64,000 bases of DNA from Pseudomonadota bacterium (GTDB lineage: Bacteria; Pseudomonadota; Gammaproteobacteria; Steroidobacterales; Woeseiaceae): the NCBI GenBank assembly GCA_022563255.1, contig JADFNS010000008.1, positions 20,994 through 84,993 of the forward strand, in the 5' to 3' direction. Below are positions 1 through 64,000 of the stretch, piece by piece; position 1 is the first letter of the stretch, and the number at the start of each line of letters is the position of its first letter. Both the position numbers and the translations under genes were made by a program. The notes beneath the pieces were generated by a model. It had not been told where the DNA came from, did not search any database, and saw nothing but the letters and a program-made list of their open reading frames with translations.

Positions 1-1
1 T

Positions 2-157
2 GAGGAGCCTGAAGTATTGCCGGCAGCGAATCGCTTGTTGCGCGAGATCATCGCATTTCATCTCGGGGGAAAAGAACTCAAGAGTCGCAAGGTGCTGATG
101 GAGGTCCGTCGCGGTAGAATCGCGCCATTGAACGGACGGACGACGGACAGTGACTAA
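2..157 (+). CDS. recO: DNA repair protein RecO, C-terminal fragment (truncated by window start)
   Basis: Open frame from the window edge: [51 protein letters not shown]. RecO-like C-terminus directly before pdxJ, the usual gene order. Confidence 0.75.
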
Positions 158-896
158 GGCCAATCCGGGGACTTTGTGCCTCGGTGTCAATATCGACCAT
201 ATTGCGACGCTGCGACAGGCACGCGGTACCAGCTATCCGCGGCCGGCGGATGCCGTCGTTATGGCGGAGCAGGCCGGCGCGGACAGCATTACGGTGCATT
301 TGCGGGAAGACCGGCGCCACATTCAGGATGCCGACCTGACGTCGATCATCGAGGTCATGCAAACGCACATGAACTTCGAGATGGCCGTCACGGATGAAAT
401 GCTGAATATTGCGTCGCGGTTAAAGCCATCGGACGTTTGCCTGGTGCCCGAGAAACGCGAAGAACTCACGACCGAAGGCGGTCTGGACGTCAAAGCGCAG
501 CCAGGCAAGCTAAAAACGGCTTGCGAGCGGTTGGCAGAGGAAGGCATTCGCGTGTCGTTGTTTATCGATCCCGAGGACGAGCAGCTGGATGCTGCGCTCG
601 CAGCCGGCGCACCCGTCGTTGAGCTTCACACCGGCGCCTACGCGTATGCGGAAGGCGACGAACAAGCAGGTCAGTTGCGTCGAATCGCGGCGGCGGCCAG
701 CTACGGGCAGAGTCTCGGGCTCGTAGTCAACGCGGGCCATGGACTGCATTATGAGAATGTTGCCGCCATCGCGGCAATTCCGGAAATCGTTGAGCTCAAT
801 ATCGGCCACTCGATTATTTCCAGGGCCGTTTTCGACGGCCTGGCGATGGCCGTCAGTGACATGAAGCGCATCATGCTCGCTGCCCGGGAATGTTGA
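150..896 (+). CDS. pdxJ: Pyridoxine 5'-phosphate synthase
   Basis: GTG start; [53 protein letters not shown] are PdxJ motifs. Confidence 0.97.
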
Positions 897-903
897 GCGC
901 GCG

Positions 904-1293
904 ATGATATACGGCGTTGGCACGGACATGGTTGAAATATCCCGGATAGCGGAAACCTGGGAGCGATTTGGCGAGCGCTTCGCGCGCCGGATTCTCATGG
1001 ACGAGGAAATGCGGCTGTTCGCTCGCAGCAAGCAGCCGGTGAGATTTCTTGCGATGCGTTTTGCCGGTAAAGAAGCCGCGGTCAAAGCGATGGGAACGGG
1101 ATTTGCGCACGGTGTCTGGATGCGGGATGTGGGTATCACGAACAACAACTGGGGCAGACCACTGATTATCTGGTCGGAACGGGGCCGGCGCGTCTGCGAC
1201 CGTCTGGGAATCGGCGCAGGTCACGTCAGCCTGACGGACGATGGCGGATTTGTTCTGGCATTCGCGGTCGTCGAAACCGCAAACAACCAATAG
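904..1293 (+). CDS. acpS: Holo-[acyl-carrier-protein] synthase
   Basis: MIYGVGTDMVEISRI and RFAGKEAAVKAMGTGF motifs; adjacent to pdxJ. Confidence 0.96.
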   Translation: MIYGVGTDMVEISRIAETWERFGERFARRILMDEEMRLFARSKQPVRFLAMRFAGKEAAVKAMGTGFAHGVWMRDVGITNNNWGRPLIIWSERGRRVCDRLGIGAGHVSLTDDGGFVLAFAVVETANNQ

Positions 1294-1312
1294 GCAACAT
1301 GGACCGTTAGCT

Positions 1313-2083
1313 ATGCACTGTTTTTCCTTTGATATCGAGACCGTGCCCGACGTTGAATTCGGGCGGCGATTTTGGAACCTTGATGGACTGCCCGATGAGG
1401 AAGTTGCGGCGGCGATGATGTTCAAGCGCCAGCAGCAGACCGGAGCGGAGTTTTTGCCGCTGCACCTGCAGCGCATCGTTGCGATTTCGGTAACATTTCG
1501 CACGGCGGATACGTTCAGGTTGTGGAGCCTCGGCGACGAAGATTCCAGTGAGGCCGAGATCGTGCGGCGTTTTTTCGATGGTATCGAACGCTACACACCC
1601 GATCTGGTTTCCTGGAACGGCGGTGGGTTCGATCTTCCGGTGCTGAATTATCGGGCTCTGCGCCACAAAATTCAGGCGCCGCGGTACTGGGAGACGGGCG
1701 ACAACGATCGCGACTTCAAATGGAACAATTACATGAGTCGCTTCCACTGGCGCCACGTCGATTTGATGGACGTACTGGCCGGGTTTCAACCCCGCGGTCG
1801 CGCCAGCCTCGACCAGATGGCCGTATTGCTGGGCTTCCCGGGCAAACTGGGCATGAGCGGCGACAAGGTGTGGGACACGTATCTCGAAGGCGGTATTCGG
1901 GAGATACGCGACTATTGCGAGACCGACGTCCTCAATACGTGGCTGATCTACCTGCGTTTCGAATTCATGCGCGGCCATCTCGATCAGTCCGATCTGGACC
2001 GCGAATTTGCGCTGGTTCGATCGACGCTGGAAAGCATGGAGCAACCGCATCTGCAGGAATTCCTTGCGGCCTGGGCCGGGTAG
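1313..2083 (+). CDS. Predicted 3'-5' exonuclease, PolB-exonuclease-like (RNase H fold)
   Basis: FSFDIETVPD (ExoI-like DIE), SWNGGGFDLPVL, YCETDVLNTW. ATG at 1313 preferred over the upstream start in the ORF track. Confidence 0.85.
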   Translation: MHCFSFDIETVPDVEFGRRFWNLDGLPDEEVAAAMMFKRQQQTGAEFLPLHLQRIVAISVTFRTADTFRLWSLGDEDSSEAEIVRRFFDGIERYTPDLVSWNGGGFDLPVLNYRALRHKIQAPRYWETGDNDRDFKWNNYMSRFHWRHVDLMDVLAGFQPRGRASLDQMAVLLGFPGKLGMSGDKVWDTYLEGGIREIRDYCETDVLNTWLIYLRFEFMRGHLDQSDLDREFALVRSTLESMEQPHLQEFLAAWAG

Positions 2084-2092
2084 GGCGCCGCG

Positions 2093-3412
2093 ATGGCCAG
2101 AAAACGCCGTGAACCGGAAACGGCAGTTATAGAGTCGTCGACGCACGACGGTCGCGGGATCGCTGCGGTTAACGGTAAGAAGGTATTCGTGGCCGGCGCG
2201 TTGCCGGGCGAGACGGTTGAGTTCATCCGCCGCAAGTCGCGTCGCAACTTCGACGAGGCACAGTTACTCGAAGTTATAGAGGCGTCGGAGGACCGCATCA
2301 CGGCAAAGTGCGAGGCGTTCGGCCGCTGCGGCGGATGCTCGTTGCAACACGTGACCGAGGATTACCAGCGCGACATCAAATCGCAGGCGCTCAAGGACAA
2401 CCTTGAGCGTATCGGCAAAGTCGAACCTGACACCTGGTTGCCGCCGATGATCGGTCCGGCGTGGAACTATCGCCGGCGTGCCAGAATAGCCGTCAAGGAC
2501 GTGCGCGCAAAAGGGCGCGTGTTGGTGGGCTTCAGGGAGCGTCACGCGCCGTTCATCACTGACATGCATCGTTGCGAAGTGCTGACGAAGCCGATCGATG
2601 GTTTGCTCGACGAACTGAGCGAGATGATCGGTAATTTATCGATACGTGCGCGGTTGCCGCAGATTGAAATTGCCGCTGCCGAAAACGCCACGGCGATGGT
2701 TTTTCGTGTGCTGGACGCGCCGACCGACGCGGACAAGGAGTTGTTGATCGCCTTCGGCGCGAGCCATGACATCCGCATCTACTTGCAGCCGGGCGGTCTG
2801 GATTCGCTGCAACTTATTCAGCCCGAGAGTTTCGATGAGCCGCTTTACTACACGTTGCCGGACTTCGATATTCGCATCGATTTCGAGCCGATTGATTTTG
2901 TGCAGGTCAACGGCGAGATCAATCGTCGCATGGTGAATTTCGCCGTCGAGCATTTGCGTCCGGGTCCGGACGACCGGGTCCTCGATCTCTATTGCGGGAT
3001 AGGTAATTTTTCGTTGCCGCTGGCCCGAAAATCCGGCGCCGTTCTCGGCGTCGAGGGCGAGCAAGGCCTGGTCGCGAGGGCGGCCGGAAATGCGCAGAAG
3101 AACGGTCTCGAAAACCTCGAGTTCCGCGTTGCCGATCTCAGCAAGATCGATGGCAGCGAGGCATGGGTCAAAGCCGGCTGCGATCGGCTGTTGCTGGATC
3201 CGGCGCGCAGCGGCGCGGCTGAGATCGTCGCGTGCATCGATGTTCTTGCTCCGGAGCGTATCGTGTACGTTTCCTGTCATCCGGGTACTTTGGCGCGGGA
3301 CGCGGGGTTGCTGGTTCACGAGCACGGATATCGGCTCGAGTCTGCGGGTATCATCGATATGTTCCCGCACACAGCCCATGTAGAATCGATCGCGGTATTT
3401 ACCCAAGCGTGA
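2093..3412 (+). CDS. rlmD: 23S rRNA (uracil-5-)-methyltransferase RlmD/RumA
   Basis: TRAM-like N-terminus, Fe-S Cys motif CEAFGRCGGCSLQH, SAM motif VLDLYCGIGNFSLPLA, catalytic YVSCHPGTLARD. Confidence 0.95.
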   Translation: MARKRREPETAVIESSTHDGRGIAAVNGKKVFVAGALPGETVEFIRRKSRRNFDEAQLLEVIEASEDRITAKCEAFGRCGGCSLQHVTEDYQRDIKSQALKDNLERIGKVEPDTWLPPMIGPAWNYRRRARIAVKDVRAKGRVLVGFRERHAPFITDMHRCEVLTKPIDGLLDELSEMIGNLSIRARLPQIEIAAAENATAMVFRVLDAPTDADKELLIAFGASHDIRIYLQPGGLDSLQLIQPESFDEPLYYTLPDFDIRIDFEPIDFVQVNGEINRRMVNFAVEHLRPGPDDRVLDLYCGIGNFSLPLARKSGAVLGVEGEQGLVARAAGNAQKNGLENLEFRVADLSKIDGSEAWVKAGCDRLLLDPARSGAAEIVACIDVLAPERIVYVSCHPGTLARDAGLLVHEHGYRLESAGIIDMFPHTAHVESIAVFTQA

Positions 3413-3435
3413 CCACGACGCCAGAGGTGCAACGG

Positions 3436-4482
3436 ATGTCATTAGGACCCGTTATGCTCGATATCGAAGGACTCGCGCTGAGTCCGGCCGACCGCGATCT
3501 TCTGCGGGAGCCCGCTGTGGGTGGCGTCATCCTTTTTGCGCGCAACTTTGAGTCTGTTGAGCAGGTTACTGATCTGGTTGCGGAGATTCGCGCGTTGCGC
3601 AGCCCGCCTTTGATCATCGCCGTCGATCACGAAGGTGGTCGGGTACAGCGGTTTCGCGACGGTTTTACGCCAGTACCGCCGATGCGGCACATCGGACTCG
3701 AGTTCGACCGGGATCGTGATTCCGGATTGCAGATTGCCCGTCAGGCGGGCTGGATCATCGCGGCCGAACTGCGGTCCGCCGGCATTGATTTGTGCTTTGC
3801 GCCGTGCGTCGACCTCGATTGGGGCGTCAGCGAAATTATTGGCGATCGTTCGTTTCATCGCGATCCCGACGCCGTTAGCGATTTGGCCGGAGCGTTTGCG
3901 CGCGGTTTGCGCAGCAAAGGAATGGCCACCGTGGCAAAGCATTTTCCAGGGCACGGCGCCGTCGTCGCGGATTCGCATTTGAAATTGCCTGTCGACCGGC
4001 GCGATTATGGCTCGATTCTCGACGATATGCGTCCGTACGAACGCATGATGAGCACCGGCGTCGTTGCCGGCGTCATGCTTGCGCATATCGTGTATCAGTC
4101 GATCGACAATTTGCCCGCCGGTTTTTCCGAATACTGGATACAGCGCGAGCTGCGCACGCGCCTCGGCTTCGGCGGCGCGGTTTTCTGTGACGACCTGAGC
4201 ATGAAAGCGACGCGCGAGTACGGATCGATGGCAAAGCGCGCGCGCCGGTCACTTGATGCAGGATGCGACATGATACTGGTTTGCAACGATCGGAACGCGG
4301 CGCAGCAGGCCGTTAACGAACTGAACGACTATTCCAATCCGTTGTCGCTCGTGCGCCTTGCGCGATTGCACGGCACGGGCCAGATGTCGAGAAAGGCGTT
4401 GCTCGCCAGCGAAGAATGGCAGGAGGCGAACGCTTTATTTGCGAAGTGGAGCGAGCGACCGGAGTTGCAGCTGCACGCGTGA
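3436..4482 (+). CDS. nagZ: Beta-N-acetylhexosaminidase (glycoside hydrolase family 3)
   Basis: AVDHEGGRVQRF, VAKHFPGHGAVVADSH, FCDDLSM motifs. Confidence 0.95.
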   Translation: MSLGPVMLDIEGLALSPADRDLLREPAVGGVILFARNFESVEQVTDLVAEIRALRSPPLIIAVDHEGGRVQRFRDGFTPVPPMRHIGLEFDRDRDSGLQIARQAGWIIAAELRSAGIDLCFAPCVDLDWGVSEIIGDRSFHRDPDAVSDLAGAFARGLRSKGMATVAKHFPGHGAVVADSHLKLPVDRRDYGSILDDMRPYERMMSTGVVAGVMLAHIVYQSIDNLPAGFSEYWIQRELRTRLGFGGAVFCDDLSMKATREYGSMAKRARRSLDAGCDMILVCNDRNAAQQAVNELNDYSNPLSLVRLARLHGTGQMSRKALLASEEWQEANALFAKWSERPELQLHA

Positions 4483-4484
4483 TC

Positions 4485-5369
4485 ATGGCGACCATCAATC
4501 GAAAAATTCTGGAACAAGTCATCGCGGCGACCTCCGAGCCGCTGGTCGTTGTGCGTGTCGACCGGCCAGACTGGCCCGTGGTGTTGACGAATCCGGCTTT
4601 CAAGGCCATTACCGAAGAACGCGTCCTGAAGCAGCCGTTCGCAGACGTTATTGAAGAACTTGCCGGGCGCGAGCTCGCTCTTGAAGTCAGCGAGACCGTG
4701 CGCGCGCAGCAGGAAACGAGCTTGCCAGTCGAGTTAAACGGGCGCGAGTACCTGCTGGTATTGAAGGCGCTGATAATACCGGGCGAGGAGACCGCCCGGT
4801 ATTATGCGGCGTATTGGCGCGCTGGTGCCGGTTCCGGTGCCGCCTCGGGCACGGAGTTGCACTACGAATTGCTTAAGGCCAAGCGCCGCGTCCGGGATTT
4901 GTCGCGTGACGATCCCGTTACGGGCTTGTTAAACGGCCGGGCATTCGCCGATGTTTTCGAACACGACTGGGCAGTCGCTGCGCGCGAGAAAGGCAAGTTG
5001 TCGCTGGTGATGTTTCGCCTGCGGGAATTCGATGAATACCGCGACGTATTCGGGCGGCACGCCGCCGATTCCTGTCTGCGCCGGGTGGGACAGGCGATCC
5101 GGCGCTGCCTGCGCCGTGCGAGCGACGTTGCTGCGCATCTGGACGGCGAGCGTTTCGTTGTATTGTCACACGCGTCCGATGAGGATGGCGTTCGGGATTT
5201 CGCTGCAAAAATCTCCACTGCCGTGCGCGAACTGGGCTTGCATCATCCGCGTTCGAGTTCGTCAAAGTTCGTGACGGTCTCGTATCACGTGTCAGTCGCG
5301 GATATCAGTGTGGAGCAGCGCGATGCGCGAGAGTTCCTGACTGAGTTACTGGCCGTCAAAACCAGCTAA
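4485..5369 (+). CDS. PAS-like/GGDEF-domain protein with degenerate active-site motif
   Basis: DDPVTGLLNGRAF ... RASDVAAHLDGERFVVLSH. GGDEF-family fold, with DGERF in place of GGDEF. Confidence 0.8.
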   Translation: MATINRKILEQVIAATSEPLVVVRVDRPDWPVVLTNPAFKAITEERVLKQPFADVIEELAGRELALEVSETVRAQQETSLPVELNGREYLLVLKALIIPGEETARYYAAYWRAGAGSGAASGTELHYELLKAKRRVRDLSRDDPVTGLLNGRAFADVFEHDWAVAAREKGKLSLVMFRLREFDEYRDVFGRHAADSCLRRVGQAIRRCLRRASDVAAHLDGERFVVLSHASDEDGVRDFAAKISTAVRELGLHHPRSSSSKFVTVSYHVSVADISVEQRDAREFLTELLAVKTS

Positions 5370-6068
5370 TCCCGTTTCGCCCAGAAATTCCTCCTCCGGC
5401 TCCTCTTCTTCCACGCGAGTGATTTTCGCCAGCACGCCGAATTTTGGATGATCGTAATAGCGCAGGTCGCCATTGCGAAAAATGCGGTCTTCGTCTATTC
5501 GATAACGTACCGGATAAGTCACGACGGTCTCATCGCTTGGTGGCGGGATCGAGTGCGGCGCGTCCAGTTGCAGGTTGACGACGAGGTGCAGGTAGCGGCT
5601 CAGATACAGGGTCAGATCTCCTTGCAGGCCAGCAGGTGGCGTCACAAAAGAACTTAAGGGACGTGCTTCGGTATCTTCCTTGGGATAGGTCGGCTGCGTC
5701 CAGCCGAAGTGCAGCAACGGCTCGTATATCTCAAGTTTTTCCATGCGCTCATAGATTTCGTCCAGCGAAAAATCCTGATCGGATAACGCGACGGTCTCTT
5801 CTTGAAAGTCGTCGACCGGAAGTTTGACGCTCAGGAAATCGTCGCTCGGCACATCGTCGATCAGCAGATCGCCGGCCAGGAATTCCTCAACCGGTGGTTC
5901 GTCGGCCAGGAATATCTCCGTGCCCGTCGATACGTCCTGCGCGTACGAGAAAACGATCAGTTCAACCGTGTAGCGGCGAACTTCGACTTGCTCTTCTTCG
6001 GGCGTGTCTTCCGCGAGAGCGCTCGTAGCCATTAACGGCAGCAGCAGTAGGGAGACTCGTTTTTTCAT
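5346..6068 (-). CDS. csiV: CsiV-family cell-shape/peptidoglycan-associated protein
   Basis: Signal peptide MKKRVSLLLLPLMATSALAED, VRRYTVELIVFSYAQDVSTGTEIF, next to mfd. Family assigned from general resemblance and context. Confidence 0.65.
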   Translation of the reverse strand: MKKRVSLLLLPLMATSALAEDTPEEEQVEVRRYTVELIVFSYAQDVSTGTEIFLADEPPVEEFLAGDLLIDDVPSDDFLSVKLPVDDFQEETVALSDQDFSLDEIYERMEKLEIYEPLLHFGWTQPTYPKEDTEARPLSSFVTPPAGLQGDLTLYLSRYLHLVVNLQLDAPHSIPPPSDETVVTYPVRYRIDEDRIFRNGDLRYYDHPKFGVLAKITRVEEEEPEEEFLGETGLAGFDGQ

Positions 6069-6084
6069 TCGACCTTTGATCCTG

Positions 6085-9000
6085 TTAAGCGTTTTTGACC
6101 ACCAGATGCTGCAGGAGATTTTCGATAGCCGCGAAACGTTTCTCCAGATCAGGCAGCTCGTACGTGATCTGCAGGCGGTGCGAGCCCTGCAGACGATAGC
6201 GACGACCGTCATTTTGCACTAATTGCACGAGAGCGACAGGGTCAATATGGCTCTTGGCGGCAAAAACGATATAACCGCCGGCATCCGCAGCGTCGATTTT
6301 TTCGATTCCCAGCGTCGCCGCGGATCTCTTGATCGCGGCTATGCGGATGAGGTTCCTGGTGGCGTCGGGCAACAGACCGAAGCGATCGATGAGCTCAACC
6401 TGCAACTCGCGCAGCTCCACAGCCGTGGTTGCCGCAGAAATGCGCTTGTACAGCGTCAGCCGCAGGTGGACGTCGGGTACATAGTCGTCAGGCAGCAGCG
6501 CGGCGACGTGGAAGTTGATTTCCACTCCTGTGTTGAACGGCGCCAGGAGATCGGTTTTCTTTCCTGTGCGCAGCGAATCTACCGCTCGTCCGAGGAGTTC
6601 GGTGTACAGCGCAAATCCAATTTCCTGTATCTGCCCGCTTTGCGTGTCACCGAGCAACTCTCCGGCGCCGCGGATCTCAAGATCGTGCGTCGCCAGGGTA
6701 AATCCGGCACCCAGTTCGTTGAGCGAGTCGATAGCCTCCAGGCGTTTCACGGCATCGGCAGTCAGGGCAGTCTTGGGCGGTGCGAAAAGGAAGGCATAGG
6801 CGCGGTGATGCGAGCGGCCGACGCGACCGCGCAGCTGATGCAGCTGCGCGAGTCCGAAACGATCCGCGCGATTAATGATGATCGTATTCGCCGTGGGTAT
6901 ATCGAGGCCGCTCTCGACAATGGTTGTGCACAACAATATGTTGAAACGCCGGTGATAGAAGTCGAGCATCACTTGCTCCAGTTCCCGCTCGCGCATCTGT
7001 CCGTGACCGATACGGATGTCGGCCTCGGGGATCAGTTTTTGCAGCTGTTGTTTAATACGGCCGATGTCTGCAACACGGTTGTGGATAAAATACACCTGGC
7101 CGCCACGTTTGATCTCACGCAAGCAAGCCTCGCGGATCACGACGTCGTTCCATTCGGAGACGAACGTCTTGATGGCGAGGCGGCCGGCGGGGGGCGTCGC
7201 AATCAACGACATTTCGCGGATGCCTCCCAGGGCCATGTTCAGTGTTCTCGGTATCGGCGTTGCCGTCAGCGTCAATACGTCGATTTCGCTGCGCAGCGAC
7301 TTGATCGCCTCTTTGTGCCGGACACCAAAGCGATGTTCTTCGTCGATAATGACGAGCCCAACGTCGCGAAAGTCCTTTGTATGACCCAATAGTCGATGCG
7401 TGCCGATGGCGATATCCACGGAACCGCTTCGCAGCCCCGCGACGATGTCTCTGACTTCCTTCGCAGACTGGAAGCGCGACAATACTTCGACACGGACCGG
7501 CCAGTCTGCGAAGCGGTCGCGAAACGTCCGGCCATGTTGCTGTGCGAGCAATGTGGTCGGCACGAGCACGGCGACCTGCTTGCCGCCGTACACGGCGGCG
7601 AAGCTTGCCCGCAACGCGACTTCCGTCTTGCCAAAGCCGACGTCGCCGCACACGATTCTGTCCATCGGCCGATCGGACCGCAGGTCTTCGAGGACGTCAT
7701 CGATCGTCTGTGCCTGATCCTCGGTCAGTTCGAAGGGAAATCCGGCCTCGAACGCCTGGTATTCGTCCTCCGGCCACTGGAAACGGTGTCCGTGCCGTGC
7801 CGCGCGGCGCGCGTAGATGTCGAGAAGTTCGGCGGCGATGTCGCGAATCTTGCTGATTGCGCGCTTGCGGGCTTTTTCCCACTGATCGCTGCCGAGGCGA
7901 TGCAGTGGTGCGTTGTCGGGTGACGCGCCGGTATAGCGCGAGATCAACTCCAGCGCGTGCACCGGTACGTACAACTTGTCGCCAGCGGCGTATTCAAGAT
8001 GCAGAAATTCGGCCTCTATGCCACCGGTCGTCAGTGTCATCAAACCCAGATAACGTCCGACTCCATACTCTGCGTGCACGACCGGAGAGCCCGCAGAGAG
8101 ATCGTTGAGTTGGCGGATAATCGTTTCCGGATCACGATCGTGGCGGCGCTTGCGGCGACGTGACCCGGTGCGCTCGCCGAACAACTGTTGTTCGCTGACA
8201 ATTGCGATCTGTGCGTCGGGCAGAAGTACGCCGTCGTCAAGGGGCGCGATGGTGATGCAGATGCGGTGATCGTTGTCGCGAAAGTCATGCCACCCTTCGA
8301 CACGAACCAGGTCGAGCCCACGTCCGGACAGGAGGTCGTGCAATTGTTCGCGGCGACCCGGCGAATCTGTGCTGAAAAGCACCCGCCCGTTAAATGTCTG
8401 TAGAAATTGCATCAGGGAGGCGGCTGCGTCTTCGTAGCGTACCTCAATCTTCATCGCCGGTGGCAGCCGGGTGTCATGATTGACAGCCACTCCTGAAAGC
8501 GATTGCGCCGAGTAGCGGATGCGAGCGAAACCGGCCAGACGTTGCGAGATCGTCTCCGGCGTCAGGAAGGTTTCTGCAGTCGTCAGTATCGGTCGTTCGG
8601 GGTCCAGACTGCACATGTCAAAACGCTCAAGCGCTTCGGCCCAGAATTGAGCCAGCAGCGAGTCCAGAGAGTCAGGCAGAAGAACAACGCAGTTTTTCGG
8701 AAGGTAGTCGAGCAGTGATGCGCTGTCGGCAAAGAACAGCGGCAGGTAATACTCGATTCCGCCGTGCGCAATACCGTCCGAGATTTCGCGGTACACGCGT
8801 GACTTGCCGGGTTGGCCTGCAAAGCGTTCGCGATAGTTATGACGAAACAGACTGATGGCGTCGGCATCCAACGGGATTTCCCTCGCCGGCAGGATGCGTA
8901 TTGCATCGACTTTTTCACCTGAGAGCTGGCTGTCGGGCGAGAAGTGGCGCAAGGATTCGATGTCGTCGCCGAAGAAATCGACGCGGACCGGGTCGTGATC

Positions 9001-9552
9001 GCCCATCGGAAATATGTCGATCAGAGATCCGCGGACGGCGAAGTCGCCGTGCTCGACGACCTGGGGCACTCGCGAGTACCCGGCCGCAATCAGCGATTGG
9101 GTGAACGCCTCGCGTGGCAGTTCCTGGCCGCGGTGCAGCGACAGTGAACGGGCGGCGACGTAGTCGAGTGGCGGTAATCGCTGGTGCAGCACCCCGGCGG
9201 TCGCGATGATTATGCCGCTGCGCATTGCTGGCAGCGCGGCGAGTACGCTGAGGCGTTGCGAAATGATGTCCTGATGTGGCGAAAAACTATCCCAGGGCAG
9301 CGTTTCCCACTCGACGAAATGCTCAACGGGTATCGCGTCGCCCGCGAAGAAACGAATTTCAGCCTCAAGTTGATCGGCGTGCCGCGGGTCCTCAGCCAAA
9401 ACCAGCAACGCTCGCGGTTGATCGCCAGCGAGATGTTGCGCGACTTCTGCAGCGGCCAGTGCGCCGCTGGCGCCGATCAGGCGGCCCCATCGGGATTCCT
9501 TGCCAGGCGCGGGAATTCGAGGCTTGGCGGATATGAGTATGGCTTCGGTCAA
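6085..9552 (-). CDS. mfd: Transcription-repair coupling factor
   Basis: 1155 aa; RNAP-interaction region HAEYGVGRYLGL, helicase motifs DVGFGKTEVALR, DEEHRFGVRHKE, QLRGRVGRSHHRAYAF. Confidence 0.98.
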   Translation of the reverse strand: MTEAILISAKPRIPAPGKESRWGRLIGASGALAAAEVAQHLAGDQPRALLVLAEDPRHADQLEAEIRFFAGDAIPVEHFVEWETLPWDSFSPHQDIISQRLSVLAALPAMRSGIIIATAGVLHQRLPPLDYVAARSLSLHRGQELPREAFTQSLIAAGYSRVPQVVEHGDFAVRGSLIDIFPMGDHDPVRVDFFGDDIESLRHFSPDSQLSGEKVDAIRILPAREIPLDADAISLFRHNYRERFAGQPGKSRVYREISDGIAHGGIEYYLPLFFADSASLLDYLPKNCVVLLPDSLDSLLAQFWAEALERFDMCSLDPERPILTTAETFLTPETISQRLAGFARIRYSAQSLSGVAVNHDTRLPPAMKIEVRYEDAAASLMQFLQTFNGRVLFSTDSPGRREQLHDLLSGRGLDLVRVEGWHDFRDNDHRICITIAPLDDGVLLPDAQIAIVSEQQLFGERTGSRRRKRRHDRDPETIIRQLNDLSAGSPVVHAEYGVGRYLGLMTLTTGGIEAEFLHLEYAAGDKLYVPVHALELISRYTGASPDNAPLHRLGSDQWEKARKRAISKIRDIAAELLDIYARRAARHGHRFQWPEDEYQAFEAGFPFELTEDQAQTIDDVLEDLRSDRPMDRIVCGDVGFGKTEVALRASFAAVYGGKQVAVLVPTTLLAQQHGRTFRDRFADWPVRVEVLSRFQSAKEVRDIVAGLRSGSVDIAIGTHRLLGHTKDFRDVGLVIIDEEHRFGVRHKEAIKSLRSEIDVLTLTATPIPRTLNMALGGIREMSLIATPPAGRLAIKTFVSEWNDVVIREACLREIKRGGQVYFIHNRVADIGRIKQQLQKLIPEADIRIGHGQMRERELEQVMLDFYHRRFNILLCTTIVESGLDIPTANTIIINRADRFGLAQLHQLRGRVGRSHHRAYAFLFAPPKTALTADAVKRLEAIDSLNELGAGFTLATHDLEIRGAGELLGDTQSGQIQEIGFALYTELLGRAVDSLRTGKKTDLLAPFNTGVEINFHVAALLPDDYVPDVHLRLTLYKRISAATTAVELRELQVELIDRFGLLPDATRNLIRIAAIKRSAATLGIEKIDAADAGGYIVFAAKSHIDPVALVQLVQNDGRRYRLQGSHRLQITYELPDLEKRFAAIENLLQHLVVKNA

Positions 9553-9604
9553 GGTGTTGATATCGTCGTGCTCGGCGGGACGCGATTATTACACAGACAT
9601 AAAA

Positions 9605-9632
9605 AAGCCCGGGACGTATTCAGCCCGGGCTG
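9605..9632 (-). terminator. Rho-independent terminator for the small minus-strand gene upstream of mfd
   Basis: agcccggg-N10-cccgggct stem with AAAAAA on the left, i.e. a U-run following the hairpin on the minus strand. Confidence 0.85.
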
Positions 9633-9651
9633 TTTATCCTGGGTCGAACTT

Positions 9652-9927
9652 CTAGCGCTTCAGTACGGCGTGAATAACCTTGTCGTACTCGAAAAACACG
9701 ACAAAACCCTGGTATTCCCAGCGCGTGATCGGCGGCTCGCCAACCGGCGCATTGACCGACTTTGGCTGGCCGTATTTCGATTCAACGGTCGTCTGCGTCA
9801 TACCGCGAGTTGGACGTCCGTCTTCGAAGCCTGCGCTCACGCCGGCCATGGTCAAGGTCTCAGCATTCGCGATTCCGCCGCCAGCGAAAAGCAAAGCGAG
9901 AATGGTTGCGATTCGCACTTTCGTCAT
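9652..9927 (-). CDS. Small secreted protein, SmpA/OmlA-like
   Basis: Signal peptide MTKVRIATILALLFAGGGIANAE; short domain with G-M-T-...-V-...-GQP pattern typical of SmpA/OmlA-type small proteins. Confidence 0.5.
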   Translation of the reverse strand: MTKVRIATILALLFAGGGIANAETLTMAGVSAGFEDGRPTRGMTQTTVESKYGQPKSVNAPVGEPPITRWEYQGFVVFFEYDKVIHAVLKR

Positions 9928-10057
9928 CGGACCTACTCCCTTTGTGATGCTGGAACTATAGCACTGCTGGCCGCCCTGCAAACTGCGAACTGCGTCACAA
10001 GTTGCAGGCGCCATTTCGCACCCAGAGAAGTCGATGAATGTGGTTTAATGCCAGCCG

Positions 10058-11302
10058 ATGTTAAATCCTGTTGAACTCTTTGTTGGGCTGCGCTATCTCA
10101 GAGCCAGGCGGCGCACGCGCTTCGTGTCTTTTATCACGCTGATTTCCCTGCTTGGGATATCGCTTGGCGTCGCTGCATTGATTGTAATCCTGTCCGTAAT
10201 GAACGGTTTTGAAGGCGAGTTGCGCAGTCGTTTGCTCAGTATGACGGCGCATGGGTCGGTTGCCGGGCACAATGGAGTGACCCGGGACTGGGAAGCGCTG
10301 GTCGATGAGGTTCGGGCAGAACCCGGCGTCAAGGCGGCGGCGCCGTTCATTCAGATGGAGGGGATGATTCGGTCGGGCAGGGAACTGTTTGCCGTCGTGG
10401 TGCACGGTGTCGATCCGGCTTACGAGCGCGAACTGTCCGGCGAAATGATCAACATGATCGAGGGCAGTCTCGAAGTTTTGCAACCGGGCGAGCGCAGCAT
10501 CATCCTGGGCCGCATGCTGGCCTTTGATCTGGGCGCAAGGATTGGCGACAGCGTGGTGTTGCTCGTGCCGAGGCCCGTCGGTGACGGCACGCTGGAAGCG
10601 GTGCTGGAACGTTTCGTATTGCGAGGCGTTTTCGAGGCTGGCGTGCAGGATCACGACAGCGTGCTGGCGCTGGCCCATGCCGACGACGTGGCGGTAATAC
10701 TGGATCGAGGGGATGCGGTGAGCTCGGTTCGTTTTCGCGCCGAGGATGTTATGGCTGCTCCAATGATCGCTCGCGCACTGCAGGCGCGGCTGGGCGACGA
10801 ATTCGTGACGAGCGACTGGACGATCGAGAACGGCAGCTACTTCCGGGCGATCAGGCTCGAAAAAATGATGATGTCGCTGATTCTGTCGCTCATCATCGGT
10901 GTTGCCGCATTCAATATAGTCGCCAGCCTGGTGATGGTCGTGACCGACAAGACGACGGACATCGCGGTGCTGCGCACGCTGGGCATGGCTCCGCAGGGGG
11001 TCGTTAAAATTTTCTTCGTGCAAGGAGCGATCATCGGTTGGGCAGGTGTCGCCATTGGCGTTGCGCTCGGCGTTATTCTCGCCATCAATGTTCCGACGAT
11101 CGTGCCCATATTGGAACAGACTCTCGGCTTCCAGATTATGCCCGGCGACGTTTATTACGTGACTCAAATTCCGTCGGAGCTCGAGTTGCGGGATGTGTTG
11201 GTCATCGCGATCGCTGCTTTCGTCCTGACCTCACTGGCCACGCTCTATCCGGCGCGGCGAGCCGCGCTCGTCAATCCGGCCGCCGCGTTGCGTTACGAGT
11301 AG
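10058..11302 (+). CDS. lolC: Lipoprotein-releasing ABC transporter permease (LolC/E family)
   Basis: LFVGLRYLRARRRTRFVSFITLISLLGISLGVAALIVILSVMNGFEGELRSRLL; FtsX-like C-terminus. C versus E not distinguished. Confidence 0.9.
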   Translation: MLNPVELFVGLRYLRARRRTRFVSFITLISLLGISLGVAALIVILSVMNGFEGELRSRLLSMTAHGSVAGHNGVTRDWEALVDEVRAEPGVKAAAPFIQMEGMIRSGRELFAVVVHGVDPAYERELSGEMINMIEGSLEVLQPGERSIILGRMLAFDLGARIGDSVVLLVPRPVGDGTLEAVLERFVLRGVFEAGVQDHDSVLALAHADDVAVILDRGDAVSSVRFRAEDVMAAPMIARALQARLGDEFVTSDWTIENGSYFRAIRLEKMMMSLILSLIIGVAAFNIVASLVMVVTDKTTDIAVLRTLGMAPQGVVKIFFVQGAIIGWAGVAIGVALGVILAINVPTIVPILEQTLGFQIMPGDVYYVTQIPSELELRDVLVIAIAAFVLTSLATLYPARRAALVNPAAALRYE

Positions 11303-11308
11303 CTCGAG

Positions 11309-12556
11309 ATGGGTTGGAATTTCGAATTCTGGGTTGGTAGCCGCTACGTGCGTTCGCGCAGCGACAATAGTTTTGTGTCCCTGATATCGGCTATTTCCAT
11401 GCTGGGTATTGCGATAGCCGTCACTGTGTTGATCGTCGTCATGTCGGTCGTGAACGGTTTCGAGAGGGAACTCAAAGACCGGTTGTTGGCGATGACGGCG
11501 CACGCAACCATCGAAGATGTGAGCGGCGAGCTTCTGGAGGCCGAAGCACTGATCGATACGGCGCTCCGGAATCCGCGGGTCCTCGCGGCGGCGCCCTATA
11601 TCGACGGTCAGGCGCTGCTCGTCTTCGAAATGCAAATCAGCGGCGTTGAGCTGCGCGGCATCGACCCACAGCTGGAAAATGAAGTCTCCGGTATCGCTAG
11701 CGTCATGCAGGAAGGAGCGCTGACCGATCTGGCTGCGGGGGAGTTCAATATTGTGCTTGGACAGGAGCTGGCGAAAACCCTGCAGGTCGGAATTTCAGAC
11801 AAGGTAACCGTGACGCTGGCACAAGGCAGGGTTACGCCGGCCGGCGTTTTGCCCAGGATGAAGCGTTTTACTGTCAGCGGAATTTACCGCGTCGGCATGT
11901 ATGAATTTGATCGGCGCCTGGCGTTTATCAATATCGGTGATGCCCAGAAACTGTATCGCAAAGCCGGCTCGGTTACCGGAGTACGTCTTGCAGTCAGCGA
12001 TATCTACAAAGCGTCTGAAATCGTCCGCGAAGTTGCACTGGAGAACGGAAAACTGGTGCTGGTCGATGACTGGACGCGCCGCCATGTCAATTTCTTTCGC
12101 TCGATCCAGATTACGAAGTCGATATTGTTCGTCATTCTCCTGATGGTCATCGGGGTCGCGGCGTTCAACATTGTTTCCACGCTGGTTATGGTCGTTAAGG
12201 ACAAGCAGTCCGATATTGCGATTTTGAGAACCGTGGGCGCGCGACCGATGAGCATCCTCAAAATATTCATCGTGCAGGGGAGCATTGTCGGCATCATCGG
12301 AACGCTGTCGGGCGTGGCGCTGGGAATGTTGCTGGCGTTAAACCTCGAAGCGATCATTGGATTTTTCGAGTCGGCATTCGGTATCAAGTTCCTCGCCGCC
12401 GACGTTTATTTCATCAGCGATCTACCCTCCGATCTGCACTACGGCGATGTATTGCGCATCGCCGGTATCGCATTGTTGCTCGCTTTGGTTTCCACTGTTT
12501 ATCCTGCCTGGATTGCCGCAAAAACGGCGCCGGCTGAGGCCCTGAGATATGACTGA
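11309..12556 (+). CDS. lolE: Lipoprotein-releasing ABC transporter permease (LolC/E family), second paralogue
   Basis: FWVGSRYVRSRSDNSFVSLISAISMLGIAIAVTVLIVVMSVVNGFERELKDRLL; paralogous to the preceding ORF. Confidence 0.9.
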   Translation: MGWNFEFWVGSRYVRSRSDNSFVSLISAISMLGIAIAVTVLIVVMSVVNGFERELKDRLLAMTAHATIEDVSGELLEAEALIDTALRNPRVLAAAPYIDGQALLVFEMQISGVELRGIDPQLENEVSGIASVMQEGALTDLAAGEFNIVLGQELAKTLQVGISDKVTVTLAQGRVTPAGVLPRMKRFTVSGIYRVGMYEFDRRLAFINIGDAQKLYRKAGSVTGVRLAVSDIYKASEIVREVALENGKLVLVDDWTRRHVNFFRSIQITKSILFVILLMVIGVAAFNIVSTLVMVVKDKQSDIAILRTVGARPMSILKIFIVQGSIVGIIGTLSGVALGMLLALNLEAIIGFFESAFGIKFLAADVYFISDLPSDLHYGDVLRIAGIALLLALVSTVYPAWIAAKTAPAEALRYD

Positions 12557-13232
12557 TCCCGTTCTTGAATGCCGTGGCGTCGTAAGACGATTCAACGAAG
12601 GCGCATCGACGCTGGAGGTTTTGCACGGTATTGACCTCGCAGTGCAGCGCGCCGAGCGCGTCGCGATCATTGGCACGTCCGGATCGGGCAAGACGACGTT
12701 GCTGCAAATCATGGGCGGTCTTGATAGTCCGGACGAGGGTGAGGTTTTCATCAACGGCACGGCTATGCACGGCGCGGATGAGTCGGTGAAGGGCGACCTG
12801 CGAAATCGGTACATTGGCTTTGTTTACCAGTTTCATCATCTGCTGCCTGAATTCACGGCCGAAGAGAATGTCGCGCTGCCACTGATGATCCGGCGTGAAT
12901 CACGAACTGTGGCGATCGATGCTGCGCGCGAATTGCTCAAACGTGTCGGACTGGGCGAGCGCCTGCATCACAAGCCCGGCGAATTATCGGGTGGTGAGCG
13001 TCAGCGTGCCGCTGTCGCCAGGGCGTTGATTACCCGCCCGCCGCTCGTGCTTGCCGATGAGCCCACTGGCAATCTTGACTCAGGCAATGGCGCGCACGTA
13101 CTGGATCTGATGCTTGAACTGAACGAGGAGCTGCAGACGAGCCTGGTTATCGTGACTCACGACCAGTGTGTTGCGTCGCGCATGGACCGCATACTCGTTC
13201 TCGAAGATGGCGCCTTACGACCGCAGGATTAG
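12549..13232 (+). CDS. lolD: Lipoprotein-releasing ABC transporter ATP-binding protein
   Basis: Walker A GTSGSGKTTLLQ, signature LSGGERQRAAVARAL, Walker B PLVLADEPTGNLD. Confidence 0.95.
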   Translation: MTDPVLECRGVVRRFNEGASTLEVLHGIDLAVQRAERVAIIGTSGSGKTTLLQIMGGLDSPDEGEVFINGTAMHGADESVKGDLRNRYIGFVYQFHHLLPEFTAEENVALPLMIRRESRTVAIDAARELLKRVGLGERLHHKPGELSGGERQRAAVARALITRPPLVLADEPTGNLDSGNGAHVLDLMLELNEELQTSLVIVTHDQCVASRMDRILVLEDGALRPQD

Positions 13233-13756
13233 TCCTGCCGGTCGCGGCGCTGGTTGCGCTTGCGGGTCTTGTAGTCGGAAATCGATCCACGCCAGAGCAG
13301 ATCGAGGACCACATAACCGACCAGCGCGACGACGGCGCCGACGATGACGCAGCCGAGCAGCATCGGTTGCCAGATAGTGACAAATGTGTGCGTGACCCAT
13401 TCCCATGACAGCTCCAGCTCAAACTCCCGCAGCGGTGTGTCCAGCAGACTGCGCCCCAGACGATACGCGAAGTAGTACGTCGGTCCCATCGTCAACGGGT
13501 TGTTAGCCCAGGTTGCCAGCGCGGCTACCGGAATATTCACTCGAAATGCCAGCGCCAGCAGCGCGCTCATCAGCATGTGACCGGGGAAAGGCAAAATAGA
13601 GATAAACAGGCCCAGCGCGAAAGCCGGGACGACGGTGCGCCGTCGGATTCCCCACAAGCGGTGATCGTGCAGCATATGCCGGAACGGCGCCATGAACCAA
13701 AGTTCGCTGAGATGCTGGCGTTTGAACGCAAACTTCCTGAAAAAGCGCCTTGGCAT
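13229..13756 (-). CDS. DUF2062-family membrane protein
   Basis: ALGLFISILPFPGHMLMSALLALAFRVNIPVAALATWANNPLTMGPTYYFAYRLG is characteristic of DUF2062. Confidence 0.85.
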   Translation of the reverse strand: MPRRFFRKFAFKRQHLSELWFMAPFRHMLHDHRLWGIRRRTVVPAFALGLFISILPFPGHMLMSALLALAFRVNIPVAALATWANNPLTMGPTYYFAYRLGRSLLDTPLREFELELSWEWVTHTFVTIWQPMLLGCVIVGAVVALVGYVVLDLLWRGSISDYKTRKRNQRRDRQD

Positions 13757-13776
13757 TGTGCTGCAGTCCGGTTTAC

Positions 13777-16104
13777 ATGATGGGTGCCGACGTGCTGTCG
13801 ATCATGTTTCGTGCCAGCGTACTAGTGCTCGCGGGCGGTCTCGCGGCGCAGCATAGCAGGGTTCCGTTAAGCCCGGAGCAGAGCTTGCTGCTCTTCGCTG
13901 TGCTTGCGTGTTTACTGTTAATTCGCCGCGTTCGCGGCGTCGGATTCGTGTTGCTCGGGTTCGCGCTTTTCATGCAAGCGGGGACCGTCATCGTCGACGC
14001 CCGGCTGGCGCCGAAGTTTGCGGGTGACAGCATGCTCACCCGGGTGCGAATCGTCGATTTTCCCAGGTTCGGCGGCGTTTCGGTCACGATGATCGTTACG
14101 CCGATCGACGATGCGCGCATGCCGGCCCGGTCGCGCGTGAGTTGGTATGAGCCGCCCAAAATGCCCGTTATCGGCGATGTGTGGGAGCTGGAGCTGCGGC
14201 TGCGACGGCCCCGGGGCTATAGCAATCCGGGCGCATTCGATCTGGAAGCGTGGATGTTTCGCGAGAAGATTCACGCTGCCGGTTACGTCGTCAACGGCAA
14301 GCGTAATCGTCTGCTCGAATCTGGAGTGCTGTCCGGGAGGGATGAATTTCGCCTCGATTTCGTGTCGCGGGCACAAAATGCCAGTCGCAATCGTGACGCA
14401 GCGGCGGTGCTTGCGGCGATAGGGGTCGGTGCCCGGCATTTATTGACCCGCGACCAATGGAAGCGGTACGCGGCGACCGGGACCAGCCACCTGATGGCGA
14501 TCTCAGGCCTGCATATTGGCCTCGCGGCAGCGGCGGCGTTCGCGTTTACGGCGTTTTTGTCGGGTGGCCTGCGCCTGCCCGGAAATCATCTCGACCACGC
14601 CATCGTCGGTGGCGTCGTGCTGGCCGTAATGTACGCGTTTGTCTCCGGATTTGGCGTGCCTGCCCGGCGTGCAACGATCATGCTCGGCATCGCGGCGCTG
14701 GCGTTTCTTTGCCGTCGGCGGGCCGATCCGGTGCGCATAGTGGCGCAGGCCGCCTTGGGTGTTTTCCTGTTTGATCCGGTCGCGATCATGGCGCCGGGTT
14801 TCAATTTGTCGTTCGCGGCGGTCATCGTGCTGTTGTGGCTGGCGCGCCGATATTGGCGACCGCTCGCAGGCCAGCGCTGCTTTGCGAAGCTGGTCGGCGT
14901 TGGTCGCCAGTTGTGCGTGATGCAGGGCATGTTATTGCTGGGACTCATGCCGTTGACGATCATGAATTTTCAACGCATCGCTTTTCTTGCGCCGGTCGTC
15001 AATCTGCTCACGGTGCCGATATTCAGTTTAATTACTGTGCCAACGGTGTTGGCGAGCATACTGTCGCGCGATATTCTCACAACAGCAAGCGCTGCCATGT
15101 TGCGCTTTTCTGCGCTGAGCGTCAGCGGTATCGAGGCCATCATTCGTGCGTTCGCGGCGCTGCCGATGGCGGATGTCACGATCGCCGAGATCAGTGCTAC
15201 GGGATGGTGCGTTGTGTTCCTTCCGGCGCTCTGGGTCGTGTTGCCGCGTGGCTGGCCCGGACGCTGGGTCGCGGTATTGGCGGTATTCGCGATCGTGCTG
15301 CACAGACCAGCGACACCCATGCGATCGTGCTTCGATGCGCACATACTCGATGTCGGTCAGGGGCTGGCGGTCGTCGTGCAGACAGCCGGGCATACGCTGG
15401 TCTTCGATACTGGCGCCTCCTATCGCGGCGGCGGCAGTGTTGCGGAACAGGTCGTGCTGCCGTTTCTTCGCCACAAGGGCATCGATACTATCGACTGGCT
15501 TGTGGTTTCGCACGCGGACAACGATCATGCTGGCGGCGTTTCTGCGCTTGCGAGCCAGCTGCGTATCGGCCGCACATTTGCGGGGGAGCCGATACCGGGC
15601 ACGGAACTGGAAATCACAGACTGCGCTGCCGGACAGTCGTGGCGTGCCGACGCTGTCGAGTTTCGTTTCTTGCATCCGCCGCCCGATGTCCGTGGCCGCG
15701 GCAATAACGCATCCTGTGTGCTCGCGGTCATTGCCGGTGAGCACCGCCTGCTCCTGACGGGCGACATCGAAGCAAGAGCGGAGCGACGACTCCTTGTGGA
15801 CGGCAGGTTGCAGCCAGCGGACGTCGTGCTCATCCCGCATCACGGCAGTTTGACTTCGTCCACCCGGGCCTTTGTCGACCGGCTGCGGCCAGGGCTGGCG
15901 ATCGCGGCGGCGGGCTACGGCAATCGCTGGGGATTCCCGAAAGAGCGGGTCACGAAGCGCTGGGAGGATGCCGGAGCGCAGGTTCTCAATACCGCGACAT
16001 CCGGGGCGATCAGTCTGCGAGTGTGCGCTGCGCAGGGGGTTAGCCAGCTGCGTGAGCAGCGCAGGCGGGCGTATCGATTCTGGCGGGATCCGGCGGATCT
16101 GTAA
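13777..16104 (+). CDS. comEC: DNA internalization protein ComEC/Rec2
   Basis: Competence TM domain (SHLMAISGLHIGLAAA), C-terminal metallo-beta-lactamase fold (HILDVGQGLAVVV, VSHADNDHAGGV, LIPHHGS). Confidence 0.93.
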   Translation: MMGADVLSIMFRASVLVLAGGLAAQHSRVPLSPEQSLLLFAVLACLLLIRRVRGVGFVLLGFALFMQAGTVIVDARLAPKFAGDSMLTRVRIVDFPRFGGVSVTMIVTPIDDARMPARSRVSWYEPPKMPVIGDVWELELRLRRPRGYSNPGAFDLEAWMFREKIHAAGYVVNGKRNRLLESGVLSGRDEFRLDFVSRAQNASRNRDAAAVLAAIGVGARHLLTRDQWKRYAATGTSHLMAISGLHIGLAAAAAFAFTAFLSGGLRLPGNHLDHAIVGGVVLAVMYAFVSGFGVPARRATIMLGIAALAFLCRRRADPVRIVAQAALGVFLFDPVAIMAPGFNLSFAAVIVLLWLARRYWRPLAGQRCFAKLVGVGRQLCVMQGMLLLGLMPLTIMNFQRIAFLAPVVNLLTVPIFSLITVPTVLASILSRDILTTASAAMLRFSALSVSGIEAIIRAFAALPMADVTIAEISATGWCVVFLPALWVVLPRGWPGRWVAVLAVFAIVLHRPATPMRSCFDAHILDVGQGLAVVVQTAGHTLVFDTGASYRGGGSVAEQVVLPFLRHKGIDTIDWLVVSHADNDHAGGVSALASQLRIGRTFAGEPIPGTELEITDCAAGQSWRADAVEFRFLHPPPDVRGRGNNASCVLAVIAGEHRLLLTGDIEARAERRLLVDGRLQPADVVLIPHHGSLTSSTRAFVDRLRPGLAIAAAGYGNRWGFPKERVTKRWEDAGAQVLNTATSGAISLRVCAAQGVSQLREQRRRAYRFWRDPADL

Positions 16105-16184
16105 ACACGAAAAAGCACGGCTTTCGGCGAGAATTCTAAAGCCCTACACTGTATATTTCCATTTTCCTCTACGTTCAGGTTGTT

Positions 16185-16799
16185 ATGGTTGAGATCGTAA
16201 AATCCGGCGGCTGGCTAATGTTGCCCATCATCCTGTGTGCGATCATCGCGATGGGAGTTATTCTCGAGCGATATTGGACGCTGCAACAGACCCGGGTACT
16301 GCCGGAAGACCTGACCAGCAAGGTCTGGGGATGGGTCAAGAAAGACCAGCTCGATCAAAAGCAGATCCAGACCCTGCACCAGGGGTCGGCGCTTGGGCAG
16401 ATTCTTGCCGCTGGTCTGGTCAACAGGGATCGTGAACGGGTTGTCCTGAAAGACGCGATCGAAGACACGGGCCGTCATGTGGTGCACGAACTCGAACGCT
16501 ATCTTGAGATGCTGGGCACGGTCGCCGCGATTTCGCCGCTACTCGGGCTCCTGGGTACCGTCATCGGCATGGTCAAGGTATTTGCGGCGATTACGACCCA
16601 CGGTGTGGGCAATCCGACGGTGCTCGCCGGAGGCATAGCGGAAGCGCTGATCACGACGGCCGCAGGACTGACGGTCGCGATTCCGGCGCTGATTGGCTAT
16701 CGCTATTTCCGCACGCGCGTGGATACGCTGGTTATCGAGATGGAAAAAGAGGCCATCAAGCTGGTCGAAGCGCTGCACCGGCGCAGCGAGAAAGGCTAG
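16185..16799 (+). CDS. exbB: MotA/TolQ/ExbB proton channel family protein
   Basis: GTVAAISPLLGLLGTVIGMVKVF and GGIAEALITTAAGLTVAIPALIGY. Confidence 0.93.
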   Translation: MVEIVKSGGWLMLPIILCAIIAMGVILERYWTLQQTRVLPEDLTSKVWGWVKKDQLDQKQIQTLHQGSALGQILAAGLVNRDRERVVLKDAIEDTGRHVVHELERYLEMLGTVAAISPLLGLLGTVIGMVKVFAAITTHGVGNPTVLAGGIAEALITTAAGLTVAIPALIGYRYFRTRVDTLVIEMEKEAIKLVEALHRRSEKG

Positions 16800-16803
16800 G
16801 CCG

Positions 16804-17226
16804 ATGAAGTTAAGCCTGCGACCGAGGACGGAGCCGGAAGTGAACATGACTTCGTTGATCGACGTCGTTTTTCTGTTGCTGATTTTTTTCATGGTATCGA
16901 CGACTTTTGTCAAGCAGTCACAGATTAATATCCGTTTGCCGCAGGCAGACAGTTCCAGGGTTGTTCCTGAGTTGCCGGACCAGATCGATATCATGATCAC
17001 GGAAAAAGGGACGTTTCTGGTCAACGGCCGGGAACTCATCAACAATCGCCCGGAAACGATTCGCAACGCACTGCAACAAGTGGCGGCGGGTCGCAGCAAA
17101 CTACCTCTGACGATCAGTGCGGACGCGAACGCGAAACATCAGCATGTTGTCACGGCGATGGACGTCGCCGGACGTCTGGGGTTTACGCAGATCAGTATCG
17201 CGACGGTCAATGATCCAGCCGAGTAA
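16804..17226 (+). CDS. exbD: ExbD/TolR biopolymer transport protein
   Basis: EPEVNMTSLIDVVFLLLIFFMVSTTF. Confidence 0.93.
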   Translation: MKLSLRPRTEPEVNMTSLIDVVFLLLIFFMVSTTFVKQSQINIRLPQADSSRVVPELPDQIDIMITEKGTFLVNGRELINNRPETIRNALQQVAAGRSKLPLTISADANAKHQHVVTAMDVAGRLGFTQISIATVNDPAE

Positions 17227-18997
17227 TCTAAGAAATGTTGCTAACGTGAAAGAGCGCATCGACCTCGAAATTCGAGTCGTCTACGGTCGCCTGTGGCACT
17301 ACGTAACGCCGCACAAACTGATCGGTTGCATTGCCGTTATTGGGATGGCGGCAACCGCCTTCATTGAGGCCGGGTTGGTTTTCCTGCTGCAGCCGTTGAT
17401 GGACGATGCGCTGGTTGCACAGAATTTGCAGACCGCGAGATGGATTCCTTTCGCATTCATGGCCATATTCGTGTTGCGCGGCATCTCCGGTTTCGCCACC
17501 GAAGCGTCCCTGGGCTGGATCGGCAGGCGCGTTATCAGTGACCTGCGAATCGAGGTATTCGGCAAGTTTTTGACCTTGCCGGTCGGGTTTTTCGCCGCTC
17601 ATGCGGCGGGGCCGTTACTTTCCCGCATGACGTACAACGTCGAAATGGTCGCGGAGTCGGTCACGAGTGTCGTCACGATCGCAGTGCGCGACACATTAAC
17701 CGTTATTGCGGCTTTCGCCGTGATGCTTTATCAGAGTCCGATGCTGACGATTTTTGTCGCAGTGCTGTTTCCGATAGTTGCTCTGATCGTTCGACTGTTG
17801 GGCATCGCATTTCGTCGTTACAGCGCGCGCATTCAGGATTCCATTGGCGAGGTGACGCAGGTCACCGATGAAATTATTCGCGGCAACTGGGTGGTGAAGG
17901 CTTTTGGTGGTTACAAGTACGAGCGCGATCGTCTCGCGGAAGTTGACGACAGGAATCGCCGGCAAAATCTCAAATTGATTCGTGTCCGCTCGTTTGGAGT
18001 GGCGGTGACTCAAGTCGTGTTCGGCATCGGCATCGCACTCGTGATCTATATGGCAAGTCGACAGTCGATCGAAGGCGTACTTTCGCCCGGTCAGTTCATC
18101 TCGTTTTTTTCCGCAATGATGCTCATGCTGCAGCCGGTCAGGCGCATCACCAACGTCAATGCAACCTTGCAACGCGGCGTGGCAGCGGCGGACAGTTTGT
18201 TCATGATCATTGATGAAGACGACGAAGACGATTGCGGCAGCGTTGAGATCGACAAAGTCAAGGGCGACGTCCGTTTCGAGAACGTCACGTTTTCCTATGA
18301 CAAGGAAAATGCGCCGGTCATCGACGGAGTCAGCATCACGCTGGAAGCGGGCACGACGCTTGCGATCGTCGGGCAGTCAGGCAGCGGTAAATCGACGTTG
18401 GTCAGTTTATTGCCTAGATTCTATGAAATCGATGCGGGCGAGATCAGTATCGACGGCGTTTCGATTCGCGACTTTACGTTGGCAAGTCTGCGCAACAATA
18501 TCAGTCTTGTCAGTCAGGATGTCGTCTTGTTCAACGACACCATTCGGAATAATCTCGCCTACGGCCAGTTGCGTTCGCATTCTGAGGAAGAGTTGATGCG
18601 CGCGGCCGAAGCTGCGCACGTACTGGATTTCGTGAACGATCTGCCGAACGGTCTTGAAACCATGGTTGGCGACAGGGGGGTGCTGCTGTCAGGCGGACAG
18701 CGGCAACGAATCGCGATAGGCCGAGCGCTGTTAAAGAACGCGCCGGTGTTGATACTCGACGAAGCGACGTCTGCGCTGGATACGCGGTCGGAGCGTCGCA
18801 TCCAGGATGCGTTGAACGTGCTCATGAAAGACAGGACGACCCTGGTAATTGCTCATCGGCTGTCAACGGTTGAAAATGCGGATCGCATTATTGTTCTGGA
18901 CGCAGGCCGGATCGTTGAGTCTGGTACACACGCCGAGTTGCTGGATCAGGACGGCCATTACGCGGCGCTGTACCGCATGCAGTTCACGGCGGAGTGA
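17210..18997 (+). CDS. msbA: Lipid A export ATP-binding/permease protein
   Basis: ABC exporter; GQSGSGKSTLVSLLPRFYE, LSGGQRQRIAIGRALLKNAPVLILDEATSALD; adjacent to lpxK. Start could also be GTG 17246. Confidence 0.93.
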   Translation: MIQPSNLRNVANVKERIDLEIRVVYGRLWHYVTPHKLIGCIAVIGMAATAFIEAGLVFLLQPLMDDALVAQNLQTARWIPFAFMAIFVLRGISGFATEASLGWIGRRVISDLRIEVFGKFLTLPVGFFAAHAAGPLLSRMTYNVEMVAESVTSVVTIAVRDTLTVIAAFAVMLYQSPMLTIFVAVLFPIVALIVRLLGIAFRRYSARIQDSIGEVTQVTDEIIRGNWVVKAFGGYKYERDRLAEVDDRNRRQNLKLIRVRSFGVAVTQVVFGIGIALVIYMASRQSIEGVLSPGQFISFFSAMMLMLQPVRRITNVNATLQRGVAAADSLFMIIDEDDEDDCGSVEIDKVKGDVRFENVTFSYDKENAPVIDGVSITLEAGTTLAIVGQSGSGKSTLVSLLPRFYEIDAGEISIDGVSIRDFTLASLRNNISLVSQDVVLFNDTIRNNLAYGQLRSHSEEELMRAAEAAHVLDFVNDLPNGLETMVGDRGVLLSGGQRQRIAIGRALLKNAPVLILDEATSALDTRSERRIQDALNVLMKDRTTLVIAHRLSTVENADRIIVLDAGRIVESGTHAELLDQDGHYAALYRMQFTAE

Positions 18998-19001
18998 CGC
19001 A

Positions 19002-20036
19002 GTGAGTGCAGCCTACCGATGGATACACCGCGTGTGGTACGAAGATGCGCCTTTCGGATGGGTGCTGTTTCCGCCGAGCCTCCTGTATCGGGCGCTAATG
19101 ACACTGCGCTCGTTTTTGTACCGCTGCAAATTGATAAGAACGCACAAAGCCGCCGTTCCGGTCATCGTCGTTGGCAATATCACGGCGGGTGGGACCGGCA
19201 AGACGCCGGTTGTGATCTGGCTCGTGAACGAACTGCGTGCCAAAGGGTTCGTGCCCGGGATTGTCAGTCGAGGCTATGGCGGCAGCAAATCGAGCGCAGC
19301 AATGCGCGTCGACGTCGACAGTGATGCGGCCGTGGTTGGCGATGAGCCGGTGCTGCTTGCGAGGCGCGGGCAATGTCCCGTTGCGGTGGGTTCGGACAGG
19401 GTCAAGGCGGCGGCGATGCTCGTCTACGACGGTGTTGACGTCATCGTTGCCGATGATGGATTGCAGCACCTGCGCCTGCAGCGCGACTACGAGATCTGCG
19501 TCATCGACGGCGCGCGAGGACTTGGCAACCGGCTATTGCTGCCGGCCGGACCGCTGCGTGAGCTGCCGTCGCGACTTGAGGAAGTGGATCAGGTGCTCGT
19601 GAACGGGTCGATTGAGAATGCCGGTCCCGATGTGACGACGGCGGAACAGAACGCGATGAGTTTCGAACTGCGCGCGAGCGATGCGGTCCGACTGAACGGG
19701 TCGTTGGCGCGCCCACTGGAAAGATTTTCGGATACGACTGTGCATGCCGTCGCTGGAATCGGGAACCCGCAGCGCTTCTTCGATTTGTTACGCAGCTACG
19801 GCATCCAGGTGATAGAGCACAGTTTTTCCGATCACGCACCGATACCAAAAGCGGAGCTGGAATATCGAGACGACTTTGAAGTCTTCATGACGGAGAAGGA
19901 TGCGGTCAAACTGGGCCGTAAACTGGCCGATAAATTTTGGTATATCCCGGTAGATCTCTCTATGGATTCCGTAAATTCAGCGCCATTGATCGAGCAAATA
20001 GAATCCCGATTGCGCGATTGTCGAGATCGGCGATGA
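19002..20036 (+). CDS. lpxK: Tetraacyldisaccharide 4'-kinase
   Basis: VGNITAGGTGKTPVVIWL, ADDGLQHLRLQRDYEI; GTG start 19002. Confidence 0.95.
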   Translation: MSAAYRWIHRVWYEDAPFGWVLFPPSLLYRALMTLRSFLYRCKLIRTHKAAVPVIVVGNITAGGTGKTPVVIWLVNELRAKGFVPGIVSRGYGGSKSSAAMRVDVDSDAAVVGDEPVLLARRGQCPVAVGSDRVKAAAMLVYDGVDVIVADDGLQHLRLQRDYEICVIDGARGLGNRLLLPAGPLRELPSRLEEVDQVLVNGSIENAGPDVTTAEQNAMSFELRASDAVRLNGSLARPLERFSDTTVHAVAGIGNPQRFFDLLRSYGIQVIEHSFSDHAPIPKAELEYRDDFEVFMTEKDAVKLGRKLADKFWYIPVDLSMDSVNSAPLIEQIESRLRDCRDRR

Positions 20037-20785
20037 CGGAATTTGTGATTGTTATTCCCGCGCGCTACGCGTCGGTGCGACTGCCGGGCAAGGTGTTGCT
20101 GGAAATTGCCGGCAAGCCGATGTTGCAACACGTTTATGAGCGCGGCAAGGAAAGCAGTGCGGCCCAGGTTGTTATCGCGACGGACGATCGGCGCATTGCG
20201 GACGCGGCCAAAGAATTCGGGGCGACCGTGTGCATGACCGGGAAACACCACCAATCGGGCACCGAACGAATCGCGGAGGTCGCGGACTTGCTGGATTGGG
20301 ACGATGCACAGATCGTTGTGAACCTGCAGGGCGATGAACCGTCGATGCCGGCCGCATTGATCGATCAATGCGCTGCATTGCTGGACGACGAGAACTCCGA
20401 CATCGCGACCCTGGCTTCGCCTTTCCTGAACCGTGACGATTTCGAAAATCCCAATTATGTCAAGGTGATCTGTGATGACGTCGGTCACGCAATTTATTTC
20501 AGTCGGGCGGCCATTCCCTACGCTCGCGATGCGCAGCGCCTTGATCTCGCTATGGATGCTGCGCTACATCACCACGGAATGTACGCTTACCGCTGCGGTA
20601 TTCTAAGACGACTGGTGGCGGCTAAACCGTCGTCTGCAGAAGTTAGCGAGCAACTCGAACAATTGCGCGCACTGTCGCTGGGCATGAGCATTGCGGTTGG
20701 CATACCGTCGCGCAGGCCGGGTATCGGCGTTGATACTGAAGACGATTTGCGACGAGTCGCCGCAGAACTGAATTCGCCCGACTAA
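20033..20785 (+). CDS. kdsB: 3-deoxy-manno-octulosonate cytidylyltransferase
   Basis: VIPARYASVRLPGKVLLEIAGKPMLQHVYERG, NLQGDEPSMPA; overlaps lpxK end. Confidence 0.97.
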   Translation: MTEFVIVIPARYASVRLPGKVLLEIAGKPMLQHVYERGKESSAAQVVIATDDRRIADAAKEFGATVCMTGKHHQSGTERIAEVADLLDWDDAQIVVNLQGDEPSMPAALIDQCAALLDDENSDIATLASPFLNRDDFENPNYVKVICDDVGHAIYFSRAAIPYARDAQRLDLAMDAALHHHGMYAYRCGILRRLVAAKPSSAEVSEQLEQLRALSLGMSIAVGIPSRRPGIGVDTEDDLRRVAAELNSPD

Positions 20786-22512
20786 TGCCTGGCGTTTGCG
20801 GGCAGCGAGAAAAACTGCAGGTCGCCGAGTTCGCCTTCCAGTGTTTCCAGCGGCTCGGGAGGATTATTTCCGAGCTTCTCGACCCATCGATTCGCCTCGG
20901 TCATGTAGTGATCGTAAAGTTGTTTGCGCAGCGCTACGGTTAGCGCAGCAGGCTTGTCATCGTCGCCACTCAGGGCGGCATCCAGCGAAAAAGATTGCAG
21001 CGTTGACGCAGCGTGCTTGTGTGTCCAGGTGCCGCTGCACAAGTCGAAATCGTACAGGGCGAGAAACAGATGGCCATGACGAGCGACGAAGAGTACGGCG
21101 TCTATCACGTAATCGGCTTCCGCGTCATCCATGACCCAATGCAATCCCACGCGGCACCAGCCGGGCTTGATGCCGCAGTAGCCGTGCTGCACGACGTCGC
21201 GATAACGTTCGGACGTATCGTGGTCGATGTTCAGCAACCGGTGGCCGTAGGGCCCGGCGCAAGAACAGCCGGCGCGGGACTGGATGCCAAAAAGGTCGTT
21301 GAGCAGGGCGGTGACGAACTTGTGGTGGAGATAGCTGCCGGTCGCGTTCTTGATATTAAAAGAGACGATGCCTACGCGTTGTGCGGGGTCCGGGTTACCC
21401 AGTATTTCGATGCCGTCTTCCGCGTTCCATTTGTCGAACGCGCGCGCGGTCAATTCGTGCTCTCGTGCAGCAATATATTTCACGCCGACCCGGTCCTTGA
21501 TTTGAAACACCAGTCCGGCTTTGAGTGTTTGTAACACTCCCGGCGTACCGGCTTTTTCGCGTTCTTCGATGTCGCTGATGAAGTCCTGACCTTGCAATCC
21601 GACGTAGTCGACGGTACCGCCCGCGCTGACGCTCGGCGGCAAGTCCCGATGGTAAATTCGTTCGTTGAAAATCAGCACTCCGCTGGAGCCGGGGCCGCCG
21701 AGGAACTTGTGCGGTGATACGAAGATGGCGTCGATCGACGGGTCTTCAGCGCCAACGGGTTCGGGATTCATGTCGATCTCGACGTACGGTGCGCTGGCGG
21801 CGAAATCGAAGCAGGCAATCGCGTCGTGCGCATGCAAAAGACTGGCGATGCGCCGCACGTCCGATCGCATGCCCGTTACGTTCGACGCGGCTGAAAACGA
21901 TCCAATGCGAATCCGGTTTTGAAAGGTGGGATCCTGCAGCAGCGTTTCCAGGTGCGCCAGATCGATGTTACCGCTCGCATCCATGCGCACTTCGATGGTC
22001 GTCGCGAGCGATTCGCGCCAGGATATTTCATTCGAGTGGTGTTCGTACGGGCCGATAAAGACCACGGGCTGCGACTTCGCGAAAACGTCTTCAATATCCT
22101 TGCAGCATACCTTCGAATCGCTTGCCGAGAGCATGTCGCAGATGTTCTTGCGTGTGACCGGTGGCAGCGCGACGCCGAGAAGCTGCTGCAGTTTATCAAT
22201 GGCGCCGGTGGCGCCGGTTCCGCAGGCGATAATGCGTCCGCTCGGGCCAGCGTTGACAGAACGCTTGATGCTTTCCTCGGCTTCATGCAACAGTTGGCTC
22301 ATGCTGCGGCCGGTGATGTCGTCTTCGGTGTGCGTGTTGGCATAAACACGTTGTAAGCTTTGCAAATACGCTTCGACGAACTTCAGGCAACGGCCCGAGG
22401 CTGTGTAGTCGCAATAGGACATCAACCGCTCACCAAAGGGCGTTTCGAAAGTTGAGTCCACCCCAACGATTTGTTGGCGAAGATAGGTTGGATCCAGCGG
22501 TTTGTTCGTCAT
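20782..22512 (-). CDS. Aminotransferase class V-fold PLP enzyme (cysteine-desulfurase-like), about 576 aa
   Basis: CDYTASGRCLKFVEAY, GTGATGAIDKLQQ, YEHHSNEISWRES, PLP lysine SPHKFLGGPGSSGVL. Confidence 0.85.
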   Translation of the reverse strand: MTNKPLDPTYLRQQIVGVDSTFETPFGERLMSYCDYTASGRCLKFVEAYLQSLQRVYANTHTEDDITGRSMSQLLHEAEESIKRSVNAGPSGRIIACGTGATGAIDKLQQLLGVALPPVTRKNICDMLSASDSKVCCKDIEDVFAKSQPVVFIGPYEHHSNEISWRESLATTIEVRMDASGNIDLAHLETLLQDPTFQNRIRIGSFSAASNVTGMRSDVRRIASLLHAHDAIACFDFAASAPYVEIDMNPEPVGAEDPSIDAIFVSPHKFLGGPGSSGVLIFNERIYHRDLPPSVSAGGTVDYVGLQGQDFISDIEEREKAGTPGVLQTLKAGLVFQIKDRVGVKYIAAREHELTARAFDKWNAEDGIEILGNPDPAQRVGIVSFNIKNATGSYLHHKFVTALLNDLFGIQSRAGCSCAGPYGHRLLNIDHDTSERYRDVVQHGYCGIKPGWCRVGLHWVMDDAEADYVIDAVLFVARHGHLFLALYDFDLCSGTWTHKHAASTLQSFSLDAALSGDDDKPAALTVALRKQLYDHYMTEANRWVEKLGNNPPEPLETLEGELGDLQFFSLPANARH

Positions 22513-22762
22513 GCTGGCTATAGTATGCAGTATTCTTAACGTATGCGAACCGGGAAAAATCAAACCGCGAAGCTTCTCAGGGAATATACGGCGTTGGCGT
22601 CCACATACGATCGGCGGTGGTCGGCTTATATCGCCGCGTGATATCTGCCGACGCAAACATTCAGCGGCATTGAACTGGAACAAAGCCTGGTTCTGGGGTC
22701 TGATGACGGTCCACGCCACGCCGGCTTAAAAATTGGGGCCGAAATCCTGCTAACATTTACTG

Positions 22763-23242
22763 ATGGCTGATAAGCGAACGACAAGCGTACTATTTGTCTG
22801 CATGGGCAATATTTGCCGGTCCCCAACCGCGGAAGGCGTATTTCGACATTACGTTAACGAGGCGGGACTTGCCGAGCAAATCCACATCGACTCCGCGGGC
22901 ACTCATGCGTATCACATTGGTGAGTCGCCGGATCGCCGCGCGAACGCGGCAGCAGAGCGGCGTGGCATTTCACTCGCTGACATTCGCGCTCGCCGCGTCA
23001 CGAACGATGATTTTGCAACATTCGATTACATCATCGCGATGGACGAAGACAATCAGGAGCGCCTGCTCGAAAGGGCGCCCGACGAGCACCGTTCGAAGGT
23101 GCAGCTGTTTCTGAGCTACGCGTCAGTCGGCGAGACAGAAGTGCCCGATCCGTACTACGGCGGCGCCGCAGGTTTTGATCGGGTTCTGGACCTGGTCGAA
23201 GCAGCGTCCCGAGGCTTGCTCGAGACGCTGTCCAATCACTAG
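22763..23242 (+). CDS. Low-molecular-weight protein tyrosine phosphatase
   Basis: VLFVCMGNICRSPTAEGVF P-loop (CX5R) and VPDPYYGG acid loop. Confidence 0.95.
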   Translation: MADKRTTSVLFVCMGNICRSPTAEGVFRHYVNEAGLAEQIHIDSAGTHAYHIGESPDRRANAAAERRGISLADIRARRVTNDDFATFDYIIAMDEDNQERLLERAPDEHRSKVQLFLSYASVGETEVPDPYYGGAAGFDRVLDLVEAASRGLLETLSNH

Positions 23243-23249
23243 GGGACCG

Positions 23250-25691
23250 TCAGTCTTCTGCATCCCACGGCAGCAATCGACTGGCAGGTTTTCCCACCTT
23301 CGTGGATACATCCACCGGTTTCGGTTTCGGTTCCGGTTCCGGTTTCGGTTCCGGTTTCGGTTCCGGTTTCGGCTCCGATTTCGGTTCCGGTTTCGGTTCC
23401 GGTTTCGGTTCCGGTTTCGGCTCCGGTTTCGGTTCCGGTTTCGGTTGCTCGAGCGATGGAATTTTTTGCGAAGCTGTGTCGTCCAGATTCTGAGCATCAA
23501 TTGCGCGCTCGGCATCCGTTCTCACTTTTGGCGGACCGTCCGCTTGCGGCTTTTCTGCCGGCTTGGGCTTATCCACTGCGGCGGGTTTTTCATCCTGCCT
23601 GGGTTGGTCCTGCCTCGGTTTGGATTCCTTAGGTCGGTCGGGTTCCTCTGGCGCTGCGGGCGGCTGATTATCCGTTACCTGCTCGGGTTTGTCCGCGGAT
23701 GTTGAACTCTCGCCACCGCGGCGACGACGACGACCACCGCGACTGCGGCGGCTTCGCGACCGCTTCTGTTCGGTCGTCGCTTCATCCGATTGCTGGTTTT
23801 CCGCGGCCTGAGCGGTTTGTTGACCTGATTTCTGTTGCGCGTTATCTGGCTTCTTGCTTTGTTGCTTTGCTGGCGACTTCTTCTTCGACGGCTTGCGTTG
23901 CTCGTTTCGTTTTTCGGTACGTCGACGAGACTGTTGCTGCGGCCGCCGACCGCGATTGCTCTTGCTTCTGTTGCCCCGGTGTTGCTGTGAACGCTTGCTT
24001 TTCTTAGCAGAGCTGCCGCCGGTGAAAAATCCGATAATCGTCGCCCAAAAGCCCTTGCCGGCCGGTTTTTTGGGTTTCGGGGCCGGTGTCGACGGCGTCA
24101 ACGTCCCAACGGCCGCCAATTCTGCGCCTTTGCGCTCAAGGATGGCTTGTGGCGATTCCGGCTCGACCGGCACATCGACCAGAGTAAAGCTCGAACCCGA
24201 ATTCTCAGCCAGTTCCGCCTGATCGTCGCGTATGCGGCGCACGTCGTAATGCGGCGTTTCAAGACGCGAGTTTGCGACCAGGACGACTTGTGTGTCGTTG
24301 CGATCTTCCAGACTTTGCACCCATTCACGTTTTTCGTTCAAAAGGTAGGTGGCCACTTCAACCGGCAGTTGCGCGATCACTTTGGCAGTGCGTTCTTTGC
24401 GGGCTTCTTCGCCGATGATGCGCAGGATGGCAAGCGCCAGTGATTCAGTGCCTCGAATCGTGCCGAAGCCCGTGCATCGAGGGCAGGTCTTGTACGCCGA
24501 TTCGCCAATCGACGGGCGCAGCCGCTGCCGCGACATTTCCAGCAGACCGAAGCGGCTGATTTTGCCGATTTGCACGCGGGCTCGATCCTGACGCACGGCC
24601 TCGCGCAGTCGATTCTCGACCTCACGTTGATTCTTCTGCGGGCCCATGTCGATAAAGTCGATAACAATGAGGCCGCCCAGATCGCGAATTCGCAACTGGC
24701 GGGCGATCTCTTCGGCTGCTTCGAGATTGGTATGCAAAGCCGTCGCTTCTATGTCGCTGCCTTTCGTCGCGCGCGCTGAGTTGATGTCTATGGAGATCAG
24801 CGCTTCTGTGTGGTCAACGACGATGCTGCCGCCCGACGGCAAGGTTACGTTGTGCGCGAACGCGGTTTCAATCTGCGATTCGATCTGGAAGCGCGTGAAT
24901 AACGGTACCGGGTCCGTGTAATGTTTCAGTTTGCGCAGATTGTGCGGCATCGTCTGCTTGACGTGTTCGACAGCGTCCTTGTAAGTCGCGTCGTCGTCGA
25001 TCAGGATTTCGCCGATGTCGTTGGTCAGGTAGTCGCGCAGAGCCCGGACGACCGAATCGCTTTCGCGATAGAGCAGGAAGGGAGAAGGGTGCTCAAGTAC
25101 GACATTGAGAATCGCGGTCCAGACGGTCTGCAGATTCTCCAGGTCCCAGGTCAGTTCTTCGGTAGTACGGTCGATGCCGGCCGTGCGCAGTATGACGCTC
25201 ATGCCGTCGGGAATGACCATCGCGTGCAGCGCATCGCGTGCGATATCCCTGTCCGCGCCTGTGATACGCCGTGAAACGCCTCCGGAACCGGATTTGTTGG
25301 GTTTGAGGACGATAAATCGGCCAGCGAGGCTTACGAACGTCGTCAGCGCAGCGCCCTTGTTACCGCGCTCTTCCTTGTCCACCTGGACAACGATGTCCTG
25401 GCCTTCCTTGAGTACATCGCGGATGTTGGGTTTGGTGCCCGGTTTGGCTTCCTTGACGTAGTACTCGCTGGAAATCTCTTTCATCGGCAAAAAACCGTGC
25501 CGATCCGCGCCGTATTCTACAAACGCGGCTTCGAGGCTGGGTTCGAGGCGCGTGATCGTACCTTTGTAGATATTGGCTTTTTTGCGTTCGCTAGCCGGTG
25601 CTTCGATATTGAGGTCGTAAAGACGCTGGCCATCGACCATCGCCATGCGCAACTCTTCTTCCTGAGTTGCATTGATTAGCATTCTTTTCAT
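23250..25691 (-). CDS. rne: Ribonuclease E
   Basis: MKRMLINATQEEELRMAMVDGQRLYDLNIE, S1 domain, DNase I-like catalytic domain, Zn-link CPRCTGFGTIRG, low-complexity Arg/Pro-rich C-terminal half. Confidence 0.97.
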   Translation of the reverse strand: MKRMLINATQEEELRMAMVDGQRLYDLNIEAPASERKKANIYKGTITRLEPSLEAAFVEYGADRHGFLPMKEISSEYYVKEAKPGTKPNIRDVLKEGQDIVVQVDKEERGNKGAALTTFVSLAGRFIVLKPNKSGSGGVSRRITGADRDIARDALHAMVIPDGMSVILRTAGIDRTTEELTWDLENLQTVWTAILNVVLEHPSPFLLYRESDSVVRALRDYLTNDIGEILIDDDATYKDAVEHVKQTMPHNLRKLKHYTDPVPLFTRFQIESQIETAFAHNVTLPSGGSIVVDHTEALISIDINSARATKGSDIEATALHTNLEAAEEIARQLRIRDLGGLIVIDFIDMGPQKNQREVENRLREAVRQDRARVQIGKISRFGLLEMSRQRLRPSIGESAYKTCPRCTGFGTIRGTESLALAILRIIGEEARKERTAKVIAQLPVEVATYLLNEKREWVQSLEDRNDTQVVLVANSRLETPHYDVRRIRDDQAELAENSGSSFTLVDVPVEPESPQAILERKGAELAAVGTLTPSTPAPKPKKPAGKGFWATIIGFFTGGSSAKKSKRSQQHRGNRSKSNRGRRPQQQSRRRTEKRNEQRKPSKKKSPAKQQSKKPDNAQQKSGQQTAQAAENQQSDEATTEQKRSRSRRSRGGRRRRRGGESSTSADKPEQVTDNQPPAAPEEPDRPKESKPRQDQPRQDEKPAAVDKPKPAEKPQADGPPKVRTDAERAIDAQNLDDTASQKIPSLEQPKPEPKPEPKPEPKPEPKPEPKSEPKPEPKPEPKPEPEPKPKPVDVSTKVGKPASRLLPWDAED
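23314..23447 (-). repeat. Degenerate 12-bp tandem repeat (ggttccggtttc on + strand) encoding PEPKPEPK in the RNase E C-terminus
   Basis: About 11 contiguous imperfect copies of ggttccggtttc/ggctccggtttc visible directly. Confidence 0.95.
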
Positions 25692-25866
25692 GTTGCCCTA
25701 CTTGAATGGTGAAGAGCAGCAGATCGGGGTGTGGCGCCAGGCTGGCGCAGGGGATGTCACGCGAAGGAACCCGGCGCCGGATTGCGCCGTCGATAAATCG
25801 AGTCAGTTCAGTTTGGGTCCGACGTAATTCGGTCAGTACCCATATCAAAATCAGCATGATTTCCCT

Positions 25867-25952
25867 GCGGCTTTGCCGCTGCGGCGCACACCGGATTCCG
25901 GTCTTGCTGCCATCTGAAATCAGGTCTCGCAGGCTGCGAGACCAAAAAAAAA
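25867..25952 (-). promoter_or_regulatory. Structured rne 5' leader: three candidate hairpins and a U9 run
   Basis: gcggc-ttt-gccgc (25867-25879), accgg-att-ccggt (25890-25902), ggtctcgca-ggc-tgcgagacc (25923-25943), A9 on + strand (25944-25952). Confidence 0.55.
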
Positions 25953-26037
25953 GTCGTATGGATCGTTCACGCAGGGTTGCCAGAACGCCACAGGGCGGTA
26001 ATATAGCACACCGTCTCGCGACTTCAAGTGATTGATC

Positions 26038-27039
26038 ATGCAAGAAAAGCCACCAAACGGTGCGAACTCGGAGGTCGAGGACGGAACCCGGTTGACGCGA
26101 GTTCGCAAAGTGACGGTAGACGGCGAGCGGGCCGGTCAGCGGATCGACAATTTTCTGCGTAGTGAACTGCCTGGAGTGCCGAAAAGCCGCGTGTACCGGC
26201 TTTTGCGGCGTGGCGAAGTGCGTGTCAATGGTGGCCGTGTCCGGGCCGAATACAAGCTTTCCGATGGCGATGTGGTCAGGATCCCGCCAGCGCGGATCCG
26301 TGTCGAAGGAGCGCCACCCTCGGACAAAATGGCCAGCAACATTCTCGATCACGTGCTTTACGAGGACAAGCGCCTGCTGGTACTGAACAAGCCGACCGGA
26401 ATTGCGGTCCACGGCGGCAGCGGCATCAGTCACGGCGTGATCGAACTCTTGCGCCACGCACGACCGGATATCAAGGACCTGGCGCTGGTGCATCGTATCG
26501 ACCGGGAAACGTCGGGTTGCCTGGTGCTGACCAAGCGTCGCAGCGCGCTGCGGGAATTGCACGAGCGGTTTCGCGAAGGGAAAGTCGAGAAAAACTATCT
26601 GGCACTGGTGATCGGCGACTGGCAATTCGGTGAACAGTTAATCGATGCGCCACTGCAGGTGCAGCACCGCAAGCAAGGCGAGCGTCACGTGGTCGTGAGC
26701 GAGCACGGCAAGTCGGCGCAGACCCTCGTCAATTTGTCTCGAACCTATGGAATCTACAGTTTGTTGCAGTGTGCGCCGGCGACTGGCCGCACGCATCAGA
26801 TCCGCGTGCACCTGGCGCATGCGGGTCATCCCATTGCTGGCGATGATCGTTACGGCGATGCCGACGCGAATGTTGACGCGAAGAAATTCGGATTGCCGCG
26901 TTTGTTCCTGCATGCACAGTCGATCGCATTTATGGACGACGGCGGCAACGACCTGCATTTCACAGCGCCGCTGCCCGACGACCTCGAGCGCTTCCTGTCG
27001 GTCGGCATCATCGCCGAGCGGCGTGCCCGAAAAACGTGA
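26038..27039 (+). CDS. rluC: 23S rRNA pseudouridine synthase (RluC-type, S4 domain)
   Basis: S4 domain SRVYRLLRRGEVRVNG, catalytic LVHRIDRETSGCLVL, TGRTHQIRVHL; divergent from rne as usual. Confidence 0.93.
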   Translation: MQEKPPNGANSEVEDGTRLTRVRKVTVDGERAGQRIDNFLRSELPGVPKSRVYRLLRRGEVRVNGGRVRAEYKLSDGDVVRIPPARIRVEGAPPSDKMASNILDHVLYEDKRLLVLNKPTGIAVHGGSGISHGVIELLRHARPDIKDLALVHRIDRETSGCLVLTKRRSALRELHERFREGKVEKNYLALVIGDWQFGEQLIDAPLQVQHRKQGERHVVVSEHGKSAQTLVNLSRTYGIYSLLQCAPATGRTHQIRVHLAHAGHPIAGDDRYGDADANVDAKKFGLPRLFLHAQSIAFMDDGGNDLHFTAPLPDDLERFLSVGIIAERRARKT

Positions 27040-27042
27040 ACG

Positions 27043-27636
27043 TTACGGTAGAAGGTAGCCCAGCTGCAAGAGTCTATCGGCCACCCAGATCATCGGCAGG
27101 CCGATCAGCGCCGTCGGATCGTCGGTCTGCACTGAATCGAACAAGACGAATCCGGCCCCTTCGAGTTTGAAGCTGCCGGCGCAATCATAGGGTTTGTCGT
27201 GGCGCAAATAAGCCTCCGCCAGGCGCCGGTCAAACTGCCGGAAGCGAACGGATGTTTTGTCTATGTGCTCGAATCGCGTTCGGCCGATGGGGTCCAGGAT
27301 GCAGACGGCCGTCAAAAATGTAACCGCCTTGCCGGTTGCCGCGAGCAATTGTTCTATGGCTTTCTGGTGGCTGCCGGGTTTGCCGAGCACCTGATTATCG
27401 AGCACGGCCAATTGATCGGCGCCAATGATCAGCGCCTGCCGGGCATTGATGGCGATAGCCTCGGCCTTCTTGCGAGCTAAATGACGGGCCAGTTCTTCCG
27501 GTGCCAGTCCTTGTTTGTTGGATTCGTCGATATTGGGCGAGATCGCCTCGTAATGATCGAGGAAGCGGTCCAGGAGGCCGCGACGGTAGGGCGAGGAGGA
27601 GGCCAGAATTATCGCGGGCGCTGATGGATTTTGCAT
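27043..27636 (-). CDS. Maf-like nucleotide pyrophosphatase
   Basis: IILASSSPYRRGLLDRF, IGADQLAVLDNQVLGKPG, adjacent to yceD-rpmF. Confidence 0.93.
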   Translation of the reverse strand: MQNPSAPAIILASSSPYRRGLLDRFLDHYEAISPNIDESNKQGLAPEELARHLARKKAEAIAINARQALIIGADQLAVLDNQVLGKPGSHQKAIEQLLAATGKAVTFLTAVCILDPIGRTRFEHIDKTSVRFRQFDRRLAEAYLRHDKPYDCAGSFKLEGAGFVLFDSVQTDDPTALIGLPMIWVADRLLQLGYLLP

Positions 27637-27766
27637 AGATAAATCATAGTGTTAAGAGATTACCCGACGAGTCTACCCGGTTTGTCGTCCAGGGCGGGTA
27701 TTTTTACGCCGCGTGGGGCGATGATGTTTTGACACGGGGCGCTGAGGTCCTTATTATGCGCGCGCT

Positions 27767-28336
27767 ATGAGCAATCTGCTGCGAGATCGTCGTACCGCCG
27801 CCGAATGGGCGTCGGTCGGTCAAGTTATTGACATTGCAGAGAAAATTAGTTCATTTGAACATCTTGCAGGCATCGTCGAGGCGGACCTTGCTGTGCTCGA
27901 TCCTGATAAGCTGCCAAGCGCATGGCGCGATGGCGTCGTCGCGGGCCAGCTACGATTCGGTTTCGCGGATGGGAATGTTCGCGTTGCGACGGTGACGGGG
28001 CATGCGACAGCGGCGGTGAGTGCGGTCTGCCAGAGATGTCTGGAGCCGTTTCAGCTGACGTTGAATGTCGCACCGCAGCTATTGCTTCTGGACGAGCAGG
28101 AAACGCCCGACGGGTACGAAGATTTTGAGGCCTGGGAACTTACGGAGGAAATGTTACGACCGCAGGATATTATTGAAGAGTTGCTGATCATGGCGTTGCC
28201 ATTTTCGGCGACGCACGACGATATGGCGGATTGCAAGGCGTTTTCAACGGAGCAAGAAAGCACCGGGAAAATAGTACGACCGTTTGCAGCACTGCGCTCG
28301 CAAATGCAACGCATTGAAATGGATCCGGATGAGTAA
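27767..28336 (+). CDS. yceD: YceD/DUF177 family protein
   Basis: VCQRCLEPFQLTLNV; upstream of rpmF-plsX. Confidence 0.93.
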   Translation: MSNLLRDRRTAAEWASVGQVIDIAEKISSFEHLAGIVEADLAVLDPDKLPSAWRDGVVAGQLRFGFADGNVRVATVTGHATAAVSAVCQRCLEPFQLTLNVAPQLLLLDEQETPDGYEDFEAWELTEEMLRPQDIIEELLIMALPFSATHDDMADCKAFSTEQESTGKIVRPFAALRSQMQRIEMDPDE

Positions 28337-28357
28337 CGGATCTTACTGGAGAAAATT

Positions 28358-28552
28358 ATGGCAGTTCAAAAAAGTCGCAGAACGCCGTCAACTCGCGGCA
28401 TGCGTCGTTCACACGACAAGCTCAAGAGTGCAGCGCTGTCGGTAGACCCGACTTCGGGTGAAACACACTTGCGGCATCGCATCACGCCGGACGGTTTTTA
28501 CCGTGGCGTTCAGGTTGTAAAGCAGCCTGAGATCGAAGAAGAAGAAGAGTAA
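28358..28552 (+). CDS. rpmF: 50S ribosomal protein L32
   Basis: [22 protein letters not shown] ... [14 protein letters not shown]. Confidence 0.98.
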
Positions 28553-28596
28553 GAATTCCCTGGCAAGGCCGGTGACAGTAGCCGGCCCGACTGTTT

Positions 28597-29607
28597 GTGG
28601 GATCACACTCAATCCTGTCCCTTGATGCAATGAGCGGCGACCTCGGCGCCGAAGTTGTCGTGTGCGCTGCCGCCGCGACGCTGAACAAGTATGAGAATAT
28701 CGAAATGGCGCTGGTCGGCGACAGGGCCGAACTTGACGGCCTCGTCGATCGCATTGTCGGTGAAAGTTCGCGATTGCGGATCGTCCACGCCTCCGAAGTT
28801 GTCGCAATGTCCGAGCCACCGGTCGAGTCTCTGCGCAGGAAAAAAGATTCTTCCCTGCGAGTCGCGATCAATCTCGTCAAAGAAGGTGAGGCGGACGCCT
28901 GCGTGAGTTCGGGCAATACCGGCGCCCTGATGGCGACGGCAAAATTTGTGCTGAAGATGTTGCCGGGTATCGACCGGCCCGCGATCATCGCCAAGTTGCC
29001 TGCCAAAGGTGGCTCATTGCACATGCTGGATGTGGGGGCGAACACACAGGCCACGGCTGATCAGCTGTTTCAGTATGCTGTTATGGGCGCCGTCGTAACG
29101 TCGGACATCACCTGCATCGAAAGTCCACGCGTGGCATTACTCAACATTGGCAGGGAAGACAGCAAGGGGCACGACACGGTCAAAGAGGCCGCAGCGATGC
29201 TCAGTGCGAGCGCACTGAACTACATCGGGTTCATCGAAGGCAACGATTTGTTTGCGGGAAAGGCTGATGTCGTAGTGACGGACGGGTTTACCGGAAATGT
29301 TGCTCTCAAGACGATGGAAGGGACTATCGAACTTGCGACACATTATCTGCAGCGTGGTTTCACACGTAACTGGCTCACGAAATTACAGGCCGTCATGGCG
29401 CACAATGTGTTGAAATCCCTGGCTGTGGAGATGGATTCGCGCTACTACAATGGTGCGACTCTGGTGGGCCTAAATGGTATCGTTATAAAAAGTCATGGCA
29501 GCGCAGACGCCTTTGCGTTTCAACATGCAATAGACACTGCGATCGTGGAAGTCAGAAACCAGTTGCCCCGACAAATTGGCAATATGCTGCAAAAGGAAAA
29601 CGCATGA
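28597..29607 (+). CDS. plsX: Phosphate acyltransferase
   Basis: ILSLDAMSGDLGAEVVV, SSGNTGALMA, DGFTGNVALKTMEG; GTG start. Confidence 0.96.
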   Translation: MGSHSILSLDAMSGDLGAEVVVCAAAATLNKYENIEMALVGDRAELDGLVDRIVGESSRLRIVHASEVVAMSEPPVESLRRKKDSSLRVAINLVKEGEADACVSSGNTGALMATAKFVLKMLPGIDRPAIIAKLPAKGGSLHMLDVGANTQATADQLFQYAVMGAVVTSDITCIESPRVALLNIGREDSKGHDTVKEAAAMLSASALNYIGFIEGNDLFAGKADVVVTDGFTGNVALKTMEGTIELATHYLQRGFTRNWLTKLQAVMAHNVLKSLAVEMDSRYYNGATLVGLNGIVIKSHGSADAFAFQHAIDTAIVEVRNQLPRQIGNMLQKENA

Positions 29608-30572
29608 CGTATTCGCGAATCGTTGGCACCGGACGTTACCTACCGGAGCGTGTCATGACGAATTTCGATCTGGAAAAGATCGTTGATACGACCGACGAGT
29701 GGATACGGACGCGCACCGGTGTTGAACGTCGCCACGTCTGTGCCGAGGACCAGACGACGTCGGACATGTGCATAGAAGCAGCCAAGATCGCGATAGAAGA
29801 TGCGGGCGTCGATGTTTCCGATATCGATCTGATCATCACCGGCACAACAACGCCGGACCTGATATTCCCGAATATTTCGACGCTCATTCAACACCAGCTT
29901 GGAATACCGGTGTGTCCGGCCTTTAGTCTGGAGGCCGCTTGCACGGGGTTCATCTACGCGTTGACGACGGCGGACAAGTTCATCAAGGCGGGCGAGACAA
30001 AATGCGCCCTGGTCATAGGCGCTGAGTGTATTACCAAACTCGTCGACTGGAGTGACCGGAATACCTGCGTGTTATTTGGCGATGGGGCTGGCGCGGTCAT
30101 TCTCAAATCTTCCGAGGAGCAGGGCATTATCTCTTGTCATCTGGGTGCGGATGGCCAGTACAAGGATTTGCTGTATTACCCGGTCGGCGCATCGAAAAAT
30201 CTCGCCGTGGCTGGTACGGACGCGGCTGCGATCATGATGAGCGGCAACGAGGTGTTCAAGGTGGCGGTGAAGACGCTCGGAAGAATCGCGGCAGAGACTC
30301 TCGAAAAAGCCGGTGTGACCAAAGAAGAACTGGATTGGCTGGTTCCGCATCAAGCAAACATCCGTATCATTCAGGCGATGGCCAAGCGTCTCAACATGCC
30401 GATGGAGAAGGTCATTCTCACCGTGCAGGATCACGGCAATACGTCGGCGGCGTCGGTGCCGATGGCGCTCGATGTCGGTATTCGCGATGGGCGCATCAAG
30501 CCCGGTCACCTGGTTCTTATGGAAGCCTTTGGTGGTGGATTTACCTGGGGCTCGGTGTTGATGCGTCTCTGA
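29604..30572 (+). CDS. fabH: Beta-ketoacyl-ACP synthase III
   Basis: SRIVGTGRYLPERV, ACTGFIYAL catalytic Cys, VPHQANIRI, DHGNTSAASVP. Confidence 0.97.
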   Translation: MTYSRIVGTGRYLPERVMTNFDLEKIVDTTDEWIRTRTGVERRHVCAEDQTTSDMCIEAAKIAIEDAGVDVSDIDLIITGTTTPDLIFPNISTLIQHQLGIPVCPAFSLEAACTGFIYALTTADKFIKAGETKCALVIGAECITKLVDWSDRNTCVLFGDGAGAVILKSSEEQGIISCHLGADGQYKDLLYYPVGASKNLAVAGTDAAAIMMSGNEVFKVAVKTLGRIAAETLEKAGVTKEELDWLVPHQANIRIIQAMAKRLNMPMEKVILTVQDHGNTSAASVPMALDVGIRDGRIKPGHLVLMEAFGGGFTWGSVLMRL

Positions 30573-30590
30573 GTTCAGCCGGATGGTACG

Positions 30591-31247
30591 ATGACAATCA
30601 AGCTCATTATCGGCAACAAGAATTACTCCTCATGGTCGCTGCGCGCGTGGCTGTTGCTCAAAGAGGCGGGCATCGAATTTGACGAGCACCGCATCGTTCT
30701 CGATACGCCGGAGTCTGCGCGCGAGATCGGCGCTTTCTCGCCGGCTGGACGCGTACCGATTCTCCAGATTGACGACATGACCGTCTGGGACACGATGGCA
30801 ATCGCCGAGACGCTCGCCGAACGCTGGCCGGATAAAAATTTGTGGCCGGCTGACGCTGCGACACGTGCGCATGCGCGAGCGATCTGTGCGGAGATGCATG
30901 CAGAGTTCGCCGAGTTGCGCTCGCGCATGCCAATGAACTGCCGGGCCATGGGTCGTACCGTCTTGTTGCCCGACGGGTTGACGAACGACATTGATCGCAT
31001 TATCGAAATTTGGACACAATGCCATCGCCGATACGGCGATGACGGGGACTGGTTATTTGGCGATTTCACGATTGCCGACGCGATGTTCGCGCCTGTGGTC
31101 TTGCGCTTGAGGACTTATGGGATCAATCTTCCCGAGTCTGCCAGCTGTTATCCGCGGCGCTTGCTCGACAGTGAGGCGATGCAGGAGTGGCTTGCGGCAG
31201 CGGAGTCAGAAACCGAAATTATCGAAGGAGATGAAGCAGGCCAGTGA
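30591..31247 (+). CDS. Glutathione S-transferase family protein
   Basis: KLIIGNKNYSSWSLRAWLLLKEAGIEFDE, GRVPILQIDDMTVWDTMAIAETLAE; GST N-domain. Confidence 0.9.
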   Translation: MTIKLIIGNKNYSSWSLRAWLLLKEAGIEFDEHRIVLDTPESAREIGAFSPAGRVPILQIDDMTVWDTMAIAETLAERWPDKNLWPADAATRAHARAICAEMHAEFAELRSRMPMNCRAMGRTVLLPDGLTNDIDRIIEIWTQCHRRYGDDGDWLFGDFTIADAMFAPVVLRLRTYGINLPESASCYPRRLLDSEAMQEWLAAAESETEIIEGDEAGQ

Positions 31248-32290
31248 TGCGACGCTTCCTGATCATTGCCCTATTACTCGTGGCGACGGCGCCGCTGTCT
31301 GCGGCGGTCTACGATTTGCCGGCAGAGGGCCACGACGTTGTGGGTGCGGTCGCAACGATTATCGCGGCCTACGACGACACGCTGGTCGATATTGCGCGAC
31401 GTCACGGTCTGGGCTACCAGGACATCGTGCGCGCCAACCCGGGCGTGAACGTCTGGTTGCCGGGGGAGGGCACCGAAATCGTGTTGCCGAATCGATTCGT
31501 GTTACCGCCCGGGCCACGCGTTGGACTGATCCTCAATCTTGCCGAATTCCGTATGTATTACTTTCCTGAAGCGAAAGCCGGGGAGGTGGCGAAGGTACAC
31601 ACCTATCCCATGAGCATTGGCCGCATGGATTGGGAAACGCCGCTGGGAAACACCAGCATAGTCGCGATGGCAAAAAACCCGACCTGGTATCCGCCGCAAT
31701 CGGTACGCGATGAACATGCTGCCGACGGCGATCCGTTGCCGCGTGTCGTGCCGCCGGGTCCTGATAATCCGCTGGGTACGCGCGCACTGCGACTGGGCAT
31801 TCCGGGTTACCTGATTCATGGCACCAATCGACCCGCGGGCGTTGGCATGCGTGTATCACACGGTTGTGTGCGCATGTTTCCCGAGGACGTCGAGTTCTTG
31901 TTTGATCGTATTCGGGTCAAGACGGCGGTACGAATTATCAACGTGCCCGTCAAAATAGGCTGGGACGGCGAGATGCTGGTGGCTGAAGTACACCCGTTAC
32001 TGGAAGTGCCGCAACGATTGCCGGACGAAACCGTGGAGAAGATTGAGCAGCTGGATGCTGACGTGGAACTGCCGGATATCGAGTCGCTCAGCAAAGAGCC
32101 ACTGACCTACGCGATCGAGCAGTTCATTATTGCAACGGCCGAGCGCGCCGGTCGGATGGACTGGGATCGCATCGAGGCCCTGATTCAGCGCGCGGACGGT
32201 ATTCCCGGGGCTGTGGGTGGGGTCCAGCCAGGAACTGGTTGGACCACCACCAGCATAAAAAACGCCGCGACAAGCGCGGCGTTCGAATAG
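31244..32290 (+). CDS. L,D-transpeptidase (ErfK/YbiS/YcfS/YnhG family) with LysM-like N-terminus
   Basis: Signal peptide, DDTLVDIARRHGLGYQDIVRANPGVNVWLPGEG LysM-like, YkuD catalytic HGTNRPAGVGMRVSHGCVRM. Confidence 0.93.
   Translation: MMRRFLIIALLLVATAPLSAAVYDLPAEGHDVVGAVATIIAAYDDTLVDIARRHGLGYQDIVRANPGVNVWLPGEGTEIVLPNRFVLPPGPRVGLILNLAEFRMYYFPEAKAGEVAKVHTYPMSIGRMDWETPLGNTSIVAMAKNPTWYPPQSVRDEHAADGDPLPRVVPPGPDNPLGTRALRLGIPGYLIHGTNRPAGVGMRVSHGCVRMFPEDVEFLFDRIRVKTAVRIINVPVKIGWDGEMLVAEVHPLLEVPQRLPDETVEKIEQLDADVELPDIESLSKEPLTYAIEQFIIATAERAGRMDWDRIEALIQRADGIPGAVGGVQPGTGWTTTSIKNAATSAAFE
32257..32283 (-). terminator. Rho-independent terminator (minus strand) located inside the 3' end of the L,D-transpeptidase CDS
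   Basis: aaaaaacgccgcgacaagcgcggcgtt: 9-bp stem aacgccgcg/cgcggcgtt, U-run on the minus strand. Confidence 0.8.
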
Positions 32291-32311
32291 ATGTTTGTGG
32301 GTAGCTTGGGG

Positions 32312-32611
32312 CTACTTGGACATCGATTTCTTGAACATACGTTCCATGCTTTCGCGATTTGCGTCGCAGCAAGCCTGTGCTTCCGTAGCAGCAGACAGTG
32401 CTTGATCAGCCGTGCTTTGAGCGGCAGAAGCAGCCTGAGCAGCACGATCAGCAGAAGCACGAGCAGCTTCAGCAGCTGAAACAGCAGCAGCGGCATCAGC
32501 AGCGGCACGATCAGCCGTAGCCTTTACATCGCCCAAACCTGTGGTGGCACAGCCAGCGGCCATTACGACGAAGAGCACGAGTGCGCTTGCTCTGAGTGCG
32601 GTCTTTTTCAT
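32312..32611 (-). CDS. Alanine-zipper outer-membrane lipoprotein, Lpp/OprI-like
   Basis: Lipobox VVMAAGC, Ala/heptad-rich helix, C-terminal ...ANRESMERMFKKSMSK ending in Lys. Confidence 0.85.
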   Translation of the reverse strand: MKKTALRASALVLFVVMAAGCATTGLGDVKATADRAAADAAAAVSAAEAARASADRAAQAASAAQSTADQALSAATEAQACCDANRESMERMFKKSMSK

Positions 32612-32728
32612 TTTGGGTGGTCCCTTCAATAGTTGGATAAAACAGCAGACGCATTATTTCTCAATCTGCCCGGTACTGCAACGTTGTGCCTGTTTTTATT
32701 ATCTTTTGTCGGCTTAGGGCGACAGCAC

Positions 32729-32756
32729 TTGCACTGCTCACAGTACTGTATATAAT
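32729..32756 (+). promoter_or_regulatory. Candidate sigma70 promoter of lexA (ttgcac-N16-tataat)
   Basis: Exact TATAAT at 32751-32756 with TTGCAC at 32729-32734. Confidence 0.55.
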
Positions 32757-32764
32757 CCCATATA

Positions 32765-32780
32765 CTGTGAATTCATACAG
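32765..32780 (+). promoter_or_regulatory. LexA (SOS) box ctgtgaattcatacag
   Basis: Exact CTGT-N8-ACAG, 11 bp upstream of the lexA ATG (32792). Confidence 0.85.
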
Positions 32781-32791
32781 GAACTGTTGAA

Positions 32792-33409
32792 ATGCGCGAA
32801 CTAACCCCCCGACAAAGGGAAATTCTCGAGATGATTCAAGCCTTTATCTCTGAAACCGGCATGCCGCCAACGCGTGCAGAGATTGCCGCCAAACTTGGTT
32901 TTAAATCGGCCAATGCCGCCGAGGAACATCTGCGGGCGTTGCAGCGCAAGGGGGTACTCGAATTACTGCCGGGTGCCGCGCGCGGTATCCAACTCAAGGA
33001 TTCTTTGCGGGACCAGATCGGCCTGCCGTTAGTAGGCCGGGTTGCGGCCGGCAGTCCGATTCTTGCGGAGGAACATATCGAGACGCGCTACCTGATCGAT
33101 TCGCAACTGTTTAATCCCAAGCCGCACTATCTGTTGCGTGTCGAGGGCATGAGCATGAAGAACGCCGGTATTCTCGATGGCGATCTCGTTGCAGTGCATC
33201 GCACACCCGAAGTACGCAGCCGGCAAATCATTGTTGCGCGACTGGATGATGAGGTGACGGTCAAGCGGTATCTGCAAAATGGTTCGGTGGTTACCTTGTT
33301 GCCGGAGAACGAAGACTTCGAACCCATCATCGTCGACCTGAAGAAACAGGAGCTCATCATCGAAGGTGTTGTCGTTGGCGTCATCCGTGATGGTCTGCCA
33401 CTGCACTGA
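32792..33409 (+). CDS. lexA: SOS repressor LexA
   Basis: [29 protein letters not shown], self-cleavage site [17 protein letters not shown] catalytic Ser, catalytic Lys DEVTVKRY. Confidence 0.97.
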
Positions 33410-34035
33410 TGAGTCTGGAGAAGCTACTGGAGAATCCGCGCATCTGGCGAGGCAGCAGTCAGATCGATGCCCGGGCCGGGCTTGCCAGTGGTTATCCAAA
33501 ACTTGATCGTTGTTTGCCCGGAGGTGGCTGGCCACTGGCGGCACTGACTGAAATCCTGATTGAACAATACGGTATCGGCGAGTTGCGTTTGTTAATGCCG
33601 GCGCTGGCGCAACTCAGCGTTGAGAAAACACAAGCTGAGTACACGGAGCCGGGCTGGATCGCCTGGATAGCACCGCCATTTCAGCCCTATGCACCGGCGT
33701 TACAGCAATACGGTATCGATTTGTCACGCATGCTCATCGTGCGGCCCAAAGATGACAGCGAGTTGTTGTGGTCCGCTGAACAGGCACTGTCGTCGGGCAC
33801 TTGTGCAGCCGTATTATTGTGGCCGGACACGCTTGATGATCGGGCCAGCCGGCGTTTGCAGCTGGCGGCCGAGAAAGGTCACAGCTGGGCGATTGCTTTT
33901 CGCCCATTGACCGCACGTCAGCAACCCTCAGCGGCGGCTTTGCGCATCGAGTTGCAGTCTACCGGGCAGGGTACCCGGGTCCATATCCTCAAGAGTCGTG
34001 GTGGACGCCCGGCTGTTCTGAACAACCTGTTGTAA
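33409..34035 (+). CDS. imuA: Translesion synthesis-associated protein ImuA
   Basis: SulA/RecA-like; GYPKLDRCLPGGGWPLAALTEIL; between lexA and imuB. Confidence 0.9.
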   Translation: MSLEKLLENPRIWRGSSQIDARAGLASGYPKLDRCLPGGGWPLAALTEILIEQYGIGELRLLMPALAQLSVEKTQAEYTEPGWIAWIAPPFQPYAPALQQYGIDLSRMLIVRPKDDSELLWSAEQALSSGTCAAVLLWPDTLDDRASRRLQLAAEKGHSWAIAFRPLTARQQPSAAALRIELQSTGQGTRVHILKSRGGRPAVLNNLL

Positions 34036-34037
34036 TC

Positions 34038-35627
34038 GTGTCCCGGGCATGGAAATCGCCTGTCGCGATACGGGCTGCCACCCCGACCCTCGCCGCCAAA
34101 CAGCAGGTATTGCCATTTGCAGAGCCGGCACCGGTCAGCCAGCCGGCAGTCGTTACGCCGACGCCGGTTCGGCGGCTGTGGTTTTGTATCTACTTGCCGG
34201 ACCTGCCATTGGAGGCCTGTCGCAGGTCTGATGAGGCGCTGGCCATCGTCGAGGAGCAGCACGGCGTACACCGGGTATTGCAGGCTGACAGCACAGCCAC
34301 GGCAGCAGGCATCCTGCCGGGCCAATCGTCTAACGCAGCGCTGGCATTGCTACCGACGCTCATTCTTGAAGAACGCAGCCGGATACGGGAACAACAGACG
34401 CTGGAGCGACTGGCAACCTGGCTGGAACGTTTTTCATCGTTTGTGAGTATTGCGGACAAGGGTGTGTTGTTGCTGGAGATAGCCGGCAGCCTGCGCTTGT
34501 TCGGGGGACTGCCCAGTTTGCGGCAGGAAATATCGCAAGGCCTGCGGGCACAGGGTTTTTCGGCGGCTTTGGCAATCGCCCCGACACCGTTGGCTGCGAC
34601 CTGGCTGGCAAGAGCCGGTCGGCGGGTCTGTATTCGTGCGACAGAAAACTTGAACTCCGCACTGCGCAAGCTGCCGCTTACTTGTCTTGACTGGCCGGCC
34701 GGTCAGCGTGCAGCGCTCGCCGGCATGGGTGTTACCAGCGTGGGTGATTGTTTGCGTTTACCACGCGAGGGTTTTACCCGGCGCTTTGGTGCGGAGCGTT
34801 TGCTCGAACTCGATCGGGCGCTCGGACATTTGCCGGATCCACGTGATTCATGGCGTGCGCCCGAGCGCTTTTGCGCCGATTACGAGCTGACCGAGGAGCA
34901 AACTGACCGCGAGTTGTTGCTGAACATTTGCCGCGAGCTGTTGCAGTCTCATGAACAATTTTTATTGATGCGTCAGCTTGGCACACAGCGCGTGTGTTTC
35001 AGCTTTTTTCATCTCAAAGGGGTTGCAACAGAGTTGCGACTGGGTGCGGCTTTGGCTGACCGCTCTGCCGCACGCTGGTTTGATCTTCTGCGTATTCGCT
35101 TTGAGCAAATGCGCTTGCCTGAGCCGGTCATTGCGGTGCGTTTGCGCAGTGGTTTATCACAGGCATTACAGGCCGAAACCGAACGGCTTTGTTTCCACAA
35201 CAAACCGGAAAAACAGAGACGGCGTTACTCGATTGCGCAACTGGCGGAACGTCTTGTTGCACGCATTGGTCGTCAGTCAGTGAACGCAGTGACGATGGTC
35301 GCCGAACATCGCCCGGAATATGCCTGGCGTGCACAGGATCTTTTGTCGGATGGGCCGAGCAGCACGCTGTCGAGTCATTGCATCAAGCGGCCGTTATGGA
35401 TGTTAGCGGAGCCTGCCTTGTTATCGGCCGACAACGGCTATCCGCTGCACAGGGGATGCCGGTTAACGCTATTGAATGGGCCCGAACGACTTGAAACTGG
35501 CTGGTGGGACGAACACGGCATCTCGCGTGACTACTACACGGCGGTTAACGGAGCGGGCATACGTTTGTGGGTGTTTCGTAACCGGCAGCGAACGCCGGAT
35601 TGGTATCTGCATGGCATCTTCGGGTGA
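34038..35627 (+). CDS. imuB: Y-family DNA polymerase-like protein ImuB
   Basis: WFCIYLPDLPLEACRR, LLLEIAGSLRLFGG, thumb/LF-like regions; cassette context. Confidence 0.92.
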   Translation: MSRAWKSPVAIRAATPTLAAKQQVLPFAEPAPVSQPAVVTPTPVRRLWFCIYLPDLPLEACRRSDEALAIVEEQHGVHRVLQADSTATAAGILPGQSSNAALALLPTLILEERSRIREQQTLERLATWLERFSSFVSIADKGVLLLEIAGSLRLFGGLPSLRQEISQGLRAQGFSAALAIAPTPLAATWLARAGRRVCIRATENLNSALRKLPLTCLDWPAGQRAALAGMGVTSVGDCLRLPREGFTRRFGAERLLELDRALGHLPDPRDSWRAPERFCADYELTEEQTDRELLLNICRELLQSHEQFLLMRQLGTQRVCFSFFHLKGVATELRLGAALADRSAARWFDLLRIRFEQMRLPEPVIAVRLRSGLSQALQAETERLCFHNKPEKQRRRYSIAQLAERLVARIGRQSVNAVTMVAEHRPEYAWRAQDLLSDGPSSTLSSHCIKRPLWMLAEPALLSADNGYPLHRGCRLTLLNGPERLETGWWDEHGISRDYYTAVNGAGIRLWVFRNRQRTPDWYLHGIFG

Positions 35628-38600
35628 GCGTCCGCTACGCGGAACTGCACGCGCTGAGCAACTTTACGTTTCTGCGTGGCGCCTCCCATCCTGAAGAACT
35701 GGTTGAGACGGCAGCGGCACTGGGTTACGAAGCACTCGCAATCACTGACGAATGTACGATGTCGGGCATCGTGCGGGCGCACGTCGCTGCGCAGGAATTC
35801 GGACTCAAGAAGCTGATCCTGGGCTCTGAGCTGCGCCTGCAAAGTGGTCGCAAGCTCGTCGTGCTGGCGCAGAACCGCAACGGTTATGCCGCGCTTTGCC
35901 AGCTTATTTCCAATGCACGTCGCGCGGCACAGAAGGGCAGCTATGCGCTGACACGGGCAGATTTTGAAGATGGTTTGCCCGATTGCCTCGCGTTGTGGGT
36001 TCCGGATGCAGACTTGGCGCTCGACGTAGAAGACCACTGGATACGCGAAACTTTTCGTGATCGTCTCTGGATCGCCGTCGAGTTGCTGGCCGATGGGCGG
36101 CAGCACGAACACCTCGACCGGCTGCGCGAAGAAGGGCGTCGCCTGAAACTGCCGCTGGTGGCAAGCGGTGACGTGCATATGCATATTCGTGCGCGTCGCA
36201 TACTGCAGGACGCCGTGACTGCGATTCGTATTGGCGTGACCGTTGATAAGGCCGGGTTTGCGTTATACGCCAATGGTGAGCGCCATCTGCGGTCACTGCA
36301 GGTGCTGCAACGGATTTACCCGGCGGAATTGCTGGCAGAGTCCGTGCGTATTGCCGAAGCCATCAGTTTCTCGCTGGACGAATTGCGTTACGAGTATCCG
36401 CATGAACTGGTGCCGGATGGAGAGACAGCCGGTACGTATTTGCGCAAGCTGACCGAGGAAGGAATGCAGCGGCGCTGGCCTGATGGCGCTCCGAACAAGG
36501 TAAGCACGCTGGTCGAGCGCGAATTGCAATTGATCGCCGACCTGCAATACGAATCGTATTTTTTGACGGTGCAGGACATCGTTGCCTTCGCGCGTTCAAA
36601 AAATATTCTTTGTCAGGGACGAGGGTCGGCGGCGAACTCGGCCGTATGCTTTTGTCTGGGGATCACGGAAGTCGACCCCGGACGCATGGAAGTGCTGATG
36701 GAGCGTTTTATATCGAAAGAACGCAACGAACCGCCGGATATCGACGTTGATTTCGAACACGAGCGTCGCGAAGAAGTGATCCAGTACATCTATGCCAAGT
36801 ACGGTCGGGAACGTGCGGCGCTGACCGCAACAGTGATTACCTATCGCCCGCGCAGCGCGTTGCGCGATGTCGGCAAGGTGCTGGGCTTAAACGCCTTGCA
36901 GATCAGCCGCCTGTCGCGTTCGATGCAGTGGTGGGATGGAGAGAAGGTGGATGACAGCCGCATTCTTGAGGCCGGGCTGGATCCCGGTAGCCCGGTCATC
37001 AGGCGCCTGCTGTACCTGGTGCGCGAAATCATGGGTTTTCCCCGGCATCTTTCGCAACATGTCGGCGGCTTCGTTATTTCCGATGCGCCGCTGTACCAAC
37101 TCGTGCCGGTCGAGAATGCGGCCATGCCGGAGCGCACGATCATCCAATGGGAGAAGAATGACCTCGATGATCTTGGAATACTGAAAGTCGACGTGCTGGG
37201 TCTGGGGATATTGACGGCGATTCGGCGGTGTTTTGATTTGATTCGCGATTTCGATGGGCGTGAATACACGCTGGCGACGGTGCCGGCAGAAGACCCACGT
37301 GTATACGACATGATTTGCGAAGGGGACACGATGGGCGTGTTTCAGATTGAGTCACGTGCACAGATGGCCATGTTGCCGAGGCTTAAACCACGTTGTTACT
37401 ACGATCTTGTTGTTGAAGTTGCGATTATTCGGCCCGGTCCGATTCAGGGCGACATGGTGCATCCTTATTTGCGCCGCAGAAACGGCGAGGAAGCGGTCGA
37501 TTACCCCAGCGAGGAGGTGCGCAGTGTGTTGCAGCGTACGCTGGGCGTACCGATATTTCAGGAGCAGGTCATGCAACTCGCGGTTGTTGCGGCTGGCTTT
37601 ACACCCGGCGAGGCCGATCGCTTGCGGCGGGCAATGGCGGCCTGGAAACGTCGGGGTGGTTTGGGCCCGTTTGAAGAACAGTTGATTTCCGGCATGCTCG
37701 AACGTGGCTATGACGAGGGTTTTGCACGCCAGATATTTCATCAAATCAAAGGCTTCGGCGAATACGGTTTTCCCGAGTCGCACTCGGCAAGCTTTGCCTT
37801 GCTCGTCTATGTAACGTGCTGGTTGAAGTGCCACACACCTGCAGCCTATACCTGTGCGTTGTTGAACAGCCAGCCGATGGGTTTTTACTCGGCTTCACAG
37901 CTCGTACAGGACGTGCGACGCCACGGTGTCGAGGTATGTGCCCTGGACATCAATTGCAGTGACTGGGACTGCTCTCTCGAAGTTGCAGCGGGCGGGGCGG
38001 CAGTTCTGAGGCTTGGTTTGCGTATGGTCAAGGGGCTTTCAGAGGACGCCGGGCAAAGGATCGTCGCTGCACGCAATAACGGCCTGTATGGAAAAGTGCA
38101 GAGTTTGCTCGAGCGAGCGAGTCTCAACCGGCGCGAGCTGGGTGTGCTGGCCTCTGCGGGCGCACTGCGTGCGTTATCGGGCGACCGGCATCGGGCACGC
38201 TGGGCGGTCGCCGGAGTGGAGCAGCCGCTGCCGTTGTTTAAGTCCATGGACCGTTATGAGCCGGCGCCGCTGTTAAAGAAGCCAACCGAGGGACAGGACA
38301 TAGTGGCGGACTACCAGAGCACTGGTCTGACGCTGGAGCGACATCCACTGTGCCTGTTGCGCCGTAATCTGCAGCGCTACGATTATGTGACTGCGCGACA
38401 GTTATCGGAACTGCGCAATACCCAGCAGATTAATGTGGCAGGGTTGGTGATCACCAAACAGCGGCCGGGAACAGCCAGTGGGGTTACGTTCGTGACGCTT
38501 GAGGACGAAACGGGGCAGATTAATCTCATCGTCTGGAAAAAGGTGGCAGAACAGTATCGCGCGGCGCTGTTGAATGCGCGTTTACTCGGCATTGTCGGGG

Positions 38601-38704
38601 AGTTACAGATTGAGGGGAAAGTTATTCACGTTATTGCGCAGCAGTTGTTTGATCACACACAGATGCTCGGTGAACTCAGCGTGCGTTCCCGTGATTTCCG
38701 CTAA
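35624..38704 (+). CDS. dnaE2: Error-prone DNA polymerase DnaE2/ImuC
   Basis: PHP domain YAELHALSNFTFLRGASHPEELVETA, CQGRGSAANSAVCFCLGITEVDP, PDIDVDFEHERREEVIQYIYAKYGR. GTG at 35624 overlaps the imuB stop. Confidence 0.95.
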   Translation: MSVRYAELHALSNFTFLRGASHPEELVETAAALGYEALAITDECTMSGIVRAHVAAQEFGLKKLILGSELRLQSGRKLVVLAQNRNGYAALCQLISNARRAAQKGSYALTRADFEDGLPDCLALWVPDADLALDVEDHWIRETFRDRLWIAVELLADGRQHEHLDRLREEGRRLKLPLVASGDVHMHIRARRILQDAVTAIRIGVTVDKAGFALYANGERHLRSLQVLQRIYPAELLAESVRIAEAISFSLDELRYEYPHELVPDGETAGTYLRKLTEEGMQRRWPDGAPNKVSTLVERELQLIADLQYESYFLTVQDIVAFARSKNILCQGRGSAANSAVCFCLGITEVDPGRMEVLMERFISKERNEPPDIDVDFEHERREEVIQYIYAKYGRERAALTATVITYRPRSALRDVGKVLGLNALQISRLSRSMQWWDGEKVDDSRILEAGLDPGSPVIRRLLYLVREIMGFPRHLSQHVGGFVISDAPLYQLVPVENAAMPERTIIQWEKNDLDDLGILKVDVLGLGILTAIRRCFDLIRDFDGREYTLATVPAEDPRVYDMICEGDTMGVFQIESRAQMAMLPRLKPRCYYDLVVEVAIIRPGPIQGDMVHPYLRRRNGEEAVDYPSEEVRSVLQRTLGVPIFQEQVMQLAVVAAGFTPGEADRLRRAMAAWKRRGGLGPFEEQLISGMLERGYDEGFARQIFHQIKGFGEYGFPESHSASFALLVYVTCWLKCHTPAAYTCALLNSQPMGFYSASQLVQDVRRHGVEVCALDINCSDWDCSLEVAAGGAAVLRLGLRMVKGLSEDAGQRIVAARNNGLYGKVQSLLERASLNRRELGVLASAGALRALSGDRHRARWAVAGVEQPLPLFKSMDRYEPAPLLKKPTEGQDIVADYQSTGLTLERHPLCLLRRNLQRYDYVTARQLSELRNTQQINVAGLVITKQRPGTASGVTFVTLEDETGQINLIVWKKVAEQYRAALLNARLLGIVGELQIEGKVIHVIAQQLFDHTQMLGELSVRSRDFR

Positions 38705-38911
38705 CTACAATTCGTCGTCGAGATTGAAGTTGTAGGTGCCGTCGAGGTCATCGTCTTGTTGCGCGCGAATTCGATCCAGCTTTTTGCGAATTTTTCGTTC
38801 GTGTTCGGAATCGTCGCTCTCAACCGATTCAACTTCGGCAACCAGTTCGCTGACGTCAATTTCTACCGACATGCCGCCGACGTTATCGGAATCATCATTA
38901 TCACCAGTCAT
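38705..38911 (-). CDS. Small acidic protein of unknown function
   Basis: 68 aa, MTGDNDDSDNVGGMSVEIDVSELVAEVESVESDDSEHERKIRKKLDRIRAQQDDDLDGTYNFNLDDEL; starts 26 bp after the gspF stop on the same strand. Confidence 0.65.
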   Translation of the reverse strand: MTGDNDDSDNVGGMSVEIDVSELVAEVESVESDDSEHERKIRKKLDRIRAQQDDDLDGTYNFNLDDEL

Positions 38912-38937
38912 TGCGCACCTCGCCCCGGGAGATAAAG

Positions 38938-40152
38938 TTAACGAATCAGATTGTTGATCTCGAAAATCGGCAACAGCATTGCCAGAACAATGGTCAGAAC
39001 AATGCCGCCCATCAACACGATCACCAACGGTTGCAATATACCAAGTAACGTGGCGATAAGCCCATTGACTTCACGTTCCTGACCGGTCGCCGCCCGCGAC
39101 AGCATTTCTTCCAGTTTGCCGCCAGCTTCACCGCTGGATATCAGGTGGATCATCATCGGCGGAAACAACTTGCTCGCCGCCAATGACTTACTGATAGGCG
39201 CGCCCTCCTTGACCCGGACGGTCGCTTCCACGACGGCGTCACGCATCGGCAGATTTTCAATAACCTCCGCGGAAATCTTAAGCGCCTCAAGGATGGGCAC
39301 GCCGCTGCCAGCGAGAATACTCAGGGTTCGCGTAAATCGTGCCGTGTTGATGCCTCGCGTCAGCTTGCTGGATATTGGCATCGTCAACAAGAAGCGATGG
39401 TAGCTGCGACGCGGTCCTTCGTGCTGCAATAGGCGCCATATGCCGTACGCAATCGCCGCGATGCCAATGAGCAGGGACAACCAGTGGTTTTGCAGAAAAT
39501 CGCTGGTCGCGATCAGGCCGCGCGTCAGGCCCGGCAGTTCAGCGGCCCTGCTTTCGAAAACTCCGACAATCTTCGGTACGACCGTCGCGAGCATGAACGC
39601 GATGATGCCAATGGCCATAACGATGAGCGCAATTGGATAGACCATCGCGTTGGTGATATTTTGTCGTAGCACCTGCCGTGATTCGGTGTAGTCGGCGAGT
39701 CGCTCAAGAACGATATCAAGATGACCGGATTGTTCCCCGGCGCCAACAGTCGCTCTGTACAGTTCGGGAAAAGCCTGCGGGAACTCACTGAGTCCGTCCG
39801 CGAGCGTGTAACCTTCCATGACCTTTGATCGCACGCCGAGCAGGATGCTTTTAGTGCGCGGTTTTTCGTTCTGTTGCGAAACCGCAAGCAGCGATTCCTC
39901 CAACGGCATGCCCGATTGTGACAATGACGCCAGCTGCCTTGTGATCAGCGCCAGTTCTGCCGAGGAGATGCCCTTGCGCAGCGAAAAACTCCGCTGTCGG
40001 CGGGCTTCTTTTTGTGCGACTTCCGTAACGCTGAGCGGTATCAGGTCGCGATCGCGCAGCAATTGCCGGATGTGCTTCGGCGTATCGCCTTCAAGCAAGC
40101 CCTTGGCCTGCTTGCCGGCCTGGTCCATTGCGACGTATTCAAATGCTCCCAT
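38938..40152 (-). CDS. gspF: Type II secretion inner-membrane protein GspF
   Basis: MGAFEYVAMDQAGKQAKGLLEGDTPKHIRQLLRDRDLIPLSV, LISSGEAGGKLEEMLSRAA. Confidence 0.95.
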   Translation of the reverse strand: MGAFEYVAMDQAGKQAKGLLEGDTPKHIRQLLRDRDLIPLSVTEVAQKEARRQRSFSLRKGISSAELALITRQLASLSQSGMPLEESLLAVSQQNEKPRTKSILLGVRSKVMEGYTLADGLSEFPQAFPELYRATVGAGEQSGHLDIVLERLADYTESRQVLRQNITNAMVYPIALIVMAIGIIAFMLATVVPKIVGVFESRAAELPGLTRGLIATSDFLQNHWLSLLIGIAAIAYGIWRLLQHEGPRRSYHRFLLTMPISSKLTRGINTARFTRTLSILAGSGVPILEALKISAEVIENLPMRDAVVEATVRVKEGAPISKSLAASKLFPPMMIHLISSGEAGGKLEEMLSRAATGQEREVNGLIATLLGILQPLVIVLMGGIVLTIVLAMLLPIFEINNLIR

Positions 40153-40170
40153 CAGTGTTTGATCACGGCA

Positions 40171-41700
40171 TTAGTCTTCGCGAGTTACGCGCAGGACTTC
40201 GTCGAGCGTCGTGCGGCCGAGCAGTACCTGCCGTCGTCCGTCGGCACGAATACCTGGACTAATAGTGCGCGCGTAACGTTCGAATTCTTGTTCGCTGATG
40301 TTTTCATGAATCATTTCCCGCATGCGGTCGTCGAGAGTAATCAATTCATAAATGCCGGTACGCCCGGCGAACCCGCGATTGCCGCCGCTTCCAGGTTTGT
40401 ACAGCGTGGGAGGCTGCGCGGGATCCACGCCAAGTATTCCACACTCATACTCCGTTGCCGTGTAGGGAATTTTAGTTTCCGCGTCGAGTACGCGCACCAG
40501 GCGTTGCGCCAGTACGCCTATCAGGCTGGATGACAACAAATAGGGTGCGACGCCCATGTCGCGCAGTCGGGTAACGGCGCCGCTGGCCGTATTGGTGTGC
40601 AAGGTCGACAGCACCAGGTGGCCTGTCAGGCTTGCCTGGACTGCAATTTCCGCCGTCTCAATGTCGCGAATTTCACCGACCATGACGACATCCGGGTCCT
40701 GACGCAATATGGCCCGCAGACCCCGTGCGAACGTCATTTTGACTTTGGTATTCACCTGCGTCTGGCCGATTCCGTCGATCAGGTATTCGATGGGGTCTTC
40801 GACCGTCATGATGTTGCGGGTATTGTCATTGATGCGAGCGAGCGCCGCATACAATGTTGTCGTCTTGCCGGAACCGGTTGGGCCGGTGACGAGAATAATG
40901 CCGTGCGGTTTGTGAATGAGTGCGTCGGTGGACTTCATGGCAATCTCATCCATGCCGAGCGACTTGAGGTCGAGTCGTCCTGCCTGCTTGTCGAGCAAGC
41001 GCAGCACCACTCTTTCGCCGTGGCCCGACGGAATTGTCGACACACGAACGTCGACAGCGCGTCCGGCAATCTTCAGTGAAATACGGCCGTCCTGGGGCAA
41101 GCGTTTCTCTGCGATATCCAGCCGGGACATTACCTTGATACGGGATACCACGAGCGGGGCCAGGGCGCGACGTGTATGCAGGATCTCTCGCAGCACGCCA
41201 TCGACGCGAAAACGAACATTGAGACGGTTTTCAAAAGTCTCGATATGAACGTCCGAGGCATTTTCCTTGATCGCCGCAGTGAGTACAGCATTGATGAAAC
41301 GAATGATCGGCGCGTCGTCGTCGCTTTCCAACAGGTCGGACGGTTCCAGATGTTGCGCAACCTGATTGAGGTCAAAATCGTCATCGAGTCCATCAACCAT
41401 CTGCGCCGCGTCGGTGTCACTTTGCTCGTAAGTTTCCTGTAAAAGACCGTCAAAAATATCTTCCGACACGCGCGATAATTTCAATGGCACGCCCGCGAAG
41501 CGTCGCGCCTCTGCGAGGCTCAGCGGCGATGCGCCGCTGCGGTAAACCGCCTCTCCGCGTTTGTTGTCCAACTCGTGAATCAGAACGCCGTGGCGTTTGG
41601 CAAACGAAAAGGGCAGCGTTCGACGCGCCGTTCCGGCTGTCTCGTCGCCGGCATCTACCGCGGGTTTGTTATTCGCCGCCATCGTCCGAGCCATCATCAA
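40171..41700 (-). CDS. gspE: Type II secretion ATPase GspE
   Basis: VTGPTGSGKTTTLYAAL, EDPIEYLIDGIGQTQVN, LRAILRQDPDVVMVGEIRDIETAEIAVQASLTGHLV. Exact start among several Met codons uncertain. Confidence 0.95.
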   Translation of the reverse strand: MMMARTMAANNKPAVDAGDETAGTARRTLPFSFAKRHGVLIHELDNKRGEAVYRSGASPLSLAEARRFAGVPLKLSRVSEDIFDGLLQETYEQSDTDAAQMVDGLDDDFDLNQVAQHLEPSDLLESDDDAPIIRFINAVLTAAIKENASDVHIETFENRLNVRFRVDGVLREILHTRRALAPLVVSRIKVMSRLDIAEKRLPQDGRISLKIAGRAVDVRVSTIPSGHGERVVLRLLDKQAGRLDLKSLGMDEIAMKSTDALIHKPHGIILVTGPTGSGKTTTLYAALARINDNTRNIMTVEDPIEYLIDGIGQTQVNTKVKMTFARGLRAILRQDPDVVMVGEIRDIETAEIAVQASLTGHLVLSTLHTNTASGAVTRLRDMGVAPYLLSSSLIGVLAQRLVRVLDAETKIPYTATEYECGILGVDPAQPPTLYKPGSGGNRGFAGRTGIYELITLDDRMREMIHENISEQEFERYARTISPGIRADGRRQVLLGRTTLDEVLRVTRED

Positions 41701-43615
41701 GCGGCGGAATCATCGGGCGCGGCGTGCCGGGCATGAGTGGTATCGATTCCCCCTGCTGACCCAATTGCACGTCGCGAATAAAGTTGTATTTGGCATTGGT
41801 TTCAAATGCCGTTGTTGCGGCATCGCGTAATATCGTGGCGCGAATGAAAATCATTAAATTGGTTTTGACCATCTCGGTCTTGCGAACCCGGAAAAAATTG
41901 CCGATGAACGGTATTTTGCCGAGTATCGGTATGCGTTGATCGCTCTCACGTAGCACGTCTTCCAGCAGACCTCCGAGTACGAGAATTTCGCCATCGTCGA
42001 CGATGACCGTGGTTTTGATAAGGCGCTGATTCGTAATCAGATCGACTGCTCCGGCAGCGGACTGGGCGATGCTTGAGACCTCCTGAAAAATATCCAGAAC
42101 GAGCGCGTCGCCCTCGTTGATGTGCGGCGTAATTGTCAGCTTCACCCCGATCTGCTGGCGGTTAATGGTCTGGAACGGATTGACGGAACCGTCGGTGCCG
42201 CCTGTATTGGTGAAGGAGCCGGTCACGAACGGCACTTCCTGACCGACGTTGAGGGTGGCCTCTTCGTTGTCGGTTGTTACGATCGAGGGCGTGGAAATGA
42301 TGTTGGTGTTTGCTTCGCCTTCCAGTGCCCGCAGGATCGCGGCAAAGCTCAGGCCGGTATCGGAAATTCGACCGATGCCGATCGTTATGCCTTCCCCGAT
42401 GACTGCCGATGGATCGGTGCCGCCGCCAATGGCCGTGCCGAGTTGCAGGACACCGCCCAAGAAGTCTGGAAAATTGGTCAGGGCGACAGGAGCATTGGAG
42501 CCGCTGGACGCGACGCCCCAGGAAATACCGAATTCATTTTTTCGATCTGAGATGACTTCGACGATAATCGCCTCAACAAGAACTTGTGCACGACGAATAT
42601 CGAGTTTGTCCACTATCTGCATCAGCGAGCGCATCATCTTGGGAGGTGCGTTGACGACGATGGCATTTGTCTGGGGATCAGCCCAAACACTGATATTGTC
42701 GGGTCGGCCGGTACCTGCCGGCTGCCCGGCAGCCGTCGCTGCCTGACTGGTGAAGTGGGTCTGAAGTTTTGCAGCAAGTTCCTCGGCATCTGCATAACGC
42801 AGATAACGAACTTGCGTGTCGCCACCGTTTTCCAGCGGCGTGTCGAGATGGGCTATCAGGGCGCGTAGACGCAGTCGATCCGATTTGTCGCCGCCAATCA
42901 GCACGCTGTTGGTACGAGAATCGGCGACCAGGTTGATGGTCAGGGGCGCACCATCGGCACGTTTGGTTTGCGTTAACGAGGTCATAATGCGGACGATTTC
43001 AGTGGCCGACGCATTTTGCAGAACCACGACTTCTATTTCATCATCGCTCGCCAGATCAATACGGCGAATTATGCTGATCATGCGCTGCAGGTTTGCTGCT
43101 CGGTCGGAGATGATCAACATGTTCGACCCCGCATGGGCGACCATGTGCCCGTACTGCGGAATCAACGGGCGCAGTATCGGCACAAGCTGCGCTGCGTTGA
43201 TGTTCCTGACGTGGATGACCTGTGTGACCATGTCATCCGGACCTGCCGCGCTGCGCGTGTTAATAGGGCCCGCAAATTGCCTCGCGGTTGCGTCGGGTAA
43301 AATCTTGATGATGTCGCCGCTCGTGATCGCGACATAGCCATGCACCTGCAGTATCGACAGAAATGCCTCGTAAAACGCCTCTCGCGACATCGGGGCCGAG
43401 GACAGCAAAGTGACTTTGCCAGTGACGCGCGGGTCAATTATGAAGTTCTTGCCCGTCAATTCGCTGACCGCTTCAATGACTTTGCGAATATCGGCGTCTT
43501 TCCAGTTCAGCGTGATTTCGGCATCCTGAGCATAGGCAGCAGCTGCGATGGTCAGGGCAAGAGTCGCCAGTAATAACCGAAAATTATTGCGTTTGAATTT
43601 CGTGGCCTGGATCAT
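41669..43615 (-). CDS. gspD: Type II secretion secretin GspD
   Basis: Signal peptide, LNWKDADIRKVIEAVSELTGKNFIIDPRVTGKVTL, secretin domain VPFVTGSFTNTGG. Confidence 0.95.
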   Translation of the reverse strand: MIQATKFKRNNFRLLLATLALTIAAAAYAQDAEITLNWKDADIRKVIEAVSELTGKNFIIDPRVTGKVTLLSSAPMSREAFYEAFLSILQVHGYVAITSGDIIKILPDATARQFAGPINTRSAAGPDDMVTQVIHVRNINAAQLVPILRPLIPQYGHMVAHAGSNMLIISDRAANLQRMISIIRRIDLASDDEIEVVVLQNASATEIVRIMTSLTQTKRADGAPLTINLVADSRTNSVLIGGDKSDRLRLRALIAHLDTPLENGGDTQVRYLRYADAEELAAKLQTHFTSQAATAAGQPAGTGRPDNISVWADPQTNAIVVNAPPKMMRSLMQIVDKLDIRRAQVLVEAIIVEVISDRKNEFGISWGVASSGSNAPVALTNFPDFLGGVLQLGTAIGGGTDPSAVIGEGITIGIGRISDTGLSFAAILRALEGEANTNIISTPSIVTTDNEEATLNVGQEVPFVTGSFTNTGGTDGSVNPFQTINRQQIGVKLTITPHINEGDALVLDIFQEVSSIAQSAAGAVDLITNQRLIKTTVIVDDGEILVLGGLLEDVLRESDQRIPILGKIPFIGNFFRVRKTEMVKTNLMIFIRATILRDAATTAFETNAKYNFIRDVQLGQQGESIPLMPGTPRPMIPPLDDGSDDGGE

Positions 43616-44547
43616 TTCGTTTGCTTGCCCTTCAGATCGAGTTGACTGGTTTTCAGGACAAGAGTTTGCGTTTGTCCGTTACGCTCAACGGTGACCGTAA
43701 CCTGTTCCGCTGTCCCCAGCGATTGGAATATCTGCATAGCCTGAGTCGGGTCGAGCAGCGACTGCCCGTCAATATCCATGATGATGTCACCGGGGCGCAG
43801 CCCAAGTGCCGCGAATTGTTTGCGATCACGACCGGGATAAACGCGGTATCCGGCCGGTCGTCCGTTGCGCATATACGGTGTCGGGCGAATCACATCGGTA
43901 AGCTTCGTCAGATTTTGCGAGACGATAGCCTGAATACTCTGCGAGTTGCCTCCGAACTGTCGATTCAGGCCGGTGACTCTGCGCGTGCTGCTGACCGGGT
44001 AGGTCTTGAACTCGCGTGGCAACTTCAAGTTCGTTAGCACGCCTTTCTCATTCAGCACGACTCGGTCGGCATACACGGCGTGCAAAGAAGCGCCGGAGCT
44101 GATGATATCGCCAATGGAGTAGACCGTTTGATCGCCGCCGCCTACCGAGATTATGGCGACGGAGAAATCCGGCAGATCCGACGCCACCGTTCCATTCAAT
44201 GTCAGGTCAGACAGCTGCGTATCCGCGAGTCCATCGTTCGCTTCCACCGCGGGCTTCGGACCGGCCGACATTGCGTCCGCGACGCCAAACAGGTGCGATT
44301 TCGCGATTGCGTGGACATCCGCCGATACGCCCGATGACAGGATTATGTCAGGTAGTGACGCGGGCAAAGGCACGGCGACTCCGGCCGCGTTGCCCGGCAC
44401 CAGCACCCAGATCATCCGGGCCAGCTGCCAACCGATCAGAACGACCAGCAACAGGCTGACCAGGGGCGGCAACAAGTCGTTTGCGGCGCTAATGGCTTTG
44501 CCGCTATCGACATTCCTGAGATTCGACCAATAGGCTCTTGAAATCAT
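43612..44547 (-). CDS. gspC: Type II secretion protein GspC (HR + PDZ domains)
   Basis: TM near N-terminus, LTLNGTVASD HR domain, PDZ-like YRVYPGRDRKQFAALGLRPGDIIMDIDG. Confidence 0.92.
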   Translation of the reverse strand: MISRAYWSNLRNVDSGKAISAANDLLPPLVSLLLVVLIGWQLARMIWVLVPGNAAGVAVPLPASLPDIILSSGVSADVHAIAKSHLFGVADAMSAGPKPAVEANDGLADTQLSDLTLNGTVASDLPDFSVAIISVGGGDQTVYSIGDIISSGASLHAVYADRVVLNEKGVLTNLKLPREFKTYPVSSTRRVTGLNRQFGGNSQSIQAIVSQNLTKLTDVIRPTPYMRNGRPAGYRVYPGRDRKQFAALGLRPGDIIMDIDGQSLLDPTQAMQIFQSLGTAEQVTVTVERNGQTQTLVLKTSQLDLKGKQTK

Positions 44548-44674
44548 GGCTAGTGGAGCTATTTAGTGTAGCTGACTTCCTATTAACGTAGCGACCCGAT
44601 CATACGGGTTGAACTGCAACACGAACAAGCAGATTATTGACTTTTAAGAAAAATATCCCTTCGAAGCCCAGATT

Positions 44675-45004
44675 ATGAGTGAGCGTCCCACCGACATAGA
44701 GCGTCATGAAAGCTTCGATCTGGCCGTCGAGGAGGAACGACCGAAGCTAAAACCGCCGTCGCTGTATCGTGTCGTCCTGATCAACGACGATTTCACGCCC
44801 ATGGAATTCGTTGTCGACATTCTGGAGTCTATTTTTGCTATGGAGCGTACGCGTGCAACGCAGGTGATGCTGGAGGTGCATACGAAGGGCAAGGGCATTT
44901 GCGGTTTGTTCAGTTACGAAATCGCGGAGACGAAGGTGGCGCAGGTCATAAGCATGGCAGACCAGCATCAACACCCGTTGCTGTGTACCATGGAAGAGTC
45001 CTAA
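44675..45004 (+). CDS. clpS: ATP-dependent Clp protease adaptor ClpS
   Basis: [21 protein letters not shown] ... [14 protein letters not shown]. Confidence 0.97.
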
Positions 45005-45026
45005 AGAGGATGACGAGGCACGAATC

Positions 45027-47300
45027 ATGTTGAGCAGTGAGCTCGAATTTTGCCTGAATGAGGCGTTTCAGAGAGCGAAGGATTACCGTCATGAATTCAT
45101 GACGGTGGAGCACCTGCTGCTGGCGTTGCTGGATATACCGAGCGTGCACAAGATTCTGCGGGCCTGTGATTCCAATATCCCCGAGCTGCGCCGGCAACTC
45201 GTCGAATGCATCGATGAGCAAACGCCGTTGCTCGCGGACGATAATGATGCCGAAGTGCAGCCGACGCTGGGTTTTCAGCGTGTCCTGCAACGTGCTGTTT
45301 ATCACGTGCAATCAAGTGGCAAGAAAGAGGTTACGAGCAGCAACGTCTTCGTCGCGATATTTTCCGAGAAACAATCTCAAGCCGTTTACTATCTCGGCCT
45401 GCAGGACATCTCCAGACTTGATGTTGTGAATTATATTTCCCACGGTCTGCCGCAAGTGTCCAGTGAGGGCAGTAGCGAGGAAGGAGAGCCCCAGCTCGAA
45501 TCCGAGCAAGAGCGCGAGTTGTCGTCGCTGCAAAAATTCGCCACGAATCTCAATGAACGCGCGCGGCAGGGCAAGATTGATCCATTGATTGGCCGCGAGT
45601 TGGAAATCGAACGCACGGTTCAGATTCTTTGCCGCCGCCGCAAGAACAATCCGCTATATGTCGGTGAGGCGGGTGTTGGCAAGACCGCCCTGGCGGAGGG
45701 TCTGGCGCGACTGATTACCGAAGGGAAGGTGCCTGAGGTGCTGTCGGACAGCACGATCTATGCGCTGGATATGGGCGCGCTGATAGCGGGCACCAAATAT
45801 CGTGGCGACTTCGAGAAACGACTGAAAGGCGTCATCGCGGAGATTCGGGAAGACCCGGGGGCGATCCTTTTTATTGATGAAATTCACACGATTATCGGAG
45901 CGGGGGCCGCATCCGGCGGCGTCATGGATGCGAGCAATTTGATCAAGCCGGCGCTTGCAAACGGCGAAATGCGCTGCATCGGGTCGACGACCTACGCCGA
46001 ATATCGCGGCGTTTTCGAGAAGGACCACGCGTTGGCGCGGCGCTTCCAGAAAATCGACGTTCCAGAGCCCAGCATCGAAGAAACAGGCGCCATTTTGCGA
46101 GGGTTGAGGTCTCGCTTCGAGGAACATCACGGCATCAAGTACGATGATGCAGCGCTTGATGCGGCGGTGGCGCTGTCGGCCAAGCACATCAACGACCGTT
46201 TCCTTCCGGACAAGGCCATCGACGTCATGGACGAAGCCGGCGCCAACCTGCGTCTCAAACCGGCGGCCGAACGCAGCACGCGTGTGACCGTTGAACTGGT
46301 TGAAAATATCGTTGCCAAGATGGCGCGCATCCCGACCAAGAGCGTATCGACTTCGGATCGTGACGCGCTGCGCACGCTGGAACGCGATCTCAAACTGACA
46401 ATCTTTGGTCAGGACAAGGCCATTGAGGCGCTGAGCGGGGCGATCAAGATGGCCCGTTCCGGATTGCGCGAAGACGACAGGCCGATCGGCGCTTTTCTCT
46501 TTGCGGGTCCCACGGGCGTTGGCAAGACCGAAGTGACCAAGCAACTGGCGATGATCATGGGTGTGGAGCTTATCCGCTTCGACATGTCCGAATACATGGA
46601 GCGCCATACCGTGTCGCGGCTCATCGGCGCGCCGCCGGGGTATGTTGGCTTCGATCAGGGCGGATTGTTGACGGAGGCCGTCAACAAAAATCCGCATGCC
46701 GTCGTATTGCTCGACGAAATCGAGAAAGCGCACCCGGACGTTTTCAATCTTTTGTTGCAGGTGATGGATCACGGTACGTTGACTGACAACAACGGTCGCA
46801 AAGCCGATTTTCGCAATATCATACTGGTCATGACCACCAATGCCGGCGCTCAGGAAATGAGCCGTGCATCCGTAGGTTTCACGCAGCAGGACCACAGCTC
46901 GGACGGCATGACGATCATCAAAAAATTGTTTTCGCCGGAATTCCGCAACCGGCTCGACGTGATCATTCAGTTTGCTTCACTGGACCCGATATCCGTCAAG
47001 CGCGTCGTTGACAAGCTGGTTGTCGAACTCGAAGCCAAGCTGGGAAATAACAATGTCACGCTGGAACTGGATGACGAGGCGCGCGACTGGATTGCCGAGC
47101 GCGGTTACGACCCGAAGATGGGCGCCAGACCGATGGCAAGAATTATTCAGGAGCAGATTAAACGGCCGCTGGCGGAGGAACTGCTGTTCGGCAGCCTTGC
47201 TGACGGCGGCCATGTGAAAATCACAGTTGGAGCGGACGGCGAACTGGCTCTGATTTCGGAACCGGTGCTCAAAGAGCTCGAACACCTGCCGGAAGGCTGA
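45027..47300 (+). CDS. clpA: ATP-dependent Clp protease ATP-binding subunit ClpA
   Basis: Two AAA modules GEAGVGKTALAEG and GPTGVGKTEVTKQ; downstream of clpS. Confidence 0.98.
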   Translation: MLSSELEFCLNEAFQRAKDYRHEFMTVEHLLLALLDIPSVHKILRACDSNIPELRRQLVECIDEQTPLLADDNDAEVQPTLGFQRVLQRAVYHVQSSGKKEVTSSNVFVAIFSEKQSQAVYYLGLQDISRLDVVNYISHGLPQVSSEGSSEEGEPQLESEQERELSSLQKFATNLNERARQGKIDPLIGRELEIERTVQILCRRRKNNPLYVGEAGVGKTALAEGLARLITEGKVPEVLSDSTIYALDMGALIAGTKYRGDFEKRLKGVIAEIREDPGAILFIDEIHTIIGAGAASGGVMDASNLIKPALANGEMRCIGSTTYAEYRGVFEKDHALARRFQKIDVPEPSIEETGAILRGLRSRFEEHHGIKYDDAALDAAVALSAKHINDRFLPDKAIDVMDEAGANLRLKPAAERSTRVTVELVENIVAKMARIPTKSVSTSDRDALRTLERDLKLTIFGQDKAIEALSGAIKMARSGLREDDRPIGAFLFAGPTGVGKTEVTKQLAMIMGVELIRFDMSEYMERHTVSRLIGAPPGYVGFDQGGLLTEAVNKNPHAVVLLDEIEKAHPDVFNLLLQVMDHGTLTDNNGRKADFRNIILVMTTNAGAQEMSRASVGFTQQDHSSDGMTIIKKLFSPEFRNRLDVIIQFASLDPISVKRVVDKLVVELEAKLGNNNVTLELDDEARDWIAERGYDPKMGARPMARIIQEQIKRPLAEELLFGSLADGGHVKITVGADGELALISEPVLKELEHLPEG

Positions 47301-47315
47301 TCAGAGCGTCCCTAG

Positions 47316-47534
47316 TTAACGCCCGCGATAAATGATCCGGCCTTTACTCAGATCGTAAGGCGTCAATTCGACTGTGACATTGTCGCCAGTAAGGATACGA
47401 ATGTAGTTCTTGCGCATTTTTCCTGAGATATGCGCAATCACAACGTGCCCGTTCTCGAGTTCAACTCGAAAAGTCGTGTTGGGCAGCGTCTCGGTTACGA
47501 CGCCCTCCATCTGAATGGCTTCTTCTTTCGCCAC
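47316..47534 (-). CDS. infA: Translation initiation factor IF-1
   Basis: [72 protein letters not shown] from GTG 47534. In-frame ATG at 47543 would add MKP. Confidence 0.95.
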
Positions 47535-47612
47535 GGGCTTCATTTCTCTGTTAGTGCTGAAAGGCTGGCGAATTGTGCAGAAACGGAATGGGTATTGCAA
47601 TGCGCAAACGCT

Positions 47613-48347
47613 TTAATCTGATAATAATTGGGAGCACGACATCGCGCGAGCCGGCCAGTTTTCAAATCGCAGGGCCGGGTGACACGCCGAATTGAGCCTT
47701 TGCGCGAAATCGCCGCGGGAAATACACCGCGCGCCGAGGCTCCTCAGGTGGCTGGACACAACCTGACAATCGAGCAACTCGAAGGCAGCGGAATCGAGCT
47801 GCCGAGCCAGTAGCAACAGTGCAATTTTCGATGCATTCGACGTCAGGCTGAACATGGATTCGCCGAAGAAGACCTTGCCAATGGCAAGGCCGTAAAGGCC
47901 CCCGCTGAGCTTTCCGGATTGCCAGACTTCGATGGAATGGGCCCATCCCAGTTTGTGCAACTGCTGGTAGGCCCGCATCATGTCCTGCGTGATCCATGTG
48001 CCTTGCTGTGAGCGCCGCGGACCGGCACAGGCGCGTACGACCTCGGCGAATGCCGTATTGACGCGAATTTCGGCTGTTGACCGCCGCAGTTCTCGCAGCG
48101 TGCGTCTGGATATATGCAAGTCGCCAGGCAGGAACACGCAGCGCGGGTTGGGTGACCACCACAAGAGGGGCTGGCCCTCTTCGTACCACGGAAAAATGCC
48201 TTTGCGATATGCGTACAAAAGGCGATCTGTGTTGAGGTCGCCGCCGGCGGCCAGCAAGCCCTCCGGCTCGCGCAGCGCGGCGGCTAGCGGCGGGAAGTTC
48301 TCAGGTGGATCGTCCGGACTGAGCCAAAAGACGCGGTGGCTGGTCAC
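47613..48347 (-). CDS. aat: Leucyl/phenylalanyl-tRNA-protein transferase
   Basis: GLLAAGGDLNTDRLLYAYRKGIFPWYEEGQPLLWWSPNPRCVF; GTG start overlapping the upstream stop. Confidence 0.95.
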   Translation of the reverse strand: MTSHRVFWLSPDDPPENFPPLAAALREPEGLLAAGGDLNTDRLLYAYRKGIFPWYEEGQPLLWWSPNPRCVFLPGDLHISRRTLRELRRSTAEIRVNTAFAEVVRACAGPRRSQQGTWITQDMMRAYQQLHKLGWAHSIEVWQSGKLSGGLYGLAIGKVFFGESMFSLTSNASKIALLLLARQLDSAAFELLDCQVVSSHLRSLGARCISRGDFAQRLNSACHPALRFENWPARAMSCSQLLSD

Positions 48348-49486
48348 GGCTGTTCGCCGGGATTCTTGTAGGGGCTGCGCGAGCCGACCGCATCGATATA
48401 TTTGTCGACGTCTTTCCCCTCTGCGTTCAGATATTGCTCGATAGCGCTGGCGAACTGCGGGTGCGCGAGCCAATGCGCCGACCACGTGGAGACAGGTGAA
48501 AAGCCGCGGCTTATCTTGTGCTCGCCTTGTGTCCCGGGCTCGAAGATCTGCTTGCCCGTCTCTATGCAGTAGTCGATGCCCTGGTAGTAGCAGGTCTCAA
48601 AATGCAGCGCGTCGAAATGACCGTCGCTGCCCCAATATCGGCCATACAGAATTTCCTCGCTTTCAAAGAACACAGCCGCGGCCACTGGCAACGCATCCAA
48701 TTCCGCAAGTATGACCAGTATTCCCTCGGGCATCTGTTCGCTAAGACCTCGAAAAAACGCTTCATTATAATAAGGCAAGGAGCCGCGCATCATGAACGTG
48801 CGACTGATCAATCGATACACAACCGACCACGTTTGCTCATCAATCTCCGCACCCTTAATGCGGCGAAACCGAATGCCGCTTTCCCGGACCTTGCGGCGGT
48901 CGCGGCGGGCTTTTTTGCGCTTGACGGAGGTGAACGTATCCAGAAATTCGTCGAAATTACGGTAGTCGTGGTTGTGCCAGTGAAATTGGCAGTCTTTGCG
49001 GATGAGCAGGCCTGCTTTTTGCAGCAGCGGAAGTTCCGCCTCTGACGGGAACTGCACATGCACGGACGAACAGCCGGTCTCCTTTGCCAATGCAATGGCG
49101 GCCCGCAGCAGGGCGCTGGCCGCCTCGGTATCCGCTGCATCGGCCAACAGCAACCGTCGACCTGGGGCTGGCGTAAACGGCGCTGCGGACACGAGTTTCG
49201 GGTAATAGCTGAGCCCGGCTTGCTCGTAGGCGTTGGCCCATGCCCAGTCGAATACGAATTCGCCCCAGGAGTGGCTCTTTTCATACAGTGGCATCGCGGC
49301 GCGCAGCCGGCCGCCTGCGGTGATCGTCAGATGGCGTGGCGACCAGCCGCGCTCGGGAGAGACGCAACCGGTTGCTTCCGCCAGGCACAGGAACTCGTGG
49401 CGTAAGAAAGGGCAGTCGGTGCCCAAGAGGTCATTCCAGTCATCGCGTGAAATTTCGGCGATACCGTGATGCACACAAACATCCAT
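48344..49486 (-). CDS. GNAT-fold acyltransferase (FemAB/DUF482-like)
   Basis: DWNDLLGTDCPFLRHEFLCLAEATGCVSPERGW ... YYQGIDYCIETGKQIFEPGTQGEHKISRGF. Confidence 0.85.
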   Translation of the reverse strand: MDVCVHHGIAEISRDDWNDLLGTDCPFLRHEFLCLAEATGCVSPERGWSPRHLTITAGGRLRAAMPLYEKSHSWGEFVFDWAWANAYEQAGLSYYPKLVSAAPFTPAPGRRLLLADAADTEAASALLRAAIALAKETGCSSVHVQFPSEAELPLLQKAGLLIRKDCQFHWHNHDYRNFDEFLDTFTSVKRKKARRDRRKVRESGIRFRRIKGAEIDEQTWSVVYRLISRTFMMRGSLPYYNEAFFRGLSEQMPEGILVILAELDALPVAAAVFFESEEILYGRYWGSDGHFDALHFETCYYQGIDYCIETGKQIFEPGTQGEHKISRGFSPVSTWSAHWLAHPQFASAIEQYLNAEGKDVDKYIDAVGSRSPYKNPGEQP

Positions 49487-49501
49487 CAGGATATGGCTAC
49501 C

Positions 49502-50524
<1,023 letters not shown>

Positions 50525-50583
50525 TTACCCGCGTGATGCGGATTGGCTCGTCGTTGGTCTAGTGTAGGGAAGTTGGAATCTTT

Positions 50584-52908
50584 ATGGCAAGAGTCTCCAA
50601 AGTGAAACAACCGGAAGCGCGCCTGTCGTCTCAGGTGCATCAGTCGCTGCGCGAAGGTGCATTGTACTTATTTGGCGTGCTCGCGCTGATTCTCTGGTAT
50701 GCGCTGTTCACCTACAGTCCAGCCGACCCGGGCTTCAGCCAGGCCACAACCAGCGCCGTCGTACAAAATGGTGCCGGCCGCATCGGCGCGCTGATCGCAG
50801 ATTTGCTGTTCAACTCTTTCGGCCGACCGGCCTACCTCTTCAGTGTCATGGTTTTCTACATTGGGTGGATGTTGTATCGCGAGCAAAAGACGCAGATTGC
50901 ACTGACCAAACTGGATTTTGGTCTGCGCTTTGCGGGTTTTGTCGCCACTCTGGTGACGAGTAGCGCGCTGTCGACATTGCATTTCTCGCCGGTCGATTTC
51001 AATGAAACGGCCGGTGGCATCGTCGGGCAGGAGGTCGGGCTGCGACTTGCGGCGGTCATGAAGATACTGAGCGCAAGCACATTGCTGTTTTGTATTTGGG
51101 TCGCCTCGCTGTCGCTGTTTCTCGGTATCTCGTGGATCAGCGCAATGGATCGAATTGGTCATTGGGCGTTGCTCGGCTTTGAGAGGGGCAAGTACAAGCT
51201 CGGCGAGCTGCGTGATAAAGCGGAGGGCCGTCGCCAGGCGGCCGCGCGGCAGGATTCCGTCAAAGTCGAGAAAAAACTACAGGCCAATCGCGTTAAACCT
51301 CGCATTGAGCCCGTATTGGCGGCGCTCGAACCCAGTGTTCGCGCCGAGAAAGAGCGACAGGTGCCGATGTTCGATCCGCCCGCCGCGGGTGAATTGCCGC
51401 CGCTGTCTTTGTTGGATGATCCGCCGAAACAGCAACCCGGGTTTTCGAACGACGCGCTGGAAGCGATGTCCCGGCTAGTTGAGCTAAAGCTCAGGGACTT
51501 TGGTATTGACGTGGAAGTGCGCTCGGTCTATCCGGGCCCGGTTATCACACGCTTTGAACTGGACCCGGCGCCCGGCGTCAAGGTCAGCCAGATCTCGAGT
51601 CTGTCCAAGGATCTGGCCAGGTCCTTATCTGTTGTGAGCGTGCGCATCGTCGAGGTTATTCCAGGCAAGTCATTCGTTGGCCTGGAAATCCCGAACGAGA
51701 ATCGTCAGCTCGTGACTTTGGGTGAAATCATAAAGTCGCGCGCCTACGACGAACTGGCTTCGCCTCTCGCGCTGGCGCTGGGCAAGGATATTGGCGGCCA
51801 CCCGGTCGTCGCCGATCTGGCGCGCATGCCGCACTTGTTGATTGCAGGTACGACGGGTTCCGGCAAGTCAGTCGGCATTAATGCGATGGTGCTGAGCATT
51901 CTCTTCAAGACGCAGCCCGAGCACGTGCGATTGATCATGATTGATCCGAAGATGCTCGAGCTGTCTGTTTATGAGGGCATTCCTCATCTGTTGGCGCCGG
52001 TGGTCACGGACATGAAAGAGGCGGCCAATTCGCTGCGCTGGTGCGTCGCCGAGATGGATCGGCGTTACCGTGTGATGTCGGCGCTCGGAGTGCGCAACAT
52101 CGGCGGCTATAACCGCAAGGTGCGCGAGGCGATCAACGCTGGCGACCCGATCAAGGATCCAAGCTTCCGGCCGCCGGAATTGTTCGATGAAGATAAGCCG
52201 ATTGAGCACCCGACGCTGACCAGCTTGCCCTTCATCGTGGTCGTCATTGATGAGCTTGCCGACCTGATGATGATCGTCGGCAAGAAGGTGGAGCAGTTGA
52301 TAGCGCGTCTCGCCCAGAAGGCTCGCGCGTCCGGCATACACATGATCCTGGCCACGCAACGCCCATCGGTGGACGTTATAACGGGTCTGATCAAGGCCAA
52401 CGTTCCTACCCGTATCGCGTTTCAGGTTTCGGCCAGAGTGGATTCCCGCACGATTTTAGATCAGCAGGGTGCTGAAAATCTATTGGGCCATGGCGATATG
52501 CTTTATTTGCCGCCCGGAACGTCGTTGCCGGTACGTGTGCACGGCGCTTTCGTCTCGGACAACGAAGTGCATGCCGTGGTTCGGTATCTGAAGAAGAGCG
52601 GCACTCCTCGATATCTCGACGAAGTTCTGATCGGTCCGTTGAGCCCGACTCCCAGTCTGACCGATATTGACGGGGCGCCGACTGGCGTGGCCGAGGCCGA
52701 GGAGGACCCGCTCTATGATCAGGCCGTGCAGATCGTCATGGATACGCGCAAGGCCTCGATATCCGGCGTACAACGCCGTCTCAAGATCGGTTACAACCGC
52801 GCCGCGCGGATAGTGGAAGCGATGGAGGCGGTCGGACTCGTGGGTCCGCTGGAGTCGAACGGGTCCCGAGAAATTCTGGTACCGGCCCCGGCGAAAGAGG
52901 GTCGCTAG
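50584..52908 (+). CDS. ftsK: DNA translocase FtsK
   Basis: N-terminal TM segments, [20 protein letters not shown]-terminal gamma domain [25 protein letters not shown]. Confidence 0.97.
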
Positions 52909-53567
52909 TGATCAGGAAAATCATCATTCCGACGATCGTCGTATTGCTCGCAGTCAGCGTTCGCGCGCAGAGCGCGATAGACGAAGTCGGCGAGAAATTG
53001 GTCAGAAATTTTCTGACCGACGTCATCACGATGGAAAGTCGTTTCGAACAGTCGCTAATGGACGCAGATGGCATCGTGATCGAATCAAGCGTCGGCACGC
53101 TGGAGATCGAGCGGCCCACCCGTTTTCGCTGGTCTTACACGGAGCCCTATGAGCAATGGTTGATCGCGGACGGCCGCAACGTGTGGAGCTACGACCTGGA
53201 CCTGCAGCAAGTGACTGTGAAGCCGCAGCGGAGAGCGCTCGCCAATACCCCGGCACTGTTGCTGGGCGGCTCCGAAAATGCGCTGGAGGAGTTCGATTTC
53301 GGGGGCACGACGATAACAGGCCCAACGACCTGGGTGCGGCTCGTGCCTAAAGACAAAAATGGCGGATTTAGTCGCATTGAGCTTGGTTTCATCGACCAGC
53401 AGTTGCGACGCATGGTGTTCCACGACAACCTGGAGCAGACGACGCTTGTCGTCCTTTATGATGTAAAGATCAACGAGCCGATCGATGCGAGCAGATTCGA
53501 GTTCATCGTGCCCGACGACGTCGATGTCGTGGGTGTGCCCGCTTTGGCCGAAGTTAAAGAACCCTGA
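52908..53567 (+). CDS. lolA: Outer-membrane lipoprotein carrier protein LolA
   Basis: Signal peptide; GTLEIERPTRFRWSYTEPYEQWLIADGRNVWSYDLDLQQVTV. Confidence 0.95.
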   Translation: MIRKIIIPTIVVLLAVSVRAQSAIDEVGEKLVRNFLTDVITMESRFEQSLMDADGIVIESSVGTLEIERPTRFRWSYTEPYEQWLIADGRNVWSYDLDLQQVTVKPQRRALANTPALLLGGSENALEEFDFGGTTITGPTTWVRLVPKDKNGGFSRIELGFIDQQLRRMVFHDNLEQTTLVVLYDVKINEPIDASRFEFIVPDDVDVVGVPALAEVKEP

Positions 53568-53984
53568 TGCTCGAATTGCGCCACGCCAACCGTTGGCGGT
53601 TGGCCAGTATTCTTATCCTGTTCTTCGTTTTGTTTGCGGCCCTGATGCCGGTGGTGTGGTTCTGGGACGACAAAGTCAGGGCATTGTCCTGGTTCGAGAG
53701 TGTGGACAAGTGGCTCCATGGCATGACGTTTCTGATTTTGTCGTTGTGGTTCGCCGGCCTGTATCCGGTGAAATCGTATTGGCGCATCGCCCTGGGGCTG
53801 CTGGTGTTCGGGCTCTTCATCGAGATTTGTCAGTTCAAGATCAGCTACCGCACTTCGGACTGGATCGATGTGGCGGCGGATACGGCAGGAATTATTTCGG
53901 GTCTTGCGATTGGGTTCGCGGGCGCCGCAGAGTGGTGTCTGCGTTTCGAGGCGCGGTTCCTGAGGCGCAAGGCTGGCGCCAGCC

Positions 53985-53992
<8 letters not shown>
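53567..53992 (+). CDS. VanZ-family membrane protein
   Basis: DKWLHGMTFLILSLWFAGLYP ... FGLFIEICQFKISYRTSDWIDVAADTAGIISGLAIG. Confidence 0.85.
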
Positions 53993-56593
<2,601 letters not shown>

Positions 56594-56596
56594 AGC

Positions 56597-59392
56597 TTAC
56601 TTGCGCAACACATCTGACTTCAGTTCGGCCAATGCATTCCGCCAGCGATCTACAGAAAGCCGGTAGTATTCTTCCCAGTCTTCACTTCCGGGAATTCCCG
56701 CCACGGTCACGGTCAGCGTCGTGACGCCGTCTTTTTCGCGGATGACGTGCCCTATGGTGATTGGGCCCGTGGGCAAGGCTTCTTCCTGCTCGGCTGGCGC
56801 TATGACCATGCGCATACGGCGTTGCGGCATGAATATATCCAGCCGGCCACTCATCGAATAACCGTCGCGCAAATCCATTTCGAAAGGTCCGCCAATGTAA
56901 GGGGCGAAGGACCCGTCCCGAGCGAGCCAGCGCTTCAATATCTCGATATCCGTAATCGCCGCCCAGATCTCGGACCTGTCGCATGACGTATCGAGCTGCT
57001 CTACATGGCTGCGGGTTATGTCCTCCACGGGTACCGCCGGTTCAGTCTCCGGGGCCGGCTGCACGGGTTTTGGCGCCGGTTTTTGCTGTTCCGGATAAGA
57101 AACTATATGCAGATCGCGTTGCGGGAACGGGATCGTGATACCGGCTTTGCGGAATTCTTTGTCAATTTCGAAGTTCAAGTCGCTTGTTACCGAGAATCTG
57201 CGTTCGATACGTTGGATACGCACGCGCAACTCAAAGTCGAGTGAACTGTCGCCGAAACGCATGAACAAAGCGCTCGGCGCCGGTGCACGTCCATCTGTGA
57301 TGACTTCGGGATGCTCCCGACCGACGTTCTCAAGAATATCGCGGACTTTCTCGACATCTGAACCGTAGGCGACGCCAATCCGCAATTGCAGGCGGCCGTG
57401 CGTATCGCGGAGCACCCAGTTCGTTACTTGTCCCGACACCAGTTCGGAATTCGGTACCAATACGTTCTGGTTGTCGAGAGTCTCGATCTCCGTCGCGCGA
57501 AGGCGGATGCTGCGCACGAAGCCCTCCACCTTGCCGACTGTAACGAAGTCCCCCGCACGAATCGGGCGCTCAAACAGCAGGATCAGGCCGGACACGAAGT
57601 TGTTGGCGATTTCCTGCATGCCAAATCCGAGGCCCAATGCCAGGGCGCCGGAGACAATGGCAAGGCCAGTCAGGTCGACGCTCGCAGCCTTCAGTGATAT
57701 CAGTATCGCCACAATGAATGCGACGTATCCGAACAGAGTCAAAATCGCGTCCCGGGCGCCTCGCTCGATAACAATGCGTTGCAACCACCGGCGGTCTACC
57801 CAGCGCTTGATCCATCCAATCATGACCACCAATACTACGAACAGGAGAACACCACCAACGACGTCCTTTGGCACCAGGGAGAAGCTGCCGAATTCCCAGC
57901 GCTCGACGATCGACAGCCGGAGCTTGCCAAGCGTGGAGCCAGTGTTGTCCCAGACATAAATAAGGTACACGATGGCACTGATCCAAAGCACGAGGTCGGC
58001 GACCAGCTGCATGAAACCGATGCCGGTTCCCGAGCCCTTGTCGCTGATGCCGAGAGTCGTTCGAACTTGCGTCGCTGTCGGCGTTTTTTGCTCGAGCAGG
58101 TAATTGAAACCGACGTAGAACAGCCACAGGAATATCCAGAGCACGAACAGGGCCAGTCCGGTACTCGCGATACCCTCGACCAGATAGCCCGAGAGGTTTT
58201 GATAGCCCATGAACAACGCGAAAATCGCAAAGACGGTTATTGCGGCGGCAGCGAACCGCAGAGTCCTGTAGCGCTGTTGCAGGCCCGGAATGCGACCGAG
58301 ATAGGTCAGAACTACCAGCAGGGCCACTGCAACGATGAATATCATCGATGCGCGACCGGCCACATGCGCCTGGGTTGCACGAACAGCCAGCCATTCGCCG
58401 CCCAGGAATACATAGCTTAGAGCGATTGCGCCGGCTAAGAACCGCAGTCGCACACGCAATGGCCGGACATGGTCCGGAATCAGACCCTTCACATCGGCAG
58501 CGGGTGATAGCGGACCGGTCGCCCAATTGACGACGACACAAGAAAGTCCAACGGCGAAAATCGCGATGGCAACGCGAACAACCAGCATATCGCTGGAGGC
58601 ATTGGGTATGGCGATTGACAGGATCAGAAACAGGGCAGCGCCTTCCAGCCACAGGGGCGAAAATTCCGCCAGCGGTTTCGGCAACAGGTACTTCATCTTG
58701 TATGGCGCTTCGTCACCGCCCGCAGACGCGTACCAGATCAAAAATCTCTTGCGGATGAAGAGTCCGGTAAACGCTGCGATGGATCCTGCGATGATCAGCA
58801 ACCAGAGCAACCTGATCGGTGTAAGACCGTCAACAAGTTGCAAATCGAAATTTTCGCGAAATTTCGTTGGCCAGTCCGCGATTCGTCCGGGGAGACCTTT
58901 CGCCAGAGCGATGACGGAGTCAGTGCGGCTGGACAGAAACTGCTGGGACAACTCGTTTTGCCGCGTCGATATTTTTGACGCCATTCCCCGCGCCTGGTCC
59001 ACGAGGCCGTCGCATCTTGCCTGCCGGGCGATCGCCTCATCCAGCAAATTACGGATACTCTGGCGCTGCGCGAGGGATTCTGTACTTGCATCTGCGGGAT
59101 CGAGGTCCCTGAGGGGCTCGAATCGCTCCTCCAGCCGGATGCGTGCGGTGCCGTTCACGTCCGCGCATGCGATTGCCGCGAGCTCTATTGTGTTGGCTCT
59201 GCTGCGTGCGTCGTTTAGCGCCTCTGCATCAATGTCATCGTTCGCCAGGAGCGATGTCATGTTCTGCAGGTCATCCCCCGCTTCAATGTCATTAAAAGCA
59301 TTTTCATCCTGCGCCAACGCAGGAAATGCAAGCAATAGCAACAGCAGGGTGGTCGTTACACCCGTCAGGGTCTTTGTCTTGCGGGCGTTCAG
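56597..59392 (-). CDS. Large MscS/KefA-type mechanosensitive channel with C-terminal SRPBCC/AHSA1-like domain
   Basis: Signal peptide, multiple TMs, MscS core GLAIVSGALALGLGFGMQEIANNFVSGLILLFERPIRAGDFVTVGKVEGFVRSIRLRATEIETLDNQNVLVPNSELVSGQVTNW; Pro-rich linker; AHSA1-like tail. Start uncertain: CTG 59392 or TTG 59341. Confidence 0.85.
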   Translation of the reverse strand: MNARKTKTLTGVTTTLLLLLLAFPALAQDENAFNDIEAGDDLQNMTSLLANDDIDAEALNDARSRANTIELAAIACADVNGTARIRLEERFEPLRDLDPADASTESLAQRQSIRNLLDEAIARQARCDGLVDQARGMASKISTRQNELSQQFLSSRTDSVIALAKGLPGRIADWPTKFRENFDLQLVDGLTPIRLLWLLIIAGSIAAFTGLFIRKRFLIWYASAGGDEAPYKMKYLLPKPLAEFSPLWLEGAALFLILSIAIPNASSDMLVVRVAIAIFAVGLSCVVVNWATGPLSPAADVKGLIPDHVRPLRVRLRFLAGAIALSYVFLGGEWLAVRATQAHVAGRASMIFIVAVALLVVLTYLGRIPGLQQRYRTLRFAAAAITVFAIFALFMGYQNLSGYLVEGIASTGLALFVLWIFLWLFYVGFNYLLEQKTPTATQVRTTLGISDKGSGTGIGFMQLVADLVLWISAIVYLIYVWDNTGSTLGKLRLSIVERWEFGSFSLVPKDVVGGVLLFVVLVVMIGWIKRWVDRRWLQRIVIERGARDAILTLFGYVAFIVAILISLKAASVDLTGLAIVSGALALGLGFGMQEIANNFVSGLILLFERPIRAGDFVTVGKVEGFVRSIRLRATEIETLDNQNVLVPNSELVSGQVTNWVLRDTHGRLQLRIGVAYGSDVEKVRDILENVGREHPEVITDGRAPAPSALFMRFGDSSLDFELRVRIQRIERRFSVTSDLNFEIDKEFRKAGITIPFPQRDLHIVSYPEQQKPAPKPVQPAPETEPAVPVEDITRSHVEQLDTSCDRSEIWAAITDIEILKRWLARDGSFAPYIGGPFEMDLRDGYSMSGRLDIFMPQRRMRMVIAPAEQEEALPTGPITIGHVIREKDGVTTLTVTVAGIPGSEDWEEYYRLSVDRWRNALAELKSDVLRK

Positions 59393-60084
59393 TTGCGACT
59401 CATCAGTAGCCGCAAGATGTACCAGAACATCATCGCAATGGACGCAAACAAGGCCATTGAAGCCGCAACATACTTGTCCTGCGGGTAGTGATGCATGATG
59501 TTCGATGTGTCATAGAGGATCGCAACGCCGGCGAATCCAATCATGCCAACAGAGAACCAGGTGCCAAGATTCCACCCGAACAGGAATGAGGCGCCGATAA
59601 GCCCCATGACAATGAAGAAGCCCCAGACCAGGACACTGCGCAGGAAGGAAAAGTCCTTGCGCGTAATCATAACTGTCGCTATCAGGGCGACACAGCCGAA
59701 GACCGTCATTCCAGCAGCGCTCTCGATCATGCTGCCGCTGGTATCCATCGTCAGCGCCATGGCCAGCATCGGCACAAACATCAATGCCCAGACAACGACG
59801 AAACCGGCAAAGGCCGCATATTGCGCCGTTTTCGATTGCAGGCGATGGGCGAAATGACTGGCAGCCCAACTCAATGCGATAAAAGCGATCAGCACGGTAC
59901 CGGGGCTGTTGATCATCGGCTGCGCGATGGCCCAGGCAACTCCGGATTTGAACAAGTAAGTTTCAATCGCGACGAGCGACAAAATAGCTCCAACGACATG
60001 CGCATAGCACTTCCAGATAAACTCGGACCGGTCTGAGACCGCAAGGCTTGAAACTGGCGCCATTGAGTTCATGTTGTCTTGCAT
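59389..60084 (-). CDS. Bax inhibitor-1/YccA family membrane protein
   Basis: Seven hydrophobic segments; GMTVFGCVALIATVMITRKDFSFL, VGMIGFAGVAILYDTSNIMHHY typical of BI-1/YccA. Confidence 0.92.
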   Translation of the reverse strand: MQDNMNSMAPVSSLAVSDRSEFIWKCYAHVVGAILSLVAIETYLFKSGVAWAIAQPMINSPGTVLIAFIALSWAASHFAHRLQSKTAQYAAFAGFVVVWALMFVPMLAMALTMDTSGSMIESAAGMTVFGCVALIATVMITRKDFSFLRSVLVWGFFIVMGLIGASFLFGWNLGTWFSVGMIGFAGVAILYDTSNIMHHYPQDKYVAASMALFASIAMMFWYILRLLMSRN

Positions 60085-60135
60085 CTGTACGACTCCCACA
60101 AATTTAAATTGAGTAAATTCTACCACCAAACAGGC

Positions 60136-60159
60136 GCAGGCCCCACGGAGGGGCCTGCA
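60136..60159 (-). terminator. GC-rich hairpin, probably the terminator of an ancestral minus-strand tRNA-Ser gene
   Basis: gcaggcccc-acgga-ggggcctgc, 9-bp stem immediately left of the tRNA 3'-end remnant. Confidence 0.6.
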
Positions 60160-60165
60160 TTCTTA

Positions 60166-60179
60166 TGGCGGAGAGGGTG
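60166..60179 (-). other. Candidate attachment-site half: tRNA-Ser 3'-end remnant (tggcggagagggtg)
   Basis: Reverse complement CACCCTCTCCGCCA matches the conserved tRNA-Ser acceptor 3' end plus CCA. The tRNA body is absent to the right, where the integrase region begins. Confidence 0.65.
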
Positions 60180-60240
60180 TCCGCGACCTGTAATTCCAAA
60201 CAGTTCCGATAAAGTTCGAAAACCCCTTAATTTCCACCAC

Positions 60241-60320
60241 TTCCGGCACAATCCTTGTCTTGTACGTTCCGAGTGTTTCTGGCACAATCCGAACCTAATC
60301 TGTAGGTGGAAATGTAGGTG
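60241..60320 (+). repeat. Short direct repeats upstream of the integrase (ttccggcacaatcc/ttctggcacaatcc; tgtaggtg x2)
   Basis: 60241-60254 and 60277-60290 differ at one base. tgtaggtg occurs at 60301-60308 and 60313-60320. Confidence 0.6.
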
Positions 60321-60325
60321 ATTAC

Positions 60326-61576
60326 ATGGCCGAAAAGCTTTCTGCTACGTTCGTGAAAAAGACGAAGCGACCAGGCAAACACGGAGACGGCCATAATCTA
60401 TACCTGCAGGTTTACGAATCCGCTCGCAAAGACGGCTCAGTCGTCATCACGAAGTCTTGGCTATTCCGATACTCCAGATTTGGAAAGGATACATGGCTCG
60501 GGCTTGGCCCATTTCCAGACGTTTCTCTGTCCGAAGCCCGCGATCTGGCGACCGCTGAACGAAAGAAAAGGCGACAAGGCATCGATCCATTGACAGACAA
60601 GCAGACTCGTCGCCGTGCGATGCGCCTCGCACATGACAACATGATGACTTTCACCGAGTGCGCAAGAAAATACGTTGACTCACAAGAAGCTGGCTGGAGC
60701 AATCCAAAACATATCGCACAATGGCGAAGTACCTTGAACAACATCGCCGGACCCGTTTTCGGTCACCTCGCGGTCGATCAAATTGACACATCGTTGGTTC
60801 TGCGTTGCCTCGAGCCAATATGGATAACGAAAACTGAAACAGCCAATCGCCTGCGCGGTCGGATCGAAGCCGTATTGGACTGGGCCACGGTCCGTGGGTA
60901 TCGAAAGGGTGACAATCCGGCTCGCTGGCGCGGACACCTGGATAAATTGCTACCCAAACCGAGCAAGGTCACGAAGGTTGAGCACCACCCGGCACTGCCC
61001 TATCAAGAGATCGGTACCTTCATGAAGAAGCTGCGTGCGGCTGACGGTGTTGCTGTGCGTGCTCTCGAGGTAACAATACTTACAGCCACGCGGACCAACG
61101 AGGCTATACAAGCGCAATGGACTGAGATTGACCTTGATTCCGGATTGTGGGTTATTCCCGCAGGGCGCATGAAAGCGAACCGCGAACATCGTGTGCCGTT
61201 ATCTCAAGCGGTCGTACGAACTCTCAATTCTTTAGCAGGTCACGACAAGACATACGTATTTCCCGGGCACAAGCGTGATACGCATTTAAGCAACGCCGCG
61301 ATGCTCGCCGTATTGAAGCGAATGAATCGGAGCGACATCACAGTGCATGGGTTTCGATCGACGTTTCGGGATTGGGCTGCAGAGCATACGAACTATCCTC
61401 GTGAAGTTTGCGAGTCGGCGTTAGCGCATACTCTGCGCGATAAAACCGAAGCGGCCTATCGTCGCGGTGATTTGTACGATAAGCGTCTGCGGTTAATGAA
61501 CGACTGGGCGAAGTACTGTGCGAGGGAATCGAGTAAGGCGAGCGTTACGCCAATGAGGGGCCGTCGTCGTGGCTAA
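60326..61576 (+). CDS. Tyrosine recombinase/integrase (P4-type, DUF4102 N-terminus)
   Basis: KLSATFVKKTKRPGKHGDGHNLYLQV; WLGLGPFPDVSLSEARDLA; catalytic TATRTNEAIQ..., HGFRSTFRDWAAE. Confidence 0.95.
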   Translation: MAEKLSATFVKKTKRPGKHGDGHNLYLQVYESARKDGSVVITKSWLFRYSRFGKDTWLGLGPFPDVSLSEARDLATAERKKRRQGIDPLTDKQTRRRAMRLAHDNMMTFTECARKYVDSQEAGWSNPKHIAQWRSTLNNIAGPVFGHLAVDQIDTSLVLRCLEPIWITKTETANRLRGRIEAVLDWATVRGYRKGDNPARWRGHLDKLLPKPSKVTKVEHHPALPYQEIGTFMKKLRAADGVAVRALEVTILTATRTNEAIQAQWTEIDLDSGLWVIPAGRMKANREHRVPLSQAVVRTLNSLAGHDKTYVFPGHKRDTHLSNAAMLAVLKRMNRSDITVHGFRSTFRDWAAEHTNYPREVCESALAHTLRDKTEAAYRRGDLYDKRLRLMNDWAKYCARESSKASVTPMRGRRRG

Positions 61577-61817
61577 GAACAGGTTCGAAGAATTTCTATT
61601 TGGAATGGATGTTCGTCGTAGCAAATTCACAAAAGCCGAAATAATGACATTCCTCAATCAAGTTCGCACGCACGTGGAAAACGACGCCGACTTCGAACGG
61701 CACGACGAAGCAAGCGCGCTAATGTACGCACTGAATACATGCCAATTACGTGCGACCACAGATAGTGAGGCAAATGCCATACGCAGAGCAGAGGATACTT
61801 TCTTGGCCTCTGTGTAG
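61569..61817 (+). CDS. Hypothetical protein, translationally coupled to the integrase
   Basis: 82 aa; GTG start overlaps the integrase stop by 8 bp. Confidence 0.6.
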   Translation: MAKNRFEEFLFGMDVRRSKFTKAEIMTFLNQVRTHVENDADFERHDEASALMYALNTCQLRATTDSEANAIRRAEDTFLASV

Positions 61818-61897
61818 TTGCATATGATGGTCGCATCATCTACGAAGCCGTCCAATCAGAGATCCAAGCCGAAGGAATCAAGACGCGGGCAAATAAT

Positions 61898-62062
61898 ATG
61901 TTGATTCGAAATAAGGATCTTGTCGCTGATTACCACAAATTCGAGGTCGAGCTGGGGTGTTTACAGGCTCGCCGCAAACTCAGGGAAGATTACAAATTAA
62001 CGCTAACTCGCATAAATCAAGTATTGAAAGAGCATGGCATCGCCATTAATCGAAAGCAATAG
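61898..62062 (+). CDS. Small hypothetical ORF (54 aa, below the supplied ORF-track cutoff); may be the 3' part of a longer frame
   Basis: MLIRNKDLVADYHKFEVELGCLQARRKLREDYKLTLTRINQVLKEHGIAINRKQ*; the frame is open upstream to 61769 without a start codon. Confidence 0.5.
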   Translation: MLIRNKDLVADYHKFEVELGCLQARRKLREDYKLTLTRINQVLKEHGIAINRKQ

Positions 62063-62064
62063 TT

Positions 62065-62123
62065 CAGATTTTCGCTTATCGCGCATCGACACACTAATTC
62101 TGCTGTCCAAAATCGAAAATCTG
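62065..62123. repeat. Perfect 10-bp inverted repeat (cagattttcg ... cgaaaatctg), 39-nt spacer
   Basis: 62065-62074 and 62114-62123, in the intergenic region upstream of the AlpA-like gene. Confidence 0.7.
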
Positions 62124-62233
62124 ATCCTACGTTTTTAGTTCCAAGCTCGATTACTGTGGCATGACCGACGAAGTCAATATAGTGCTGGACACTGCTTACG
62201 AAATCTGGAGTGTTCAACGTGACGGTTATTTGA

Positions 62234-62464
62234 TTGCTTCGTCGGCCAGAGGTCGAAAGTTGCACCGGGCTCTCTCGGGCACGAATCTACGAATCGATGG
62301 ACGCCGGCAGGTTTCCACGCCCTGTAAAGATTGGCCCACGAGCGGTCGCTTGGGTCGAGTCCGAGATTGACGATTGGCTGCGCCAACGAATTGCAGATCG
62401 CGACAACGACAGTCAGTTCAATAACGACAAAGACGAAATGCCTGCGCCGGTTGCCCAGCAGTGA
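62234..62464 (+). CDS. AlpA-family phage transcriptional regulator
   Basis: LRRPEVESCTGLSRARIYESMDAGRFPRPVKIGPRAVAWVESEIDDWLRQRI; TTG start. Confidence 0.9.
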   Translation: MLRRPEVESCTGLSRARIYESMDAGRFPRPVKIGPRAVAWVESEIDDWLRQRIADRDNDSQFNNDKDEMPAPVAQQ

Positions 62465-62478
62465 CCGGTGAACCGACC

Positions 62479-63249
62479 ATGAAAAGCCAAAACGACGATC
62501 TGTGCGAATACGTCGAGGTGGTCTACTGGGATCGCTACCAGTATTCTGACCGACGAAAAAACGCCAATCCGCCGTGGCCTTGGTTTCGTTTGCAGGCCCG
62601 TTTTCTGCGCTCGCCGGAGTGGATGGGCATGAGCAAGCCGATGAGAGCGGACTTTATCGCGGCGCTGAACGCCGCGAACGCCACAGGAAACATGATTCCA
62701 GTGTGCAAAAGTTGGTTAAAAGGATTCGACCTTTCTCCAAATATTTTGCAAAAACTAAGTAAAACTGGACTAACTCGAAGTTTTTTCTTACCTTCAAATG
62801 ACAGACGAATCAAAGACTTAAGGCTAATTTACTCCGGAGGATTACGTCCACCAGAGGCAGAGGCAGAGGCAGAAACAGATAAAAAGGGGAAACTGTCACC
62901 CTTTACGAGCGGTGGTGGTGACCCAAGCGATTCGACAAATAAGTCTGCCAAGAAGGTCTTTGATAAACGGATCGCTGACCTTCCTCAAAGTCTTAACGGT
63001 ATAGGTCGAGGCCGGCGCGACATGGTCAACGTAGTGACCCGATCGGACGAACGATTGAATTGCAAGAATCCGCGACACAAAGATCCGCGATCCTTCGACA
63101 AACTAAAGAAAGCAATACTGCCTATCGCTAAGAAGTTCGACACTCTAGATCCCGACAAAATTCTTCGGATTGGTAAACAATCGCTAAAGATATCGCCGAA
63201 GCAATGTGCAGTAGCAGTACAGCAACTAATTGAGGATGGAGAATTGTGA
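62479..63249 (+). CDS. Hypothetical protein, possibly replication-initiation/replisome-organizer-like
   Basis: PWFRLQARFLRSPEWMGMSKPMRADFIAALNAANATGNMIP; E-A repeat linker; basic C-terminal domain. Function inferred from position after alpA and general layout. Confidence 0.5.
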   Translation: MKSQNDDLCEYVEVVYWDRYQYSDRRKNANPPWPWFRLQARFLRSPEWMGMSKPMRADFIAALNAANATGNMIPVCKSWLKGFDLSPNILQKLSKTGLTRSFFLPSNDRRIKDLRLIYSGGLRPPEAEAEAETDKKGKLSPFTSGGGDPSDSTNKSAKKVFDKRIADLPQSLNGIGRGRRDMVNVVTRSDERLNCKNPRHKDPRSFDKLKKAILPIAKKFDTLDPDKILRIGKQSLKISPKQCAVAVQQLIEDGEL

Positions 63250-63479
63250 GCTTACGAAACACAAAATCGATTGACCGAGAGAAAATTGAGGCAGACATCC
63301 TCTATATGGACGAAGACGAACTCGATGAATATATGCAGAACTTCGATCCCAATACGTTGAGCGCTGATGATAATGTGTGGTTTGCTCAGACATTCGGCCT
63401 AATGGCTAAGAGATACGAGGAACAGGCACGACGGCTTTCACGTGTGCTCAGCATTCGAAAGTCGGCGAAATCACGTTGA
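63246..63479 (+). CDS. Small acidic hypothetical protein
   Basis: 77 aa; GTG start overlaps the upstream stop (gtga). Confidence 0.5.
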   Translation: MSLRNTKSIDREKIEADILYMDEDELDEYMQNFDPNTLSADDNVWFAQTFGLMAKRYEEQARRLSRVLSIRKSAKSR

Positions 63480-63879
63480 ACTGGGTGGCTAGGCAAGACA
63501 TGTTAGAGCTCTTGAGGCGCGGCGACGGTGGCCAAGCTTAGCTGGCGGCGTACCTGCTTGAAAAGTGAAGAATTGCACGGGTCCTTTCTAGCTGCTGATC
63601 CGTATGGAGCTGCGAATCTCGGTTTTCGCGTGTGTTTCAGTTTCCAAACTGCCATTTCCGTTTCCGCGCCTAGCTGATCCCCGCACAGGATCACACTTTT
63701 CATATCTGTTATGGCTAGATCAGATCTGGAGCCAGAAGTTTGATGCTGTCCCCCGCAATTGTCCGCAGAATCTCAATAACCTCTTGTTTCAGTAGTGCCG
63801 GCCGATGCCTTAATAGGACAGGGCTCTCGGACCCGCATGAGAGAGCTGAAAGCTTGACTCAGCGCACGCGATCCAAGAC

Positions 63880-63931
63880 AAAAGGACTGAAAATCCGCGT
63901 GTCGGTGGCTCGATTCTGCCCCTGGCCAGCA
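63880..63931 (+). pseudogene. 3'-half tRNA-Phe-like fragment (candidate att site or tRNA remnant)
   Basis: aaaggactgaaaatccgcgtgtcggtggctcgattctgcccctggccagca: CTGAAAA anticodon loop (GAA), GTGTC variable loop, ggtgg/ctgcc T-arm with ctcgatt loop, acceptor 3' strand. No matching 5' half upstream. Confidence 0.7.
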
Positions 63932-64000
63932 CATGGCTTTTGCCCAGTCATTCAATGGGTTGTGCGTATTCTTCGCGCGGCCTCTTGGGCGGCAACTTCC

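Follow-up and report, generated by a model that had tools for sequence, protein, structure and literature searches.

The locus lies in a 64,000-nucleotide stretch of DNA from a member of the Woeseiaceae (hereafter the window, 64 kb). Its central feature is an open reading frame on the reverse strand (59341..56597), which is 914 amino acids long when counted from a TTG codon, and in which hmmscan with Pfam found, in a single open frame, the domains MS_channel_2nd, MS_channel_3rd and AHSA1 in this order. The original prediction, made from the sequence, described an MscS-type channel continued by a proline-rich linker and a C-terminal tail. The frame reads exactly as quoted there. The convergent neighbour on the forward strand is serS (55313..56593), which served as syntenic anchor because it adjoins the channel gene in nearly all sufficiently long loci, including that of a tail-less orthologue (L094, see below). 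Upstream of the channel gene, on the same strand, lies a gene for a Bax1-I protein of the TMBIM/BI-1 type (59389..60129; PF01027, 1.1e-21). It is found directly upstream in most Woeseiaceae loci and was not found at this place in genus g10 (L019, L020, L022, L023) or in L025. The Bax1-I gene is probably an operon partner of the channel gene, and a functional link to ion leak is possible. A tyrosine integrase gene (Arm-DNA-bind_3, Phage_int_M, Phage_integrase) was observed just upstream of the Bax1-I gene, at 60326-61576, and a relative of this integrase sits near the same place in locus L035. ARAGORN detected no tRNA genes in the 64-kb window.

Translation probably does not begin at the TTG codon at 59341. 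A scan of the sequence farther upstream, up to a stop codon, revealed no in-frame ATG, GTG or TTG. Translation from a non-canonical CTG at 59392 would yield a complete signal peptide (MNARKTKTLTGVTTTLLLLLLAFPALAQ, 59309..59392, reverse strand, probable), which the first in-frame ATG/GTG/TTG does not. The CTG start is favoured because a start at the TTG would leave the signal peptide without its charged n-region. The CTG overlaps the TGA stop codon of the Bax1-I gene by four bases (CTGA, window positions 59389-59392).

The signal peptide is followed by a helical periplasmic domain (58841..59305, reverse strand), in which two cysteines, C47 and C98 in the numbering of alignment A2, are invariant in the family. 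The helices of this domain were modelled by AlphaFold with a pLDDT of about 75-91 in the full-length model, which was otherwise too poor (pLDDT 67) to show contacts between the tail and the cage and was used for secondary structure alone. Hydropathy and the helix list of this low-confidence model concur in about 11 transmembrane (TM) helices (57605..58843, reverse strand), as in MscK, the last of which is the MscS pore helix (ALALGLGFGMQEIANNFVSGLILLFERP); its glycines are conserved across the family in the alignment of relatives. The beta domain (PF00924, MS_channel_2nd; 57413..57610, reverse strand; residues 578-643, E 7.3e-23, 80.9 bits against a cut-off of 20.2) and the C-terminal cage domain (PF21082, MS_channel_3rd; 57131..57385, reverse strand; residues 653-737, E 3.7e-19, 69.4 bits against a cut-off of 21) follow, so that the sequence features of the MscS superfamily, pore helix, beta domain and cage, are present. 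The top PDB sequence match was E. coli MscK (7uw5, residues 480-748, 2e-53). MscK was also the top NCBIfam match (NF008438), confined to the channel core (residues 493-753); with 244.7 bits against a cut-off of 991, the protein does not qualify as an MscK equivalog. In MscK itself a periplasmic domain at the N-terminus is followed by 11 TM helices, and the C-terminal domain is cytoplasmic (PMC9653487). As in MscK, an odd count of TM helices behind the signal peptide would put the tail on the cytosolic side, beyond the cage, which agrees with the cytosolic location that had been proposed for it.

The cage is connected to the tail by a proline-rich linker of 25 residues (57023..57097, reverse strand), which in relatives is 23-32 residues long and poorly conserved. 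The tail itself consists of 141 residues (56600..57022, reverse strand). It matched the AHSA1 family PF08327 over residues 788-908 (56618-56980) with 37 bits (4.6e-9) when the whole protein was searched and with 41.7 bits (1.6e-10) when the tail was searched alone, the cut-off being 22.1 bits in both cases; positions 3-121 of the 125 in the profile were covered, and the tails of two relatives scored 44 and 54.8 bits. A weak PDB sequence match to an AHSA1-like protein extended over residues 787-889 and had a value of 0.001 with the tail alone. AlphaFold2, given 23 aligned tails as input, produced a tail model with a mean pLDDT of 92.5 and a pTM of 0.87, in which a strand, two short helices, more strands and a long C-terminal helix succeed one another as in the helix-grip fold. 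The first Foldseek match of this model in the PDB was the AHA1-like protein 3q63 (TM 0.82), with 2m89 (Aha1, Colwellia) and 8z3h (an Aha1 structure) lower in the list; AHA1-family proteins in general gave TM values of about 0.8. Foldseek also matched the tail to ligand-binding PYR/PYL abscisic-acid receptors and cytokinin-binding proteins. Pfam, AlphaFold2 and Foldseek together rule out a chance similarity to AHSA1. The helix-grip fold, for which structure prediction had been suggested as the check, was thus borne out. The designation AHSA1/START-like was loose in its second half: the START domain (PF01852) is absent from the Pfam matches of the protein, and the tail belongs specifically to AHSA1, a sister family within the Bet v 1/SRPBCC superfamily. 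The superfamily has been described as a scaffold that accommodates large hydrophobic ligands, and fusions of its domains to regulatory ones are known (PMC2577659).

Near-complete matches to the protein were found in 22 of 107 Woeseiaceae genomes, the window's own included; others were cut at contig ends, and within the window's own genus the channel gene is missing from many genomes. The tail was present in all full-length Woeseiaceae relatives aligned (21/21), at 45-71% identity. Since the same architecture recurs in these 21 other orthologues, the fusion is neither a product of chance nor of assembly, as the original prediction had required to be verified in relatives. Mean pairwise identity was highest in the core and cage (80%), followed by the TM region (55%), the tail (49%) and the periplasmic domain (41%). 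Identities of the tail and of the channel were strongly correlated (Mantel r 0.90, with none of 2000 permutations as high), and this correlated divergence, together with the conservation, indicates that the tail has been maintained and inherited with the channel.

The ancestry of the tail could be approached from two sides. In genome G513, which belongs to another family of the same order, a channel gene adjoins serS at the corresponding position, and its product ends at the cage (L094); Pfam detected no AHSA1 domain in it. Class-level relatives read to their ends finish with the cage or shortly behind it, and no tail match was found in them. When 398 genomes of the phylum were searched with a full-length profile, the window's own protein was the only one among the best matches listed that matched through the tail, and it was also the sole Woeseiaceae member there. 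In the sister family f2, on the other hand, a standalone protein, mostly about 165-210 amino acids long as an open frame, matched the whole tail (1e-14 to 6e-24), and the channel was not found in the f2 genomes tested. An orthologue without the tail at the same locus, together with a homologue of the tail that stands alone, shows that the tail is an added module, a lineage-specific gain. In the tail tree the sister-family homologues grouped cleanly together (100/99), and one common origin for the fused tails was not rejected (p-AU 0.11); the rooting is unsure because AHSA1 proteins from the class level, which have long branches, join the tree among the fused sequences. The simplest history would be one fusion of a standalone gene behind the channel gene in the Woeseiaceae.

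The standalone and fused forms have R4, W32, GG44-45, R68, R71, G109, P111, W116, W127 and L134 in common, and the GIP..W and W..aL signature of the f2 homologues (L084-L093) recurs in the fused tail. Only in the fused form do T3, H6, L83, G86, P87, T89 and E114 vary little or not at all, and an invariant loop, PL..GPIT, is specific to fused tails. The standalone AHSA1-like proteins as a whole (PF08327; for example PDB 2lak, 3q63 and 2m89; L084-L093) share the fold of the tail without having a channel attached.

Both halves of the protein belong to known families; it is their combination that appears to be new. No description of an MscS fusion to an AHSA1, SRPBCC or START domain was found in the open-licence literature, and we know of no described channel that carries the helix-grip fold as a sensor. 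Independent MscS fusions to quite different AHSA1 domains may exist elsewhere, in unsampled genomes. The closest functional analogues are the bCNG channels, which also combine an MscS core with a C-terminal cytosolic domain of the ligand-binding type. In these channels the MscS core is followed by a cyclic-nucleotide-binding domain in the cytosol; a 2010 work by Caldwell, cited in PMC4560390, reportedly describes them. Their sensor has the cNMP-binding fold, whereas the window protein has an AHSA1 helix-grip domain in that place; in Pfam the tail matched PF08327 alone and no cyclic-nucleotide-binding domain, so the protein does not belong to the bCNG class. E. coli MscK (KefA) shares the pore, beta and cage domains with the window protein, and probably also the layout of a periplasmic N-domain and about 11 TM helices. 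MscK is about 1120 amino acids long, its periplasmic domain is larger, and its chain extends only a little beyond the cage, where the window protein adds the AHSA1 domain. Gating of MscK needs both force and ligand (PMC9653487), a precedent for dual gating. MscCG of Corynebacterium glutamicum is, like the window protein, MscS-like and extended at its C-terminus in a lineage-specific way, and this extension affects gating (PMC6110860); it contains a fourth TM helix, whereas the extension described here is a globular AHSA1 domain. In PYR/PYL receptors and cytokinin-binding proteins the helix-grip fold acts as a hormone sensor (TM about 0.6-0.76 to the tail); these are soluble plant proteins with about 10-15% identity to the tail, and the resemblance is one of fold alone.

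Taking these observations together, we propose that the protein is a tension-gated heptamer in which seven cytosolic AHSA1 domains bias gating upon binding a hydrophobic ligand, a reading to which we assign a probability of about 0.5. According to this model, a standalone AHSA1-type helix-grip protein would have been fused, in the ancestor of the present tail-bearing Woeseiaceae, behind the cage of an MscK-like, presumably heptameric mechanosensitive channel with signal peptide, periplasmic domain, about 11 TM helices, pore helix and cage, the connection being made by the flexible proline-rich linker. Seven copies of the domain would be suspended from the base of the cage on the cytosolic side, and the cavity of each helix grip would take up a hydrophobic or amphipathic ligand from the cytosol. 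Binding would change the AHSA1 loops, the fusion-specific invariant PL..GPIT loop being the candidate; once altered, the loops would touch the cage or the cage portals differently and thereby shift the tension threshold, the adaptation or the flux of the channel. It counts against the model that the linker is flexible and varies in length, which disfavours rigid mechanical coupling. The better conservation of the tail than of the periplasmic domain (49% vs 41%) was counted in favour of a ligand-modulated channel. In 8 of the 10 f2 loci (L084-L093, at about positions 900-2500) the standalone AHSA1-like gene and one for a MAPEG protein form a conserved neighbouring pair, which mildly favours a lipophilic ligand.

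The main rival to a ligand-biased, force-gated channel is that the tail serves protein docking or assembly, either recruiting a cytosolic partner to the base of the channel or packing against its neighbours and so stabilising the heptamer. Eukaryotic Aha1 does act through protein-protein contact, by binding Hsp90 (PMC2577659), a flexible linker would suit such a role, and the PL..GPIT loop and E114 are candidates for a fusion-specific invariant surface. Nevertheless, we consider docking rather unlikely: the f2 homologue occurs without the channel and the domain therefore does not need it as a partner, and no conserved gene for a cytosolic partner lies beside the fusion, the upstream Bax1-I being a membrane protein. 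A narrower proposal, suggested by the Pfam name of PF08327, is that the tail couples HtpG/Hsp90 to the channel as a bacterial co-chaperone of the Aha1 type. It is highly improbable, as Pfam gives only three families for the protein and the N-terminal Hsp90-binding domain of Aha1 (PF09229) was not found among them, and as many prokaryotes have PF08327 in settings unrelated to this one, ArsR regulators among them (PMC2577659).

The tail might also act by catalysis or sequestration, in the manner of a polyketide cyclase or a detoxifying protein; tethered to the membrane near an export pore, it would process or capture a metabolite beside the exit. The MAPEG family, whose gene adjoins that of the f2 homologue, includes glutathione-dependent enzymes, and this neighbourhood would fit such a function. 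Among the members of the superfamily there are likewise enzymes, as well as CalC, which binds a drug (PMC2577659). However, no catalytic motif was recognised in the tail, and its invariant residues (R4, W32, GG, D62, R71, GIP, W127) look largely structural, which makes this explanation improbable. That the fusion arose in assembly or annotation could be imagined for a draft genome of 84% completeness, but independently assembled relatives, down to 45% identity, show it in a continuous frame and the G+C content is the same in the tail (0.57) and in the channel (0.57); the likelihood of an artefact is negligible.

MscS-type channels are a model for force gating, and few of them have a recognisable cytosolic sensor. 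If the proposed ligand-biased gating is true, the Woeseiaceae would possess a bacterial channel responding to ligand plus force through a helix-grip sensor. Somewhat tentatively, it may be regarded as a new dual-gated class of the MscS superfamily, in which seven helix-grip domains would respond to a lipid or hydrophobic metabolite in the cytosol and thereby determine the pore's tension threshold. The tail-less syntenic orthologue and the standalone domain provide natural controls, and the fusion, kept through deep divergence in a marine family, offers a ready system for the integration of a chemical signal with membrane tension.
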